A stretch of DNA of 64,000 bases. Origin: Siphonodentalium dalli (Eukaryota > Mollusca > Scaphopoda > Gadilida > Siphonodentaliidae). Positions 1 to 64,000 of this stretch are shown in pieces; position 1 is the first letter of the stretch; every line of letters begins with the position of its first letter. Position numbers and translations under genes: made by a program. The stretch lies in assembly GCA_032622095.1 (NCBI GenBank), contig CP136066.1, forward strand, positions 207,350,978 to 207,414,977, written 5' to 3'. Under the pieces are notes generated by a model, which worked only from the letters and a program-made list of their open reading frames with translations, searched no databases and was not told the DNA's origin.

Positions 1-156
1 CACCCATACAGAGCCCCAGACAAACATGATCAGACGACACTCTTCTATATGCTTCTATATATGTGTGGGGCTCCCTGCAGGCTAATGAATGTTTTTTATT
101 TTATGTCCTAATAATTGTAAGAAACATTTATTTAAAAAAAATGATAAAAAATGATT

Positions 157-206
157 AGGCCAATGGTCGACTCGCATATATAAGAGAATGCATTGGCGCA
201 GGGTAA
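157..206. repeat. Fragment of the shared MITE hairpin
   Basis: One arm of the TTAA-MITE hairpin (GCATATATAAGAGAATGCAT followed by TGGC) with most of the partner arm deleted, next to an AT-rich spacer like that of TTAA-2. Nothing else is recognised in bases 1-470. Confidence 0.7.
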
Positions 207-474
207 AACAATTCCTGACTTACGACTGGATTTGATATGGCCGGTCAGATATGTTACACGACAACGGCTTATTGTTTACACAGATGATGTCTGTCTCAAC
301 GAAGTGTGAAATCAGATAATGGAATAAAGTGCCTTAAAGGCAAGAAATCGAAGGGGCACGTTCTAAATAACCATGGAAACAGGGGAAGCCACTTGGTCAA
401 TGGCAGTTTATTAGTAGTTAGTTGTCTCAATTTCTAAATTGCTGGGGCAGGGACCTGTCTAGAGGGCCATTTTT

Positions 475-845
475 ATCAATGAACATTCATAAATATTTCA
501 TCACCCAGAAGATCCATATGTAGTTTGGTGATGATCGGACAAGGGATGCGGTCTGTAGGGTGTGCCAAAGATTTAGTCATGCAATGAGTAAATTCCAAGA
601 TGGCTGCCAGTGGCCATGTTTTCCATCGAAAATCATTCAAATTTGATAGCTCCTATGTAAACATGCCTGTAAATTTTCAAAATAATTCTCCAATAAATTT
701 GGGCTGCAGGGAGTGATGATGGACTGCGGAAAAAGTTGATGGCTCCGGTCCAGAGGTCACTCCGAAGATCCGTATGAAGTTGGGTGGACATATGATGGAT
801 GTCAACCCATGGCAATAGCTCAAACTTGACTTTGCCAAGTTGAGT
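475..845. repeat. Dispersed repeat E, fragment
   Basis: Contains the phrases tgatgatcgga, tccaagatggctgccagtgg and caatagctcaaacttgact, all of which recur at 6690-7480 and in part at 4180-4290. It is an old dispersed repeat with internal tandem structure and no coding potential seen. Confidence 0.6.
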
Positions 846-859
846 TAAAAAGAGTGATA

Positions 860-1158
860 CCCCAATTAAAATAAGTTAGACAGATCTCTTATCTGTGCAA
901 AGTACAAAAACAATTGACAAGGAACGATAGAGTACAAACTCAGAAAAAATTATGTATCTATGAACAATTTCTAAGCTATCACAGGTGCATAGGCTCCCAT
1001 GGTGGTAAATATCGGTGCCATGTTTAAAAATAGTTGACTGAAAAGTTGCATCCATGGGCGGAAAGACAAACAGATGCTGGACAGACAAGCTATATTTACT
1101 CCCCCCACCATAACTTTGTTGGTGGGGGGGGGGGGGGGGGGGGGGGGGGGTGTGTGTG
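860..1158 (+). repeat. Repeat J copy ending in a G-tract hairpin
   Basis: Shares the phrase caggtgca..ggctcccatggtgg and a terminal C-tract/G-tract hairpin (CCCCCCACC ... GGTGGGGGG) with the better copies at 31940-32545 and 52222-52822. The right end runs into a poly-G tract of over 25 bases and a short GT run (1123-1158). Overlapping minus-strand open frames here are low-complexity shadows. Confidence 0.5.
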
Positions 1159-1243
1159 ATGAAAAATAAAAACTGATATGTGTCGCTAGCATTTTTTGTG
1201 GGTCCGGGTATGAAGTGTGAGATAGCTGTGGAGAATGAAAAGT

Positions 1244-1371
1244 ACAGTAATGCCCAAAGTAACACGAGAGCTTTCCGATGAATGGCAACAAGCCATATTT
1301 CCGACTAAATCCTGAAAAATTACCCATAATTCTGCTGTGGTTAAGTGGTCAATTACTTTGGGCATTACCAT
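1244..1371. mobile_element. MAR-B MITE, one-arm deletion
   Basis: Starts CAGTAATGCCCAAAGTAA and ends TTACTTTGGGCATTAC. The left arm is lost almost entirely and the right arm is intact. The ends fit the TA-target palindromic MITE family described at 3786-4002. Between here and 2085 I see nothing recognisable. Confidence 0.75.
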
Positions 1372-2085
1372 AGAACATTTATGGTGGGAGATATTCAAAC
1401 ATTTTTGAGTCAATATTTTCCGAAAGAGTATTAGGACCAAATTGAATACAATTAAACAACCAACACTCTAATATTTGTAGATTTAAGAAAGGCGCTTATG
1501 CCTCAAAAGTTAAACCCTAAATGGTAATTGATAGAGCAAATATAGTAACTGAATTCTACATCATATATCACAGCGTAGGTGCACGGAAAGGTATCTGGGA
1601 GCCACTCTGTATGCCTTTTGACCTCCCTCCTGGGATATCACACAATCGGTTTCAAAGATTTCTGCGAACCGGTTGTACATGGCCTAGGATGGGGAATTGG
1701 AAGTCTCTCAGAGTGGTCCCCGACTACTTTTGCCAAATTACTGTGATCCCACGCATCCCCCAAATGAGACATACCCAGACATAAATTAACACTTTTAGAT
1801 TCTACCCCCACCAATACCATTTAACAAAGAGAGATATAACTCACCCTGGACTATATAAACAAATTGACACATTACTGATTATATAATTTATTTGTTAATG
1901 TACTCGAGATGTTATATATTGAGATCTGAATAACGAGAGGCCGATCACGATCGGCAGATGTTAACCCATCCCTTGGCGATAAAAATTTAATATGATCGGA
2001 TAAATGAGAGTTTTGGTGTTCAATTATAGAGTATACTGTTATGTACTATTATAGACAAATGTACATAACACAAATTATTGGAATT

Positions 2086-2150
2086 TATGGGTCACTGGCA
2101 TTTATATAAGAGAATGCACTGGTACAGAATCTGTAATGCTAAACCGCCAC
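2086..2150 (+). repeat. TTAA-3 MITE right-end fragment
   Basis: Half hairpin (tatataagagaatgcactgg) followed by a decayed form of the TTAA-3 right-end phrase aatgctgcaccagcac. The rest of 2151-2690 shows nothing recognised. Confidence 0.5.
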
Positions 2151-2689
2151 AGCCAGCAAGCCCATGGGTTAAATGTGTAGGTGTGACCTGGACATGGAAT
2201 ACTTGGGTTAAGAGAGTCCAATTTAAGTTTACAATAATAATGTGTCCTAGTATACAGATAAGCAACCTCACCACTGACCCATTAATATCAATTATATAGC
2301 AGCACAGATGTCCATGTCTACTGTTAATAGCATGTGATGTTTATTGTTGAATCTTTATTTTAAATTAGATGCCATAGCCTTATGTATCAGATTATTTGCA
2401 CATTGGCATAAGTCCAAAGGCAATTGGTGAATTGGATTTAATGTTGCTCCAAACAGATTTACCAGTACATAACACAAGATTTTGGACCGATTTAATCAAA
2501 TTTGGTGTGGTGATTCGGGGTACCCTTGGCAGAGTTATATTAATGGTGTTAGTTTTTCAATTTTTTTTAACTTATTTAAAAAAATTAAAGGGACACATTG
2601 GAAATCTTTTTATCATAATCATCAATATCTAAATGAAAACAAATGACAATGTCAATGACATTTTTTTTATTATTATTATAAAAGTTAAA

Positions 2690-3140
2690 AATAAATTAAA
2701 AAAAAAATCGATTCAATTTTTCAATTTTTTTTCGAAAAAGGGTCATAACTCCTTTAAAATTAATCGGATCAAACCCATATTCGAACTCGATCTGTATTTT
2801 GGGCTGTGAAACTGACATACCAAATTTGGTTCCAATCAGATAAAAAATGTTTGAGTTATGGCAGAATGCGTGAATTATAAGTTGAAAAAGGGCCATAACT
2901 CTGTAACAAAATCTCGGATCAAACCCAAATTCGAACTCGATCTGTATTTTGGGCTGAGAAACCCATATACAAAATTTGGTTTCGATCGGATAAAAAATGT
3001 TTGAGTTATCGCATTAGTCGTAAAGTGTCTACGGACAGACAGACGGACAGACGGACAGACAGACAGACGGACCAACGACGAGTGGTCAATCCGGGCAACG
3101 ACACTATGTTTACCATACTATGGTATGGGTAAACATAAAA
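2690..3140 (+). repeat. GGAC-tailed dispersed repeat with 3' hairpin
   Basis: Two tandem copies of a roughly 160-bp module (ggccataactc ... aaacccatattcgaactcgatctg ... aaatttggt ... gtttgagttat). These are followed by a degenerate GACGGACAGACG microsatellite and a terminal hairpin (atgtttacc ... gggtaaacat). The same architecture occurs at 10085-10855 and 60680-61340. It is probably an old non-autonomous element; a Helitron-like origin is possible but unproven. It lies just downstream of CEP78 exon 3219-3283. Confidence 0.6.
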
Positions 3141-3218
3141 ATGATTTAAAAAAAATAAATTGAATACTAAATCGAAAATCTAATATTCGTAGAACCCTAT
3201 AAAAATGCAAACACATAC

Positions 3219-3283
3219 CTCAGTATCACCTTTTCCACAGTTAATCATTAACTGTTCCATCAAGTTATGGAGAACATCATGGT
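3219..3283 (-). CDS. CEP78: CEP78 internal exon (end of LRR domain)
   Basis: A 65-nt minus-strand exon with acceptor ttttctctattgcAG just above 3283 and donor GAG|GTATGTG just below 3219. It enters in phase 1, so the G ending the exon at 19380 plus AC makes Asp, and it ends in phase 0. The encoded peptide is DHDVLHNLMEQLMINCGKG followed by DTE. Joined to the previous exon it gives NPLID-HD, the junction expected after the conserved RKNPLID segment of centrosomal protein 78. The helical VLHNLMEQLMIN part corresponds to the short helix that follows the leucine-rich repeats in vertebrate CEP78. The intron to the previous exon is 16096 bp and filled with MITEs. The next exon was not found and presumably lies below position 1. 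Family recognition is from memory; the matching phase makes chance unlikely. Confidence 0.78.
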
Positions 3284-3411
3284 CTGCAATAGAGAAAATT
3301 CAAAGAATTAGAATAAATCAAGATTTTAAGGCTGAAATAATAGCTGGTGGCATAAGAAAATATAGCTAAAAAACTTGACATTTTGTGAGCAAATCAATCA
3401 TTGAGCTGTTA

Positions 3412-3671
3412 GTCATTCCATGACTGAAGCTTCGTGAAATTTTGTGAAAACCCTGTGCCAATGCATTATCTTATATATGCGCGTCACCCATAGGGAGCCT
3501 CATATATATAAGTGAATACATTGGCCTAACAGTATTTACCGTGAGCTTGTAATCCATTGCATTCTCTTATATATGCAAGACTCACTTTGGGTGACTCGCA
3601 TATATAAGAGAATGCACTGCCACAGGATTGTTAATGCTGCACCAGCGCAGCTCCCATCATGAAAGGGTTAA
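3412..3671. mobile_element. TTAA-3 MITE with two inner hairpins
   Basis: Left end is a decayed CCATGACTGAAGC; right end is CCCATCATGAAAGGG followed by TTAA. Two hairpins lie inside (about 3464-3511 and 3553-3612). Their inner stems differ (acCC..GGGag in the first, tCAC..GTGa in the second) but remain paired. Confidence 0.7.
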
Positions 3672-3679
3672 TATGAACA

Positions 3680-3785
3680 CAGCATTGGTTACTAAATACT
3701 CATTGACGAGTAGTTATCACTTAGGAAATGTTCAGCTTATAAGTTCAACTAACGACCATATCTGAACATTTCCCACCAAAGAACA
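3680..3785. mobile_element. TTAA-5 MITE fragment
   Basis: Carries actaaatactcattgacgag and the palindrome aggaaatgttcagctt ... atctgaacatttcc. It is the same family as 21321-21584 but without the far end. Confidence 0.5.
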
Positions 3786-4002
3786 TACAGTAATGCCCCA
3801 AATAATTGACTCCTTAACCACAACAGAATTATGGGTAATTTTTCAGGATTTAGTGGGAAATATTGCTTGTTGCCATTCACCGGAAAGCTCTCACTGAGAG
3901 CTTTCCGATGAATGGCAACAAGCCATATTTCCGACTAAATCCCGAAAAATTACCCATAATTCTGCTGTGGTTAAGGAGTCGATTATTTAGGGCATTACGG
4001 TA
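3786..4002. mobile_element. MAR-B palindromic MITE (TA target)
   Basis: A near-perfect foldback of about 213 bp between TA dinucleotides (3786-3787 and 4001-4002). It begins CAGTAATGCCCCAAATAAT and ends in the complement. Arms are about 100 bp and contain cttaaccacaacagaatta and ttttcaggatttagt. TA duplication and CAGT ends point to the Tc1/mariner superfamily. No transposase is present. Confidence 0.85.
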
Positions 4003-4313
4003 AATCCTGCTGCAATTGTATTATCTTCTCGTCTGTTTGTTGTCAGCTGATATTACCTAAACATCGCTCCAGATGAATAATGAAAGTGTCAACGACACTG
4101 TAGCTCAACTTTGACAGGGGATAATATCATACATTACAGTCAATGGAGTGATAAGGAACATGGAAAGTTTAAATCCTATATTGGGATCAATTGGATAAAT
4201 ACTAGCTGTTGGCAGTAGGGTATGCCAAAGTATTTAGTGATGCAAAGAGTAAAAGAGTAAAATCCAAAATGGCTGGTGGCATACAGCGATGTTTTTAAAG
4301 ACATATTATGTAC

Positions 4314-4713
4314 TTAACCCTTTACCCAACAGAACGGCCCTGTGCCAATGCATTCTCTTATATATGCGAGTCGACCATAGGTCGCCTCACATATATAAGA
4401 GAATGCATTGGCTTAACACATTAAAAATTATAAAATTGTTAAAGAATGTAAGAAAAAATGGTAAAAAGTGTTAAAAAAAGATTTTTTTTAGGCCAATGCA
4501 TTCTCTTATATATGCGAGGCGACCTATGGTCGACTCGCATATATAAGAGAATGCATTGGCACAGGGCATAACTGTAACTATCACAATGTGGTCAAGGAGC
4601 CGGTTCCAATGATATCCATATTTGTATGGTTCTATTGAGACAGACCGAAGATATTTTAGGCTGTTGAAGCTTTATTTGGCCGGTTTTGGCCGGTTTGTTG
4701 GGTAAAGGGTTAA
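4314..4713 (-). mobile_element. TTAA-1 MITE (piggyBac-like)
   Basis: Bounded by TTAA on both sides. TIR CCCTTTACCCAACA at the left, complement at the right. Order here: short arm, hairpin 1, AT-rich spacer (attaaaaattataaaattg), hairpin 2, then the long arm containing ccggttccaatgatatcc and ggccggttttggccgg. The two hairpins are reverse complements of one another. About 390 bp and non-coding. TTAA duplication with CCC-starting ends is the piggyBac signature. Confidence 0.85.
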
Positions 4714-6080
4714 TCGGTTGCGTAAAAATAATAAGTTAGTATTCAGACGCTATGCCAACTGGAGGAATATATCATTCTAGTAACATCGCCAAAAATATTT
4801 CAAACAAATCGACCATACCAATCATAGAAAACATCGTCTGAACTACGCCCAATTGTAAATATTTACTTCTCGATTCAGGACGCTACTATCTGCGATAAGC
4901 TAACGATCTCGCCATGAGAGTCACAGTATTTATTACTTGCGCCAGTCCATGCTGGACGCAAGTAATGTTTTCGGCTCGGATGTCTGTCCTTCCGTGAATA
5001 TGTTACGTCATACCAGAAGTACATATTGTAAAAAAATGAACACGCGCTAATATGAAATGGTTGCATCAATTGTAATTTAAATCCACATTTATACTTAATT
5101 TGCATTGTTATCTGGTTTTATTTTGGTAATAAATCGTTCATAAATGAACAATATTGAATTATTTCTTTCTGTAAACCGATCAAGACGCCATGACGTCACG
5201 ACGCACATCAGGACGTCACAAGCTACATGGGCACGCAAAACACCAGACATGATTGCGTCGATGTCCAGACAGCTGAGACTCGTATTACACGGACAGGCTA
5301 AACCATTCCATCTGCCAACAACTTCGTGTTTGATTATTATAAATATATATATATATATACTACATGTAAAACAAACGTCGGCAACAGTACATGTCCATTA
5401 GAAGCCTATTTTAATATCTTGAAACCTGAGGAAATGAGTTGAGATCAGTCTAAAAGATGCGTGCGGAATCGTTTTTTTTTTTCTCGCAGTGACTGTGAGG
5501 TGCTAACATATTTCTGGAAAGTTCAAAACATTTTCGAAAGATCCTGGTGCATATAAATCATGTCCGGTCAAACAGTCGGGCGCGTGGTTCAATTGAAAAA
5601 CAATTGCACTGAAAATGTGAATGTGGAAACATGGATTATTAAAATGCCTTATTAATTAACTGGGAAAACAAGCTTTCTCATTCTCAAACGCAATAGACAT
5701 TTTGATATGTTCCCGAAGTCTGTAGATCAGTCGCTAAGGGCATGTTCACACACATTGACACATTGTTAATCAATGACTAACCAATGATTCCTTTATTTAA
5801 TTGTGTCGGTATTTTGTAATTTATTTTGATGGTTTTTGCCACTGGCATACACACTTGATATCATTCTAGTCAAACTAGTAAGTTAACCCAATTGGCATAT
5901 AATATAGCATCGTCGGCAACCAATCGTCTTCACACCCTTCATATGAACGATGTCTATATTGTTATATTAATATGTCAAACAACTCGTACGTATTACTAAG
6001 ACTATCATTAGTGTAACTAGTGTAGATCAAATTGAGATAACAGAGATATTATGTCCGTACACACAACTATTTAAGCGATG
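4714..6080. other. No gene or known repeat recognised
   Basis: AT-rich sequence. Only a short perfect hairpin (attacttgcg ... cgcaagtaat, 4932-4966) and a short TA run near 5343-5358 stand out. Possible CEP78 intron. Confidence 0.4.
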
Positions 6081-6169
6081 GATGAACAGAGATTTGATAT
6101 CTAGATTTTTGTTATCAATCTCTCAAACGAGGGGCCAACACCCGTGGTTCAATCTGTTGTTGGCAAGAC

Positions 6170-6560
6170 ACCACACAACCAGTCCTTCCCAGGAGACGGG
6201 AGTGATTGCTCTCGCACCCGTATGCACTCGTAATTTTCAATTCACTGGTGCTAAAATTCGCACCCGTCCTTCTTCACAAAATACTAATGGAGACTGTAAT
6301 TGTTGGTTCAATATTGAACTATTTTAAGGTTTATTTAGATGCTTTACCATCTCAGTGCAACTATGGCATATTAAAGTGTAACTAGACATAGGTCTATTCC
6401 ACAATCGGCACAATGACTTTTTGTTTGAGCAAAAACCCACCTTACATGTACAATTATGGTATCGTATGGGTGCCTTATTACACCCGTCTTCTGCATTACG
6501 GGAGCAAATAAATGCTCTCGGTGTGTTTTCCTCATGGGAAGGACTGCACAACATGCCAAA
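6170..6560. repeat. Imperfect long inverted repeat
   Basis: accagtccttcccaggag with gctctcgcacccgt near 6180-6220 is mirrored by gctctcggtgtg and tcatgggaaggactg near 6510-6545. It looks like a decayed foldback element. The open frames over it are not protein-like. Confidence 0.45.
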
Positions 6561-6689
6561 TGTGTGATGGGCGCAAGTATAGGCAGCTCCAGTGAGTGCA
6601 TTCTAGTTTAATATATAAGAATGAGGGTGTTTGTTGTCAATTTGGATATAATATTTGCAAAAAATACTAACTTCTATTTGATCACCCTA

Positions 6690-7480
6690 CCGGAGTGTTT
6701 CACATCACTTTAATCGAATGTCATTAAAATTTGATTACTCCCATCTGGAAGTGATCCTGAACATATCTGTAAATTTTCAAAACATTTTTCTAATAAATGT
6801 TTGCTGGAGAGTATTCCGATGTTTTCAAATGTGAAATCCAAGATGGCCACTAGTCTTGAACGAAATTTGAAACTAGAGGTCACCCTGAAGATCCACATGA
6901 CGTTTGGTGACGATCGGATAAGAATTGAATTTAGTCATACAAAGAGTAAAATCCAAGATGGCTGTTGGCAGCCATGTTTTATGACAGAATTCAGAAAAAA
7001 TTATAAGCTCCCATTGAGAGGTCACCCTGAGGATCTATATAAGTTTGGTGATGATCGGATGAGGGATGTGGTCTGTATGGTGTGCCAAAGGATTTAGTCA
7101 TGCAAAGAGTAAAATCTAAGATGGCTGCCAGTGGCCATGTTTTTCATCGAAAATCATTCAAATTCAATAGATCTAGAGGTGATCCCAAAAATACCTGTGA
7201 ATTTTCAAACATGTTGCCAATAAATGTGGGATGTAGGGTGTGCAAATGGAATCAAAAGTGAAATCCAAGATGGCCACTGGCGGCCATGTTTTTGAACGAA
7301 ATTGGGAAAAAAAAGTAATCTCCCATCAAGAGGTCAACCGATGATCCATATAAAGTTTGGTGATGATTGAATGTGAGATGTGGCCTGTTGGGTGTGCCAA
7401 TGGAAATTGTTGACGGATGCACACACGGATGACAAATATTGCAATAGCTCAATCTTGACTTGTCAAGTTAAGCTAATAAA
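6690..7480. repeat. Dispersed repeat E, tandem modules
   Basis: Three or four degenerate modules carrying gaggtcaccctgaagatcc, tttggtgatgatcggat, gtgccaaaggatttagtcat and ccaagatggctg, ending tagctcaatcttgacttg. The fragment at 475-845 ends the same way. Non-coding. Confidence 0.65.
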
Positions 7481-7534
7481 CCATTCCAATGTATACTTTT
7501 ATAACTGAATTATTATAACGAGATAACTGACAAA

Positions 7535-8480
7535 CAAGCCTGCAAATAGTGTGTGTCATTTTCAAAAAGAGGTCACCAGAGGGTGATATTTAGTGACGCT
7601 ATCCTGCAAGGTTGTCTAGCATCACCAAATTTACCCTCTGGGGACCTCATTCTGCTTAGGCCTCAACAGCTATGGGAGACCTGGGATCAGATTGAAGTTC
7701 CCCAGTTGAAGTTGGCGTTGTTCACCCATTAGTCACCTTGTTTATGTATTTTATCAGCAGGCTAAACACCAAATTCACCCTCTGGGGACCTTATTCTGCT
7801 GAGGCCTCATCTTCTAGGAAGTATGATGGTCTCAAATTAACATTGTTTTTAGTCATTTTTTTCCTTTCTGGGAAGTTTATAATCCCCTAATTTGGAGAAG
7901 TTAAATGCATATTAACCCTTTACCCAACAAAACGGCCAAAACCGGCCAAATAAAGCTTCAACAGCCTAAAATATCTTCGGTCTGTCCCAATAGAACCATA
8001 CACATATGGATATCATTGGAACCGGCTCATTGACCACATTGTGATGATTATAGCTATGCCCTGTGCCAATGCATTCTCTTATATATGCAAGTCGACCATA
8101 GGTCGCCTCGCATATATAAGAGAATGCATTGGCCTAAAAAAAATCTTTTTTTAACACTTTTTACCATTTTTTCTTACATTCTTTAACAATTTTATAATTT
8201 TTAATGTGTTAAGCCAATGTATTCTCTTATATATGCGAGGCGACCTATGGTCGACTCGCATATATAAGAGAATGCATTGGCACAGGGCCCTTCTGTTGGG
8301 TAAAGGGTTAAGGGTGAACATCACTGAACTTCAACTGGGGAACTTCAAAATCTGATCCTAAGCCTCACATAGCAGTTGAGGCCTAAGCAGAATGAGGTTC
8401 CCAGAGGGTGGGCTAGCATTACTAAATTCACACTCTGGAACCTCATTTTGCAAATGACAGACACACTATTTACAGGCTTG
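7535..8480. mobile_element. HAT-A MITE interrupted by a TTAA-1 MITE
   Basis: Ends CAAGCCTG and CAGGCTTG. Each arm carries a hairpin formed by caccctctggggacct and its complement. Internal motifs are gaagttccccagttgaag and aggcctcatcttctagg. The element at 7912-8311 is nested in its centre, so HAT-A inserted first. Confidence 0.75.
7912..8311 (+). mobile_element. TTAA-1 MITE nested in HAT-A
   Basis: TTAA on both sides. Long arm first (aacggccaaaaccggcc), then hairpin 1 (about 8066-8134), spacer, hairpin 2 (about 8213-8281) and short arm. Confidence 0.88.
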
Positions 8481-8555
8481 AATACTGATGATTTAGATGA
8501 GAGAGAAGACACTAATTACAGTCATCTGGTTGTCGCCTCAAAGGCTTGTAATTTT

Positions 8556-8623
8556 ACAAATTACTAGCTGTTACAAATTACTAGCTGTTACAAATTACTA
8601 GCTTTTACAAATTACTAGCTTTC
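8556..8623. repeat. 17-bp direct repeat, four copies
   Basis: Four tandem copies of acaaattactagctgtt, the later ones with ctttta instead of ctgtta. Short minisatellite with no coding role seen. Confidence 0.85.
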
Positions 8624-8712
8624 AGCTATTCTGGTAACCTATATGAACTGAAGTAAGTGGCAATGTTGTTTGTTTCAATTAGCAGAACATTCACACTGAA
8701 TTCTGAGTGAAA

Positions 8713-9104
8713 TACAATAATGCCCTAAATAATCAACTCCTTAACCACAGCAGAATTATGAGTAATTTTTCAGGATTTAGTGGGAAATATGGCTTGTTGC
8801 CATTCATCGGAAAGCCCTCAAAGCCATATTTCCCACTAAATCCTGAAAAATTACCCATAATTCTGCTGTGATTAAGGAGTCGATTATTTAGGGCATTACT
8901 GTACAAACTAGAGATGTAACATGAGGCTGAAACGTCCGTGGAGATTTGAAGTATGGAAATGGAAAGTATCATGGAATTGCTTTTATATGGGAGGTGTCTG
9001 AAGTAAATTGTGAGTTGTGATAAGCCATATTTCCCACTAAATCCTGAAAAATGACCCATAATTCTGCTGTGGTTAGGGAGTCGATTATTTAGGGCATTAC
9101 TGTA
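8713..9104. mobile_element. Composite MAR-B MITE with captured DNA
   Basis: A MAR-B MITE (8715-8901, left end CAATAATGCCC) is followed by 123 bp of foreign DNA (8902-9024) and a second MAR-B right arm (about 9022-9102) ending GGGCATTACTG-TA. The captured piece reads the same as 45050-45172, where it directly follows another MAR-B. The inner junction falls at a shared aag. Confidence 0.8.
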
Positions 9105-9253
9105 TTCATGTTACAGCCCTTGAAATTGGCATTTTTACGCCTATGGCATTGATTTAGAATTACATGAAATTCTATAAAGGCTTGTTTGGCTTCTTCTATG
9201 GCCTTTTGCAGCAGCTGATTTCGAGTGAGAGGTGAGGTTGAGATAATGCACTC

Positions 9254-9692
9254 ACCTGCAAATAGTGTGTCTGTCCTTTGCAGAGTGAGGTCCCCAGAGG
9301 GTGAATTTAGTGACGCTATCCCACAGCAGGCTAGCATCACCAAATTCACCTTCTGGGGACCTCATTATGCTTAGGCCTCAACTGCTATGGGAGACCTAGG
9401 ATCTGATTGAAGTTCCCCAGTTGAAGTTGGTGATGTTCACCCATTAGTCACCTTGATTATGCATTTTATCTTCTGCAAATTAGGGGATATAGAAACTTCC
9501 CAGAAGGGAAACAGTAACTAAAAACAATGTTAATTAGAGACTATAGATACTTCCCAGAACATGAGATCTAAGCAGAATGAGGTCCCCAGAGGGTGAGATT
9601 GGTAATGCTAGCCTTCTGTGTGTGGTAGCATCACTAAATTCACCCTTGGGGACCTTATTCTGCAAATGTAAGACACACTATTTCCAGGCTTG
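9254..9692. mobile_element. HAT-A MITE
   Basis: Left end decayed (ctcacctgcaaatagtgtg), right end tttccaggcttg. Both arm hairpins and the gaagttccccagttgaag motif are present. 9700-10080 holds nothing recognised. Confidence 0.75.
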
Positions 9693-10084
9693 TATGTATT
9701 TATTGGTTAGAAAATGAATACCTGTGACAAACAACTGACATTTATATTTAAGCCAAAATAAAAAAGACCTGTGTTTATGGTGACCTATTCCGTCGCCCCT
9801 GACCATTTTCATTTTAGTGATTTTGCAAAATTATAACGCATATGATTTTATTTTCCTTGTAAACCGATTCATTTCTGTATAAAACGGACACATCGTATGT
9901 ACTGTTAAATTGCAAATTATACCACACTTCAATTAGGTCACAGCTGAATCAAACTTATGCCAAATCAAATTTATTTTTTCATGTGTTATTCAATAAAACA
10001 ATAAATTACACTATATATATTCTAATATTATGAACTTAGTCTTATTATTTTATAGTACATTACAAACAAGGAGAAGAAGTCTGG

Positions 10085-10855
10085 GGGGGGGGGGGGTATT
10101 CATATTTATTTTGAGCAAAGTTGAAAAAATAAAATAAAAGGTCAGTCGACCAGTGTCCCCGAAAACGTGGCAAGTCGATGCCGCTTTGTTAAAGAAATTA
10201 AAACACAAATTTGAAATTTTTTAAGTCGAAAAAGGTTAATAACTCTGTAAAAAAAAAAAATTCCGTCATCTATATACATGTTGCACATCTCCAATATGTG
10301 GGTAACAATACTCTGAAGTTTCAAATATCTACAATCAAAACTGAAGGAGGAGTTGATTACACCATGAAGGTACCCTCATACAGAAAATTATAAAAAATGT
10401 TGAAATTTTCTAAGTAGAAAATGGTTAATAACTCTGTCAAAAATTTTTTTTTCTGTCATCTCTATACATGTTGCATATCTTCAATATATGGGCAACAATA
10501 CTCTGAAGTTTCAAATCTCTAGGATGAAAACTGTAGGAGGAGTTGATTACACCATGAAGGTACCCTCATACAGAAAATTATAAAAAATGCTGAAATTTTC
10601 TAAGTAGAAAAGGGTTAATAACTCTGTCAAAAAAAATAAAAAATTTATCCGTCATCTATATACATGTTGCATATCTTCAATATATGGGCAACAATTTTCT
10701 GAAATTTCAAATCTGTGGGATGAAATCTGTAGGAGATGATTTCACCATGAAGGTACTCAAAAGAATGACGGACGGAAGAACAGACGGACAGACAGACGCA
10801 CGGATGGAGCCCGTTTCTATAGTCCCCCTTTTCTTTCAGAACGTCGGGGGACAAT
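10085..10855 (+). repeat. GGAC-tailed repeat with about 185-bp internal tandem units
   Basis: Starts after a poly-G tract (10082-10096). Contains three to four units of about 185 bp (gttaataactctgtcaaa, catctatatacatgttgc, aggagttgattacaccatga, aggtaccctcatacag), then a degenerate GACGGACAGACG microsatellite and a terminal hairpin GTCCCCC ... GGGGGAC. Left end gtcgaccagtgtccccgaa resembles that of 60680-61340. Non-autonomous element of unknown class. Confidence 0.65.
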
Positions 10856-11636
10856 GAAAAGCCACCTGCCTGCCCCTATTTTTTTCTTGAATGTCATTTT
10901 ATAGCTGCTAGCTGCAAGCTGCAAGGACCAATCAAAAGGGTTTATCAACCAATCGAAGGAAATCCATGCATCACATGACGATAACACACATAAATCAACT
11001 GATGCTATCACGGCAGCCTTAAGGTCTGCTTCCCTTGTGAATTATTTCGTACTGTCGTTTACATGTTAACTTTCCCCGATTTATACAGGAATTTCCCAAA
11101 TTTCAGACAAAATTTTCTTAATAAAGAAATACTCCAGAATAGAAAATAATAACACTCCTTAGAAAACCTTTGTGAATTTTAATGAGATTCTACACCAGTT
11201 GTTGAAATATCTGCACAGACATTGTCATTCATGCTCGCTCACGTAATCCTAAGTCATGTTATTAAATCTGTTGTCTATACTTTTAAAACAGCTTGTATGG
11301 CTACAGAGGGTGTGATAATTAATATGGTCTCAATTAGTACTGCTGATTAGTACTGAATGATGATGAATATGAAATTACTCTTGATGTTACTGATAGTTCA
11401 TTTCAATTTTGAGCAGTGTCGCTTATGCTGAAGTTACAAACAGTGCCTCTGCACATGTGGGAGAAATAGGATGTCTTCCGTATTTTAGAGGTTTTCCCTA
11501 TGACAATCGGGAAGTCATAGGGCAATCTGTGAAACTTAACAGCTCTGTTACACACAATACGACCGTATTTGGGCAATATTGGCATTTTGTTTTGATTGTC
11601 ACACAGCGAGCAAGACGATTCATGAACAAATTGGTC
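10856..11636. other. No gene or repeat recognised
   Basis: AT-rich, single-copy-looking sequence. A 112-codon plus-strand open frame at 11409-11747 runs into the MITE at 11637 and has no recognisable domain; I do not call it. Confidence 0.4.
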
Positions 11637-12040
11637 TTAACCCTTTACCCAACAGAACGGCCCTGTGCCAATGCATTCTCTTATATATGCGAGTCGACCA
11701 TAGGTCGCCTCGCATATATAAGAGAATGCATTGGCTTAACACATTAAAAATTATAAAATTGTTAAAGAATGTAAGAAAAAATGGTAAAAGGTAAAAAGTG
11801 TTAAAAAAAGATTTTTTTTAGGCCATGCATTCTCTTATATATGCGAGGCGACCTATGGTCGACTCGCATATATAAGAGAATGCATTGGCACAGGGCATAA
11901 CTAACTATCACAATGTGGTCAAGGAGCCGGTTCCAATGATATCCATATGTGTATGGTTCTATTGAGACAGACCGAAGATATTTTAGGCTGTTGAAGCTTT
12001 ATTTGGCCGGTTTTGGCCGGTTTGTTGGATAAAGGGTTAA
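11637..12040 (-). mobile_element. TTAA-1 MITE
   Basis: TTAA on both sides (11637-11640 and 12037-12040). Short arm first, then both hairpins and the long arm. It has a small local duplication (atggtaaaaggtaaaaagtg) in the spacer. Confidence 0.88.
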
Positions 12041-12095
12041 TCCTATAGAAGCAAGTGTAATTTTGAGACAGTGCAAATTTGTTTTTTGGGATTGG

Positions 12096-12187
12096 GTGGG
12101 ATTCGAACCCCGGCCCATGACGGCGAGCGCACCTTGCGACTCAAAGTCCAACATCAATACCACATGGCCACCGAAGCGACACCAAAA
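12096..12187 (-). other. tRNA-like sequence, probable SINE head or tRNA relic
   Basis: Reading the minus strand, TGGCCATGTGG resembles an internal A box, and GGTTCGAATCCC about 50 nt downstream is a perfect B box preceded by GGG. The would-be anticodon arm (TTGGA/TCGCA) is badly paired and the acceptor stem does not close, so it is not a functional tRNA. A tRNA-derived SINE or a decayed class II tRNA fits best. The word gactcaaagt/gcgactcaaag recurs in the flank near 12240. Confidence 0.45.
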
Positions 12188-12524
12188 AAGGAACCTCAAA
12201 TGGCTGCTGTATTCCGACGTCGCACTTAGGACACTATATGCACTTTGAGTCGCAAAGCGCCCTGTCTCAAAATTACAATTGCTTCTAAAAATAGGTGCCT
12301 TGTGTGTTGTATAGTCCCAGGCATGTTTAAAGAGCAATGCTCGGCATGTTTCGAAGACATATATATAACATTATACTGTGCCATATCTGCTAAATCCTAT
12401 AGTTGTGACACATGCTTTCTCGTGGGCAGTGTTCATGATGGGCCCAAAAATCTTTTGGCCAATTTTTTTTACCGATTCTGTTACTGTTTCATAGCATTTG
12501 GTTGGCCCATTATTTGATAGTGCA

Positions 12525-12672
12525 ATGTCATGAGTGCCTTTTGATACCCATTAAGCTGTATCACCTAATCAATTATCAGATGATCATACTATAAATTTGA
12601 TTCTCATGTCGCTCCTGTTACAAAATCAATTTGAGTTTTGATTTTCGATTTGGCCTATGACAGCATAAACCA
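12525..12672. repeat. Dispersed repeat H
   Basis: Contains acccattaagctgtatcacc, agatgatcatactataaatt and ctcatgtcgctcctgttac. Repeated near 35433-35640 and 51950-52142. No coding potential seen. Confidence 0.65.
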
Positions 12673-12806
12673 TGCTTGTGGGTTCCCACTCGAGGCCAAA
12701 GGACAAAATAACCAACATTTCAAGATACACATGTAAACAAAGAATAATAACACTAGAACATAAAACCTGAAGAAAAAAAAATGAATACTCCTCTGAATGT
12801 CCTCAT

Positions 12807-13060
12807 CAAGCCTTGAAATAGTGTGTCTGTCATTTGCAGCATGAGGTCCCCAGAGGGTGAATTTAGTGATGCTACCCCGCATAGCGGGCTAGTATCACCA
12901 AATTCACCCTCTGGGGACCTCATTCTGCTTACACATCAGCAGAATGAGGTTCCCAGAGTGTGAATTTGGTGATGCTAGCCCGCTATGCGGGGTAGCATCA
13001 CTAAATTCACCCTCTGGGGACCTCATTCTGCAAATGACAGACACACTATTTCAATGCTTG
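12807..13060. mobile_element. HAT-A MITE, compact form
   Basis: About 254 bp. Ends CAAGCCTTGAAATAGTGTG and a decayed complement (TTTCAATGCTTG). It consists almost only of the two arm hairpins joined at acacatcagcag. Confidence 0.8.
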
Positions 13061-13782
13061 TGAACATCCATACCAAATTTTATTGAGATCTGACAACCTG
13101 TGGCTGAGATATCTAATTCATTCTAATAGAACAAAGTGGACCGCTTTACAGAAAAATTGTAGACTGCTATTATAAATTTTCATCCTAATTTACAGAGTTG
13201 TTGCCTTAATATGTAAAAATTTCCATTCTAAATGTTACGTGTTATGAGTTACTGCACTTCTGCCAAGACTTCTAATCACCCTGAATTCCAAAGATGATGA
13301 GATTAGTATTGGGTTTTCATGGAGACTATCCGTTCCAATCTTTTACACAGTCAATCACGTCTGTCTAGGTCTATGTTTTTTTCATATAGAAACTCATTAC
13401 GAATATAGTAATAACCTTAAGGATACAGTATTATGTAAATGGCAATTTGTTATTAGTATTCAAGAAGTACAGGCTTTGTATATTAATTAAGCAGCAATAT
13501 AAAACGGCTGATTTGTTTCGCTGAGAATTTCTCAATCATAACCATGTCTGACATTTGCAGAATGAGGTCCCTCAGAGGGTGAATTTATTTTTGAAGAATT
13601 CATATTTATTAGTGGGAAATGATAATAAATAAGTATAAAAAAATAAATTCAACCTGTGGTCGTTTATATAACAATATAATTTTTATTATATAATTAAATA
13701 ATATAATTTATAATAGTTTGATTTATGGTTCCAATTATATGGGGAAAAAAGAGGATACATAAAGTTAAAATAATGTTCATCT
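13061..13782. other. No gene recognised; HAT-A end fragment
   Basis: AT-rich sequence. Only 13544-13590 is recognisable, as a HAT-A arm fragment (tgacatttgcagaatgagg). Confidence 0.4.
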
Positions 13783-14311
13783 CCTATATGTTTGGTATTA
13801 CATCTCCTATATGTTTGGTATTACATCTCCTATATGTTTGGTATTACTTCTCCTATATGTTTGGTATTACATCTCCTATATGTTTGGTATTACATCTCCT
13901 ATATGTTTGGTATTACTTCTCCTATATGTTTGGTATTACATCTCCTATATGTTTGGTATTACTTCTCCTATATGTTTGGTATTACATCTCCTATATGTTT
14001 GGTATTACATCTCCTATATGTTTGGTATTACATCTCCTATATGTTTGGTATTACATCTCCTATATGTTTGGTATTACTTCTCCTATATGTTTGGTATTAC
14101 ATCTCCTATATGTTTGGTATTACATCTCCTATATGTTTGGTATTACATCTCCTATATGTTTGGTATTACTTCTCCTATATGTTTGGTATTACATCTCCTA
14201 TATGTTTGGTATTACATCTCCTATATGTTTGGTATTACATCTCCTATATGTTTGGTATTACATCTCCTATATGTTTGGTATTACATCTCCTATATGTTTG
14301 GTATTACTTCT
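13783..14311 (+). repeat. 23-bp minisatellite, 23 units
   Basis: Head-to-tail units catctcctatatgtttggta-tta. The only frequent change is cat versus ctt at the unit start: units 4, 7, 9, 14 and 18 read ctt by my count. The unit has no stop in any forward frame and 23 is not a multiple of 3, so all three forward frames stay open for 176-210 codons and read one another's peptide. That is a composition effect, not evidence of a gene. The near absence of other substitutions suggests recent expansion or homogenisation. Confidence 0.95.
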
Positions 14312-14394
14312 TCGGATCGCACTGGAATTGTCAGACTCTGATACATGCCAAATTTAGTCCTTGAGGTCGTGTACGAACCTTTGTGGTGCGAGAT

Positions 14395-14760
14395 GAAAGT
14401 GAATGTTTTCAGTGATGCCGCCACCCATCACAGCAGGCTAGCATCATCAATTTCAGCCTCTGGGGAGCTCATTTTTCTTTGGCCTCATATTCTGGGAAGT
14501 ATCTATTGTCTCAAATTAACATTGTTTTTAGTTACTTTTCTCCCTTCTGTTCGTTTTTTTTATTTGCAGAATGAGGTCTCCAGAGTGTGAATTTAGTGAC
14601 GCTGTCCCGCTCAGTGGGCTAGCATCACAATATTCACCCTCTGGGGACCTCTTCTGCTTAAGCCTCAACTGCTATGGGAAACCTAGGATCAGATTGAAGT
14701 TCCCCAGTTGAAGTTGGTGATGTTTACCAATTAGTCAGCTCGATTACCGGTAGGGGATAT
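14395..14760. mobile_element. HAT-A MITE, decayed
   Basis: Contains both arm modules (cctctggggagctcatttt; tctccagagtgtgaatttag ... caccctctggggacct) and the central gaagttccccagttgaag, but neither terminus is clear. The minisatellite at 13783-14311 separates it from the arm fragment at 13544-13590, so the array may sit inside a HAT-A copy. Confidence 0.6.
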
Positions 14761-14764
14761 AGGA

Positions 14765-15000
14765 ACCAAACATTGACCAGTAGTTCCCTTTGGAAAAATT
14801 CAGATGACACAGGTCATTGGTTCACCTTATTATCTAAACATTTGCCACAAATAAATTTGAATTCTTCTGCATTTGTGTTATCCATTTCGGCTGTCATATA
14901 TCCTTAACATCCCTCAAATGAATAATAGATTATTCCAATGTTTACTTTTATAACTGCAAGGAAGAATCCATTTAGTATAGACTGGGTTAATACCACCAAT
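14765..15000. mobile_element. TTAA-5 MITE, decayed
   Basis: cacaggtcattg through aatgaataatagattattcc and atccatttagtatagactggg-TTAA resemble the right half of 21321-21584. The left end is unclear. Confidence 0.4.
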
Positions 15001-15289
15001 AATATATAACCCAATAAGGTGGGGTTGTGGCCTGTGTCCTTTTTTGTGTACATCGTAAGCATGGATAGCTTCCCTTGTCTAGTGGTAGTCAGAAAATGTA
15101 GAAGTAACCTTGTTATGCATATGCATATACACTCATTTAATCTGATATAAAAATTACATTATGCTACTGGTATACCTGTATGACATGGGGATTACCAATA
15201 ATGTTCTAATGCCCCTGACTATCACAATTGTTATTGTTATCTATAAATTGACACCTCTCCATTATAACATGTGATCCTAAATAGATATC

Positions 15290-15512
15290 AATTTTTAAAA
15301 TTTGTTATTTCTCGAGATATGTACTTATTTGTGGCCTGGAAAAAAAATTGTCAAGGCGACGATCTCAGACAAAATTGCGGATGAAGATGGATAACTCTAA
15401 AATCAAGTGGTAATACAGTCAAATTTCATGATAATCAAGTGGTAATAGCCTTATTTCGTTGAACAACATGTTGATAAATAACACGTTTTGGGAAATTTTA
15501 TATCAGAGTTGA
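15290..15512 (+). repeat. Dispersed repeat K
   Basis: Diverged, about 210 bp. gatgaagatggataactcta and gttgataaataacacgtttt reappear inverted at 24776-24985. Origin unknown. Confidence 0.55.
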
Positions 15513-15548
15513 CAGTGTTTAGCATTATTTTCTTGTAATTAATCGATT

Positions 15549-16600
15549 CCGATAACTAATGCACCTAGGGCCGATGAGGCTCGAGGTGATTTATGTGATT
15601 GTCCGATCTACTTCATCCGGGTTTCGGTATGATCCGTTCCATATCAGCTGAACATAAAATCCGCATTTTACATCTGTCGGGAATGCTGCTTATTTCCGTC
15701 GACATGAGTTTGTAAGTCATTTGCAAATTCTATGTGTCGCGATCCCTCCCTCCCCCTTGGAGCTCCATGCCCTGCCTTGTTCGGTGTCGCGGAGTGGCGC
15801 TCCCTCTTCTTTGTTGTATGATGCCATGTTTTGTGCCTCTGTCCTTGATTTTTTGCCTCTCGCTGCTGCTGTTATTTGTATTTCAGGTGCTGCGTCATCA
15901 GTGCCATTGGTCCAGCTTTTGTGCATCCTGCAGTGGTAACGGTTGTGTTTAATACCTGCCAGTTCGGCCTCTGGTAGGCTTATTCCATTCATGCTCTTTG
16001 CCAGAGCGTGTTCTCACCAGGCCGGTGCTTAGCCACAGGGAGTTGGGCTGTCCAGTGGTCTTTCCTGCCCGTACCTGCATCGCGCTCGTTGGGCCTCTTC
16101 CTGTTGGCCGTGTGTGCTTACTGGCGCCTCACAGCACCTCTTAGGCGTTTGCTCCGAATTGTATCTCGTCGGGCCATTCTCATATGTCCTGCGCTGTACA
16201 GCAGTGTTCTTCAGCGTTCTCTGCGTCGGCTTCTGGTCAGAGCTGAGGCTCTGTTATCAATTTGTTAAGTTGCGATTGGGCTATCTGCAGGACAAACTTG
16301 TAAATAATGTTGCATTAAAGCTGAGATCATACCCACTCATGTGTTGTCGCTTAAATATCCCACGCGGTCAGAGAGTGCTCTCTGTAGTGCCCAGACAATT
16401 GATGCAGTAGTGGCAGGGCTGTCACTGGTGGGGGTGGGGGTGTAGTGGATCGGAGTAGTCACATAAAGCACATTTTGACGAAATGTTGTTGTAATTTGAT
16501 GATATGGGTACCGTCTGATCGGATTGAGTACCAGTTAATGTTCTATGTCAATATATGTATATACATGATAATCAATCAATCAATCACATATATATGTTAA
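15549..16600 (+). other. GC-richer block with (ATCA)n tail, possible LINE remnant
   Basis: 15600-16430 is clearly richer in G+C than its surroundings. It is followed by ggtgggggtgggggtgtagt, an AT-rich stretch, and a short tail ataatcaatcaatcaatc at 16567-16585. A short tetranucleotide tail after such a 3' region is typical of CR1/L2-type LINEs. Overlapping plus-strand open frames (72-98 codons, Leu/Ala/Arg-rich) show no reverse transcriptase motifs. A TSD was not identified. Confidence 0.4.
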
Positions 16601-16874
16601 GAGTTCATGTATGTATGTTGCAATTAATGCTCAATATGTATGGTAAAAACATACCACAATAATTTTGAATTTATTTTTTTTACTTTGTTTTGGTCATAAT
16701 ATCAAATTAAAACTTCCAATGCAGGCATTTATTTCATTGCGGCAGCATCTGCGACTCAAATAATATTTTTTTATTTGGCCTAACATAAGTAGTTGGTTGA
16801 TACAGAAAACAAAAACAAGAGCAGAATGATTCATATGCATTGGTGGGAAATGTTCAGATAATAAGTTGATTAAC

Positions 16875-17265
16875 CTATTATTCAGGGGCGCCGGAAGAGG
16901 GGGGCAGTTGACCCCCCCCCCCCCCCCTGCCCTTGACCAAGGGGGGCGAGCGGGGCAGGACTTGCCCTTTTTCTGGAGACAGAAAATGCTTTTTGTGTGT
17001 TTAATCTCGTGTTTTTATAGCAAAATGTGACGTTTTTGGTCCAAATACCACCAATTTCACAAGGAATATTAATTTTTTGTCAATTTTATTACAAAACGGC
17101 CATAAAAACCGACAAATACCATTAAAATAGGGATTTTTGCCACAATGAATTTATGGTTATTTTCCCGAGTTTGTGGAGAAAATGCCCTTTTTTGCCGAAA
17201 AGTGCGCTTTTTGTAGGCTCTGCCCCCCCCTGCCCTTGGATGCTCCCGGCGCACCTGCTATTATT
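16875..17265. mobile_element. hAT-like MITE with perfect 8-bp TSD
   Basis: Target duplication CTATTATT at 16875-16882 and 17258-17265. The element between (375 bp) begins CAGGGGCGCCGGAAG and ends CTCCCGGCGCACCTG, giving a terminal repeat CAGGKGCGCCGG typical of hAT transposons. Long poly-C (16911-16927) and C-rich runs lie just inside the ends. It sits in the middle of TTAA-5-like sequence (aaatgttcagataataag ... aacattttctaaggg). No coding capacity. Confidence 0.85.
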
Positions 17266-17681
17266 TAAACATTTTCTAAGGGAATTACTTGTCAATGTGT
17301 ATTTAGTATACCAGACAGGGTTAAAATTCTAATCCCGGCTATCCGTGATTATTTCTATATTTATTTTTATTCTTTTAGACAAGAAGATTTGTAGAACTTT
17401 AAAGAGGTAATGAGGAATATAATTTGTTACAGGAGCTTACAGCTAAATAAATCAATGATATCACAGAAAATAATATAAGAAGAATTTACAGCCAAAGTGT
17501 GTTGATGACCATCCATGTCTACATTGTCAGATCGCACAATGCCTTATGTGTTAACAAGACAATCCAATAAAGGCGATTGGGCTGGGAATTATCATACGAA
17601 TGAGGAAACACTTGGTAGTAACGAGGAAGCCTGATTCTCTCTGATCTAATAATATCTAGTCCTATATTACTAATACGTGGG

Positions 17682-18116
17682 CAAGCCTAAAAATAGTGTG
17701 TCTGTCATTTGCAGAATGGGGTGCTCAGAAGGTGAATTTAGTGATGCTATCCTGCTAGCATCACCGAATTCACCCGCTGGGAACCTCATTCTGCTTAGGT
17801 CTCATCTTCTGGAAGTATCTATAGTCTCTAATTAACATTGTTTTTAATTACTTTTTCCCTTCTGAGAAGTTTCTATATCCCCTAATATGCAGAAGATAAA
17901 TTGCATAATCGAGGTGACTAATGGGTGAAAATCACATACTTCAACTAGGAAACTTCAATCTGATTCTAGGTCTACCATAGCAGTTGAGGCCTAAGCAGAA
18001 TGAGGTCCCCAGAGGATGAATTTGGTGATACTAGCCTGCTGTGTGGGACATCGTCACTAAATTCACCCTCTGGGAACCTCATTCTGCAAATGACAGACAC
18101 AATATTTGCAGGATTG
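17682..18116. mobile_element. HAT-A MITE with target duplication
   Basis: Starts CAAGCCTAAAAATAGTGTG and ends TTTGCAGGATTG. Flanked by AATACGTGGG on both sides (17672-17681 and 18117-18126), longer than the 8 bp usual for hAT, perhaps by chance extension. Confidence 0.8.
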
Positions 18117-18165
18117 AATACGTGGGTGATTTAGTTTACGATGTATATTACAGGTTCCGACTCAC

Positions 18166-18239
18166 CGATAAGTGGATTCTTTCTGATGTTGAGAACTACA
18201 AGTGTCCTATTTAATTTGAGTACATCAAGAAACAGGTTG
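18166..18239 (-). pseudogene. CEP78: Partial duplicate of the CEP78 LRR exon
   Basis: The minus strand repeats the 3' two-thirds of exon 19380-19493 together with its donor (ATCG|GTGAGTC). The frame is open and reads LFLDVLKLNRTLVVLNIRK followed by NPLI; compared with the main exon it has F to L, T to R and D to N changes. The first 15 codons and the acceptor are missing: homology stops near 18239, and a HAT-A MITE begins at 18254. Donors of the two copies are 1214 bp apart. I infer a decayed tandem exon duplication. Use as an alternative exon is unlikely because no convincing in-phase acceptor is visible. Confidence 0.7.
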
Positions 18240-18253
18240 ATGATGATCCTATC

Positions 18254-18903
18254 CAAGCCTGATTATAGTGTGCCTGTAATTTGCAGAATGAGGTCCCCCA
18301 GAGGGTAAATTTAGTGATGCTACCCTGCAGAGTGGGCTAACATCACCAAATTCACCCTCTGGGGACCTAATTCTGCATGGCCTCATCTGCTATGGGAGAC
18401 ATAGACTCAGTTTGAAGTTCCTAAATGGTCAATATTGCGATGTACACCCATTGGGAACCTCGATTATGCAATATGTCATCTGCCAACTTGGGGATATAGA
18501 AAAACTAAACTAAAAAACAAATTGAATCCCAGAGGGTGAATTTAGTGACGCTATCCCGCACAGCAGGCTAGCATCACCAAATTCACCCTCTGGGGACCTC
18601 ATTCTGCTAAGGCAAACCTACGATCAGATTGAAGTTCCCAGTTGAAGTTGGTGATGTTCACCCATTGGGCACCTCAATTATGAATTTTATCTTCTGCAAA
18701 TTAGGGGATCTAGAAGGGAAATGTAACTAAAAACAATGTTAATTTGATACTATAGATACTTCCCAGAAGATGAGGCCTAAGCAGAATGAGGTCCCCAGAG
18801 GGTGAATTTGGTGATGCTAGCCCACTGTGCGGGATAGCATCACTAAATTCACCCTCTGGGGGACATCATTCTGCAAATGACAGACACGCTATTTGCAGGC
18901 TTG
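18254..18903. mobile_element. HAT-A MITE, long or fused form
   Basis: Ends CAAGCCTGATTATAGTGTG and TTTGCAGGCTTG. Four arm modules are present, with a seam near 18515-18530 (aaaaaacaaattgaatccca). This suggests two copies fused or one internal duplication. Confidence 0.75.
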
Positions 18904-19025
18904 TATGTCTTTCACTATACCTGAGTTGAAAAATGGAGAGGCGTTATAGTCAGCCAGTCCTCCATTCTGACTTGTTGCTGTCATTCTGGGGGACTAGATG
19001 TTATTTATACTGACCCTGTCAGATG

Positions 19026-19296
19026 TGTCACCTCAAGCCTTGAAATAGTGTGTCCGTCATTTGCAGAATGAGGTTCCCAGAGGGTGAATTTAGTGATGCT
19101 ACCCCGCATAGCGGTCTAGCATCACCAAATTCACCCTCTGGGGACCTCATTCTGCTTACAACTCAGCAGAATGAGGTCCCCAGAGGGAGAATTTGGTGAT
19201 CCTAGCCCGCTATGCGGGGGTAGCATCATTAAATTCACCCTCTGGGGACCTCATTCTGCAAATGACAGGCACACTATTTCAAGGCTTGTGTCACCT
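19026..19296. mobile_element. HAT-A MITE with 8-bp TSD TGTCACCT
   Basis: Compact copy (19034-19288) with ends CAAGCCTTG and CAAGGCTTG, flanked by TGTCACCT at 19026-19033 and 19289-19296. This is the clearest evidence that the family is hAT-like. It lies less than 100 bp from the CEP78 exon donor. Confidence 0.9.
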
Positions 19297-19379
19297 GCTC
19301 AAACACACACTTACCGATAATGGTTACCTATAAAACTAATTTTTTGTGATTAAATTTACAGAATATATTAAAGACTCAC

Positions 19380-19493
19380 CGATAAGTGGATTCTTTCTGA
19401 TGTCGAGAACCACCAGTGTCGTATTAAATTTTAGTACATCAAGAAACAGATTGGCACCTTCACACCCGAGGCCACATATCTGCATGTCCAATG
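19380..19493 (-). CDS. CEP78: CEP78 internal exon (LRR)
   Basis: A 114-nt minus-strand exon. Acceptor ttatatctttatAG|CATTGG just above 19493; donor ATCG|GTGAGTC just below 19380. Phase 1 in (G from the previous exon plus CA gives Ala), phase 1 out. It encodes [20 protein letters not shown], then [18 protein letters not shown]. The ALDxQxCGL..EGA and [15 protein letters not shown] segments match leucine-rich repeats of centrosomal protein 78, a centriole and ciliary-base protein needed for normal cilia. The first 14-odd bases of the exon and its acceptor are also the unit of the adjoining minisatellite, so the true splice site is the last of about 32 near-identical acceptors. A decayed partial copy lies at 18166-18239. 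Confidence 0.85.
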
Positions 19494-20470
19494 CTATAAA
19501 TATAAAACAAACGCATGTCCAATGCTATAAAGATATAACGAACGCATGTCCAATGCTATAAAGATATAATGAATGCATGTCCAATGCTATAAATATAAAA
19601 CAAACGCATGTCCAATGCTATAAAGATATAATGAATGCATGTCCAATGCTATAAAGATATAATGAATGCATGTCCAATGCTATAAAGATATAATGAACGC
19701 ATATCCAATGCTATATAGATATAATGAATGCAAGTCCAATGCTATAAAGATATAATGAACGCATGTCCAATGCTATATAGATATAATGAACGCATGTCCA
19801 ATGCTATATAGATATAATGAATGCATGTCCAATGCTATAGATATAATGAATGCATATCCAATGCTATAAAGATATAATGAATGCATGTCCAATGCTATAT
19901 AGATATAATGAACGCATATCCAATGCTATAAAGACATAATCAATGCATATCCAATGCTATAGATATAATGAATGCATATCCAATGCTATAAAGATATAAT
20001 GAACGCATATCCAATGCTATAAAGACATAATCAATGCATATCCAATGCTATAGATATAATGAATGCATATCCAATGCTATAAAGATATAATGAATGCATA
20101 TCCAATGCTATAAAGATATAATGAACGCATATCCAATGCTATAAAGACATAATCAATGCATATCCAATGCTATAGATATAATGAACGCATATCCAATGCT
20201 ATAAAGATATAATCAATGCATGTCCAATGCTATAAAGATATAATGATTGCATGTCCAATGCTATAAAGATATAATGAATGCATGTCCAATGCTATAAAGA
20301 TATAATGATTGCATGTCCAATGCTATAAAGATATAATGATTGCATGTCCAATGCTATAAAGATATAATGAATGCATGTCCAATGCTATAAAGATATAATG
20401 AATGCATGTCCAATGATATAAAGACATAATCAATGCATGTCCAATGGTATAAAGACATAACAAATTTATA
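19483..20470 (-). repeat. About 31-bp minisatellite built from the CEP78 splice acceptor
   Basis: About 32 units. Read on the minus strand, each is TTATATCTTTATAG|CATTGG plus ACATGCATTCA or close variants (27-31 bp). The unit spans the 3' splice site and first exon bases of exon 19380-19493. Variants include tatatag, acgtt and gacataatc types and shorter units lacking a few bases. The array fills the last kilobase of the upstream intron. Two more units occur inverted at 38573-38640. Confidence 0.92.
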
Positions 20471-20629
20471 CCATAATTGTCTGTTACTGTGTGTGTAACA
20501 CCTATTTTGTAAATTTCAGCTGTGGGTGTAGTAAATGTTTAAATGTCATTTCATGGGTTAAGCATATGAACACCATTATAACTAGTAAATATACTTTAAA
20601 TATGCTGTTCGGACAAATGCAAACTGGTA

Positions 20630-20705
20630 TAAGAGTGAGAAGTCACTTCTCCCTGGAACAAAAATGGGGACAAGTGAAACAATTTAGGGAGAAGATGTCT
20701 CCCAA
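20630..20705. repeat. Dispersed palindromic repeat (agtcacttctccctgg)
   Basis: gagaagtcacttctccctgg ... tttagggagaagatgtctcc. A related copy occupies the window end (63932-64000) and a third lies in the inverted duplicate (38335-38410). Confidence 0.65.
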
Positions 20706-20790
20706 GTCACCCTCTTGACTGGTCCCTGTCTCCCAAGTCACCCTCTTGACTGGTCCCTGTCTCCCAAGTCACCCTCTTGACAGGTCCCAG
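20699..20790. repeat. 31-bp direct repeat, three copies
   Basis: Three copies of tctcccaagtcaccctcttg-actggtccctg. The inverted duplicate at 38283-38345 carries two copies. Confidence 0.85.
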
Positions 20791-20899
20791 TTAGATAGTG
20801 CATGTTTCAGAAAAATTAAAAAGATATAATTTTGATCAAACAGTAGATAGCATATGCATCCAATTGTTAATTTTGGTTAATTAGGTTCTGTAAGCTGCT

Positions 20900-21324
20900 T
20901 TAACCCTTTCAGTGCCAGGGGCCGATCTCATCGGCCCTAATTTACGGTCTGTAAAATCGGCCCTAAAAAAAAAATGCTTAAGCATACTATAGCGAACTTA
21001 AAAACAAACTGGATAAAACCTTAGGGGCATGTTATAATCCAAAACTATCACCAAGTATTCATAGTAATAATTTTGTTGCCCATGAAAACTGTAAGATTCC
21101 CTGGCACTAAACCTACAAAATAAGTTTGTTAAAGAATATAAGAAAAAATTATTAAAATTGTATAAAAAATTTAAAAATAATAACAAATGATGAAAAATTG
21201 TTAGGCCAATGCATTCTCTTATATATGCGAGGCGACCTATGGTCGACTCGCATATATAAGAGAATGCATTGGCACAGGGTATATGGGTTGATACAAAAAT
21301 CGGACCTGGCACTGAAAGTGTTAA
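20900..21324 (-). mobile_element. TTAA-2 MITE
   Basis: TTAA at both sides, TIR CCCTTTCAGTGCCAGG. Contains ggccgatctcatcggccc near one end and the shared hairpin (about 21203-21274) near the other, with an AT-rich spacer. It abuts a TTAA-5 element and shares its TTAA (21321-21324). Near-identical inverted copy at 37756-38168. Confidence 0.85.
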
Positions 21325-21584
21325 TACTTTCTATACTAAATACTCATTGATGAGTTGTTCCCTTACGAAATGTTCAGATAATAAGTTCAACAGGTAGTTT
21401 GTTGAACTTATTATCTGAACATTTCTCAGTAATTAATAGAAATTCGTCTTCACTTGTTTTATCTTTCCATTTGTCTGTCGTTGGCTTTTATTACCTGAAC
21501 ATACCTCGAAATGAATAATAGACCCTTCCAAAATATAACTTTTAAAACTGGGTGGGATAATCCATTTAGTATTGAAAGGGTTAT
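21321..21584. mobile_element. TTAA-5 MITE
   Basis: Starts TTAA-TACTTTCTATACTAAATA and ends TTTAGTATTGAAAGGG-TTAT. It contains a perfect palindrome around 21363-21428 (gttcagataataagttcaac ... complement). Another TTAA-target family without the shared hairpin. Confidence 0.7.
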
Positions 21585-21753
21585 TAAGCATATATGACCA
21601 TATCATGAAGACAGACAAACAGAGAGGGTTAATTTCAATGGGAAATTGTGCTGCAGCACATAGAAACCACAGACCTCCACAACCAATTAAGCAACTCACA
21701 ATGTTGCTTGAAACCAAATAACTTCCCTTGTCTGGAACATCAGTGTCCAAGCA

Positions 21754-22024
21754 TTAACCATTCCATGACTAGAGCTTCCAGAAATTTGCAAAAACCCTGT
21801 GCCAATGCATTCTCTTATATATGCGAGTCTCCCATAGGGAGCCTCGCATATATAAGAGAATACATTGGCCTAACAATATTTACCTTGACCTTGAATAAAG
21901 CGAGTGAATTCTCTTATATATGCGAGGCTCCCTTAGTATGGGATACTCTCATATATATAAGAGAATTCACTGCCACATTATCTTTAATGCTGCACAATTA
22001 CAGCTCCTGTCATGAAAGGGTTAA
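21754..22024. mobile_element. TTAA-3 MITE
   Basis: TTAA on both sides. Ends CCATTCCATGACTAGAGC and GCTCCTGTCATGAAAGGG. The first hairpin (21803-21870) has inner stem CTCCC/GGGAG; the second (21901-21972) is more diverged. Confidence 0.8.
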
Positions 22025-22164
22025 TAAAACGATTGCTGAACGACTTATGATGGCTTGATGTGACATGATCACTGATATAACGTTATATTTACATACTCCG
22101 AAGATTGATTGTGTTTTTCTCATAGAGTTTTGATGGCCACACACACTGTTTTACTGCCGTGATT

Positions 22165-22430
22165 TAAGAAATGAATGTAGTTTGGTAGTGTTTTATTGAA
22201 GGGTATAGCGCTGTCGTTATGTGAACAGCACTAAATGCTCCAACAGCCAGAGTGATATACCACTCAATAAAACAAACCCAAACTACATTAAGCAGAAAAT
22301 GAATGTAGTGGGTGTGGGTGTTATTGAGGGATACGGCATTGCGGTCGTTGGGGCACACTAGATATGCCCCCAATGACGACCACAGCACCGAATCTGCCAA
22401 TAACACACACATCCACTGCATTCATTTCTT
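22165..22430. repeat. Two adjacent foldback units
   Basis: gaatgtagtttggtagtg ... actcaataaaac.. aaactacatt (22171-22289), then gaatgtagtgggtgtgggtg ... cacacacatccactgcattc (22301-22426). Each is an inverted repeat of similar sequence, so the region is a tandem of related hairpins. 22440-23110 has only a 38-bp direct repeat (ggccacatactttaaaa ... cataaccagttatt, 22914-22990). Confidence 0.6.
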
Positions 22431-23117
22431 ATATTTATATAGATTTTTGGTGATTTATTCCCATACAAAAGCTGAGTGTATTCTTATTTATTTTCACAAA
22501 ATCTGCCGTGAATTTGAGACTAGCCCACACAGCACATTAAGTCAGCCCGATATAAGATTTCCAAGCACTAGCAACAATAACGTGATCGATATAAATAACT
22601 GGCTTCAGATGCAATTCGGCTGAAATTTGAAAAGCACGCCCAATTATTCGGCTAACCGCTTTTAGTGATTAGGTCAACAATTTGTGACATCATTTTCTGT
22701 GTGTTATTAGGGTATGAAACGGGTGACCCAATTGGCAGTTGACCAATCACCGAACAAGATTTTGTGTAATACAGGGCTATGTAAATATTTTCTTATATTT
22801 ACATAGCTTTTTCCTTATTAAGTGAAAAAAAACTTTTTTATCTGAAAGCTGTCTGCATTTTGAATTATTAAATTAGCCCAATATTCTACCGATCGAATCG
22901 ATCCGATTACTTTGGCCACATACTTTAAAAAAAAAAACATAACCAGTTATTATTGGCCACATACTTAAAAAAAAACATAACCAGTTATTCCATCTACAGC
23001 TTTTAGTCATCTAGGTCAACAAGATTACAAGATGTGACATCGGTTAGTGTTATGGTGTGTTTTATTGGGATATAAAACACATCACCCAATTGGCAGTTGA
23101 CTAATCACGGAACAGGA

Positions 23118-23375
23118 TTTAATCAATCAATCAATCATGTTTATTTGTACGTTACACCATATATGGTCAAATGTACATGAACACAGAATAACAAGACAAA
23201 ATGGACGGATTACATGAAACAAAGTTAAGTAACAACAATGATATATGGCGGTATACGATGATATATGGCAATATACATATGTTATACCGGTATATGCCTA
23301 CCATAAGTTGTGATAAAATATGTAGATGATTGGCAAATATACCATTCAGAATTGAGACTGGCAACACTGGCATGG
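23118..23375 (-). repeat. Repeat with (ATTG)n tail, possible LINE 3' end
   Basis: On the minus strand the block ends atgattgattgattgatt-aaatcc. It has atatatggcggtatacg/atatatggcaatatac internal duplications. The tail suggests a LINE-type 3' end; class unproven. Confidence 0.4.
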
Positions 23376-23627
23376 TCTCAAGTCGAGGAATCTTTGTTTC
23401 TTTTTAGTTGTACTCAATTTAAGAGTTCGTTACTAGGTTGACAAACCCCTTATAATGCACCACTCACAGGCTATGTAAATATTAGCATATAACCAAACAA
23501 GGTATAGAAATTTGAAACATCATATTCCATATAACCAGAGGTTAATGCAGTTTGCTTAATTTTTCTTGCAGTAAAACTCCCATGACCACATTGAATCTGC
23601 CGTTCATTTTTAGAAAAATAAACTAAC

Positions 23628-23802
23628 CTTTGACCCAAAGGTCATCCTTAAGAGCTTCTGCAAGATAAGCAGCTCCTTCATCTCCGATCATGTTGTTGTT
23701 GTTAATGGTGATCCGTCGAATCCCAGACATCCTGTCAAGGTCCGGCCGACGATAACGGAGACTGTCTTTCCAGGCTTCATTGTGTCGTTTAACAGCCTGA
23801 TG
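23628..23802 (-). CDS. CEP78: CEP78 internal exon (LRR domain)
   Basis: A 175-nt minus-strand exon. Acceptor ctctcttgtAG|CATCAG just above 23802; donor GTCAAAG|GTTAGTTT just below 23628. Phase 0 in, phase 1 out, 58 full codons without a stop. It begins HQAVKRHNEAWKDSLRYRRP, continues DLDRMSGIRRITINNNNMIG and DEGAAYLAEALKDDLWVK. The SLRYRRPDLD block, the following LRRIT-type strand, IGDxGA and DLW are hallmarks of CEP78 as I know it from vertebrates. CEP78 is a leucine-rich-repeat protein of the centriole wall and distal appendage region that acts in ciliogenesis and ubiquitin-ligase control at the centrosome. The exon directly continues into 19380-19493 across a 4134-bp intron. Upstream exons were searched for by eye up to 64000 and not found. 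Confidence 0.88.
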
Positions 23803-24317
23803 CTACAAGAGAGAAAATATGAAAACAGGTTAGAATCCTCTTGATATCACTTTTCTGAGGTCTTATCAGATCTTATTGAAATCAAAGTTGGGCTCTCCCA
23901 ATTGGAGCATACAGGATACCCCCAATGGCAGCCAATGTTTAACCTCTTCACTGCTAATGACGTTATGATGTCGAAAGCGTCTGTAGCAGATAAATCCTAT
24001 GTTATTCCAGTTTTTTATGGAAATGTGTACTGTACTCCTCACCATCTGGATCACAATTTAGGATCTGGATGATTTGAATTCGGTTCTTTAGTAATCTGGT
24101 TCTCTGTGGTTCCTGTATTATTTGTAACAAGGAGTATTATCTTTGTCGATATCGGGGGAGACATAAGTGAGTGTTGCCTTGATATAACTCACGTTTTTTT
24201 TGGTATTATTTCCTAAAGTTTTTACAAGAATCACAGTAACATCCGTGCTAGAATCTGTTACAGCACTCACTAGTGATACTTTAATATTGACAGCCATGTT
24301 CTTGAGAAAATAACGAA

Positions 24318-24368
24318 CATAAACTATAAAGTAGAAGTTCTTTTTCTTCTACTTTATAGTTTATGTAC
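24318..24368. repeat. Perfect short hairpin
   Basis: acataaactataaagtagaa and its complement flank a roughly 8-base loop, giving a 21-bp perfect stem. It could be a minimal foldback element; nothing supports a microRNA beyond shape. The surrounding 23803-24770 has no recognised exon. Confidence 0.75.
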
Positions 24369-24775
24369 ACTATGTACGCCGGTGATTCGCAATGTGGGCA
24401 GCTGGTGGTGTACGTTTCTCTTGGTCAACAAAAATTGGTTGCAATCATCTTAAGTGACTCATGCATTAAAAGATTACCTGTCAGGGAGTAATGGGTATTG
24501 TCAGTATGATAATTCTGATATGCATGCATATATGTTGCAACTCAATGGCATCCAGCTTCAGGGATGGACAATGACAATGGTGCCAACATAGTCTGATACC
24601 CATGGCTGAGAATTTATGGTTACCCATTAGTACACTATAAAGTATGAGTTCACTTAAATTTTGCTTTATATTTAAGGTACTGGATCCGATCCGATGGTCC
24701 ACATATCATCAGATTGCATACAACAACATTTTTATAAATGGCACTTTAGTTATCAGAATCAATTAATTGCCCGGT

Positions 24776-24985
24776 ATAGTCAACTATAGTATAAAATTGC
24801 CCAAAACCTGTTATTTATCAACATTTTGTTCAAAGAAATTTGGCCGGATTGTCAAATATCTAAGACCCGAAGCCTCTTGATTTAGAGTTATCCATCTTCA
24901 TCCACAATTTGGTCTGAGACCGTCGGCTCGTCAACTTTTTGCCAGGCCGTCAAAAAGTACCAGTGGTCAAAAATAATGGATTGCA
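24776..24985 (-). repeat. Dispersed repeat K, inverted copy
   Basis: Reverse complement of 15290-15512 with substantial divergence (tagagttatccatcttcatc is the best-conserved part). Confidence 0.55.
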
Positions 24986-25095
24986 AAATTTATATCTGAT
25001 AACTCTGAGCTTCCTCGACTCATATAAAAAAATATTTTTTACCCCCAAAACCAAAGAAATAGTAATTTGGGAGCATTAATTCAGATACTGCATCT

Positions 25096-25278
25096 TTAAC
25101 CCTTTCTATACTAAACACTCATCGATGAGTAGTTATCCCATAGGAAATGTTCAGATAATAAGTTTAACCCTTTCTATACTAAACACTCATCGATGAGTAG
25201 TTATCCCATAGGAAATGTTCAGATAATAAGTTTAACCCTTTCTCCACTAAACACTCATTGATGAGTAGTTATCCCATA
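25096..25278. repeat. TTAA-5 terminal segment in tandem (68 bp, 2.7 copies)
   Basis: Three head-to-tail copies of the TTAA-5 left end (ttaaccctttctatactaaa ... gttcagataataag). The third switches at aggaaat into the MAR-B element that follows, the shared aggaaat/ggaaat being a likely microhomology. Confidence 0.8.
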
Positions 25279-25424
25279 GGAAATATGGCTTGTTGCCATT
25301 CATCGGAAAGCTCTCCCTGAGAACTTTCCGATGAATGGCAACAAGCCATATTTCCAACTAAATCCTGAAAAGTTACCCATAATTCTGCTGTGGTTAAGGA
25401 GTCGATTACTTAGGGTATTACTGT
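25279..25424. mobile_element. MAR-B MITE, left end missing
   Basis: Starts inside the arm at gaaatatggcttgttgcc and ends GGGTATTACTG-TA. The left terminal 60 bp or so are replaced by the TTAA-5 tandem. Confidence 0.75.
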
Positions 25425-25618
25425 ATATCAATATTTCCTAAGGCCACTGTTTTTTATGTGTTGGTTTACAGATTTATTAAGGAAAAAAAATGGGTCGGTC
25501 AGGAAAAAATGGCAATAAAATTGAAAAAAAAAAAATTCTCAAACTAATTTTTTCAGTTGTTTTGCCAGACGCTGAACGAAGTTACCAGTAATCATTGATT
25601 TAATCTCAATTTTTCATA

Positions 25619-25703
25619 GCAGGTTGGCATCACCAAATTCAGCCTCTGGGGACCTCATTCTGCTTACACCTCAGCAAATGACAGACACACTATTTCAAGG
25701 CTT
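25619..25703. mobile_element. HAT-A MITE fragment
   Basis: One arm only: ggttggcatcaccaaattca through acactatttcaaggcttg. Confidence 0.7.
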
Positions 25704-25776
25704 GGTAATGACAAGATTGAAATGTGGCGACCATGGTTTTCTAACGGAATTATACTTTACATCCAATCTATTTCAG

Positions 25777-26271
25777 TTAAAGGGTTACTGTACACTAAAT
25801 CCGGCCATTTATGGGACCATCTCCTTTTACACTCAACAGAATATATGCAACAAATGAATGAAATTGAGCCATGAATGAGAGTAAAATACACTCGGAGCTC
25901 TATATGAAGGTTGCTGCAAACAACATGGCAGTTATAATAAAAACAAGTTAATGACTCGAGTCACGGACTCGTTTTCATTATAATTACCATGTTGTTTGCA
26001 TCATTCATAGAGCAGATGACTCGAAATGAGAGTATTTTTGCACTAATCCATGGTTCAAATTAATTCATTTGTTGCATAATGAGTTTATGTCTCAAGTCAT
26101 AAACTTACTTTCATTATAATTACCATGTTGTTTCACATCGTTCATAGAGCACATGAGTGTATTTTGCACTAATCCGTGGATCAAATTAATTCATTTGTTA
26201 TATATATTCTGTTGAGTATAATAGGAGATGGTCCCATAAATGGCTGGATTTGGTATACAGTCCCCCTTTAA
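25777..26271. mobile_element. TTAA-6 foldback element
   Basis: TTAA at 25777-25780 and 26268-26271. Terminal repeat AGGGKKACTGTAYACYAAAT, arms of about 170 bp (ccatttatgggaccatctcc; caacagaatata; aacaacatggyarttataat) with moderate divergence. The right arm module is partly duplicated (cactaatccatggttcaaat, cactaatccgtggatcaaat). Non-coding. Confidence 0.75.
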
Positions 26272-26544
26272 CATCACATCTGTTTGGGTTAATGTTGTTA
26301 GATGAAGTGTGTTAGCATGTACCATTTAACACCAAGATTTTCTTCGTTGATTAAATAGAACTAACATTATGAATGGGTTTGCTGGTCTTTTTGTATGAAT
26401 CGTTATTAACTTGGAAGCAATTTGTCTGAAAGGTTACATCATTAAATCATTTGGTTTATTTACCGGAATAACATAATACGACTGGTGTAAATGGAGAATT
26501 ATTGTTACAGCTCACAGTCAAGTATGTAACAACCTGAAGAGTGA

Positions 26545-27112
26545 GGACGTTTATATTGATGACCTAACCATTCAATGACTTCACCAAGACTGAGTTCAGT
26601 GTCAATCAGTGCCAATCAGTGGGTCTGTCATTTACAGAATGATGAGGTCCCCATGAGGGTGAATTTAGTGACACTATGCCGCATAGTGGGCAAGCATCAC
26701 CAAATTCACCCTCTGGGGACCTCATTCTGCATGGCCTCATCTGCTATGGGAGACATAGACTCAGATTGAAGTTCCCAAATAGTGAATATTGCGATGTACA
26801 CCCATTGGGAACTTTATTATGCAACGTGTTGTCTGCCAGTTTGGGGATATAGAGAAACTAAACTTAAAAAGAAATAGAATCTATGTGAAGAAGTTTCTAT
26901 AGAAGTTTGATAATAAAGAAACTTTCCAGAGAAGATGAGGTCTATAAAGCAGAATGAGGTCCCCAGAGGGTGAATTTAGGTATGCTAGCCCGCTATGCAG
27001 GATAGCGTCACTAAATTCACCCTCTGGGGACCTCATTCTGCAAATGACAGACACACTAAACTCAGGCTTGGTGACCTATAACCATTCAATAACTTCACCC
27101 AGCTGGAGTCTC
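26545..27112. mobile_element. HAT-A MITE flanked by a 30-bp repeat
   Basis: HAT-A arms run from about 26618 to 27070 (left terminus lost, right end ctcaggcttg). The flanks gacctaaccattcaatgact (26558) and gacctataaccattcaataa (27073) are copies of one about 30-bp sequence. This is too long for a hAT target duplication, so the MITE sits between two copies of a local duplication. Confidence 0.65.
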
Positions 27113-27121
27113 ATAAACTAA

Positions 27122-27205
27122 GTCTAACCTTTTCTTAACTAAATACTCATTGACGATTGTGTATTTCCCTTTATAGGCAATGTTCAGGTAATAAGTTTCA
27201 CAAAA
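27122..27205. repeat. TTAA-5 left-end fragment
   Basis: taaccttttcttaactaaat through atgttcaggtaataag, decayed. Confidence 0.45.
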
Positions 27206-27376
27206 CAGCCAGATTAACAAGAAATTGTTCGGGCGCTGGTCAGAGTAACTCCATGGAACGAACCCACAGATTTGATCATCAAATAAACTATATCTCACTT
27301 CAAAGCATGTACATGTATAATGCAGAAAAAAAATGTTTTTCAAGCAGTTTCATTTAAAACTTTTGGTGGATTGAAG

Positions 27377-27574
27377 TACAGTAGTGCCCTAAATAATCGA
27401 CTCCTTAACCACAGCAGAATTATGGGTAATTTTTCAGGATTTAGTCGGAAATATGGCTTGTTGCCAGTGAGAGCTTTCCGATGAATGGCAATAAGCCATA
27501 TTTCCGACTAAATCCTGAAAAATTACCTATAATTCTGCTGTGTTTAAGGAGTCTATTATTTAGCACATTACTAT
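27377..27574. mobile_element. MAR-B MITE
   Basis: CAGTAGTGCCCTAAATAATC start, decayed end. Centre shortened relative to 3786-4002. Confidence 0.8.
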
Positions 27575-27641
27575 AATGCAGAAAAAAAAATGCTTTTCAA
27601 GCAGTTTCTTTTAAAACTTTTGGTGGATTGAAGTACTATAG

Positions 27642-27888
27642 CCCTTTGAGTGCCAGGTCCGATTTTTGTATCAACCCATATACCATGTGCCAATGCATTC
27701 TCTTATATATGCGAGTCGACCATAGGTCGCCTCGCATATATAAGAGAATGCATTGGCCTAACCCTTTTTTTTTCTTCTTTTTTTTTACAATTTTTTACAA
27801 TTTTAATAATTTATTCTTATATTCTTTAACAGACTTAGTTTGCAGGTTTAGGGCCGATGAGATCGGCCCCTGGCACTCAAAGGGTTAA
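27642..27888 (+). mobile_element. TTAA-2 MITE, short form
   Basis: Ends CCCTTTGAGTGCCAGG and CCTGGCACTCAAAGGG-TTAA; the terminal repeat differs from other TTAA-2 copies at the same base pair on both ends. One hairpin (about 27690-27757), short AT spacer, and gggccgatgagatcggcccc. The left TTAA is lost. Confidence 0.78.
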
Positions 27889-28049
27889 TAGATAAACGGT
27901 AACTGTTTCGTTGGATATTCGGGGATTCGGCATCCGAACAGTTTGTTTTCATGTTTGAGTCTCCAAATATCAAACAACAGAGTACGTTAATCTCCTAAAT
28001 AGTTCCATTTTTAACTATATTTTCACTTTATTAAAGCTGCCTACACCAT

Positions 28050-28400
28050 AAATTGAAGATATACACAGAACGACATGAGTGTGTTATTGGGTTTGTTGAT
28101 ACAGCATGAGCGCAGCCTCGAATTCTATCATCCTGCGATGGCACAAGTGCTGTATCAACACATACATGTATGCGTCGTTCTGTGTTTATTACACGTCACA
28201 CATCCTAGAGTCCATTCATTAACAAATACAGGCTTACAAGGTTTATTTAGGCACACACAGGGCTTGTTTTGTCATGTGTGATAATGCTTTTATTTTTTGT
28301 TCCGGTTTCATGATTCAGGCAAACGTCATTTGACGTCAACAAGACGAGTATGCGTTTGGAACATATCTTCCATACGGATTTGTAAATATGGAACAGCAAT
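28050..28400. repeat. Dispersed repeat F
   Basis: Begins with an inverted repeat (aacgacatgagtgtgttatt ... tgtatcaaca ... cgtcgttctgtg). It contains gatggcacaagtgctgtatc, ttgttccggtttca and aacgtcatttgacgtcaac. A diverged copy lies at 49362-49660. Confidence 0.6.
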
Positions 28401-28510
28401 AACACTGTACTTCAAGGATCAAGCGTGTAATAAAATTCTGAATGAGCGCAAATAAATATGGAGAAGCACTGGGAGGGATAACGTTATTTTACAATACAGG
28501 CTTCTTCAAA

Positions 28511-28727
28511 TACAGTAATGCCCTAAGTAATCGACCTCTTAACCAAAGCAGAATTATGGGTAACTTTTAAGGATTTAGTCGGAAATATGGCTTGTTGCCA
28601 TTCATCGGAAAGCTCTCGGCGAGATCTTTCCGATGAATGGCAACAAGCCATATTTCCAACTAAATCCTGAAAAGTTACCCATAATTCTGCTTTGGTTAAG
28701 AGGTCGATTACTTAGGGCATTACTGTA
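28511..28727. mobile_element. MAR-B MITE
   Basis: Near-complete palindrome, CAGTAATGCCCTAAGTAATC to GATTACTTAGGGCATTACTG, between TA dinucleotides. Confidence 0.85.
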
Positions 28728-28739
28728 CATGTTCAACTC

Positions 28740-28979
28740 AAATATTATTCTAAGACACCGGAATATGATTATAAAGCATCCGTAGATTGTTGACTTTGTA
28801 AATTCAGACCGAGCAAATAGACCTTCTCTAATATAATCCAGCGGCTGCACAGGAATGATGAAATAAATTGATTTATTCTCTGCATCACCTATTATCAGCT
28901 GTCCATAATGCTTTTGTGTGATTTTTGCTGTCACATTCACCGATTCGAATGACAGGCTATGGTTTGGAGTCAATAATTA
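28740..28979 (-). other. Orphan open frame, possible exon
   Basis: The minus strand is open for about 78 codons: TPNHSLSFESVNVTAKITQK, then HYGQLIIGDAENKSIYFIIP and VQPLDYIREGLFARSEF. The composition is protein-like and the codons are mixed, unlike repeat shadows. No family is recognised. A possible acceptor (accatAG|CCTG near 28963) exists but no strong donor is obvious, and there is no second copy in the window to compare. Confidence 0.22.
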
Positions 28980-29156
28980 CTATGAATGGTAAATCATTGG
29001 GTGGCATGATATCACGATGTCACGAGAGTGAGTGTATCGGCATGCAACAAATATTCAATAATTTTATCTTCCTGCCGCAATAATATGACAAAACCTTCGT
29101 GTTCATTTGCATTGCATGAAAAACTTTGTATTGAACTTTTTATGTAAACTTAGTTG

Positions 29157-29260
29157 ATCCGAAGCAAGCCTTGAAATAGTGTCTGTACATCACTAAATTC
29201 ACCCTCTGGGGACCTCATTTTGCAAATGACAGACACACTATTTCAAGGCTTGTTCCGAAG
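29157..29260. mobile_element. Minimal HAT-A MITE (88 bp)
   Basis: 29165-29252: CAAGCCTTGAAATAGTGTC joined to caccctctggggacctcat and CAAGGCTTG. Flanks ATCCGAAG and TTCCGAAG match at 7 of 8 bases, an aged 8-bp duplication. Confidence 0.82.
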
Positions 29261-29297
29261 GAATATTAATATAGTACTACAACATTCAACAAAAAGC

Positions 29298-29897
29298 TTA
29301 TAGATCAAGCCTGCAAATAGTGTGGTGTCTGTCATTTGCAGAATGTGGTCCCAAGAGGGTGAATTTAGTGATGCTATCCCGCACAGTGGGCTAGCATCAC
29401 CAAATTCACCCTTTGGGAACCTCATTCTGCTTAGGCTTCAACTGCTATGGTAGACCTAGAATCAGATTTGAAGTTCCCCATTTGAAGTTGGTTTAAACAA
29501 TATTTATTTCTACCCTCAATTAATACCGGTACATGTATACACGAAACAAGACATTGAACATTATGATTTATATGACAGATTAGAATAGAAGAGGGTGAAG
29601 AGGATCTAACAACAAGTTTATGTTGGTGATGTTCACTCATTAGTCAACTCGATTATGCATTTTATTTTCTGCAAATTAGGGGATATAGAAACTTCCCAGA
29701 ATGGAAAAAGAAACTAAAAACAGTGTTAATTTGAGACTATAGATATTTCCTAGAAGATGAGGCCTAAGCAGAATGAGGTCCCCAGAGGGCGAATTTGGTG
29801 ATGCTAGCTCACTGTGAGGGATAGCGTCACTAAATTCACCCTCTGGGGACCTCATTCTGCAAATGACAGACACACTATTTACAGGCTTATTATAGAT
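29298..29897. mobile_element. HAT-A MITE with 8-bp TSD TTATAGAT
   Basis: Element 29306-29889 between TTATAGAT copies (29298-29305, 29890-29897). It carries an extra block of about 135 bp (about 29492-29625, ttaaacaatatttatttcta ... caagtttatg) between two copies of gttgg, which looks like an unidentified secondary insertion. Confidence 0.88.
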
Positions 29898-30151
29898 TGA
29901 GACGACAATCAACACCGACAATCAACACCGCTATCACCATTCAGACACCTTTGGGGGTTTCCATGCAGTCTATCTGGGGATACATAAAACGACTTAATTG
30001 TTAAGTTAGAGTACCACCTGAATGAATCTATGATATCTGAAGACCACATCAAGCATATTATATAACAATAAAAATGTCAAAAAGATAACTTTGATCATAT
30101 TTTTTTAAAGCAAAATTTTGGAAAGACAGTGTTCTCAGCAAGTATATAAAT

Positions 30152-30525
30152 TTAACCCTTTACCCAACAAACCGGCCAAAACCGGCCAAATAAAGCTTCA
30201 ACAGCCTAAAATATCTTCGATCTGTCTCAATAGAACCATACAAATATGGATATCATTGGAACCGGCTCCTTGACCACATTGTGATAGTTACAGTTATGCC
30301 CTGTGCCAATGCATTCTCTTATATATGCGAGTCGACCATACATTGGCCTAAAAAAAATCTTTTTTTAACACTTTTTACTATTTGTTCTTACATTCTTTAA
30401 CAATTTTATAATTTTTAATGTGTTAAGCCAATGCATTCTCTTATATATGCGAGGCGACCTATGGTCGACTCGCATATATAAGACAATGCATTGGCACAGG
30501 GCCCTTCCGTTGGGTAAAGGGTTAA
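30152..30525 (+). mobile_element. TTAA-1 MITE with half-deleted hairpin 1
   Basis: TTAA both sides. Hairpin 1 is cut from gtcgaccata directly to cattggcc, losing one stem arm; hairpin 2 is intact. Confidence 0.87.
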
Positions 30526-31500
30526 AGGAAATGAATGCCATAAAAATTACATGACATGAAATAGGAAAAGGCTTGAATGACTATTTAGTTGGGAGCAGCA
30601 CTGCTTCAAGAATATTGTTAACAGATTACTAAAGGTGTGCTGGAAAATTGTGAGCATGCAGCCATTTACAAGAACTGATATAAATAGTTGTGCTGAGATG
30701 AGTTTTAGGTCATAGGTCCATAACCAAATACCCATCTGGCCAGGTATAATTAATAGTGTGGCCTATTTCCAGTTGATTGCTCCCTGCTTGAAAACTATAT
30801 ATAGCCCAGGTAATAGTTCACTTGCCGGGTAATGTTCATAACTACTCTGACACGTGATCACGCTTCGTCCAAACAAATGACAGTATGACCCTCTGTGAAC
30901 TCGAGACAATATGTCAATATTTATCAATATGTCTTGATGTGAAAAATGTTTTCTCACAAATGGTAAGACAAATGTCACTACAAATACAGTTGAGTCGATG
31001 GAGACCAAGATTAAAATTGTCATGTGTTTAGTGCATGATAAATCGACTGAAATTCCTGCAAAGGAATGCATTGCAAATTTTTGAGTGTGTGAATGAACCA
31101 ATAACAACCATACCTCGGAGAATGCATTTGATCCCAAGACACAGAAGGATCCAGAAGAAGATAATCAATGTTGAAATTGGTTTTCAAATGTGAATGAAAC
31201 AGAGACCAACACCTCGGTCTACAAAGACTTCTAGGCAACAAAGACCTGCTAATAATTAAAGATGTGGATGGGGCAGGGACATGGCTAGAGGGTTGCTGTT
31301 GGGGGGGGGGGGGGGGGTGTTCATCTTGAAACTGCACCCCTCCCCAACTAGATATACTTCAAGCTTTCCAACTTTGGTAATTTCCAATTTGACACCCCCC
31401 CCCCCCATAAGTTGGAAATGTGACGGTTTCAGACCATTTTTTATAAAAGTAGAAAAAATATGCTGCTGTTGCTATAAAAACAACATATTCCCCACTAATT
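30526..31500. other. No gene recognised; old repeat with G/C tracts
   Basis: 30590-30720 (tgcttcaagaatattgtt, gaaaattgtgag) is distantly repeated at 34310-34400. Poly-G 31300-31317 and poly-C 31385-31404 interrupt the block; 37200-37560 may be a related element. A minus-strand open frame around 31020-31260 is not recognised. Confidence 0.4.
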
Positions 31501-31509
31501 ACTAATTGG

Positions 31510-31914
31510 AAAGCCTGTAAATAGTGTGTCTGTCATTTACAGAATTAGCCAGAGGGTGAATTTAGTGACAATCACAAATTTTACCCTCTGGGTACCTATT
31601 TCTGCTTGGGCCTCATATTCCGGGAAGAATCTATAGTCTCAAATTAACATCATTTTAGCTACCCTTTCTCTTCTGGGAAGTTTATGTATCCCCTAATTTG
31701 CAGAAGATTATATGCATAATTGAGGTGACTAATGAGAGAACATCACTAACTTCAACTGGGGAACTACAATCTGATCATAGGTCTCCCATAGCAGTTGAGG
31801 CCTAAACAAAATGAGGTTCCCAGAGGGTGAATTTGGTGATGCTAGCCCACCATTTGGGGTATGTCACTAAATTCACCATCTGGGGACCTCATTCTGCAAA
31901 TATTTGCTGGCTTG
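31510..31914. mobile_element. HAT-A MITE
   Basis: Decayed ends aagcctgtaaatagtgtg and tttgctggcttg. Both arm modules and the central gaagttccccagttgaag equivalent are present. Confidence 0.75.
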
Positions 31915-31939
31915 CTGGTTGGAAACTTAACTAGAGGTG

Positions 31940-32546
31940 TGACTGTCCCAATGGGACTACGGATACCCCCCTGTTTTTAAAATACTAAGATATTTCACAT
32001 GTCAGTAAACATTTAGTTAAAATAATAAAATAACAGTTCCCATTGCAGGTGTACAACCATAACCCTAATCTTAAACCTATTGACCGAAAAATGTAGGAAT
32101 AAAATATGGACAAAATTATGTATGTTGCGAAAAAAATTCTAAGTCGAAAAAGGGGAATAACTCATAATCGCAGGTGCACAAGTTCCCATGGTACTAAATA
32201 TCTGTGCCACGTTTTAAAAAAATTGATTGAAAAATGTAGGAATAAAAGCTCGGACAAAATTCTACATGTTGCGAAAAAAGTCGAAAAAGGGGGGATAACT
32301 CCACGAAAAAAAGTCCGACAGACATCATAATTGCAGGTGCACAGGTTCCCATGGTGGTTGAGTCTGTGCCAACTTTTACGACAAGTTGATCAAAAAACGA
32401 CTGAGAAAAGCCCCGAACAAATTTGTGTCCACGGACGGACGACGGACGACAGACGACGGACGGACGATGGACGGACGGACAAGCTGACTCCAGTATACCA
32501 CCCCTAACTTCGTTGCGGGGGGTATAATTTGTTGCGGGGGGTATAA
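31940..32546. repeat. Repeat J (inverted ends, GACGGACG tract, 3' hairpin)
   Basis: Left end tgtcccaatgggac then ggatacccccc. Three internal modules (ggggataactc, cgcaggtgcacaagttccca, gtgccacgttttaaaa), a GACGGACGACGG microsatellite, and right end hairpin TATACCACCCC ... GGGGGGTATA. Same architecture at 52222-52822. Confidence 0.65.
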
Positions 32547-32629
32547 TTAACAATGAGAAGAATTTCAGCTTATATGTTAGGTATGAAATTTCCTTCTGTT
32601 GAAATTTTTAAAAGTTTTACTCTTTCAAC

Positions 32630-32715
32630 ACCGCAGCCCGCTTTAGCGCACCGCAGCCCGCTTTAGCGGCCACGATGTAATTTACGTTCACCACCGCAGC
32701 CCGCTTTAGCGGCAT
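32630..32715. repeat. 18-bp motif in three copies
   Basis: ccgcagcccgctttagcg occurs at about 32630, 32651 and 32695, the first two 20 bp apart and the third after a 27-bp spacer. GC-rich against an AT-rich background; function unknown. 32720-33268 has no recognised feature. Confidence 0.85.
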
Positions 32716-33268
32716 CTGGGTGATATTCTGTGTCAATACTAATTGATTGTTTGGTCGCAGACCTGACAAATACCGCCACAATGAGATGCTCCCGCCTAAA
32801 TATAGACAGCACATGTATGACATCACAATTACTATTTTGGGGTTTCCCTGGGTTTTTTCCTAAACTGTTGATGAAACAATGCCAACAGATGTTGTGTTTT
32901 TAATCAAATATACAATAACCGATTTATTTATTTTGTCATTGTTTATCACAAACACATTTCGATAACACACGTTTATGAAATAAAGAAGATTGTTGCTCTT
33001 TCTAACAATGTTTTATTTGTGGTATCCGTCTTGTGTCTCCTATTTTCGACGCAATGTTATGAAATTCATCATGCCAAGCAATAGTGCGACTTCAATAATA
33101 ATAGCTTCGAGTGCATGTTGTAAGCATGATATTGACATGCATAAACATTTTGGGAACGCAATGAGATCATTGGCAGTTGTAGTTGGAAAGTTACTCATAA
33201 TTAATCAGCGTAATCATGCACTCTTGAATACATGTGGGCCCAAATGCGGGATAATGTGACTATTTCAG

Positions 33269-33668
33269 TTAACCCTTTACCCAACAAACCGGCCAAAACC
33301 GGCCAAATAAAGCTTCAACAGCCTAAAATATCTTCGGTCTGTCTGAATAGAACCATACAAATATGGATATCATTGGAACCGGCTCCTTGACCACATTGTG
33401 ATAGTTACAGTTTTGCCCTGTGCCAATGCATTCTCTTATATATGCGAGTCGACCATAGGTCGCCTCGCATATATAAGAGAATGCATTGGCCTAAAAAAAA
33501 ACTTTTTTTAACACTTTTTACCATTTTTTCTTACATTCTTTAACAATTTTATAATTTGTAATGTGTTAAGCCAATGCATTCTCTTATATATGCGAGGCGA
33601 CCTATGGTCGACTCGCATATATAAGAGAATGCATTGGCACAGGGCCCTTCTGTTGGGTAAAGGGTTAA
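33269..33668 (+). mobile_element. TTAA-1 MITE
   Basis: TTAA both sides, both hairpins intact. Confidence 0.9.
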
Positions 33669-34468
33669 ATAACGTCTCTTTGTGCATACTATTGGTCTGT
33701 TCTCATCATGCTCTTTTTATATGCATTCAAATTACATTCCTAATCTCCAAGTATATGCTAAAATTACCACAAGTTATGGATATTATGATAATTATTTGAA
33801 TGTTTGGTCAATTTACTTATGTGGTGAAATATTGCAAATAAAGTCAACTGTGACAGTAATAAAAATTGTATTGAGTTCAAATGTATTTACGCACCTGTTC
33901 ACACATGATACCATGTTGATATAATCACAATTATTTGACGTCATCCATATGTTGGTAGTGCAAATTGATGGGCAGTCATCACTGGTCTTGACATCTATAA
34001 ATACTAGTATGAATGCCCCGAATTTCCATATAAACTGCTGTAAACCTGGTGTCTTGGATAATTTACCTCTGTAAACTGGTGGCGAAAGAGTTAACCACCC
34101 CCTCCTCATCTACACATCCCTGGGTGGGGTGGGTTAAGGTGTAAGTCAACAGAATGTGGAAGTGGAATTAACTGACAGTTTTTAGAAGGGAAATTTGAGG
34201 AGAGTGTCCTCTGAGAAGTATACAAATTGAGTGGAAATGAATAACTACCATACAAATCACAAGATCTGAACTATAGTAAAAGGCTTAAATGGCAACTTAC
34301 ATGTGATTGAGTTCAATATTGCTTCAAGAAACTCAACATTATGTTAGTTGTGTTCTAGAAAATTGTGAGAAGCCATTACCAGGAACTGTTACATCAAGGA
34401 ACTAGCCCAATGTTGGTATGCAGGTCCGTCTGACTCAAGCTGGGAGAAATCAACAATAGGTCACAGTG
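33669..34468. other. No gene recognised
   Basis: 34105-34180 (gtggggtgggttaaggtgta ... gaatgtggaagtggaatta) is diverged from 34950-35040, a local duplication flanking the next TTAA-1. The minus open frame at 33813-34109 is not recognised. Confidence 0.4.
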
Positions 34469-34867
34469 TTAACCCTTTACCCAACAAACCGGCCAAAAAC
34501 GGCCAAATAAAGCTGCAACAGCCTAAAATATCTTCGGTCTGTCTCAATAGAACCATACAAATATGGATATCATTGGAACCGGCTCCTTGACCACATTGTG
34601 ATGGTTACAGTTATGCCCTGTGCCAATGCATTCTCTTATATGTGCGAGTCGACCATAGGTCGCCTCGCATATATAAGAGAATGCATTGGCCTAAAAAAAT
34701 CTTTTTTAAACACTTTTTACCATTTTTTCTTACATTCTTTAACAATTTTATAATTTTTAATGTGTTAAGCCAATGCATTCTCTTATATATGCGAGGCGAC
34801 CTATGGTCGACTCGCATATATAAGAGAATGCATTGGCACAGGGCCCTTCTGTTGGGTAAAGGGTTAA
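34469..34867 (+). mobile_element. TTAA-1 MITE
   Basis: TTAA both sides, both hairpins intact apart from a tatatgtgcg change in hairpin 1. Confidence 0.9.
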
Positions 34868-35260
34868 GAGATAGCTGGTATGCTGGTTAGCTGAGAATTT
34901 GACATATGACCTAAAAATGAGGCTAAAACTCACCCCAAACCCCCCCTATTGACACGTCCCTAGACGGAAGTGTGGTAAGGTGTAAATCAACAAGAACAGA
35001 ACGTGGAAGTGGAATTAGTGCGGCTGATTAACTAACAGACAAGAAATTATTCAAGTTTGAGATGAGAAATGAGATGTCGATAAACATGAGGATGTATGGG
35101 CTTTCAGTGGGAGTGCTAATTTCATATGATATTCCTTTAGTTTCCTGACACAGGAAATCTGCCGGGGGTGTATAAGATCGATGGGTCACATACGATCGCT
35201 GGCCACTGATCATTTGCTATGTGTTGGCGAAGTATCGGCGAAGTATCGGCATACTAATTT

Positions 35261-35768
35261 GGACACAGACAATTGATTACGCTGGTCATCATCTGAGGCA
35301 AATCAGCAGTTAATCAGTTATTGTCAGATTTCCTGGGACGCTAAATCAATTTTCAAACTGGAAAGGCCGAGAAAACACCATTAATGAATCAATTTCACTG
35401 ACACTATGCTCAGCCTGATGCCAATGTTCGCGCTGTTAGCAGATGATCATACTGTAAATTTGATTCTCATGTCACTCCCGTTACAAAATCAATTTGGGTT
35501 TTTTATTTAAATTTCCGATTTTGGGACCAAAAAAATAAATTGCCCAAAAGTTTTAATTTTTTTGGGCCATTTTCTAAAAAAAAAATAAAATGGAATGGCC
35601 AATTTGGCTGTGACAGCATGAACCCTCCTGGTTGGAATATCAATCGATTACGCTGGTCATCATCTGAGGCAAATCAGATTTCCTGGGAAGCTAAATCAAT
35701 TTTCAACTGGAAAGGCTAAGAAAACACCATCAATGAATCAATGCACTCACATGCTGTGCTCAGCAAAG
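35261..35768. repeat. Local duplicated block (two copies) around repeat H
   Basis: tacgctggtcatcatctgag ... ctaaatcaattttcaa at 35272-35420 recurs at 35648-35768, with a third copy at 37543-37716. Repeat H lies between the first two (35433-35640). Origin unknown. Confidence 0.6.
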
Positions 35769-35898
35769 GTTCGTGCTGACACTTACCAAATTTTCCAATG
35801 TCATAACTAAATTTAATTTTTAATTTTTTAAACGCCTTCGAAATTCACTAACAAACCTACACAATTGACAAAATAGACATTCAAAGATGTATGGATAG

Positions 35899-36170
35899 TT
35901 AATCCTTTCATGATGGGAGCCCGCACTGGTGCAGCATCAAAGATCCTGTGCCAATGCATTCTCTCTTGTACCCGGTATATGCGAGTCTCCAATTGGGAGC
36001 CTCACATATATAAGAGAATCCACTGGCTAACAAGGTCAAGGTAAATATTGTTAGGCCAATGTATTCTCTTATATATGTGAAGATCCCTATGGGAGACTAG
36101 CATATATTAGAGAATGCATTGGCACAGGGTTTTAGCAAACTTTCAGGACACTCCAGTCATGGAAGGGATA
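35899..36170. mobile_element. TTAA-3 MITE
   Basis: Starts TTAA-TCCTTTCATGATGGGAGC and ends ctccagtcatggaaggga. Two diverged hairpins; the inner stems CTCC..GGAG and TCCC..GGGA remain paired. Confidence 0.75.
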
Positions 36171-36309
36171 TGACAGGCAGAAAAAGCCATGTTCTGTAAA
36201 GTTTTTATTGAGGCTGGTATAACATGTTGAAAGCATTTATTTCAAATGAGAATTGTTCCTAAATTTTCCCAAAGAAGTGGACCCTCAATTCAATGCAACA
36301 ACTTTTGGA

Positions 36310-36615
36310 ATAACCCTTTATCCAACAAAACGGCCAAAACCGACCAAATAAAGCTTCAACAGCCTAAAATATCTTCGGTCTGTCTCAATAGAACCATAAA
36401 AATATGGATATCATTGGAACCGGCTCCTTGACCACATTGTGATAGTTACAGTTATGCCCTGTGCCAATGCATTCTCTTATATATGCGAGTCGACCATAGG
36501 TCGCCTCGCATATATAAGAGAATGCATTGGCCTAAAAAAAATCTTTTTTTAACACTTTTTACCATTTTTTGGAGAATGCATTGGCACAGGGCCCTTCTGT
36601 TGGGTAAAGGGTTAA
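36310..36615 (+). mobile_element. TTAA-1 MITE, internal deletion
   Basis: Long arm, hairpin 1 and part of the spacer, then a jump to the last 12 bases of hairpin 2 (gagaatgcattggcacaggg). Left TSD changed to ATAA. Confidence 0.85.
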
Positions 36616-36698
36616 GGCAACAAAAAATTAATTTGGCAAGAGAAATTACTGGTCCAGAGCCAGCCCTCATTGAACAGAGCACCAAGTTCAGAAATAAC

Positions 36699-37104
36699 AA
36701 GTCTGTAAAAAGTCTGTCTGTCATTTGTGGAATGAGGTCCCCAGAGGTAGAATTTAGTTATGCTATCCTGCACAGTGGGAAAGCATCACCAAATTCACCC
36801 TCTGGGGGCCAGACCTCATTCTGCTTAGGCCTCATCTTCTGGGAAGAAACTATAGTATCAAATTAACATTGTTTTTATTTACTTTTTTCCTTCTGGGAAG
36901 TTTTAATATCTCCTAATTTGCAGAAGATAAAATGCACAATCGAGGTGACTAATTGGTGAACATCAAAAACTTCAACTGGGGAAATTCAATCTGATCCTGG
37001 TCTCCCATAGCAATTGAGGCCTCAGCAGAATGAGGATAGCGTCACTAAATTCCCCCTCTGGGGACCTCATTCTGCAAATGACAGACACACTATTTTCAGG
37101 TTCG
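36699..37104. mobile_element. HAT-A MITE, decayed ends
   Basis: aagtctgtaaaaagtctgtc to ctattttcaggttcg. The second arm is shortened (agcagaatgaggatagcgtc). 37105-37755 holds an old C-rich repeat and a copy of the 35261-35768 block. Confidence 0.7.
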
Positions 37105-37755
37105 GAAAAGAATTGTATGAGGTTCACCACTGAACACAAGACAGGCCTTGACATGTTCTGAAATATATACTAGTCACAGATGACAGATATATTTATTTGA
37201 CTTGTCCTTACTTTCAGGGATGTGGCTAAATGCATGGGTCTCATTGTAATTACGAACTGCAGCTACCCCCCTCCCCCATCTGAATCAGCCAAAATAAAAC
37301 AAAATTCCAAGTCCAGGAAATTCAATTTTCTCCGGCTTTCCCCTACTTAACCTGGAATAGATATTGATGGAATAGAAACTGATGCCTTCAGCATCCCAGC
37401 TGTTACAATTTCCAACCTAACACTTCCCTATATATGCTTGGAAATTTCCAACTGATGGTTACTTCAGTCAAAAAATCAACCAAAAGTAGAAAGATATATC
37501 ATTTTTCATCTCAAAAATAAAAATTTCACTCTAAATATTTGGTTGGAATATCAATCACAGACAATTGATTAGGCTGGTCATGATCTGAGGCATATCAGCA
37601 CTTTATCAGTTATTATCAGATATCCTAGGATGCTAAATCAATTCTCCAACTGGAAATGCCGATAAAACACCATCAATGAATCAATGCACTGCATGCTACT
37701 CTGAGCACATATCGACTTCATCTTTAACAGCCAACAACCAAGTTAAAAAATGAAT

Positions 37756-38168
37756 TTAACCCTTTCAGTGCCAGGTCCGATTTTTGTATCAACCCATATA
37801 CCCTGTGCCAATGCATTCTCTTATATATGCGAGTCGACCATAGGTCGCCTCGCATATATAAGAGAATGCATTGGCCTAACAATTTTTCATCATTTGTTAT
37901 TATTTTTATAAAAAAAATTAAAAAAATTTCTTATATTCTTTAACAGACTTATTTTGTAGGTTTAGTGCCAGGGAATCTTAGTTTTCATGGGCAACAAAAT
38001 TATTACTATGAATACTTGGTGATAGTTTTGGATTATAACATGCCCCTAAGGTTTTATCCAGTTTGTTTTTAAGTTCGCTATAGTATGCTTAAGCATTTTT
38101 TTTTAGGGCCGATTTTACAGACCGTAAATTAGGGCCGATGAGATCGGCCCCTGGCACTGAAAGGGTTA
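37756..38168 (+). mobile_element. TTAA-2 MITE (inverted copy of 20900-21324)
   Basis: TTAA both sides, TIR CCCTTTCAGTGCCAGG, hairpin at about 37806-37875. Internal sequence (agtgccagggaatct, ataacatgcccctaaggttt) is almost identical to the complement of 20900-21324. Confidence 0.88.
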
Positions 38169-38640
38169 AAGCAGCTTACAGAACCTAATTAACCAAAATT
38201 AACAATTGGATGCATATGCTATCTACTGTTTGATCAAAATTATATCTTTTTAATTTTTCTGAAACATGTACTATCTAACTGGGACCTGTCAAGAGGGCGA
38301 CTTGGGAAACAGGGACCTGTCAAGAGGGCGACTTGGGAGACATCTTCTCCCTAAATTGTGTCACTTCTCCCCATTTTTATTCCAGGGAGAAGTGACTTCT
38401 CACTCTTATACCAGTTTGCATTTGTCCGAACAGCATATTTAAAGTATATTTACTAGTTATAATGGTGTTCATATGCTTAACCCATGAAATGACATTTAAA
38501 CATTTACACCCACAGCTGAAATTTACAAAATAGGTGTTTCAGACACAGTAACAGACAATTATGGTATAAATTTGTTATATCTTTATAGCATTGGACATGC
38601 ATTCATTATATCTTTATAGCATTGGACATGCATTCATTAT
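38169..38640. repeat. Inverted duplicate of CEP78 intron DNA with two minisatellite units
   Basis: Reverse complement of about 20450-20900: aagcagcttacagaacctaa, agagggcgacttgggaga repeats, and cccacagctgaaatttacaa, ending in two units of the CEP78 acceptor minisatellite (atatctttatagcattggac). The homology to the CEP78 side therefore runs continuously through the TTAA-2 MITE, the intron flank and into the array, then stops before the exon body. Confidence 0.88.
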
Positions 38641-39017
38641 TAAAATTTTTAAAAATTGTAAAAAATAATAACAAATGATTTGTTATTATTTTTTTTTTTT
38701 AATTTTAAAATTTTAATAATTTTTTCTTATATTCTTTAACAGACTTATTTTGTAGGTTTAGTGCCAGGGAATGTTACGTTTTTCATAGGCATCAAAATTA
38801 TTACTATACTTGGTGATAGTTTTAAGTTATAACATGCCCCTAAGATTTTATCCAGTTTGTTTTTAAATTCGCTATAGCATGCTTAAGCATACCCAAAAAT
38901 AATTCAACCCAAAAAAATCTAAAAAAAAATAATTTTAATTTAAATTTTTTTTTAGGGCCGATTTTACAGACCGTCAATTAGGGCCGATGAGATCGTCCCT
39001 GGCACTGAAAGGGTTAA
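38641..39017 (+). mobile_element. TTAA-2 MITE, left end lost at a palindromic junction
   Basis: Right part complete (gggccgatgagatcg ... CTGGCACTGAAAGGG-TTAA). The left part begins in a palindrome (aataataacaaatga/tttgttattatt, about 38666-38695), so the hairpin half is replaced by an inverted copy of the spacer. Confidence 0.75.
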
Positions 39018-39702
39018 GTTTCCATAGAACACTACTCTATAGGTGGAGAAATTATTCAATAAATCAGCCACCACAGCTAGAAGTATAGAGGTGATGGAGA
39101 GGAATTTACCTACCACTATGTAGAAACTAGATACACCTATAATGGATGATACATTGTATTGTTTAAATGTCAAAGGTTGGCTTTAATAGATCATTTTTAT
39201 CGAATGCTCATTAAAATTAATGATCCATATAGGTTTCAGTCTGAGATTTTCAGACCATTTCATAAAATATCCTAACAAATGCAGAATAAAATACCAGTGG
39301 CTCAGTCACTAAATGTGTATCGGAATGAGAGAGAAGTGCGGGAGTCACACCAAAATTTAGCAGCACATGGAATCGCCAAACGATCACCCATTCAGGGACT
39401 AACCAAACTTAACATTGCTTAATTATAACTACATATATGTACGTTGATCATACAAGGCATCTAACGACTGTACACGAGATCTATACCTCTCGTGCAGAGA
39501 AGTCACGGCTGCTACACATGAAAATAATACCATGAGTATTATAAAATTTAGGCCTGGGTCATAACGACTTCAATTAAATGTCGAGGATTGTATTTTCTAA
39601 CATTCATAGTGATATTTAGTACATGTTGACCAATCGTATCGAACGTCTGATATATACAATTACAGGGCCACGAATCAAGTCTCTTGAAAGCGTTTTTTTA
39701 TT
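39018..39702. other. No gene or repeat recognised
   Basis: AT-rich sequence without obvious structure. Confidence 0.4.
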
Positions 39703-40576
39703 TTAAGCCTTTCATGACTGGAGCATCCTGAAACTTTGCAAAAACCATGTGCCAATGAATGCTTATATTTGCGAGTCTCCCATAGGGAGCCTCGCATATA
39801 TACATTTATTAATTAGCTATAGGTTATCGGCCGCAATAAGTAGAACGCTGCTCGCGTCATAAGTAACAAAAAGTCGGTCAGTAAGTAGAAAACGTGGCCA
39901 ATAAGTAACAAAAAGTCGGCCAATAAGTAGAAATCGCGGCCAATAAGTCAAGGTAACGTAAATGACGTCATACGTAATTAGCTCGATCGGCAAAGAATAT
40001 GGGTCGACGGAAGATAGATTGCAGTTGATTTCGGATAAATTACAGACAGTCACTGTTTTTTGGAGTAAATATACATGTACGTGGATGAATTACAAGTATC
40101 CGTATCAATAGCATTCCCAGTGGAAACAGACAGTACTGTGAAATCGCTGCAAGTTCTTCACAAAGTTCACAAGAAAAAAGATTGCTGGAATAATTGTTAA
40201 TTTAATAAAACACACATATCTATGTTAATATATTCACCCTGAGAAACAATTATTGCCATTGTTGCTAATTAATAAAATACTTATTAATTGGTTGTTTCCA
40301 CATTGACCGAGTAATGAGGCCTCGGTCTGTCATATTAGCCTTCGGCCTGCGGTCTCAGCCCAATACGACAGTCCTCGGCCAATATGGAAACAACCAATTA
40401 ATAACATATAATATGAAGAGGACACATCAGCCTAACAATATTTACCTTTACCTTTTAAGCCAGTGCATTCTCTTATATATGCGAGGTTCCCTATAGGAGA
40501 CTCGCATATATAAGAGAATACACTGGCAAAGGGTCCTTAATGCTGCACCAAAAAGCTGCCGTCATGAAAGGGTTAA
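39703..40576. mobile_element. TTAA-3 MITE split by an insertion
   Basis: Left part 39703-39801 (TTAA-GCCTTTCATGACTGGAGC ... hairpin 1 to catatata) and right part about 40430-40576 (cctaacaatatttacc, hairpin 2, GTCATGAAAGGG-TTAA) make one element. About 630 bp lies between. That DNA has short repeats (aataagtaacaaaaagtcgg, three related copies at 39890-39950) and a foldback (ttaattggttgtttccacat ... complement, 40284-40402). Confidence 0.7.
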
Positions 40577-40818
40577 ATTTGATTAAAACATATATAAACA
40601 TTTATCTGACAGGATTAATAGCTGTTGAAATTCACAATGCATATTAAAAACTTACAAGGAAAATAAGTATCGATTGTGCCCCGATTTTGAACATCAAATG
40701 CACCTCAACCATTTAATAGATGTTCGTAAAATGCACATAATCCCTTTCAATCATAAGTATAATAACTCCTGCAACTAATATCTAGCTCATCCACTGCATG
40801 AATTCCAGATAACAGCTA

Positions 40819-41640
40819 TCTGATGGTCTGAAGCGACGGTTCAGAGAATAAATTAGTAACGTAGGTTCCTGGACCTGAATGTCTGAAGCGACGGTTTATA
40901 GATTAAATTAGTAATGTAGGTTCTTGGACCTGAATGTATTAAGCGACAGTTTAGAGATTAAATTAGAGACGGAGGTTCCTGGACCTGAATGTCTGAAGCG
41001 ACAGTTTAGAGATTAAATTAGAGACGGAGGTTGCAGGACCTGAATGTCTGAAGCAAAGGTTTAGAGATTAAATTAGAGACGGAGGTTCCTGGACCTGAAT
41101 GTCTGAAGCAACGGTTTAGAGAATACATCAGAATGACGTAGGTACCTGAACGTCTGAAGCGACGGTTTAGAGATCACATTAGTGACATAGGTTCCTGGCT
41201 CTGAACGTCTGAAGCGACGGTTTAGAGATTACATTAGTGACATAGGTTCCTGGCTCTGAACGTCTGAAGCGATGGTTTAGAGATTACATTACTGACATAG
41301 GTTCCTGGCTCTGAACGTCTGAAGCGATGGTTTAGAGATTACATTACTGACATAGGTTCCTGGCTCCGAACGTCTGAAGCGACGGTTTAGAGATTACATT
41401 AGTGACATAGGTTCCTGGCTCTGAACGTCTGAAGCGACGGTTTAGAGATTACATTAGTGACATAGGTTCCTGGCTCTGAACGTCTGAAGCGACGGTTTAG
41501 AGATTACATTAGTGACGTAGGTTCCTGGACCTGAATGTCAGAAGCGACGGTTTAGAGATTACATTAGTGACATAGGTTCCTGGCTCTGAACGTCTGAAGC
41601 GACGGTTTACCGATTGCATAAGTGATGTAACTTCCTGGTC
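40819..41640. repeat. 55-bp minisatellite, about 15 units
   Basis: Unit: gtctgaagcgacggtttaga, gattacattagtgacatagg, ttcctggctctgaac. The first five to six units are of an older subtype (gacctgaat, attaaattagagacggagg); the later ones are more uniform. This is consistent with expansion from one side. Confidence 0.92.
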
Positions 41641-41668
41641 CTGAATTGAGAACACTGAAATTTATCTA

Positions 41669-42076
41669 TTAACCCTTTACCCAACAGAACGGCCCTGTGC
41701 CAATGCATTCTCTTATATATGCGAGTCGACGATAGGTCGCCTCGCATATATAAGAGAATGCATTGGCTTAACACATATTCAAAATGATAAAATTGTCAAA
41801 GAATGTAGAAAAATATTATAAAAATTGTTGAAAAATGTAAGAATCTTTTTTTAGGCCAATGCATTCTCTTATATATGCGAGGCGACATACGGTCGACTCG
41901 CATATATAAGAGAATGCATTGGCACAGGGCATAACTGTAACCATCACAATGTGGTCAATGAACCGGTTCCAATGATATCCATATTTGTATGGTGTTATTG
42001 AGACAGACGGAAGATATTTTAGGCTGTTGAAGCTTTATTTGGGCGTTTTTGGCCGTTTTGTTGGGTAAAGGGTTAA
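41669..42076 (-). mobile_element. TTAA-1 MITE
   Basis: TTAA both sides. More diverged than other copies: the spacer is tcaaaatgataaaattgtc, and the hairpin loops read gacGATaggtc and gacATACggtc. Confidence 0.87.
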
Positions 42077-42196
42077 AGGACAATTAAGTGAGGGGTCATG
42101 GTAACTCACACATAGATCTTGGACATGATTTCTACCACGTATAGAACACGTCTAATAACCTCAAGATCCCGTCATCAAAATGAAATTGAATTTTAA

Positions 42197-42400
42197 TACA
42201 GTAATGCCCTAAATAATCGACTCCTTAACTGCAGCAGAATTATGGGTAATTTCTCAGGATTTAGTATGAAATATCGCTTGTTGCCATTCATCGGAAAGCT
42301 CTCAGTGAATGCCAACAAGCCATATTTCCGACTAAATCCTGAAAAATTACACATAATTCTGCTGTGGTTAAGGAGTCGATTATTTAGGGCATTACTGTAG
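42197..42400. mobile_element. MAR-B MITE
   Basis: CAGTAATGCCCTAAATAATC to its complement, TA both sides. Centre slightly shortened. Confidence 0.85.
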
Positions 42401-43135
42401 CATAGTGGACAATTTCAAGCTTCAAGTCACAAGCCATGCCTTATCTCATGTCACAATCCATCCAGAATAATTCAATCAGTCAGTTAAACTCAAATCAACT
42501 CTGCTGCAGCGTAATCAGTTTAATTTGCAACAGAATTTGTAATGTCCAATAGAAGCAGCTGAAAGGTGATTTTAGATGTATGTCACACACAAAAACACTT
42601 TCATCTGTATATTTAAAGATGTATGCAGTAACTTTCTTCAAACATACCCAAGCCATGAAATAGTGTGTCTGTCATTAGCAGAATGAGGTCTCCAGAGGGT
42701 GAATTTAGTGATGCACAGTGGGCTAGCATCACTAAAATCACCCTCTGTGGACCTCATTCTGCTTAGGCATCATCTGATCTGGGAATTTAGTATCTGCTAC
42801 TATAGTCTCAAATTAACATTGTTTTAGTTACCTTTTCTTTCTGTTGAGTATCTATATCCCCTAATTTGCAGAAGATAAATTGAGGTGACAAATGTGTGAA
42901 CATCACCAACTTCAACTGGGAAATTTCAAACTGATCCTTAGGCCCGTTCCAAACGACGGATTTTTGTCGACTCGAATCTAATTGTATTAAATCCGTCGGT
43001 GATGCATCTGCGGTCGATTTTGTTACAAACGGACGCATCTTTGTCGCGTCGAATCTAATACATCGGTAGATTTATTTAAAGGTGGATTCCCGGTTACTGT
43101 CAAAAATTGGTCACGCGTAGATATAGAGGCCTATA

Positions 43136-43212
43136 TATACCGGTATATGTTATACATATATATACTAACATACAATATAAATTATGTATATATATATATA
43201 TATATATGCGCG
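43136..43212. repeat. TA-rich microsatellite
   Basis: Runs of tatata around 43135-43206 inside the Harbinger-like element. Confidence 0.85.
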
Positions 43213-43359
43213 ACTGCAGCGCGAATATATGTGCTCATGTATATGAGGATGTATATAGTACATGCAGGTATATAATATACTATAATAGGCGCTACAAATA
43301 AATGTTATATCGTGCAACCAATTGCCATCTATATATGTGTATACCATGCATGTAAATAC

Positions 43360-44055
43360 CGGTATACAAGAATTATTATAAATCAGAGACTACCACCCCT
43401 ACCACTTATAATAAGGATTACCGGAATATATTAATTATTATAAATCATAGGCTACCACCCTATATCCTTTATAATAAGGAATAACGGCATATATGAATCA
43501 TTATAATTCATAGGCTACTATCCATACCCCTCATAATAAGTAATACCGGTTTATATGAATTATTATAAATATGAGGCTACCACTCTGCCCCTTCTAATAA
43601 GGAATACCGGAATATATTAATTATTATAAATCATAGGCTACCACCCTATATTCTTTATAATAAGGAATACCGTTATCTTTGAATATTATAAATCATAGGC
43701 TACTATCCCTACCCCTCATAATAAGTAATACCGGTATATATAAATTATTATAAATCATAGGCTACCAATCTGCCCCTTATAATAAGTAATACCGGAATAT
43801 ATGAATTATTATAAATAAGAGGTTACCACCCATATACCCCTCATAACAAGTAATGCCGGTATATATGAATTATTATTAATCAGTGGTACCACCCATACCC
43901 CTTATAATAAGTAATACCGGTATATATTAATTATTATACATCAGACTACCACCCCTATCCCTTACAATAAGGAATATCGGTCTATATGAATTATTATAAA
44001 TCAGTTGCTACAACCCATATCCCTTATACCGGTATATATGAATTATTGTAAATCA
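43360..44055. repeat. About 63-bp minisatellite, about 11 units
   Basis: Degenerate units: aataccggtatatatgaatt, attataaatcataggctacc, acccctacccctta-taataagt. Units vary by several bases, so this is an older array than 13783-14311 or 52852-55178. Confidence 0.88.
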
Positions 44056-44851
44056 TTGATAATATATCCATTATAAGATGTGAGTCAGTGACATGCCATG
44101 TTCGTTGAGAAATCAAACTGCCATAATAATTAAAATTTTCACAATGTTACCTAAGCAATTCTTATAGATATATCTTTCTTTATAACAAAGAGAGCGTGCG
44201 ACAAATGATGTCATGTGGGTATTTCCGCAGATAAGGGGAACTCCCTCATTATTATCCCATTATCATATCATTATCATAGCATTTGCATTCGTTATTCGGA
44301 AACTTTCGGCTCTTCTCGTCACATGTATTAGATTCGAGTCGACAAAAATCCGTCGTTTGAAACCAAGACGGATTTCAGACGCATCACCGACGAAGATTCG
44401 TCTGAATTGGACGGAGATTCGTCTGTGGTGTGTCTGACACGGATCTAATTGTTTCAAACGTCGCATTTTAGACGCATTTAATACAATTGTGGGTCTGGTA
44501 TTAGATTCGAGTCGACAAAAATCCGTCGTTTGGAACGGGCCTTAGTCTCCCAGAGCAATTGAGGTTCAAGTAGAATGAGGTTCCCAGAGAGTGAATTTGG
44601 TGATGCTAGCCCACCGTGTGGAATAACGTCACTAAATTCACCCTCTGGGGACCTCATTCTGCAAATGACAGACACACTATTTCAAAGCTTGAATGGACCC
44701 CAACACATGTGAATAGAACAGTACCTGGTACAATGTATATATTTATGTTTTCTTGGTCGCTGAACGATGCACAGAAAATAAGTGATAAAAAATGAAATCC
44801 CCCCCCCCAAAGTTTCCAAGAAAATCTAAATCTATAGGGGTTTATTTTGAA

Positions 44852-45051
44852 TATAGTAATGCCCTAAATAATCTACTCCTTAACCACAGCAGAATTATGG
44901 GTAACTTTTCAGGATTTAGTCGGAAATATGTCTTGTTGCTCATTGAGAGCTTTCCGATGAATGGCAACAAGCCATATTTCCGATTAAATCCTGAAAAATT
45001 ACCCATAATTCTGCTGTGATTAAGGAGTCGATTATTTAGGGCATTACTGTA
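44852..45051. mobile_element. MAR-B MITE
   Basis: Left end TAGTAATGCCCTAAATAATC (first base changed), right end GGCATTACTG-TA. Inserted next to the sequence later captured at 8902-9024. Confidence 0.82.
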
Positions 45052-45850
45052 CAAACTAGAGATGTAACATGAGGCTGAAACGTCCGTGGAGATTTGAAGT
45101 ATGGAAATGGAAAGTATCATGGAATTGCTTTTATATGGGAGGTGTCTGAAGTAAATTGTGAGTTGTGATAAGAAGTTGACAGTCACTTTTTCCATTTCCT
45201 CCCCGCTGCCTATCTCTAGAATTAAATCACTCCAACATTATTTTCTCAAACCATCAGAACCATTAAAGACGAATTCGAGGTTCCAGGCGAATTTTTCCGA
45301 AACCTATTTTACATTTTGTAAATAACATTTCTGGGACAAGATGTGCTACAAGAAAGGCACTATTTTGTTTGATATTGGGTTTTCTATACATTTATTTCGA
45401 TGTTTTAGAGGGACACCAACAATTAATTTCTTAAATTTTCAATAACAAAATGGTAATTTTTGGGGGTAATTTTGCTCTAGTTTATGTCATATTTGGTTTT
45501 AAAAAACAAATTGCAAAAGAACAAACCGGAAAACGATGTTAAATTAAATATTTATGTTGTTGTTGTAACTGATCTGGAAGTTACTAGAACCCTATTTTGA
45601 TGGTTGGAAAGTGACAAAATCGAGCATTAAATATACAATACTAAAGATGTAACGTGAGGCTGAAACCTCCGCAGGGATTTAAAGTATGAAAATGGAAAGT
45701 ATCATGGAATAGCTTTTATATGGTAGGCGTCTGAAGTAAATTGTGATTAGTGATAAGAAGTTGACATCGTCACTTTTTCCATTTCCTCCCCGCTGCCTAT
45801 CTCTAGAATTCAATCACTCCTACATTATTTTCTCAAACCATCAGAATTAT
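45050..45850. repeat. Pair of about 200-bp direct repeats
   Basis: 45053-45245 and 45641-45841 share gatgtaacatgaggctgaaa, tggaaagtatcatggaat and tttttccatttcctccccgc at about 90% by eye. The first copy touches the MAR-B at 44852; the second has no MITE. 45850-46416 has nothing recognised. Confidence 0.75.
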
Positions 45851-46416
45851 ATTGATTTTTTTTCCCGCCAGTTGAGAATGGAAAGATTTCCCTTGACAGC
45901 GACAATCTACCGTGATTGTGGCCGCGCACAACATGCTTACTTTGTATTAGCTGTTTAATAGTTACAACTTGTTGCAACGAGATTCCTAAAAAAAATATGA
46001 AAATTTTATTGAAGGTTTATTTTGTGACACTGAATGACTTTTTGTGATGTTTGTTTTTCTACACATGAGTTCTTTGGAGCTTCGACAAAGTATTGTAAAG
46101 GTATGTTGCTTCGATTGTTTAGCTAAATTATTGGCAACATTACAGGTGTAAATTATAACTGTGCGGCAACGTACATCAAAGGGAGCTGTTTAATGTAGTG
46201 TGTGCTCGATATTCCAACCCATTTCCTGTATACATCTCTCTAACATTAAGACTCACTTGGACAGGTCGATATGAAGTATGAATATTACCGGCTGAATTCA
46301 TTGAGATACACAATTTTATGTCACTCACATATTGTATCCAATGACAAACTGCCAACATGCCAGTCATAATGCTCGAGAATTACTTTTTTTTTATGATTTT
46401 ATATATGTTTGCTGTT

Positions 46417-46572
46417 TTAACGCTTTTCATGACGGGAGCTGTGCTGGTGCAGCATTAATGATCCTGCGTCAGTTCCCTTATGAATTTCCCTTAGGGAGCC
46501 TTGCAATTATAAGAGAATGTACTGACTTACAAGGTGAAGGTAAATATTTTTAGGCCAAGGTATTCTCTTATA
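46417..46572. mobile_element. TTAA-3 MITE, partial
   Basis: TTAA-CGCTTTTCATGACGGGAGC, gctggtgcagcattaatgat and one decayed hairpin; right end lost after tattctcttatatttaca. Confidence 0.6.
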
Positions 46573-46635
46573 TTTACATACACCTAACATCTCCTCCGAT
46601 TTCCCCATAGCGTTACGGTAGACACGCCCCCGTAT

Positions 46636-46716
46636 TCAATGCGTTCATAAACCTATGAACGCAATGTGACGTCACTTCCAATGTCGTTCATAGGTTTATG
46701 AACACATTGGTCCCGG
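46636..46716. repeat. Paired inverted hairpins around a CRE palindrome
   Basis: gcgttcataaacctatgaac and its reverse complement cgttcataggtttatgaac flank aatgtgacgtcacttcc. Each is itself a hairpin. TGACGTCA is the full CRE palindrome; a regulatory role is conjecture. Confidence 0.7.
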
Positions 46717-47210
46717 AAATGACATTGCCGACTGCTTGAGTATCTATATAGTACGTCCGGATTTGGCAAGAATTTTTTTTTTTGGTCTATAATCAGTGTT
46801 GTTGCCCGGTGTTACTGAACGTTGATGTTCAAAAATCCCGCTACTTAATAACGTTTTATCATATTCCTTACCGCTACAAATATCCCCCGAACCTCACAAA
46901 TATATCATTATGGTAGAACGGCGTGTTGTCGATTTCTTATCCACAGCCGAAACTTAATTGTTAGTTTCAGTTATCATTCTTGAAATCAACACGTCTACAT
47001 TAGTTACTAGCTAAACAAGACAGTTTGTCATATGTGTATACTAAACTGTGAAATTGCGTGGTTTTTTTCGTTCTTCAAGAACGGATTCTCAAAATGTTTG
47101 GTTTTCCAAAAAACGAGGATTCGCACTTTCTGAACTGAACTCCATGCGTTCATTTAAATAGATGAATAAATAGTGGGAAAGACAGACAATCCTGAATAAA
47201 TATATATAAT

Positions 47211-47328
47211 AAACGGCGGATTCAACGTGGTCATGGGTTTTGACCGCGATAAAAAATCAGCAAACTCTTTTGCTGATTTTTTCTCGCGGTCAAAATCCCA
47301 TGACCACATTGGAACCGCCGTTTATTTC
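47211..47328. repeat. Near-perfect foldback of about 118 bp
   Basis: aaacggcggattcaacgtgg ... gcaaactcttttgctgattt ... ccacattggaaccgccgttt: a stem of more than 50 bp with few mismatches and a tiny loop. Probably a minimal MITE; terminal duplication not clear (tata/ttat). Confidence 0.8.
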
Positions 47329-47329
47329 T

Positions 47330-47516
47330 TATATAAATTCATGAAAACCCTGTGCCAATGCATTCTCTTATATATGTGAGTCTCCTGCAGGGAGCTTTAC
47401 ATATATAAGAGAAAATACTGACTTACATATATAAGTGGGAGACTCACATATATAAGAGAATGCATTGGCACAGGGTTTTCATGAATTTTCAGGAAGCTCC
47501 AATCATGGAAGGTTAA
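47330..47516. mobile_element. TTAA-3-like MITE, short
   Basis: ttcatgaaaaccctgtgcca to tggcacagggttttcatgaa is one large palindrome containing two hairpin modules (inner stem CTCC-tgca-GGAG in the first). Right end ctccaatcatggaagg-TTAA. Confidence 0.72.
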
Positions 47517-47686
47517 TAACACCCAATTTCAACAGTTCAGAATTCATTTGGGCATGAACACAGCTCTCATATATAAATTGAATCCATATCAAATTTTAAT
47601 TTCTTATGATGTGTCTGTCATGTGGTTGTCAGCCATAATGCAAATTGTTTTTTTATATATTGTCAGTGTTGAGTGAATATTGAATA

Positions 47687-48683
47687 TTAGGCCTTTTTTT
47701 TTTTATAAGATGGTTTGCGAATCCGACCGACCTCAAATTTTCGTTTTTCTAAAAAAAAAAAAAATGAAATTTCACGTTATTTTTTTTGCCGCCGATCCTT
47801 TACAAGCCCACCTGATGACATAAAAATAAAAATATTGATTTCATTTAACAACATCGTTGATCGTGATGTCGACGAAAATAGGAAATATAAACTGCATAAA
47901 TCGTCCATTTCTGTTATTCCTATTTTTACACTATAGCGACTACACATGGGGAATTCCCCTGTTAGAACTTCCGCTTTTGGTACATAAACATGGCCGCGCC
48001 CGCAAATTCGGTCAAACAATATATTTTGTGTCATATTCAACAGAAAAGGTGAAACTATGCAATCGTTAAGAACGTTGTCCAATAATGGAACTGTGGCAGA
48101 TATATGCCTTCAACATTAGGATGAGGATGTGGCGCTTAGATATGACTACAAACGGGCGACGCATATTCCGGATTGGACTGTACTTGTCAGTTGATGTTCA
48201 GGCCGATAACCTTATGCAGGCTGCTACTCAAAGGGCATTATCCCCGAAACGCCGTGAAAGTCGGTGCCAAGAAGAGGAAGATTTAAATGAACTAATAAAA
48301 AATAATCTACATTTTAATAATATTGTCTCAATTCAATATTAATAATACTATCAATACAGGTAGTTCAATACCCACACACGGACCATCTCTACCACACAAC
48401 CTGCAGTTTAAAATATGGTGCATATTTCTGACATCTGTGAATTCTCTGTATTCAAGGATTCCAAGCCAATATATGTCCTATCATATAGCAATATATTAGA
48501 ATTATCTATAATTCCTTTATAGTATAAATAAAACAGTGTTGGGAAAAAAAACATGTTTTCAGCCTGTTTGTGTATTTATTTATTTTCCCAACCATGTTTT
48601 TTTTTGTTTTTTTTTCCGTCCGACCGACCCACTATTCTGGGGAAAAAATCTGCAAACCATCTTATCAAAAAAAAAAGGCCTTA
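47687..48683. mobile_element. Harbinger-like element with TTA target site
   Basis: TTA at 47687-47689 and 48681-48683. Ends GGCC-poly(T)-ataagatggtttgc and the complement gcaaaccatcttatc-poly(A)-GGCC. Sub-terminal ccgaccgacc occurs on both sides. About 990 bp. The internal open frame is listed separately; no transposase or Myb-like domain is recognised. Confidence 0.68.
48085..48342 (+). other. Orphan open frame inside a Harbinger-like element
   Basis: 85 codons starting MELWQIYAFNIRMRMWRLDM. A basic then acidic segment (SPKRRESRCQEEEDLNELIK) follows NLMQAATQRAL. Position inside the TIRs suggests captured host sequence or element-derived coding remnant. No family recognised and no second copy. 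Confidence 0.25.
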
Positions 48684-48856
48684 TTATTAAATGTTGCCAC
48701 TCAAATCACTAAATTGACATGTTTTTTCGGGGATGCTGGTGCCATTGTGAGGAATATTGTTAAGCAGATGTACATATGAGAATCGTGAGTGTCGAGTAAA
48801 TATTCATAAAGATGATGAAAAGTTGTCACTAGAATCTGCAAATTGACATGTCTGTT

Positions 48857-49299
48857 CAAGTCTGCAAATAGTGTGTCTGTCATTTGCAGAATGAGGTCCC
48901 CAGAGGGTGAATTTAGAAACAATACCCCCTCACAGCGCGGGCTAGCATCACAAAATTCACCCTCTGGAAACCTCGTTCTGCTTAGGCCTCAACTCCTGTG
49001 GGAGACCTAGGATCAGAATAAAGTTCCCCAGTTAAAAGATGTTCTCCCATTAGTCACCTCGATTATGCATAATACCTTCTGCAAATTAGGGTATATAGAA
49101 ACTGAACAGAAGGGAAAATATAACTTAAAAACAATGTTAATTTGAGACCATAGATATACTTCCCTGAAGATGAGGCCTAAGAAGAATGAGGTTCCCAGAG
49201 GGTGAATTTGGTGATGCTAGCCTGCTGTGCAGGATAGCATCACTAAATTCACCCTCTGGGAACGTCATTCTGCAAATGACAGACACACTTTTTGCTTGT
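48857..49299. mobile_element. HAT-A MITE
   Basis: CAAGTCTGCAAATAGTGTG to tttttgcttg; both arms and centre present. Confidence 0.78.
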
Positions 49300-49361
49300 A
49301 CCTGCTCTGAATACTCGTGCTGTTGTGAGGAACATTGTTATGCAACTGTGCATATTAGAAA

Positions 49362-49660
49362 TGCAAAGACATACATAGAACAGCATGAGTGTGTTAATGG
49401 GTTTGTCGATACTGCACGAGTATTAGTGCGAAGATTTGAATGATCGAGAGGTGCAGCCTCAAGTTCTATCCTTCCGCGATGGCACAAGTGCCGTATCGAC
49501 AAACCCATTAACAAATTTGTCAGTCTATTTTATCATGAATGATAATGATTTTATTTTATAGTTCCGGTTTCAAGGATGAGGGGAACGTCATTTATGTTGT
49601 GTGACGTCAACGATTGCATATGGAACTCGTGTTCCTTTCGGATTTGTAAAAATGAAACAG
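49362..49660. repeat. Dispersed repeat F, second copy
   Basis: gcatgagtgtgttaatgggt ... gatggcacaagtgccgtatc, then agttccggtttcaaggatga and gtgacgtcaacgattgcata. Diverged counterpart of 28050-28400. Confidence 0.6.
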
Positions 49661-49681
49661 CAGGAACAATCATGTAGTAAA

Positions 49682-49933
49682 AAACATAATAGATAAAATC
49701 CTTACTGCCTCGTCCATAACACATACAGTAATGATAGAACATTTATAAGATAAAATCCTTACTGCCTTGTCCATAACACATACAGTAATGATAGAACATT
49801 TATAAGATAAAATCCTTACTGCCTCGTCCATAACACATACAGTAATGATAGAACATTTATAATCCTTAAATCCTGAAATGTTACCCATAATTCTGCTGTG
49901 GTTAAGGAGTCGATTATTTAGGGCATTACTGTA
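49682..49933. repeat. 57-bp direct repeat (x3) running into a MAR-B fragment
   Basis: aagataaaatccttactgcc ... cataacacatacagtaatga-tagaacattta in three copies (49682-49862). The third leads into a MAR-B right arm (aaatcctgaaatgttaccca ... GGGCATTACTG). Each unit contains tacagtaatg, the first bases of MAR-B, so the repeat was probably seeded by the MITE's left end. Confidence 0.8.
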
Positions 49934-49978
49934 TAGTAAGACAAATTTCATGGAAATGTGGTATGCAAGACCTAACTG

Positions 49979-50247
49979 TTAACCCTTTCATGACGGGAGC
50001 TGTGGTGGTGCAGCATTAAATATCATGTGCCAGTGTATTCTCTTATATGTGCGAGTCTCCCATAGGAAGCCTCGCATATATAAGAGAATGCACTGGCTTA
50101 CAAGCCAATGTCAAGGTAAATATTGTTAGGCCAATGTATTCTCTTATATATGCCCTGGCTCCCTATGGGAGACTCGCATATAAAAAAAAATGCATCGGTA
50201 CAGAGTTTTCGCAAAGTTTCAGGAAGCTCTAGTTATGGAAGGGTTAA
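49979..50247. mobile_element. TTAA-3 MITE
   Basis: TTAA both sides, CCCTTTCATGACGGGAGC left end, two hairpins; the second is shortened. Confidence 0.82.
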
Positions 50248-50484
50248 CAAATGATAGATTATATTTCTATTCTATTATTTCAACCATTTCTATACTAAAT
50301 GAATTCTCCCATTCAGTTATAAAACTATATATTGGAATGGTCTATTATTCATCTGGAGTGGATTTCAGGAAATATAGGCAGACAAAAGTACAGAAGGAAT
50401 AATATTGATTGGAGGGAAATGTTCAGATATATTCAACAAACGGCTATTTGTTGAACTTATTATTTGAACATTTCCTATGGGAAC
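50248..50484. mobile_element. TTAA-5 MITE, decayed and reversed
   Basis: Contains gaatggtctattattcatct, gttcagatatattcaacaaa and ttgttgaacttattatttga-acatttcc. The left end shares or abuts the TTAA of the preceding TTAA-3. Confidence 0.55.
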
Positions 50485-50620
50485 TAACAATATTTACCAT
50501 GACCTTGTAATCCAGTGCATTCTCTTATATTTGTCATGACCTTGTAAGCCTATTGGAGACTCACATAATAATTATATAAGAGAATGCACTGGCACAGGAT
50601 CTTTAATGCTGCACCAGTGC
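50485..50620. mobile_element. TTAA-3 right-half fragment
   Basis: aacaatatttaccatgacct to aatgctgcaccagtgcag, then an abrupt switch into MAR-B (aaatatggcttg). Confidence 0.6.
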
Positions 50621-51164
50621 AGAAATATGGCTTGTTGCCATTCATCGGAAAGCACTCACTCAGAGCTTTCCGATGAATGGCAACAAGCCATATTACTGAC
50701 TAAATCCTGAAAAGTTACCCATAACTCTGCTGTGGTTAACTCTTTACCCAACAGAAGGGCCCTGTGCCAATGCATTCTCTTATATATGCGAGTCGACCAT
50801 AGGTCGCCTCGCATATATAAGAGAATGCATTGGCTTAACACATTAAAAATTATAAAATTGTTAAAGAATGTAAGAAAAAATGGTAAAAAGTGTTAAAAAA
50901 AAAGATTTTTTTAGGCCAATGCATTCTCTTATATATGCGAGGCGACCTATGGTCGACTCGCATATATAAGAGAATGCATTGGCACAGGGCATAACTGTAA
51001 CTATCACAATGTGGTCAAGGAGCCGGTTCCAATGATATCCATATGTGTATGGTTCTATTGAGACAGACCGAAGATATTTTAGGCTGTTGAAGCTTTATTT
51101 GGCCGGTTTTGGCCGGTTTGTTGGGTAAAGGGTTAAGGAGTCGATTATTTAGGGCATTACTGTA
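50621..51164. mobile_element. MAR-B MITE with a nested TTAA-1
   Basis: MAR-B (left end lost) from aaatatggcttgttgcc to GGGCATTACTG-TA, interrupted at gtgg-TTAA-ggagtc by the element below. The flank after 51163 recurs at 61464-61563. Confidence 0.83.
50736..51136 (-). mobile_element. TTAA-1 MITE nested in MAR-B
   Basis: TTAA both sides, short arm first (ctctttacccaacagaaggg), both hairpins intact. The TTAA belongs to the host MITE. Confidence 0.9.
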
Positions 51165-51267
51165 TTTAAGATTATTTTTTAGAATGAATTTTGTTTTTCT
51201 ATTAGTTTTATCACCTAATAGCAACATTGTAGACCGTCCAATGGAAATAAATTAAGATGTGAATGGC

Positions 51268-51345
51268 AAACCTGGAAATATGGTATCTGAAATTTGCAGA
51301 ATAAGGTCCCCAGAGGGTGAATTAAGTGACGCTATCCCACATCGA
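51268..51345. mobile_element. HAT-A left-arm fragment
   Basis: aacctggaaatatggtatct to gacgctatcccacatc. No second arm. Confidence 0.6.
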
Positions 51346-52221
51346 GCATCTTTATCAATTACTCTTGCCCAATATGATTTTATTTTTTCACAAAGAATAC
51401 ATTGAGGATGACAGCTTAATTTGTGATATTATAAAGAGATAGGAATGGCGATCCCTCTCAAATCCAAACTCCTCTCAAATCCAAACTCGTGTGGCTTCCA
51501 TGCTGTGTAAAAAATAGGAAAATGAAAAGAACTTTCAAAGGTTTCTTATCTTGGAGCCTAAATAATACCATGGTTAATTAAGTTTATGTCTAGCATCATC
51601 CAGGATTCTGATAATTAAATGCAAAATGCGGTTATTTTAGAATTAATCATTCTAGATAGGTTTCTGACAGTGTTCACTCGAGCCCAAAATATCTTGTGGC
51701 CAATTTTTTTGACATTATTCTGATTTTTTTTGGCCAAATTAAATCCTCATGTTCTGGTCACACAATTAATGAATAGTTTTGATTTATGTAACATCTAACA
51801 TTCTATTTAATTATGTCCATATCTTTAAATACCGTGTCTAGACTTTTTTAATCCCACCATTGTTACTTGGCAATACACCACTACCCACCATCTATCATTC
51901 AGCCATATGACAGACAAAGAATTCATTAGTGTTAATCTCATTACTGTTTTATTACATAGTGCACTGCCATTAGTGCCTTTTGTTACCCATTAAGCTGTAT
52001 CACCTAGTCAATTAGTAGATGATCATACTATAAATTTGATTCTCATGTCGCTACTGTTACAAAATCAATTTTGGTTTTTGAATTAGATTTCGATTTTGGG
52101 TTCAAAAAAACTTTGGCTAATTTGGCCTAAGACAGCATGAACATTGAGATGGTAATAAGAAATCAACTCAGTTAGATCGTCAATTCTGAAAATAATGTTT
52201 TCCTATGATTAGAACCAGTTA
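51346..52221. other. No gene recognised; repeat H copy at 51950-52142
   Basis: Repeat H is identified by acccattaagctgtatcacc and gatgatcatactataaattt; the rest is AT-rich and featureless. Confidence 0.5.
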
Positions 52222-52822
52222 AAAACTAGAGATGAGCCTGTCCCAGGTGGGACTGAGGTATACCCCCCGTATTCAACATTTTATTTGAATGTAGTAGCCA
52301 TTACTGTATATTGGGCACTGAAATTATTTGAACAGGTAACCCTAAATCTCCTAAGCCCTAACACTAGGAAGCTGGGACAAAATTATGCATGTTGCAAAAA
52401 CATTTCTAAGTCGAAAAATGGGGATAACTCCACCAAAAAATGTCGGACAGACATCATAATTGCAGGTGCACAGGTTCCCATGGTACTGTATATATGTGCC
52501 AAGTTTTTTTTAAATTGACCTAAAAATGAAGGAATAAAAGCTCGGACAAAATTATGCATGTTGCGAACATTTTCTAAGACGAAAAAGGGAGGATAACTCC
52601 ACCAAAAAAAGTCTGACAGACGTCATAATCGCAGGTGCACAGGTTCCCATGGTGGTTGATGTCTGTGCCAAGTTTCACGGAAAATGATCATAAAACGACT
52701 GAGAAAAACTCCGGACAAATATGTGTCCACGGATGGACAGACAGACAGTTCGACAGACAGACGGACGGACAAGCTGATTCCAGTATACCCCCCCCCCCAC
52801 AACTCGTTGCGGGGGGGATAAT
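52222..52822. repeat. Repeat J
   Basis: Left tgtcccaggtgggactgagg-tatacccccc; modules with ggggataactccaccaaaaa and gcaggtgcacaggttcccat; GACAGACGGACGG tract; right hairpin TATACCCCCCC ... GGGGGGGATA. Closely similar to 31940-32546. Confidence 0.68.
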
Positions 52823-52851
52823 TAGTGAAATTAGCCAGAAAAAGCAATAAA

Positions 52852-55178
52852 ATTATAATGAGAAATGCGCTCCATATAGCTAACGTTCTGCGTATGTGTT
52901 AGTATGATGTCATCTGCCATCGGGAGCAAAATGGAAGTATCTATATATGAGAAATGCGCTCCATACAGATAACGTTCTGCGTATGTGTTAGTATGATGTC
53001 ATCTGCCATCCGGAGCAAAATGGAAGTATCTATATATGAGAAACCCGCTCCATACAGCTAACGTTCTGTGTATGTGTTAGTATGATGTCATCTGCCATCC
53101 GGAGCAAAATGGAAGTATCTATATATGAGAAATGCGCTCCATACAGCTAACGTTCTGCGTATGTGTTAGTATGATGTCATCTGCCATCCGGAGCAAAATG
53201 GAAGTATCTATATATGAGAAATGCGCTCCATACAGCTAACGTTCTGCGTATGTGTTAGTATGATGTCATCTGCCATCCGGAGCAAAATGGAAGTATCTAT
53301 ATATGAGAAATGCGCTCCATACAGCTAACGTTCTGCGTATGTGTTAGTATGATGTCATCTGCCATCCGGAGCAAAATGGAAGTATCTATATAATGAGAAA
53401 CGCACTCCATACAGCTAACGTTCTGCGTATGTGTTAGTATGATGTCATCTGCCATCCGGAGCAAAATGGAAGTATCTATATATGAGAAATGCGCTCCATA
53501 CAGCTAACGTTCTGCGTATGTGTTAGTATGATGTCATCTGCCATCGGGAGCAAAATGGAAGTATCTATATATGAGAAATGCGCTCCATACAGATAACGTT
53601 CTGCGTATGTGTTAGTATGATGTCATCTGCCATCCGGAGCAAAATAGAAGTATCTATATATGAGAAATGCGCTCCATACAGATAACGTTCTGCGTATGTG
53701 TTAGTATGATGTCATCTGCCATCGGGAGCAAAATGGAAGTATCTATATATGAGAAATGCGCTCCATACAGATAACGTTCTGCGTATGTGTTAGTATGATG
53801 TCATCTGCCATCCGGAGCAAAATGGAAGTATCTATATATGAGAAATGCGCTCCATACAGATAACGTTCTGCGTATGTGTTAGTATGATGTCATCTGCCAT
53901 CCGGAGAAAAATGGAAGTATCTATATATGAGAAATGCGCTCCATACAGCTAACGTTCTGAATATGTGTTAGTATGATGTCATCTGCCATCCGGAGCAAAA
54001 TGAAAGTATCTATATATGAGAAATGCGCTCCATACAGATAACGTTCTGCGTATGTGTTAGTATGATGTCATCTGCCATCCGGAGCAAAATGGATGTATCT
54101 ATATATGAGAAATGCGCTCCATACAGCTAACGTTCTGCGTATGTGTTAGTATGATGTCATCTGCCATCCGGAGCAAAATGGAAGTACTAGTATCTATATA
54201 TGAGAAATGCGCTCCATACAGATAACGTTCTGCGTATGTGTTAGTATGATGTCGTCTGCCATCGGGAGCAAAATGGAAGTATCTATATATGAGAAATGCG
54301 CCCCATACAGATAACGTTCTGCGTATGTGTTAGTATGATGTCATCTGCCATCCGGAGCAAAATGGAAGTATCTATATATGAGAAATGCGCTCCATACAGC
54401 TAACCTTCTGCGTATGTGTTAGTATGATGTCATCTGCCATCCGGAGCAAAATGGAAGTATCTATATATGAGAAATGCGCTCCATACAGATAACGTTCTGC
54501 GTATGTGTTAGTATGATGTCATCTGCCATCCGGAGCAAAATAGAAGTATCTATATATGAGAAATGCGCTCCATACAGATAACGTTCTGCGTATGTGTTAG
54601 TATGATGTCATCTGCCATCGGGAGCAAAATGGAAGTATCTATATATGAGAAATGCGCTCCATACAGATAACGTTCTGCGTATGTGTTAGTATGATGTCAT
54701 CTGCCATCGGGAGCAAAATGGAAGTATCTATATATGAGAAATGCGCTCCATACAGATAACGTTCTGCGTATGTGTTAGTATGATGTCATCTGCCATCCGG
54801 AGCAAAATGGATGTATCTATATATGAGAAATGCGCTCCATACAGCTAACGTTCTGCGTATGTGTTAGTATGATGTCATCTGCCATCCGGAGCAAAATGGA
54901 AGTATCTATATATGAGAAATGCGCTCCATACAGATAACGTTCTGCGTATGTGTTAGTATGATGTCGTCTGCCATCGGGAGCAAAATGGAAGTATCTATAT
55001 ATGAGAAATGCGCCCCATACAGATAACGTTCTGCGTATGTGTTAGTATGATGTCATCTGCCATCCGGAGCAAAATGGAAGTATCTATATATGAGAAATGC
55101 GCTCCATACAGCTAACGTTCTGCGTATGTGTTAGTATCATGTCATCTGCCATCCGGAGCAAAATGGAAGTATCTATAT
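52852..55178. repeat. 89-bp minisatellite, about 26 units, with 8-unit higher-order repeat
   Basis: Unit: tatctatatatgagaaatgc, gctccatacagctaacgttc, tgcgtatgtgttagtatgat, gtcatctgccatccggagca, aaatggaag. Alternative states gataac/gctaac, cgggagc/ccggagc, cgccccat/cgctccat, gtcgtctg/gtcatctg and ggatgt/ggaagt tag individual units. The block starting ggatgt at 54091 is followed by the same ordered set of variants as the block at 54809, 718 bp (8 units plus a 6-bp insert) later. Flanks show no genes. Confidence 0.95.
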
Positions 55179-55510
55179 TATTTTCAAGACAGTGTCAGAC
55201 TTTAATTTATGGAAATAATGTTTCAATGCAATTAAGCCCCTATGCAATAATGATAACCTGATGCCTTTAATCGCTGAACATTGAAGACAAATGAGTAGCA
55301 GTCAGTCGCATGTTTCGTTGTAGTTTCGAGCAAGTTTACTGTTTTTCATGCCGCTATTATCAATTATTCCACCTCATACATCCTAAAACACAATGGTCTT
55401 CGTGAGTTAATAATTGCCACTAACCTTAACACGAAATTTTGCTTTATCATACGATTTAAGAATTGTACATAGATGATTCGCAAACAGCAATCCGCCCCAT
55501 GTCTATACAT

Positions 55511-55729
55511 GTACAGTAACGCTCAAAGTAATCGACTTCTTAACCACAGCAGAATTATGAGTAACTTTTCAGGATTTAGTCGGAAATATGGCTTGTTGCC
55601 ATTCATCGGAAAGCTCTCAGGGAGAGCTTTCTGATGAATGGCAACAAGCCATATTTCCGACTAAATCCTGAAAAGTTACCCATAATTCTGCTGTGGTTAA
55701 GAAGTCGATTACTTAGAGCATTACTGTCG
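55511..55729. mobile_element. MAR-B MITE
   Basis: CAGTAACGCTCAAAGTAATC to its complement: both ends carry matching changes relative to CAGTAATGCCC, so the palindrome is preserved. Confidence 0.85.
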
Positions 55730-57940
55730 ATCGATGCATGGATCCTCTAGCGACGAGTTCATATTTCAAGCAAATGACAATTTGATGTACCAAGAAATTT
55801 TTGTTACTGGCAACAGTTTTGGTGTTAAAACTGACAAAATGACATTCTGTGTGGATTGGGGCCTATATAGAGGATATTCTGTCAGATCTTATAAATGTAC
55901 ATGACTTTAAATCTCATATATATTTGTGAATGTCTATCTGTCCAATATGATATTATCGTGGGACCATCTATAGTGTTTCAAAGTGGTCGAACAGGGGTAA
56001 CACCTAACAGAAAAGGGTTAACATTAAGACCCCAAATTCGATGGAAACTTATAAATAGTTATCTCCATGATATGGAGGATGAGATGATAATCAACTAATG
56101 CAGGGATGGGGGTAGGGATGAGGGTAGGGACTATAGAAGAGGGACACCAAAATAAATAAAAATGTTTGGTCGCCGATTTTTCTATGAACCTTATATGTGA
56201 TCATCTCCATCAAATAGGGAATATAATTGTATGATATAAAGACCCCAATGGGTGCCATCCATGCCAGGAATGGGGGTCCCAGGAGGGGCACATACATATC
56301 AAAAATACAAGCAGGTAAACACGCACATATATGCATATAATTAAATAGCGTTAATTGTTATAAATATTGCGGACTCCAACAGTCCAACTCATTGCACGCA
56401 TAAAAGACGCTAATACATATATTTAATATATAATGTAGGATAACGTTTTGTGGCCGACATTCAATGTCTGCCGTTTAGTCAGTCCGCCCGTCCGCCTGTT
56501 TGCGTCTGTTTTCCGCGAGAGATTTTTATGTCTCACCTGTATGCCATAATTTGTGTATACTATATTTAATATGTAAAATACGCATATGATAACGCGGAAA
56601 TATGTAAAATATAGGAATGTATGCGCCCGATGCGATCTCGGTGGATTCCGATAACTCCCGCTAACAACAAGGGCACCTCCGATGTTTATGTAAACAATAT
56701 AACCTGACTACGACTGTTGTTGAATTTATAGTTGTAAATTTTGGGCTTTGTAAGTGTATACCATCATGTAATCAATTCATGATATTCAGGATTCTCTACA
56801 ATTTTATTTACACTAATTTTATTTTTGACTGGCTAAAACTGCTCCTACGGCAGACTGTCTGTTCATCATTAGCATAATATAAGCTTCTGGTGAGCAAGGC
56901 GGGGTACCTTGTTTGTGGGCCCAGGACACTGTGGCATCACCTGCTCATTTTGTATATGGGCTCTATAAAACAAATAGGGAATATAATTGTATGATATAAA
57001 GACCCCAATGGGTGCCATCCCTGCCAGGAATGGGGGTCCGAGGAGGGGCACATACATTGATACAACATTTTTATCGCGGATTTCCTACACACTTATATAC
57101 AGACATTTCCGTGATATAACAGACCCATGCAATAGCGTAGTTTAAATTTTTCCGAAGTGCATCAGCACCAACACATATTTATATGCGTCACCATAATACG
57201 ATAATCAACGATGTAACAGAATATGACATGGGAATGGTAGTTTGATGGCACGATGAAATTGTTCACAAGCTTACATTATTGTGCATCATAGATAACTGAA
57301 TAATTTCATAGTGTATAAATGTTCCAAGAGATGAGGGACACTGTAGGTTGACACATAAAATAAGTTGCTCTTTAAGAGCTTTCGCCTTTGGGCCTTCTTA
57401 TGCCGAAGGCCGAAATCTTTTGAAGAGCGACTTCTTTTATTTCAATAATTTACATTTGCACCAAGTGCAAGTACATAATATAAAGAGATCAATGGTATTT
57501 TGTGCAGTTTGTTGTTTGATACCACAAGCCTAGAAGCAGAATGCATCAATTGGCCAGTTTGGAACTAACGGTACATTTTCTGAAGGGGATAGTGCTGAAT
57601 TTGTCATTGTGGCACTTTCAGCATATATTATAATCTAGTCCAATCATTAAATCAATATGTGGTTCTACCTAAAAAATATTAGCATAGAACTTGTTTAAAT
57701 TGTGTGTGTGTATTTGTCCTTCGAAAACAAATTTTGCGACGGACTGCAGAAATCACCAGTGTCCGTCAATGCATCCATCAGTCCGCACGTCCGTCCCAGA
57801 TGGTTTCTGAATGCCATCTTCAGTAATAGTAAATCAAATTTAATTCACATCAAATATAGCAGAGTATCATTGCAAAATTTAAACTGCCGCGGTCACAAAC
57901 ACATGACCACACATGGTGAATCATTGTGACAGTGAGGTAC
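55730..57940. other. No gene recognised; small duplications
   Basis: A roughly 95-bp block (aaatagggaatataattgta ... accccaatgggtgccatcc ... gaggggcacatacat) occurs at 56210-56292 and 56968-57056. An imperfect inverted repeat (aataagttgctctttaagag ... gaagagcgacttcttttatt) spans 57358-57443. Confidence 0.55.
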
Positions 57941-57949
57941 TACTCACAG

Positions 57950-58248
57950 GTCCCCTGGTGTATCAACCCCACCATGAGTATATAGCTTAAGGCATATACA
58001 GTAATGCCCTAACTAATCAACTCCTTAACCACAGCAGAATTATGGGTAACTTTTCAGGATTTAGTCGGAAATATGGTTTTTGGCCATTCATCTGAAAGCT
58101 CTCAATGAGAGCTTTCCTATGAATGGCAACAAGCCATATTTCCGTCTAAATCCTGAAAAATTACCCATAATTCTGCTGTGGCTAAGGAGTCGATTATTTA
58201 TTTAGGGCGTTACTGTACTCATGGTGGGGTTGATACACCAGGGGACCG
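57950..58248. mobile_element. MAR-B MITE inside a second inverted repeat
   Basis: MAR-B (57999-58215, TA both sides) lies between ggtcccctggtgtatcaacc-ccaccatgagta (57950-57981) and its exact complement (58217-58248). A worn copy of the outer arm is followed by another MAR-B left end at 58500-58590. Confidence 0.83.
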
Positions 58249-58543
58249 GTGGTAATACATTTTATGGGAATCTGTTCAAGGATTTGTCCTGTTTCGAAGG
58301 TATGCACATATTTCTATATATCTTTGGTGATCTTCAACCTATCGATGCAGGAGTTACATCAACTTAAAGGTGCGAATATGGTCTAAAGAACTGGGTTGGT
58401 GGCATTATCTCATGAAGGGGATTTTGATGAATTCTGAGGACAAGTGAGTCTATGCTCAATATAGTTGCGGTAGTTATTAACCTTGTATTAAGGTATATAC
58501 TCATGGTGTGGTTGTCACAACATGGGGGACCTCTGGTTAGAGT

Positions 58544-58590
58544 ACAGTAATGCCCTAAATAATTGACTCCTTAACCACAGCAGAACTGTG
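58544..58590. mobile_element. MAR-B left-arm fragment
   Basis: CAGTAATGCCCTAAATAATT through ccttaaccacagcagaac, then unrelated sequence. Confidence 0.7.
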
Positions 58591-58912
58591 GGAAAAAGGA
58601 CATGATCATTCTAATGATGTATAACACTTATCACTACACAGAATGTTTTGCGAACTCATTTTTTAGGACATATAACTAATATACTACAATGTAATTATAG
58701 TATAACATGATTTAGTTATATAAATATTAACACCAATCATTTTTACATTCATAATATGTGAGTAAAGAATCTGTCTAGGGACAAAGAGTAAACGTTCCTA
58801 TCAGAATTTTCACAACGGATACTCATTGGGACAATAGAATTGTGTATTGTGCCAATAATTAATCAAATTCATTATTTTCTGCCAGGACTCATCGACAGAG
58901 CCCATTTCTATA

Positions 58913-58950
58913 ACCCCCCCCCCCCCCCCCCCACCCCCCCCACCCCCCAA
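58913..58950. repeat. Poly-C tract
   Basis: Over 30 C residues broken by two A residues. 58600-58910 shows nothing recognised. Confidence 0.95.
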
Positions 58951-58996
58951 ACTTTATTTTCAGGTGATAATAATATATAGAGGCTGAACTAGCATC

Positions 58997-59396
58997 TTAA
59001 CCCTTTACCCAACAGAACGGCCCTGTGCCAATGCATTCTCTTATATATGCGAGTCGACCATAGGTCGCCTCGCATATATAAGAGAATGCATTGCCTTAAA
59101 ACATTAAAAATTATAAAATTGTTAAAGAATGTAAGAAAAAATGGTAAAAAGTGTTAAAAAAAGATTTTTGTTAGGCCAATGCATTCTCTTATATATGCGA
59201 GGCGACCTATGGTCGACTCGCATATATAAGAGAATGCATTGGCACAGGGCATAACTATAACCATCACAATGTGGTCAATGAGCCGGTTCCAATGATATCC
59301 ATATTTGTATGGTTTTATTGAGACAGACCCAAGATATTTTAGGCTGTTGAAGCTTTATTTGGCCGGTTTTGGCCGGTTTGTTGGGTAAAGGGTTAA
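58997..59396 (-). mobile_element. TTAA-1 MITE
   Basis: TTAA both sides, both hairpins present; hairpin 1 ends tgccttaa instead of tggcttaa. Confidence 0.88.
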
Positions 59397-60010
59397 TCTC
59401 ACCTAATCTTATTAGATTCGTGTGAGCTAGAAACTCAATACAATATCAAATAGCCATGAAGAGATGCTGCAGACGACAAAGATATAGAGCTTCAAAGATT
59501 AACTGAAGGACAGAGCTTATTTCATAACCCCTCCAAGATATGCAGGCTGAAATAGCATCTCTCTCCAGGGGTCGATTAGATTAAAAAAAATTGAATAGCA
59601 TTTAGCATCATTTGATGTATGCAGGGTAGATTTTGTATAGAATTCCCCACCAATACATGTTTTCATTGTAAATTTGTTGGCAGAAAATAATAATTGCATC
59701 ACAAATTGTGATTCCAACTAAATCGAGCCATGTCTCTCTCACCTAATCGCATTGAATTCATGTGAGCTAGATACTCATACAATATAAATTATAAAATAGC
59801 AATCACGAGAGGACTGCTGGTGACCAAAATATAGAGCTTCAAAGTTGTTATATGGGCAAGCAGACTCACTGACGGACGGACTCATGGACGGAGCCCATTT
59901 CTATAATCCCGCCAAGATATTGAGGCTGAAATAGCATCTCTCTCACCTAATCTCTGTGAATTCGTTTGAGATACTCATACAATATAAAATATCTATGAAG
60001 AGAGGACTCA
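59397..60010. repeat. Three degenerate copies of a roughly 220-bp repeat
   Basis: Each has tctctcacctaatc, gaattcrtgtgagctag, atactcatacaatataaa and atagagcttcaaag, with gacggacggactcatggacg in the second copy and ggctgaaatagcatctctct at the joins. Confidence 0.65.
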
Positions 60011-60172
60011 GATTCTTCCCCCATAAGATATGGAGGACATTGTTCAGGTCGGAGTTCTGGAGGACCACGTGTGACAGTCAGAGACAAGAATTCTTTGTCG
60101 ATGAGTAATGAGCTGGCGAGATTGTCTCCGATATGACATCTCCAAGTTGCTTTGCGAATCAACACGGCATCA
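59947..60172 (-). other. Orphan open frame, possible exon
   Basis: The minus strand is open for about 75 codons: SAGKSAADAVLIRKATWRCH, then IGDNLASSLLIDKEFLSLTV and TRGPPELRPEQCPPYLMG. The 60012-60172 part lies outside the adjoining repeat and looks single-copy. No domain is recognised and splice sites are unconvincing. Confidence 0.2.
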
Positions 60173-60431
60173 GCCGCAGATTTGCCAGCGGATTACTATT
60201 GATTTAATGCCGTTCTAACTGGAATTCCCCATTCACACATTGTACTGTCCAATAATGCACAGTGCCTGTCAATTGAATTTCCAATTTCCAAGTTCTAAGT
60301 TTCCATCATCTTCAGTATAAAACCAAGATCTCAATCACGAAACGACAAATTAAACAAGCCGGTATGCGTGAGAATGCATCGACTGAGGCAATACCATGAA
60401 ATTTGCCTGAAGCAAGGAAATAATTAAGATA

Positions 60432-60600
60432 ATTGTTTCATGGGGCACTCTGTTTGCAGTGGTAGAGAACGAACTCGACATCCTGGGTTTCCGTGTAAAG
60501 GAGATGGCATTTTAAGTGCATCATCAATCACAGACGACTCATTCAATGAAATATTCCATTTTCGGTAAAAAATTTAATGCGATGGTACGTTGCTTAAACA
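60432..60600 (+). other. Member of a duplicated, coding-like pair (upstream copy)
   Basis: After a good acceptor ctctgtttgcAG (60462) the frame reads GRERTRHPGFPCKGDGILSA, then SSITDDSFNEIFHFR and a stop (TAA, 60567-60569). The downstream copy at 62211-62340 ends at the same residue with TGA. It could be a terminal exon or a non-coding repeat. Confidence 0.3.
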
Positions 60601-60679
60601 CTCCATCTCTGGGTAACAGAATTGAGGACAATACCAATGATATTTATTATATTTTACTACAGACCTATATCTTATAACT

Positions 60680-61340
60680 TACAATAAACGGCCGCTCGGC
60701 CAGTGTCCCCCGAACCGGTGGCTTCATTTGGAGCAGAGGCTTTGTAGAAGTATAGTATATGGATAAGACACTTGTGCATTGTCTCATTACTGACATGCAT
60801 ACAAATAACCAAATCAAATTCGAACTTGACCTGTATCTTGATATGACTGATCCATATAAAAATGGTATTTGCAATTAAAGGATCCAAACTTGAGATATAT
60901 CATCCGGAAACGAAAAAGTGAGAAATTTTCTGAGTAAAACAAGTCGAAAAAGGGCCACAACTCTCGCAAAAATGGGCGGAGCATACCCATATTCGAACTT
61001 GACCTGTACATAAGGCTGATAAACTCACATACCAAATTTGGTTCAGATATGATCACACAAACTGAAGTTATCATCCGGAAACCAGAACATTACAAGATTC
61101 TAAGTAAAAAAAGGGCCATAACTCACGCAAAAATGGGCGGAGCAAACCCATATTCGAACTTGACCTGTATTTTGTTCTGATAAACTCACCCATGAAATAT
61201 GCTTTTGATCTAATAACCGAAACTAAAGTTATCATCCGGAAACCATTTCCGGACGCACGCACGGACGGACACACGGACTGACGCACGGACGTACACCGGC
61301 TATTTTAATAGTCCCCCGAATTTTTTTCTTTCGGGGAACA
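60680..61340 (-). repeat. GGAC-tailed repeat with end hairpin
   Basis: Left ggccagtgtcccccgaaccg, modules gggccataactcacgcaaaa / catattcgaacttgacctgt / agttatcatccggaaacc, a GACGGACACACGG tract, and right hairpin gtcccccgaa ... ttcgggga. Related to 2690-3140 and 10085-10855. Confidence 0.65.
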
Positions 61341-62068
61341 ACTATACACCTTTAGTCGGAAAAATGGCTTGCTGCCATTCATCGGAAAGCTCTCCGACTA
61401 ATTCCTGAAAAGTTACCCATAATTCTGCTGTGGTTAAGGAGTCGATTATTTAGGGCATTACTGTATTTAAGATTTTTTTCAAAATGAATTTTGTTTTTCT
61501 ATTAGTTTTATCACCTAATAGCAACATTGTAGACCGTCCAATGGAAATAAATTAAGATGTGAGAGCTTTCCGATGAATGACAACAAGCCATATTTCCGAC
61601 TAAATCCTGAAAAATTACCAATAATTCTGCTGTGGTTAACCCTTTACCCAACAAAACGGCCAAAACCGGCCAAATAAAGCTTCAACAGCCTAAAATATCT
61701 TCGGTCTGTCTCAATAGAACCATACAAATATGGATATCATTGGAACCGGCTCCTTGACCACATTGCGATAGTTACAGTTATGCCCTGTGCCAATGCATTC
61801 TCTTATATATGCGAGTCGACCATAGGTCGCCTCGCATATATAAGAGAATGCATTGGCCTAAAAAAAATCTTTTTTTAACACTTTTTACCATTTTTTCTTA
61901 CATTCTTTAACAATTTTATAATTTTTAATGTGTTAAGCCAATGCATTCTCTTATATATGCGAGGCGACCTATGGTCGACTCGCATATATAAGAGAATGCA
62001 TTGGCACAGGGCCCTTCTGTTGGGTAAAGGGTTAAGAAGTCGATTATTTAGGGCATTACCGTACTTCT
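61341..62068. mobile_element. MAR-B composite with captured flank and nested TTAA-1
   Basis: MAR-B remnant 61341-61463 ending GGGCATTACTG-TA; then about 100 bp (61464-61563) matching 51163-51262; then a second MAR-B arm (gagagctttccgatgaatg ... GGGCATTAC) that carries a TTAA-1 at its TTAA. Confidence 0.82.
61636..62035 (+). mobile_element. TTAA-1 MITE nested in MAR-B
   Basis: TTAA both sides, long arm first, both hairpins intact. It occupies the same TTAA of MAR-B as 50736-51136 but in the opposite orientation, so the insertions are independent. Confidence 0.9.
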
Positions 62069-62210
62069 TATAATTTAGTTGACTTCAAAATTGTCCAAGT
62101 GGTGCTTCGGAATGTGCACCTAGGTTTATTACACACCTTTGTCCATGTTACCGGAGACAGGTTTACCCCTGTATTATGTGGTGTTCCCAGCCCCCAAGGG
62201 TTTCTATATC

Positions 62211-62340
62211 TTGCAACAGATAATTGTTTCACAGAACACTCTGAGTCTCACTGTAAAGGAGATGGCATTTTAAGTGTAACATCAATCATAGACACCTCCT
62301 TCAATGAAATATTCCATTTTCGATGAAAATTTTAGTGCTG
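62211..62340 (+). other. Member of a duplicated, coding-like pair (downstream copy)
   Basis: HCKGDGILSVTSIIDTSFNE followed by IFHFR and TGA (62323-62325), within a 75-codon frame from 62099. Compared with 60432-60600 the frame is uninterrupted in both and the stop falls at the same place, although the stop codons differ. Upstream 62041-62210 is not duplicated. No known protein recognised. Confidence 0.3.
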
Positions 62341-62359
62341 AAAATCGATGATAAATTGC

Positions 62360-62929
62360 TTAACACGTTCATTGCTGACGACCAGTTATCATCCCCTGGC
62401 CAAGTGGTCCTGCAAATGTGCTGTGAATCGGTTGGGTCCTGCTGAATTGCTATGATGCTGTTAGGACAAACTGACGCTGTTAAGAAAAAGTACCGTTATT
62501 TTTTCTAAAGTTGTAATTTTTATGGTTTTCGAATAATCTGAGCATATCAAGAAAAAGCCATTATTTGTATCAAATATTCGAGAAACATATATTTTGCGAA
62601 ATAGTTACTAATTGTATTAGTTGTTGAAAATCGACTCTAATCAATTTTGGCTATTCATGCCGTTTAACAAACACCAGCGCAGCCATTATTCAATTTTCAA
62701 AAATATATATGTTCTTTAATGTTTCATAGAGACGCTGGGTTTTTCTCAAATCCCTCCAATTAGCCAAACACCACAACAATGACAACTTTAGAAAAAATAA
62801 TTGTACTTTTTCTTAACAGCATCATTTTGCCCTACCAGCATCATAGCACATTTGCAGGACCATTTGACCAGGGGTGGTTATCTCATACTTTTTGCTTGTA
62901 ATTGAATGGGTGTCGGCAATGAAAGTTAA
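62360..62929. mobile_element. TTAA-4 foldback element
   Basis: TTAA at 62360-62363 and 62926-62929. Inverted ends TTCATTGCTGACG and TGTCGGCAATGAA. Arms contain tggtcctgcaaatgtgct / agcacatttgcaggacca and gatgctgttagga / agcatcattttgc. Centre AT-rich. No coding region. It shares its right TTAA with the following TTAA-3. Confidence 0.78.
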
Positions 62930-63215
62930 CCCTTTCACGATGGGAGCTGCGCTGGTGCAGCATTCAAGATCGTGTGCCACTGCTTTCTCTTATGTATGTG
63001 AATCTCCCATAGGGAGCCTCGCATATATAATATAATGTACTGGCTTACATAAACATGGTTGAGGTAAATAATGTTAGGTCAATGTATTCTCTTATGTGAA
63101 TCTTCCATAGGGAGCCTCGCATATATAATAGAATGTACTGGCTTACATGGTTGAGGTAAATAAAGTTAAGCCAATGTATTCTCTTATATATGTGAGGCTC
63201 CCTATGGGAAATTCT
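62926..63215. mobile_element. TTAA-3 MITE with an extra internal module
   Basis: Left end TTAA-CCCTTTCACGATGGGAGC. Three hairpin modules instead of two (ctcccatagggag at 63004, cttccatagggag at 63092, ctccctatgggaa at 63197). The 63060-63160 block is a near duplicate of the one before it. Right end lost. Confidence 0.72.
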
Positions 63216-63239
63216 GTTTGCAGCCACAGAAAGCTACTC

Positions 63240-63675
63240 CACATCCTGAAAAAAATTGTTCCGGACATTTTCAGAACAAGATCCTCAGATGGTGAGTTTA
63301 GTGACGCTACCCCCACACATCACTAAATTCACTTCGGGGGACCTCATTCTGCCTAGGCCTCATCTTCACTGGAAAGAATCTTTATTATCAAATTAACAAG
63401 TTTTTTTTAGGTTCTTTATAAAGTCTTTGGAAAGTTTCGTTTTCTTTTTTAGTTTCGTCTCTCTATATCCCCAAATTGGCAGACAGCACAATGCATAATC
63501 GAGGTGCCCAATGGGTGCACATCACCATCTGGAAATTTAAATCTTTGGTGTCAAGTTCTCCCAAAGCAGATGAGACCATGCAGAATGAGGTCCCCAGAAG
63601 TTGAATTTGGTGATGCTAGCCCACTAGCCCTCTGGGGACCTCAATTGCAAATGTCCGGCACCATATTTACACCCC
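63240..63675. mobile_element. HAT-A MITE, old copy
   Basis: Ends not clear. Arms are recognisable by cctcagatggtgagtttagt, cggggga-cctcattctgcc and tgaatttggtgatgctagcc. Confidence 0.6.
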
Positions 63676-63708
63676 CCATCACCCTTCTAATATGTGTTAT
63701 GCAATATG

Positions 63709-63845
63709 TACAGTAATGCTCTAATTAATCGACTCGGGGAGAGCTTTCCGATGATTGGCAACAAGCCATATTTCCGACTAAATCCTGAAAAGTTACCCAT
63801 AATTCTGCTGTGTTTAAGGAGTCGATTAATTAGAGCATTACTGTA
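63709..63845. mobile_element. MAR-B MITE, central deletion
   Basis: CAGTAATGCTCTAATTAATC, a short remnant of the left arm, then a complete right arm ending GATTAATTAGAGCATTACTG. Matching changes at both ends. Confidence 0.82.
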
Positions 63846-63931
63846 TTATGCAACACAAGAGTACCTTTAAAATGAGTAAGATCACCCATTATAATCATTA
63901 AATTAAATATGTTGCCGGGATATACATGTAT

Positions 63932-64000
63932 GAGAGAAGTCACTTCTCCCTGGGACAAAAATAGGGAGAAGTGGTTCATTTTAGGGAGAAAATGTCTCCG
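63932..64000. repeat. Copy of the agtcacttctccctgg repeat
   Basis: gagaagtcacttctccctgg ... tttagggagaaaatgtctcc, cut by the window end. Compare 20630-20705 and 38335-38410. Confidence 0.65.

Follow-up and report, generated by a model that had tools for sequence, protein, structure and literature searches.

How is the start of an exon recognised when its acceptor has been multiplied into some thirty near-identical copies, and do the surplus copies serve any purpose? The question is raised by a minisatellite that ends on an exon of CEP78 in the scaphopod Siphonodentalium dalli. We analysed it in its surroundings, a stretch of 64,000 nucleotides (contig CP136066.1, positions 207,350,978 to 207,414,977) that is called the window throughout and to which coordinates refer unless a contig or a locus is named, and we compared it with the rest of the genome.

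A CEP78 exon preceded by an array of acceptors

CEP78 was searched for, both in the window and in the whole genome, with a human CEP78 sequence as the query. Across the 2.23-Gb genome, this query found six ordered places on the minus strand of contig C6, from 207500021 to 207370474, four of them with E values of 1.7e-7 or lower and the other two weak (E 0.44 and 0.81), and its best match away from this locus reached E 0.0125. All six exons read have open frames, and the four that lie outside the window carry AG and GT at their ends, as judged by eye. About 130 kb separate the first exon from the exon that carries the array, which we call Ea. The following exons of the window matter here:

23628-23802, minus strand: upstream CEP78 exon, 175 nt, with a phase that fits both Ea and Eb
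19380-19493, minus strand: CEP78 exon Ea, 114 nt, part of the leucine-rich repeats, donor GTGAGT at 19379-19374
18166-18258, minus strand: exon Eb, 93 nt, in frame, with its own AG and GTGAGT and no array in front

Compared with the human sequence, the upstream exon is 54.8% identical over 62 residues and Ea is 63% identical over 46 residues (E 7e-12). The upstream exon ends in ..DDLWVK plus a G, the first base of a codon, which Ea continues with CA TTG GAC ATG CAG ATA TGT. As an alternative start of Ea we considered TGCAG/ATATG, 14 nt inside the exon, and rejected it: because the residues that precede it, LDMQ, align with LDLQ of the human protein, and because the phase fits, the CATTGG start was kept as the acceptor of Ea. 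A hairpin at this start (GCAT..ATGC, -2.5 kcal/mol) was dismissed as too weak. Further downstream, a weak C-terminal CEP78 match at C6 207336091-207336204 (E 0.0029) contains one TGA in the stretch; if it is counted, the gene would span about 164 kb, and no CEP78 exon was found between Ea and this match. From these searches, CEP78 looks single-copy, and the set of exons read here looks incomplete downstream of Ea.

Tandem Repeats Finder (TRF) placed the array at 19481-20460, with a period of 31, 31.9 copies, 91% match and a score of 1547. On the minus strand we counted 32 copies of CATTGG, spaced 31 nt apart at 27 intervals and 29 nt apart at the other four, and the last copy (19493) is the start of Ea. 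AG precedes 30 of the 32 copies and is thus kept by many units but not by all; the two most distal copies have AC (20446) and AT (20415) instead. The parts of the array are as follows:

19494-20446, minus strand: minisatellite array of 31 units, consensus CATTGGACATGCATTCATTATATCTTTATAG
20447-20465, minus strand: 19-nt intron flank that matches the intron part of the unit and at which similarity to the unit stops

Besides the AG of the real exon, the array holds 29 extra AG acceptors. Each unit joins a copy of 12 nt of exon to a copy of 19 nt of intron, so that the repeat spans the exon/intron boundary, with this boundary placed by sequence and phase. The first-pass annotation had described about 32 tandem sites in units of roughly 31 bp, made of an acceptor plus the start of the exon, seeded on the exon boundary and closed by the real exon start; these counts, the unit composition, the phase with exon 23628-23802 and the CEP78 alignment all bear it out.

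The units are not equally related to one another. Those three apart are the most alike (mean lag-3 distance 2.07 versus 2.96 when shuffled, a value reached in 1 of 5000 shuffles), and the longest exact direct repeat in the array is 103 nt at an offset of 91. At the edges, AG is absent from the first two copies, and the final two units depart from the consensus, yet the last equals unit 28. Variable columns make up 2 of the 12 positions in the exon part of the unit and 9 of the 19 in its intron part (permutation p 0.07), a weak difference that would fit constraint on the exon part or its conversion with the real exon. Similarity to the unit ends at ATTTG upstream of the array and at ATGC/AG downstream, and therefore a single 31-bp duplication across the acceptor would suffice to seed it; the flank at 20447-20465 is probably the original acceptor region.

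Only the exon-proximal acceptor keeps the frame

When the upstream exon 23628-23802 was spliced in silico to each CATTGG, only the last one kept an open frame. All 31 others, 29 of which have AG, led to a stop after 5-40 codons, and at the neighbouring unit 31 nt upstream we recovered the frameshift and the TGA inside the exon that the first-pass annotation had pointed out. The acceptor that keeps the frame is not conspicuous among its neighbours. In a tract of 16 nt it has 11 T, tied with unit 28, versus 8-9 in the other 28 AG units, but many units share its pyrimidine fraction of 0.75, and most surpass its longest pyrimidine run of 4 with one of 5. Since these tract measures hardly beat those of the other units, the sequence alone singles out the real acceptor only weakly. 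Its closeness to an intact exon with a GTGAGT donor would then be the reason why the exon-proximal AG is used.

That the real site barely surpasses its competitors counts against reading the array as tolerated. In the foremost alternative, the array acceptors would be used in part, the resulting transcripts would meet stops and decay, and the length of the array would tune the dosage of CEP78; the first-pass annotation had already suggested that such arrays could influence CEP78 dosage or differ among individuals. The similar short tracts in front of the 29 surplus AGs would suit such unproductive splicing, as would possible branch points, which we found as TTTAT (32-34 nt upstream) in 22 and as TTCAT (12-14 nt upstream) in 20 of the 30 AG units, and so would the stop codon to which every surplus site leads. 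However, this stop is nearly automatic, because the period of 31 is not divisible by 3 and TAG closes nearly every unit. In addition, comparable repeats in amphioxus, discussed below, are reported not to disturb splicing (PMC3087553). Altogether, we regard this alternative as unlikely. A bolder version holds that some 30 decoy acceptors in an array of variable length would make the share of CEP78 pre-mRNA that is lost through use of array acceptors rise with copy number, and that boundary arrays would be a general source of heritable expression variation in this genome; we find it slightly less credible still, but if it were true, how much of a centrosome protein is made would be set by a hypervariable minisatellite.

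A duplicated exon and an inverted copy of the array

Exon Eb is a duplicate of Ea that is 7 codons shorter and differs from it, over 24 codons, by 4 synonymous and 3 amino-acid codon changes. Having AG and GTGAGT and being in frame with exon 23628-23802, Eb might replace Ea or alternate with it, so that the array would be bypassed. Against this, 7 leucine-rich-repeat codons are missing from Eb, 3 of the 7 codon differences change the amino acid, which suggests decay, and Ea is the better match to human CEP78 (E 7e-12 versus 0.001). We therefore doubt strongly that Eb offers a way around the array; we take it as a decaying duplicate of Ea and consider a role as an alternative exon improbable.

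A 20-nt core of the unit, CTTTATAGCATTGGACATGC, was searched for across the whole genome. With 0-1 mismatches it gave 29 matches, of which 27 lie in the array and two at 38575-38640. With 2 mismatches there were 18 single matches outside the array and this copy, none near another, and a backwards control gave 1; the 18 are presumably chance matches or dispersed repeats. Other arrays were rejected as relatives: of four matches at 66-67% identity (L003-L006), the three that were run through TRF show unrelated units (22/38 bp in L003, 16 bp in L004 and 11 bp in L006). The two units at 38575-38640 belong to a larger structure, which is related to a miniature inverted-repeat element (MITE) upstream of the array:

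20900-21324, minus strand: MITE T, with TTAA ends and the inverted termini CCTTTCAGTGCCAGG and CCTGGCACTGAAAGG
37756-39017, plus strand: inverted composite copy made of MITE T', an intron copy, two array units and MITE T''
37756-38169, plus strand: MITE T' of the composite, with TTAA and inverted termini
38575-38640, plus strand: the two array units of the composite, which follow a copy of intron 20461-20899
38675-39017, plus strand: truncated MITE T'', of the same family and orientation as MITE T', ending in GGGTTAA

MITE T is a member of a repeat family, its first 221 bases matching at least 39 further places among the 40 of 3894 candidates that were scored, and by its features we take it to be piggyBac-like. 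The segment 37756-38640, which sits in the preceding CEP78 intron, repeats 20395-21324 in inverted orientation, with 861 of the 930 aligned columns identical. Between the original and the composite, the intron segment and first unit differ at 13 of 432 aligned bases, gaps not counted, and the inverted copy is therefore fairly recent. Both units of the composite keep AG, whereas the corresponding original units lack it; either the original later lost two AGs, or the copy lost two units. The whole of 37756-39017 would be explained by composite transposition of piggyBac type.

That two units and the neighbouring intron are found in this inverted copy between MITEs could suggest that the array itself is part of a mobile element inserted at the exon, but this is very improbable: the unit holds CEP78 coding sequence, its 20-nt core at 0-1 mismatches is confined in the whole genome to the array and the inverted copy, the intron segment 20461-20899 was matched at two places only among the 40 of 3894 candidates scored, and the MITE pair seems to have carried a piece of the locus rather than the reverse.

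Other repeats of the window deserve mention in their own right. The inverted pair 37756-38640 and 20395-21324 (93% alike) lies in the introns that flank exon 23628-23802, an arrangement that could favour circular RNA or exon skipping. A palindromic repeat (GCAGAATGAGGTCCCCAGAGGG...) is very abundant in the window (12836-13031, 17682-18120, 19063-19259 and many more), lies close to Ea and Eb, and by eye is also present in the CEP78 intron of locus L010. At 52854-55178 there is an 89-bp minisatellite of 26.1 copies with 96% match.

Boundary-spanning duplications recur in this genome

We surveyed 84 exon loci, which form 47 sequence clusters and comprise the best-scoring matches to dynein (30 of 83), myosin (30 of 80) and kinesin (24 of 103), taken from match lists that are themselves partial (103 of 110 dynein, 65 of 513 myosin and 122 of 213 kinesin candidates scored). 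The edge of an exon was taken as the end of the domain match +/- 30 nt and stands for a putative splice site. Tandem duplications cover 8.9% of the intronic flank bases of the 84 loci. They touch 4 of the 168 exon edges, whereas 1665 of 16800 random intronic positions (9.9%) lie no more than 30 nt from such a duplication. The four touched edges represent three sequence clusters, and one case (L012) is uncertain:

L017, dynein, acceptor side, 1760-2295: unit of 263-271 bp present in two copies, which takes in roughly 8 nt from the start of the exon, with an intact extra TTTCCAG
L047, myosin, donor side, 1279-1594: the exon's final 62 nt plus the donor GTAGG, repeated at 67 bp
L049, myosin paralogue of L047, donor side, 1608-1756: the exon's final 62 nt plus GTAGG, repeated at 67 bp
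L012, dynein, 1435-1545: degenerate copies at 67 bp near the exon start, acceptor not fixed, uncertain

Two further loci, L019 and L024, were not counted, as they have self-repeats near the exon but no adjacent copies; by eye, L019 is a dispersed palindromic repeat. Several genes of this one genome are affected (L017, L047 and L049, with L012 degenerate), so boundary-spanning repeats recur here, about four times more rarely than the intronic rate; this rate is rough, since the edges were taken from domain matches and related loci are not independent. The myosin set is redundant, with one cluster of 24 loci of which two have the duplication. A deficit at exon edges is as expected if selection removes most such duplications. 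The claim that arrays of this sort are unusual is not supported by this small survey and the literature: duplications at boundaries occur in three clusters among the 84 loci, one of them uncertain, and published examples exist in amphioxus.

The survey also brought up a feature of the myosin genes. At C4:274.2-275.5 Mb one myosin head exon is present in 11 similar copies, and further copies lie on C4 at about 172, 221-224 and 289-292 Mb, which suggests that myosin heavy chain genes form a large, clustered family.

Relation to known systems and a probable origin

In amphioxus, minisatellite-like repeats across exon/intron boundaries go by the name of mirages and are described for Adh3, the globins Gb6 (acceptor side) and Gb9, troponin C (TnC) and PGBD5 (PMC3087553, PMC3902484). 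The authors of the first report take Adh3 data and globin RT-PCR to suggest that regular splicing is undisturbed, though many units keep AG/GT (PMC3087553). The CEP78 array resembles the Gb6 mirage as outlined there, in which the repeat includes the 3' end of the intron and the 5' part of exon 2, and it resembles amphioxus mirages more generally in that many but not all units keep AG/GT and several genes of one genome carry them (PMC3087553, PMC3902484). It differs in having 31 extra copies, compared with the 6 and 3 units given for two Gb6 haplotypes; its 31-bp unit is far shorter than that of Gb6 (150-160 bp) and lies within the Adh3 range of 10-72 bp. The genomic setting is also unlike that of amphioxus, as the present genome has 2.23 Gb in 9 contigs and amphioxus genomes are much smaller.

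Two other systems invite comparison. NAGNAG tandem acceptors, in which AGs stand 3 nt apart, likewise place competing AGs before one exon. In the CEP78 array, however, the CATTGG copies are spaced 29-31 nt apart, so the array falls outside this class; it has 30 sites and does not preserve the frame. In IFI6 (6-16), a minisatellite gives rise to multiple splice donor sites (Turri 1995, as cited in PMC4526556). There, too, the units repeat a splice site beside one exon, but on the donor side and with units said to be used as alternative donors, whereas the CEP78 array lies on the acceptor side and only its last unit gives an open frame. More broadly, internal tandem repeats are described as modifying human genes, exon-intron boundaries included (PMC2812944). 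Among titles and the openings of abstracts, with few subscription papers covered, we recognised no further report of boundary-spanning minisatellites.

Taken together, we consider it likely that the array is a CEP78 minisatellite of the mirage type, a tolerated by-product of frequent tandem duplication rather than a functional element, in which the exon-proximal AG is used. It would have been seeded by one 31-bp tandem duplication that took in 19 nt at the 3' end of a CEP78 intron together with the 12 nt that open the following exon, and would have grown to 31 extra copies partly through duplications of three units (about 91-93 bp). The spliceosome would use the AG immediately adjoining the exon, which is intact and has a GTGAGT donor. 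A transcript spliced to another unit would run into a stop after some 5-40 codons, and nonsense-mediated decay would probably remove it, leaving the array presumably neutral. A neutral array need not have kept AG in 30 of 32 copies, but recent homogenisation explains why it has.

The CEP78 array is thus a real and large example of the mirage kind already described, in a genome where this kind recurs. It offers a natural test of the choice of a 3' splice site among about 30 near-identical ones, only one of which keeps the frame. Intron gain by tandem duplication is reportedly the subject of published work, and the array bears on models in which splice sites are duplicated in this way. Seen alongside the dynein and myosin duplications, it suggests that lancelets are not peculiar in having boundary-spanning minisatellites, which may appear wherever tandem duplication is frequent.
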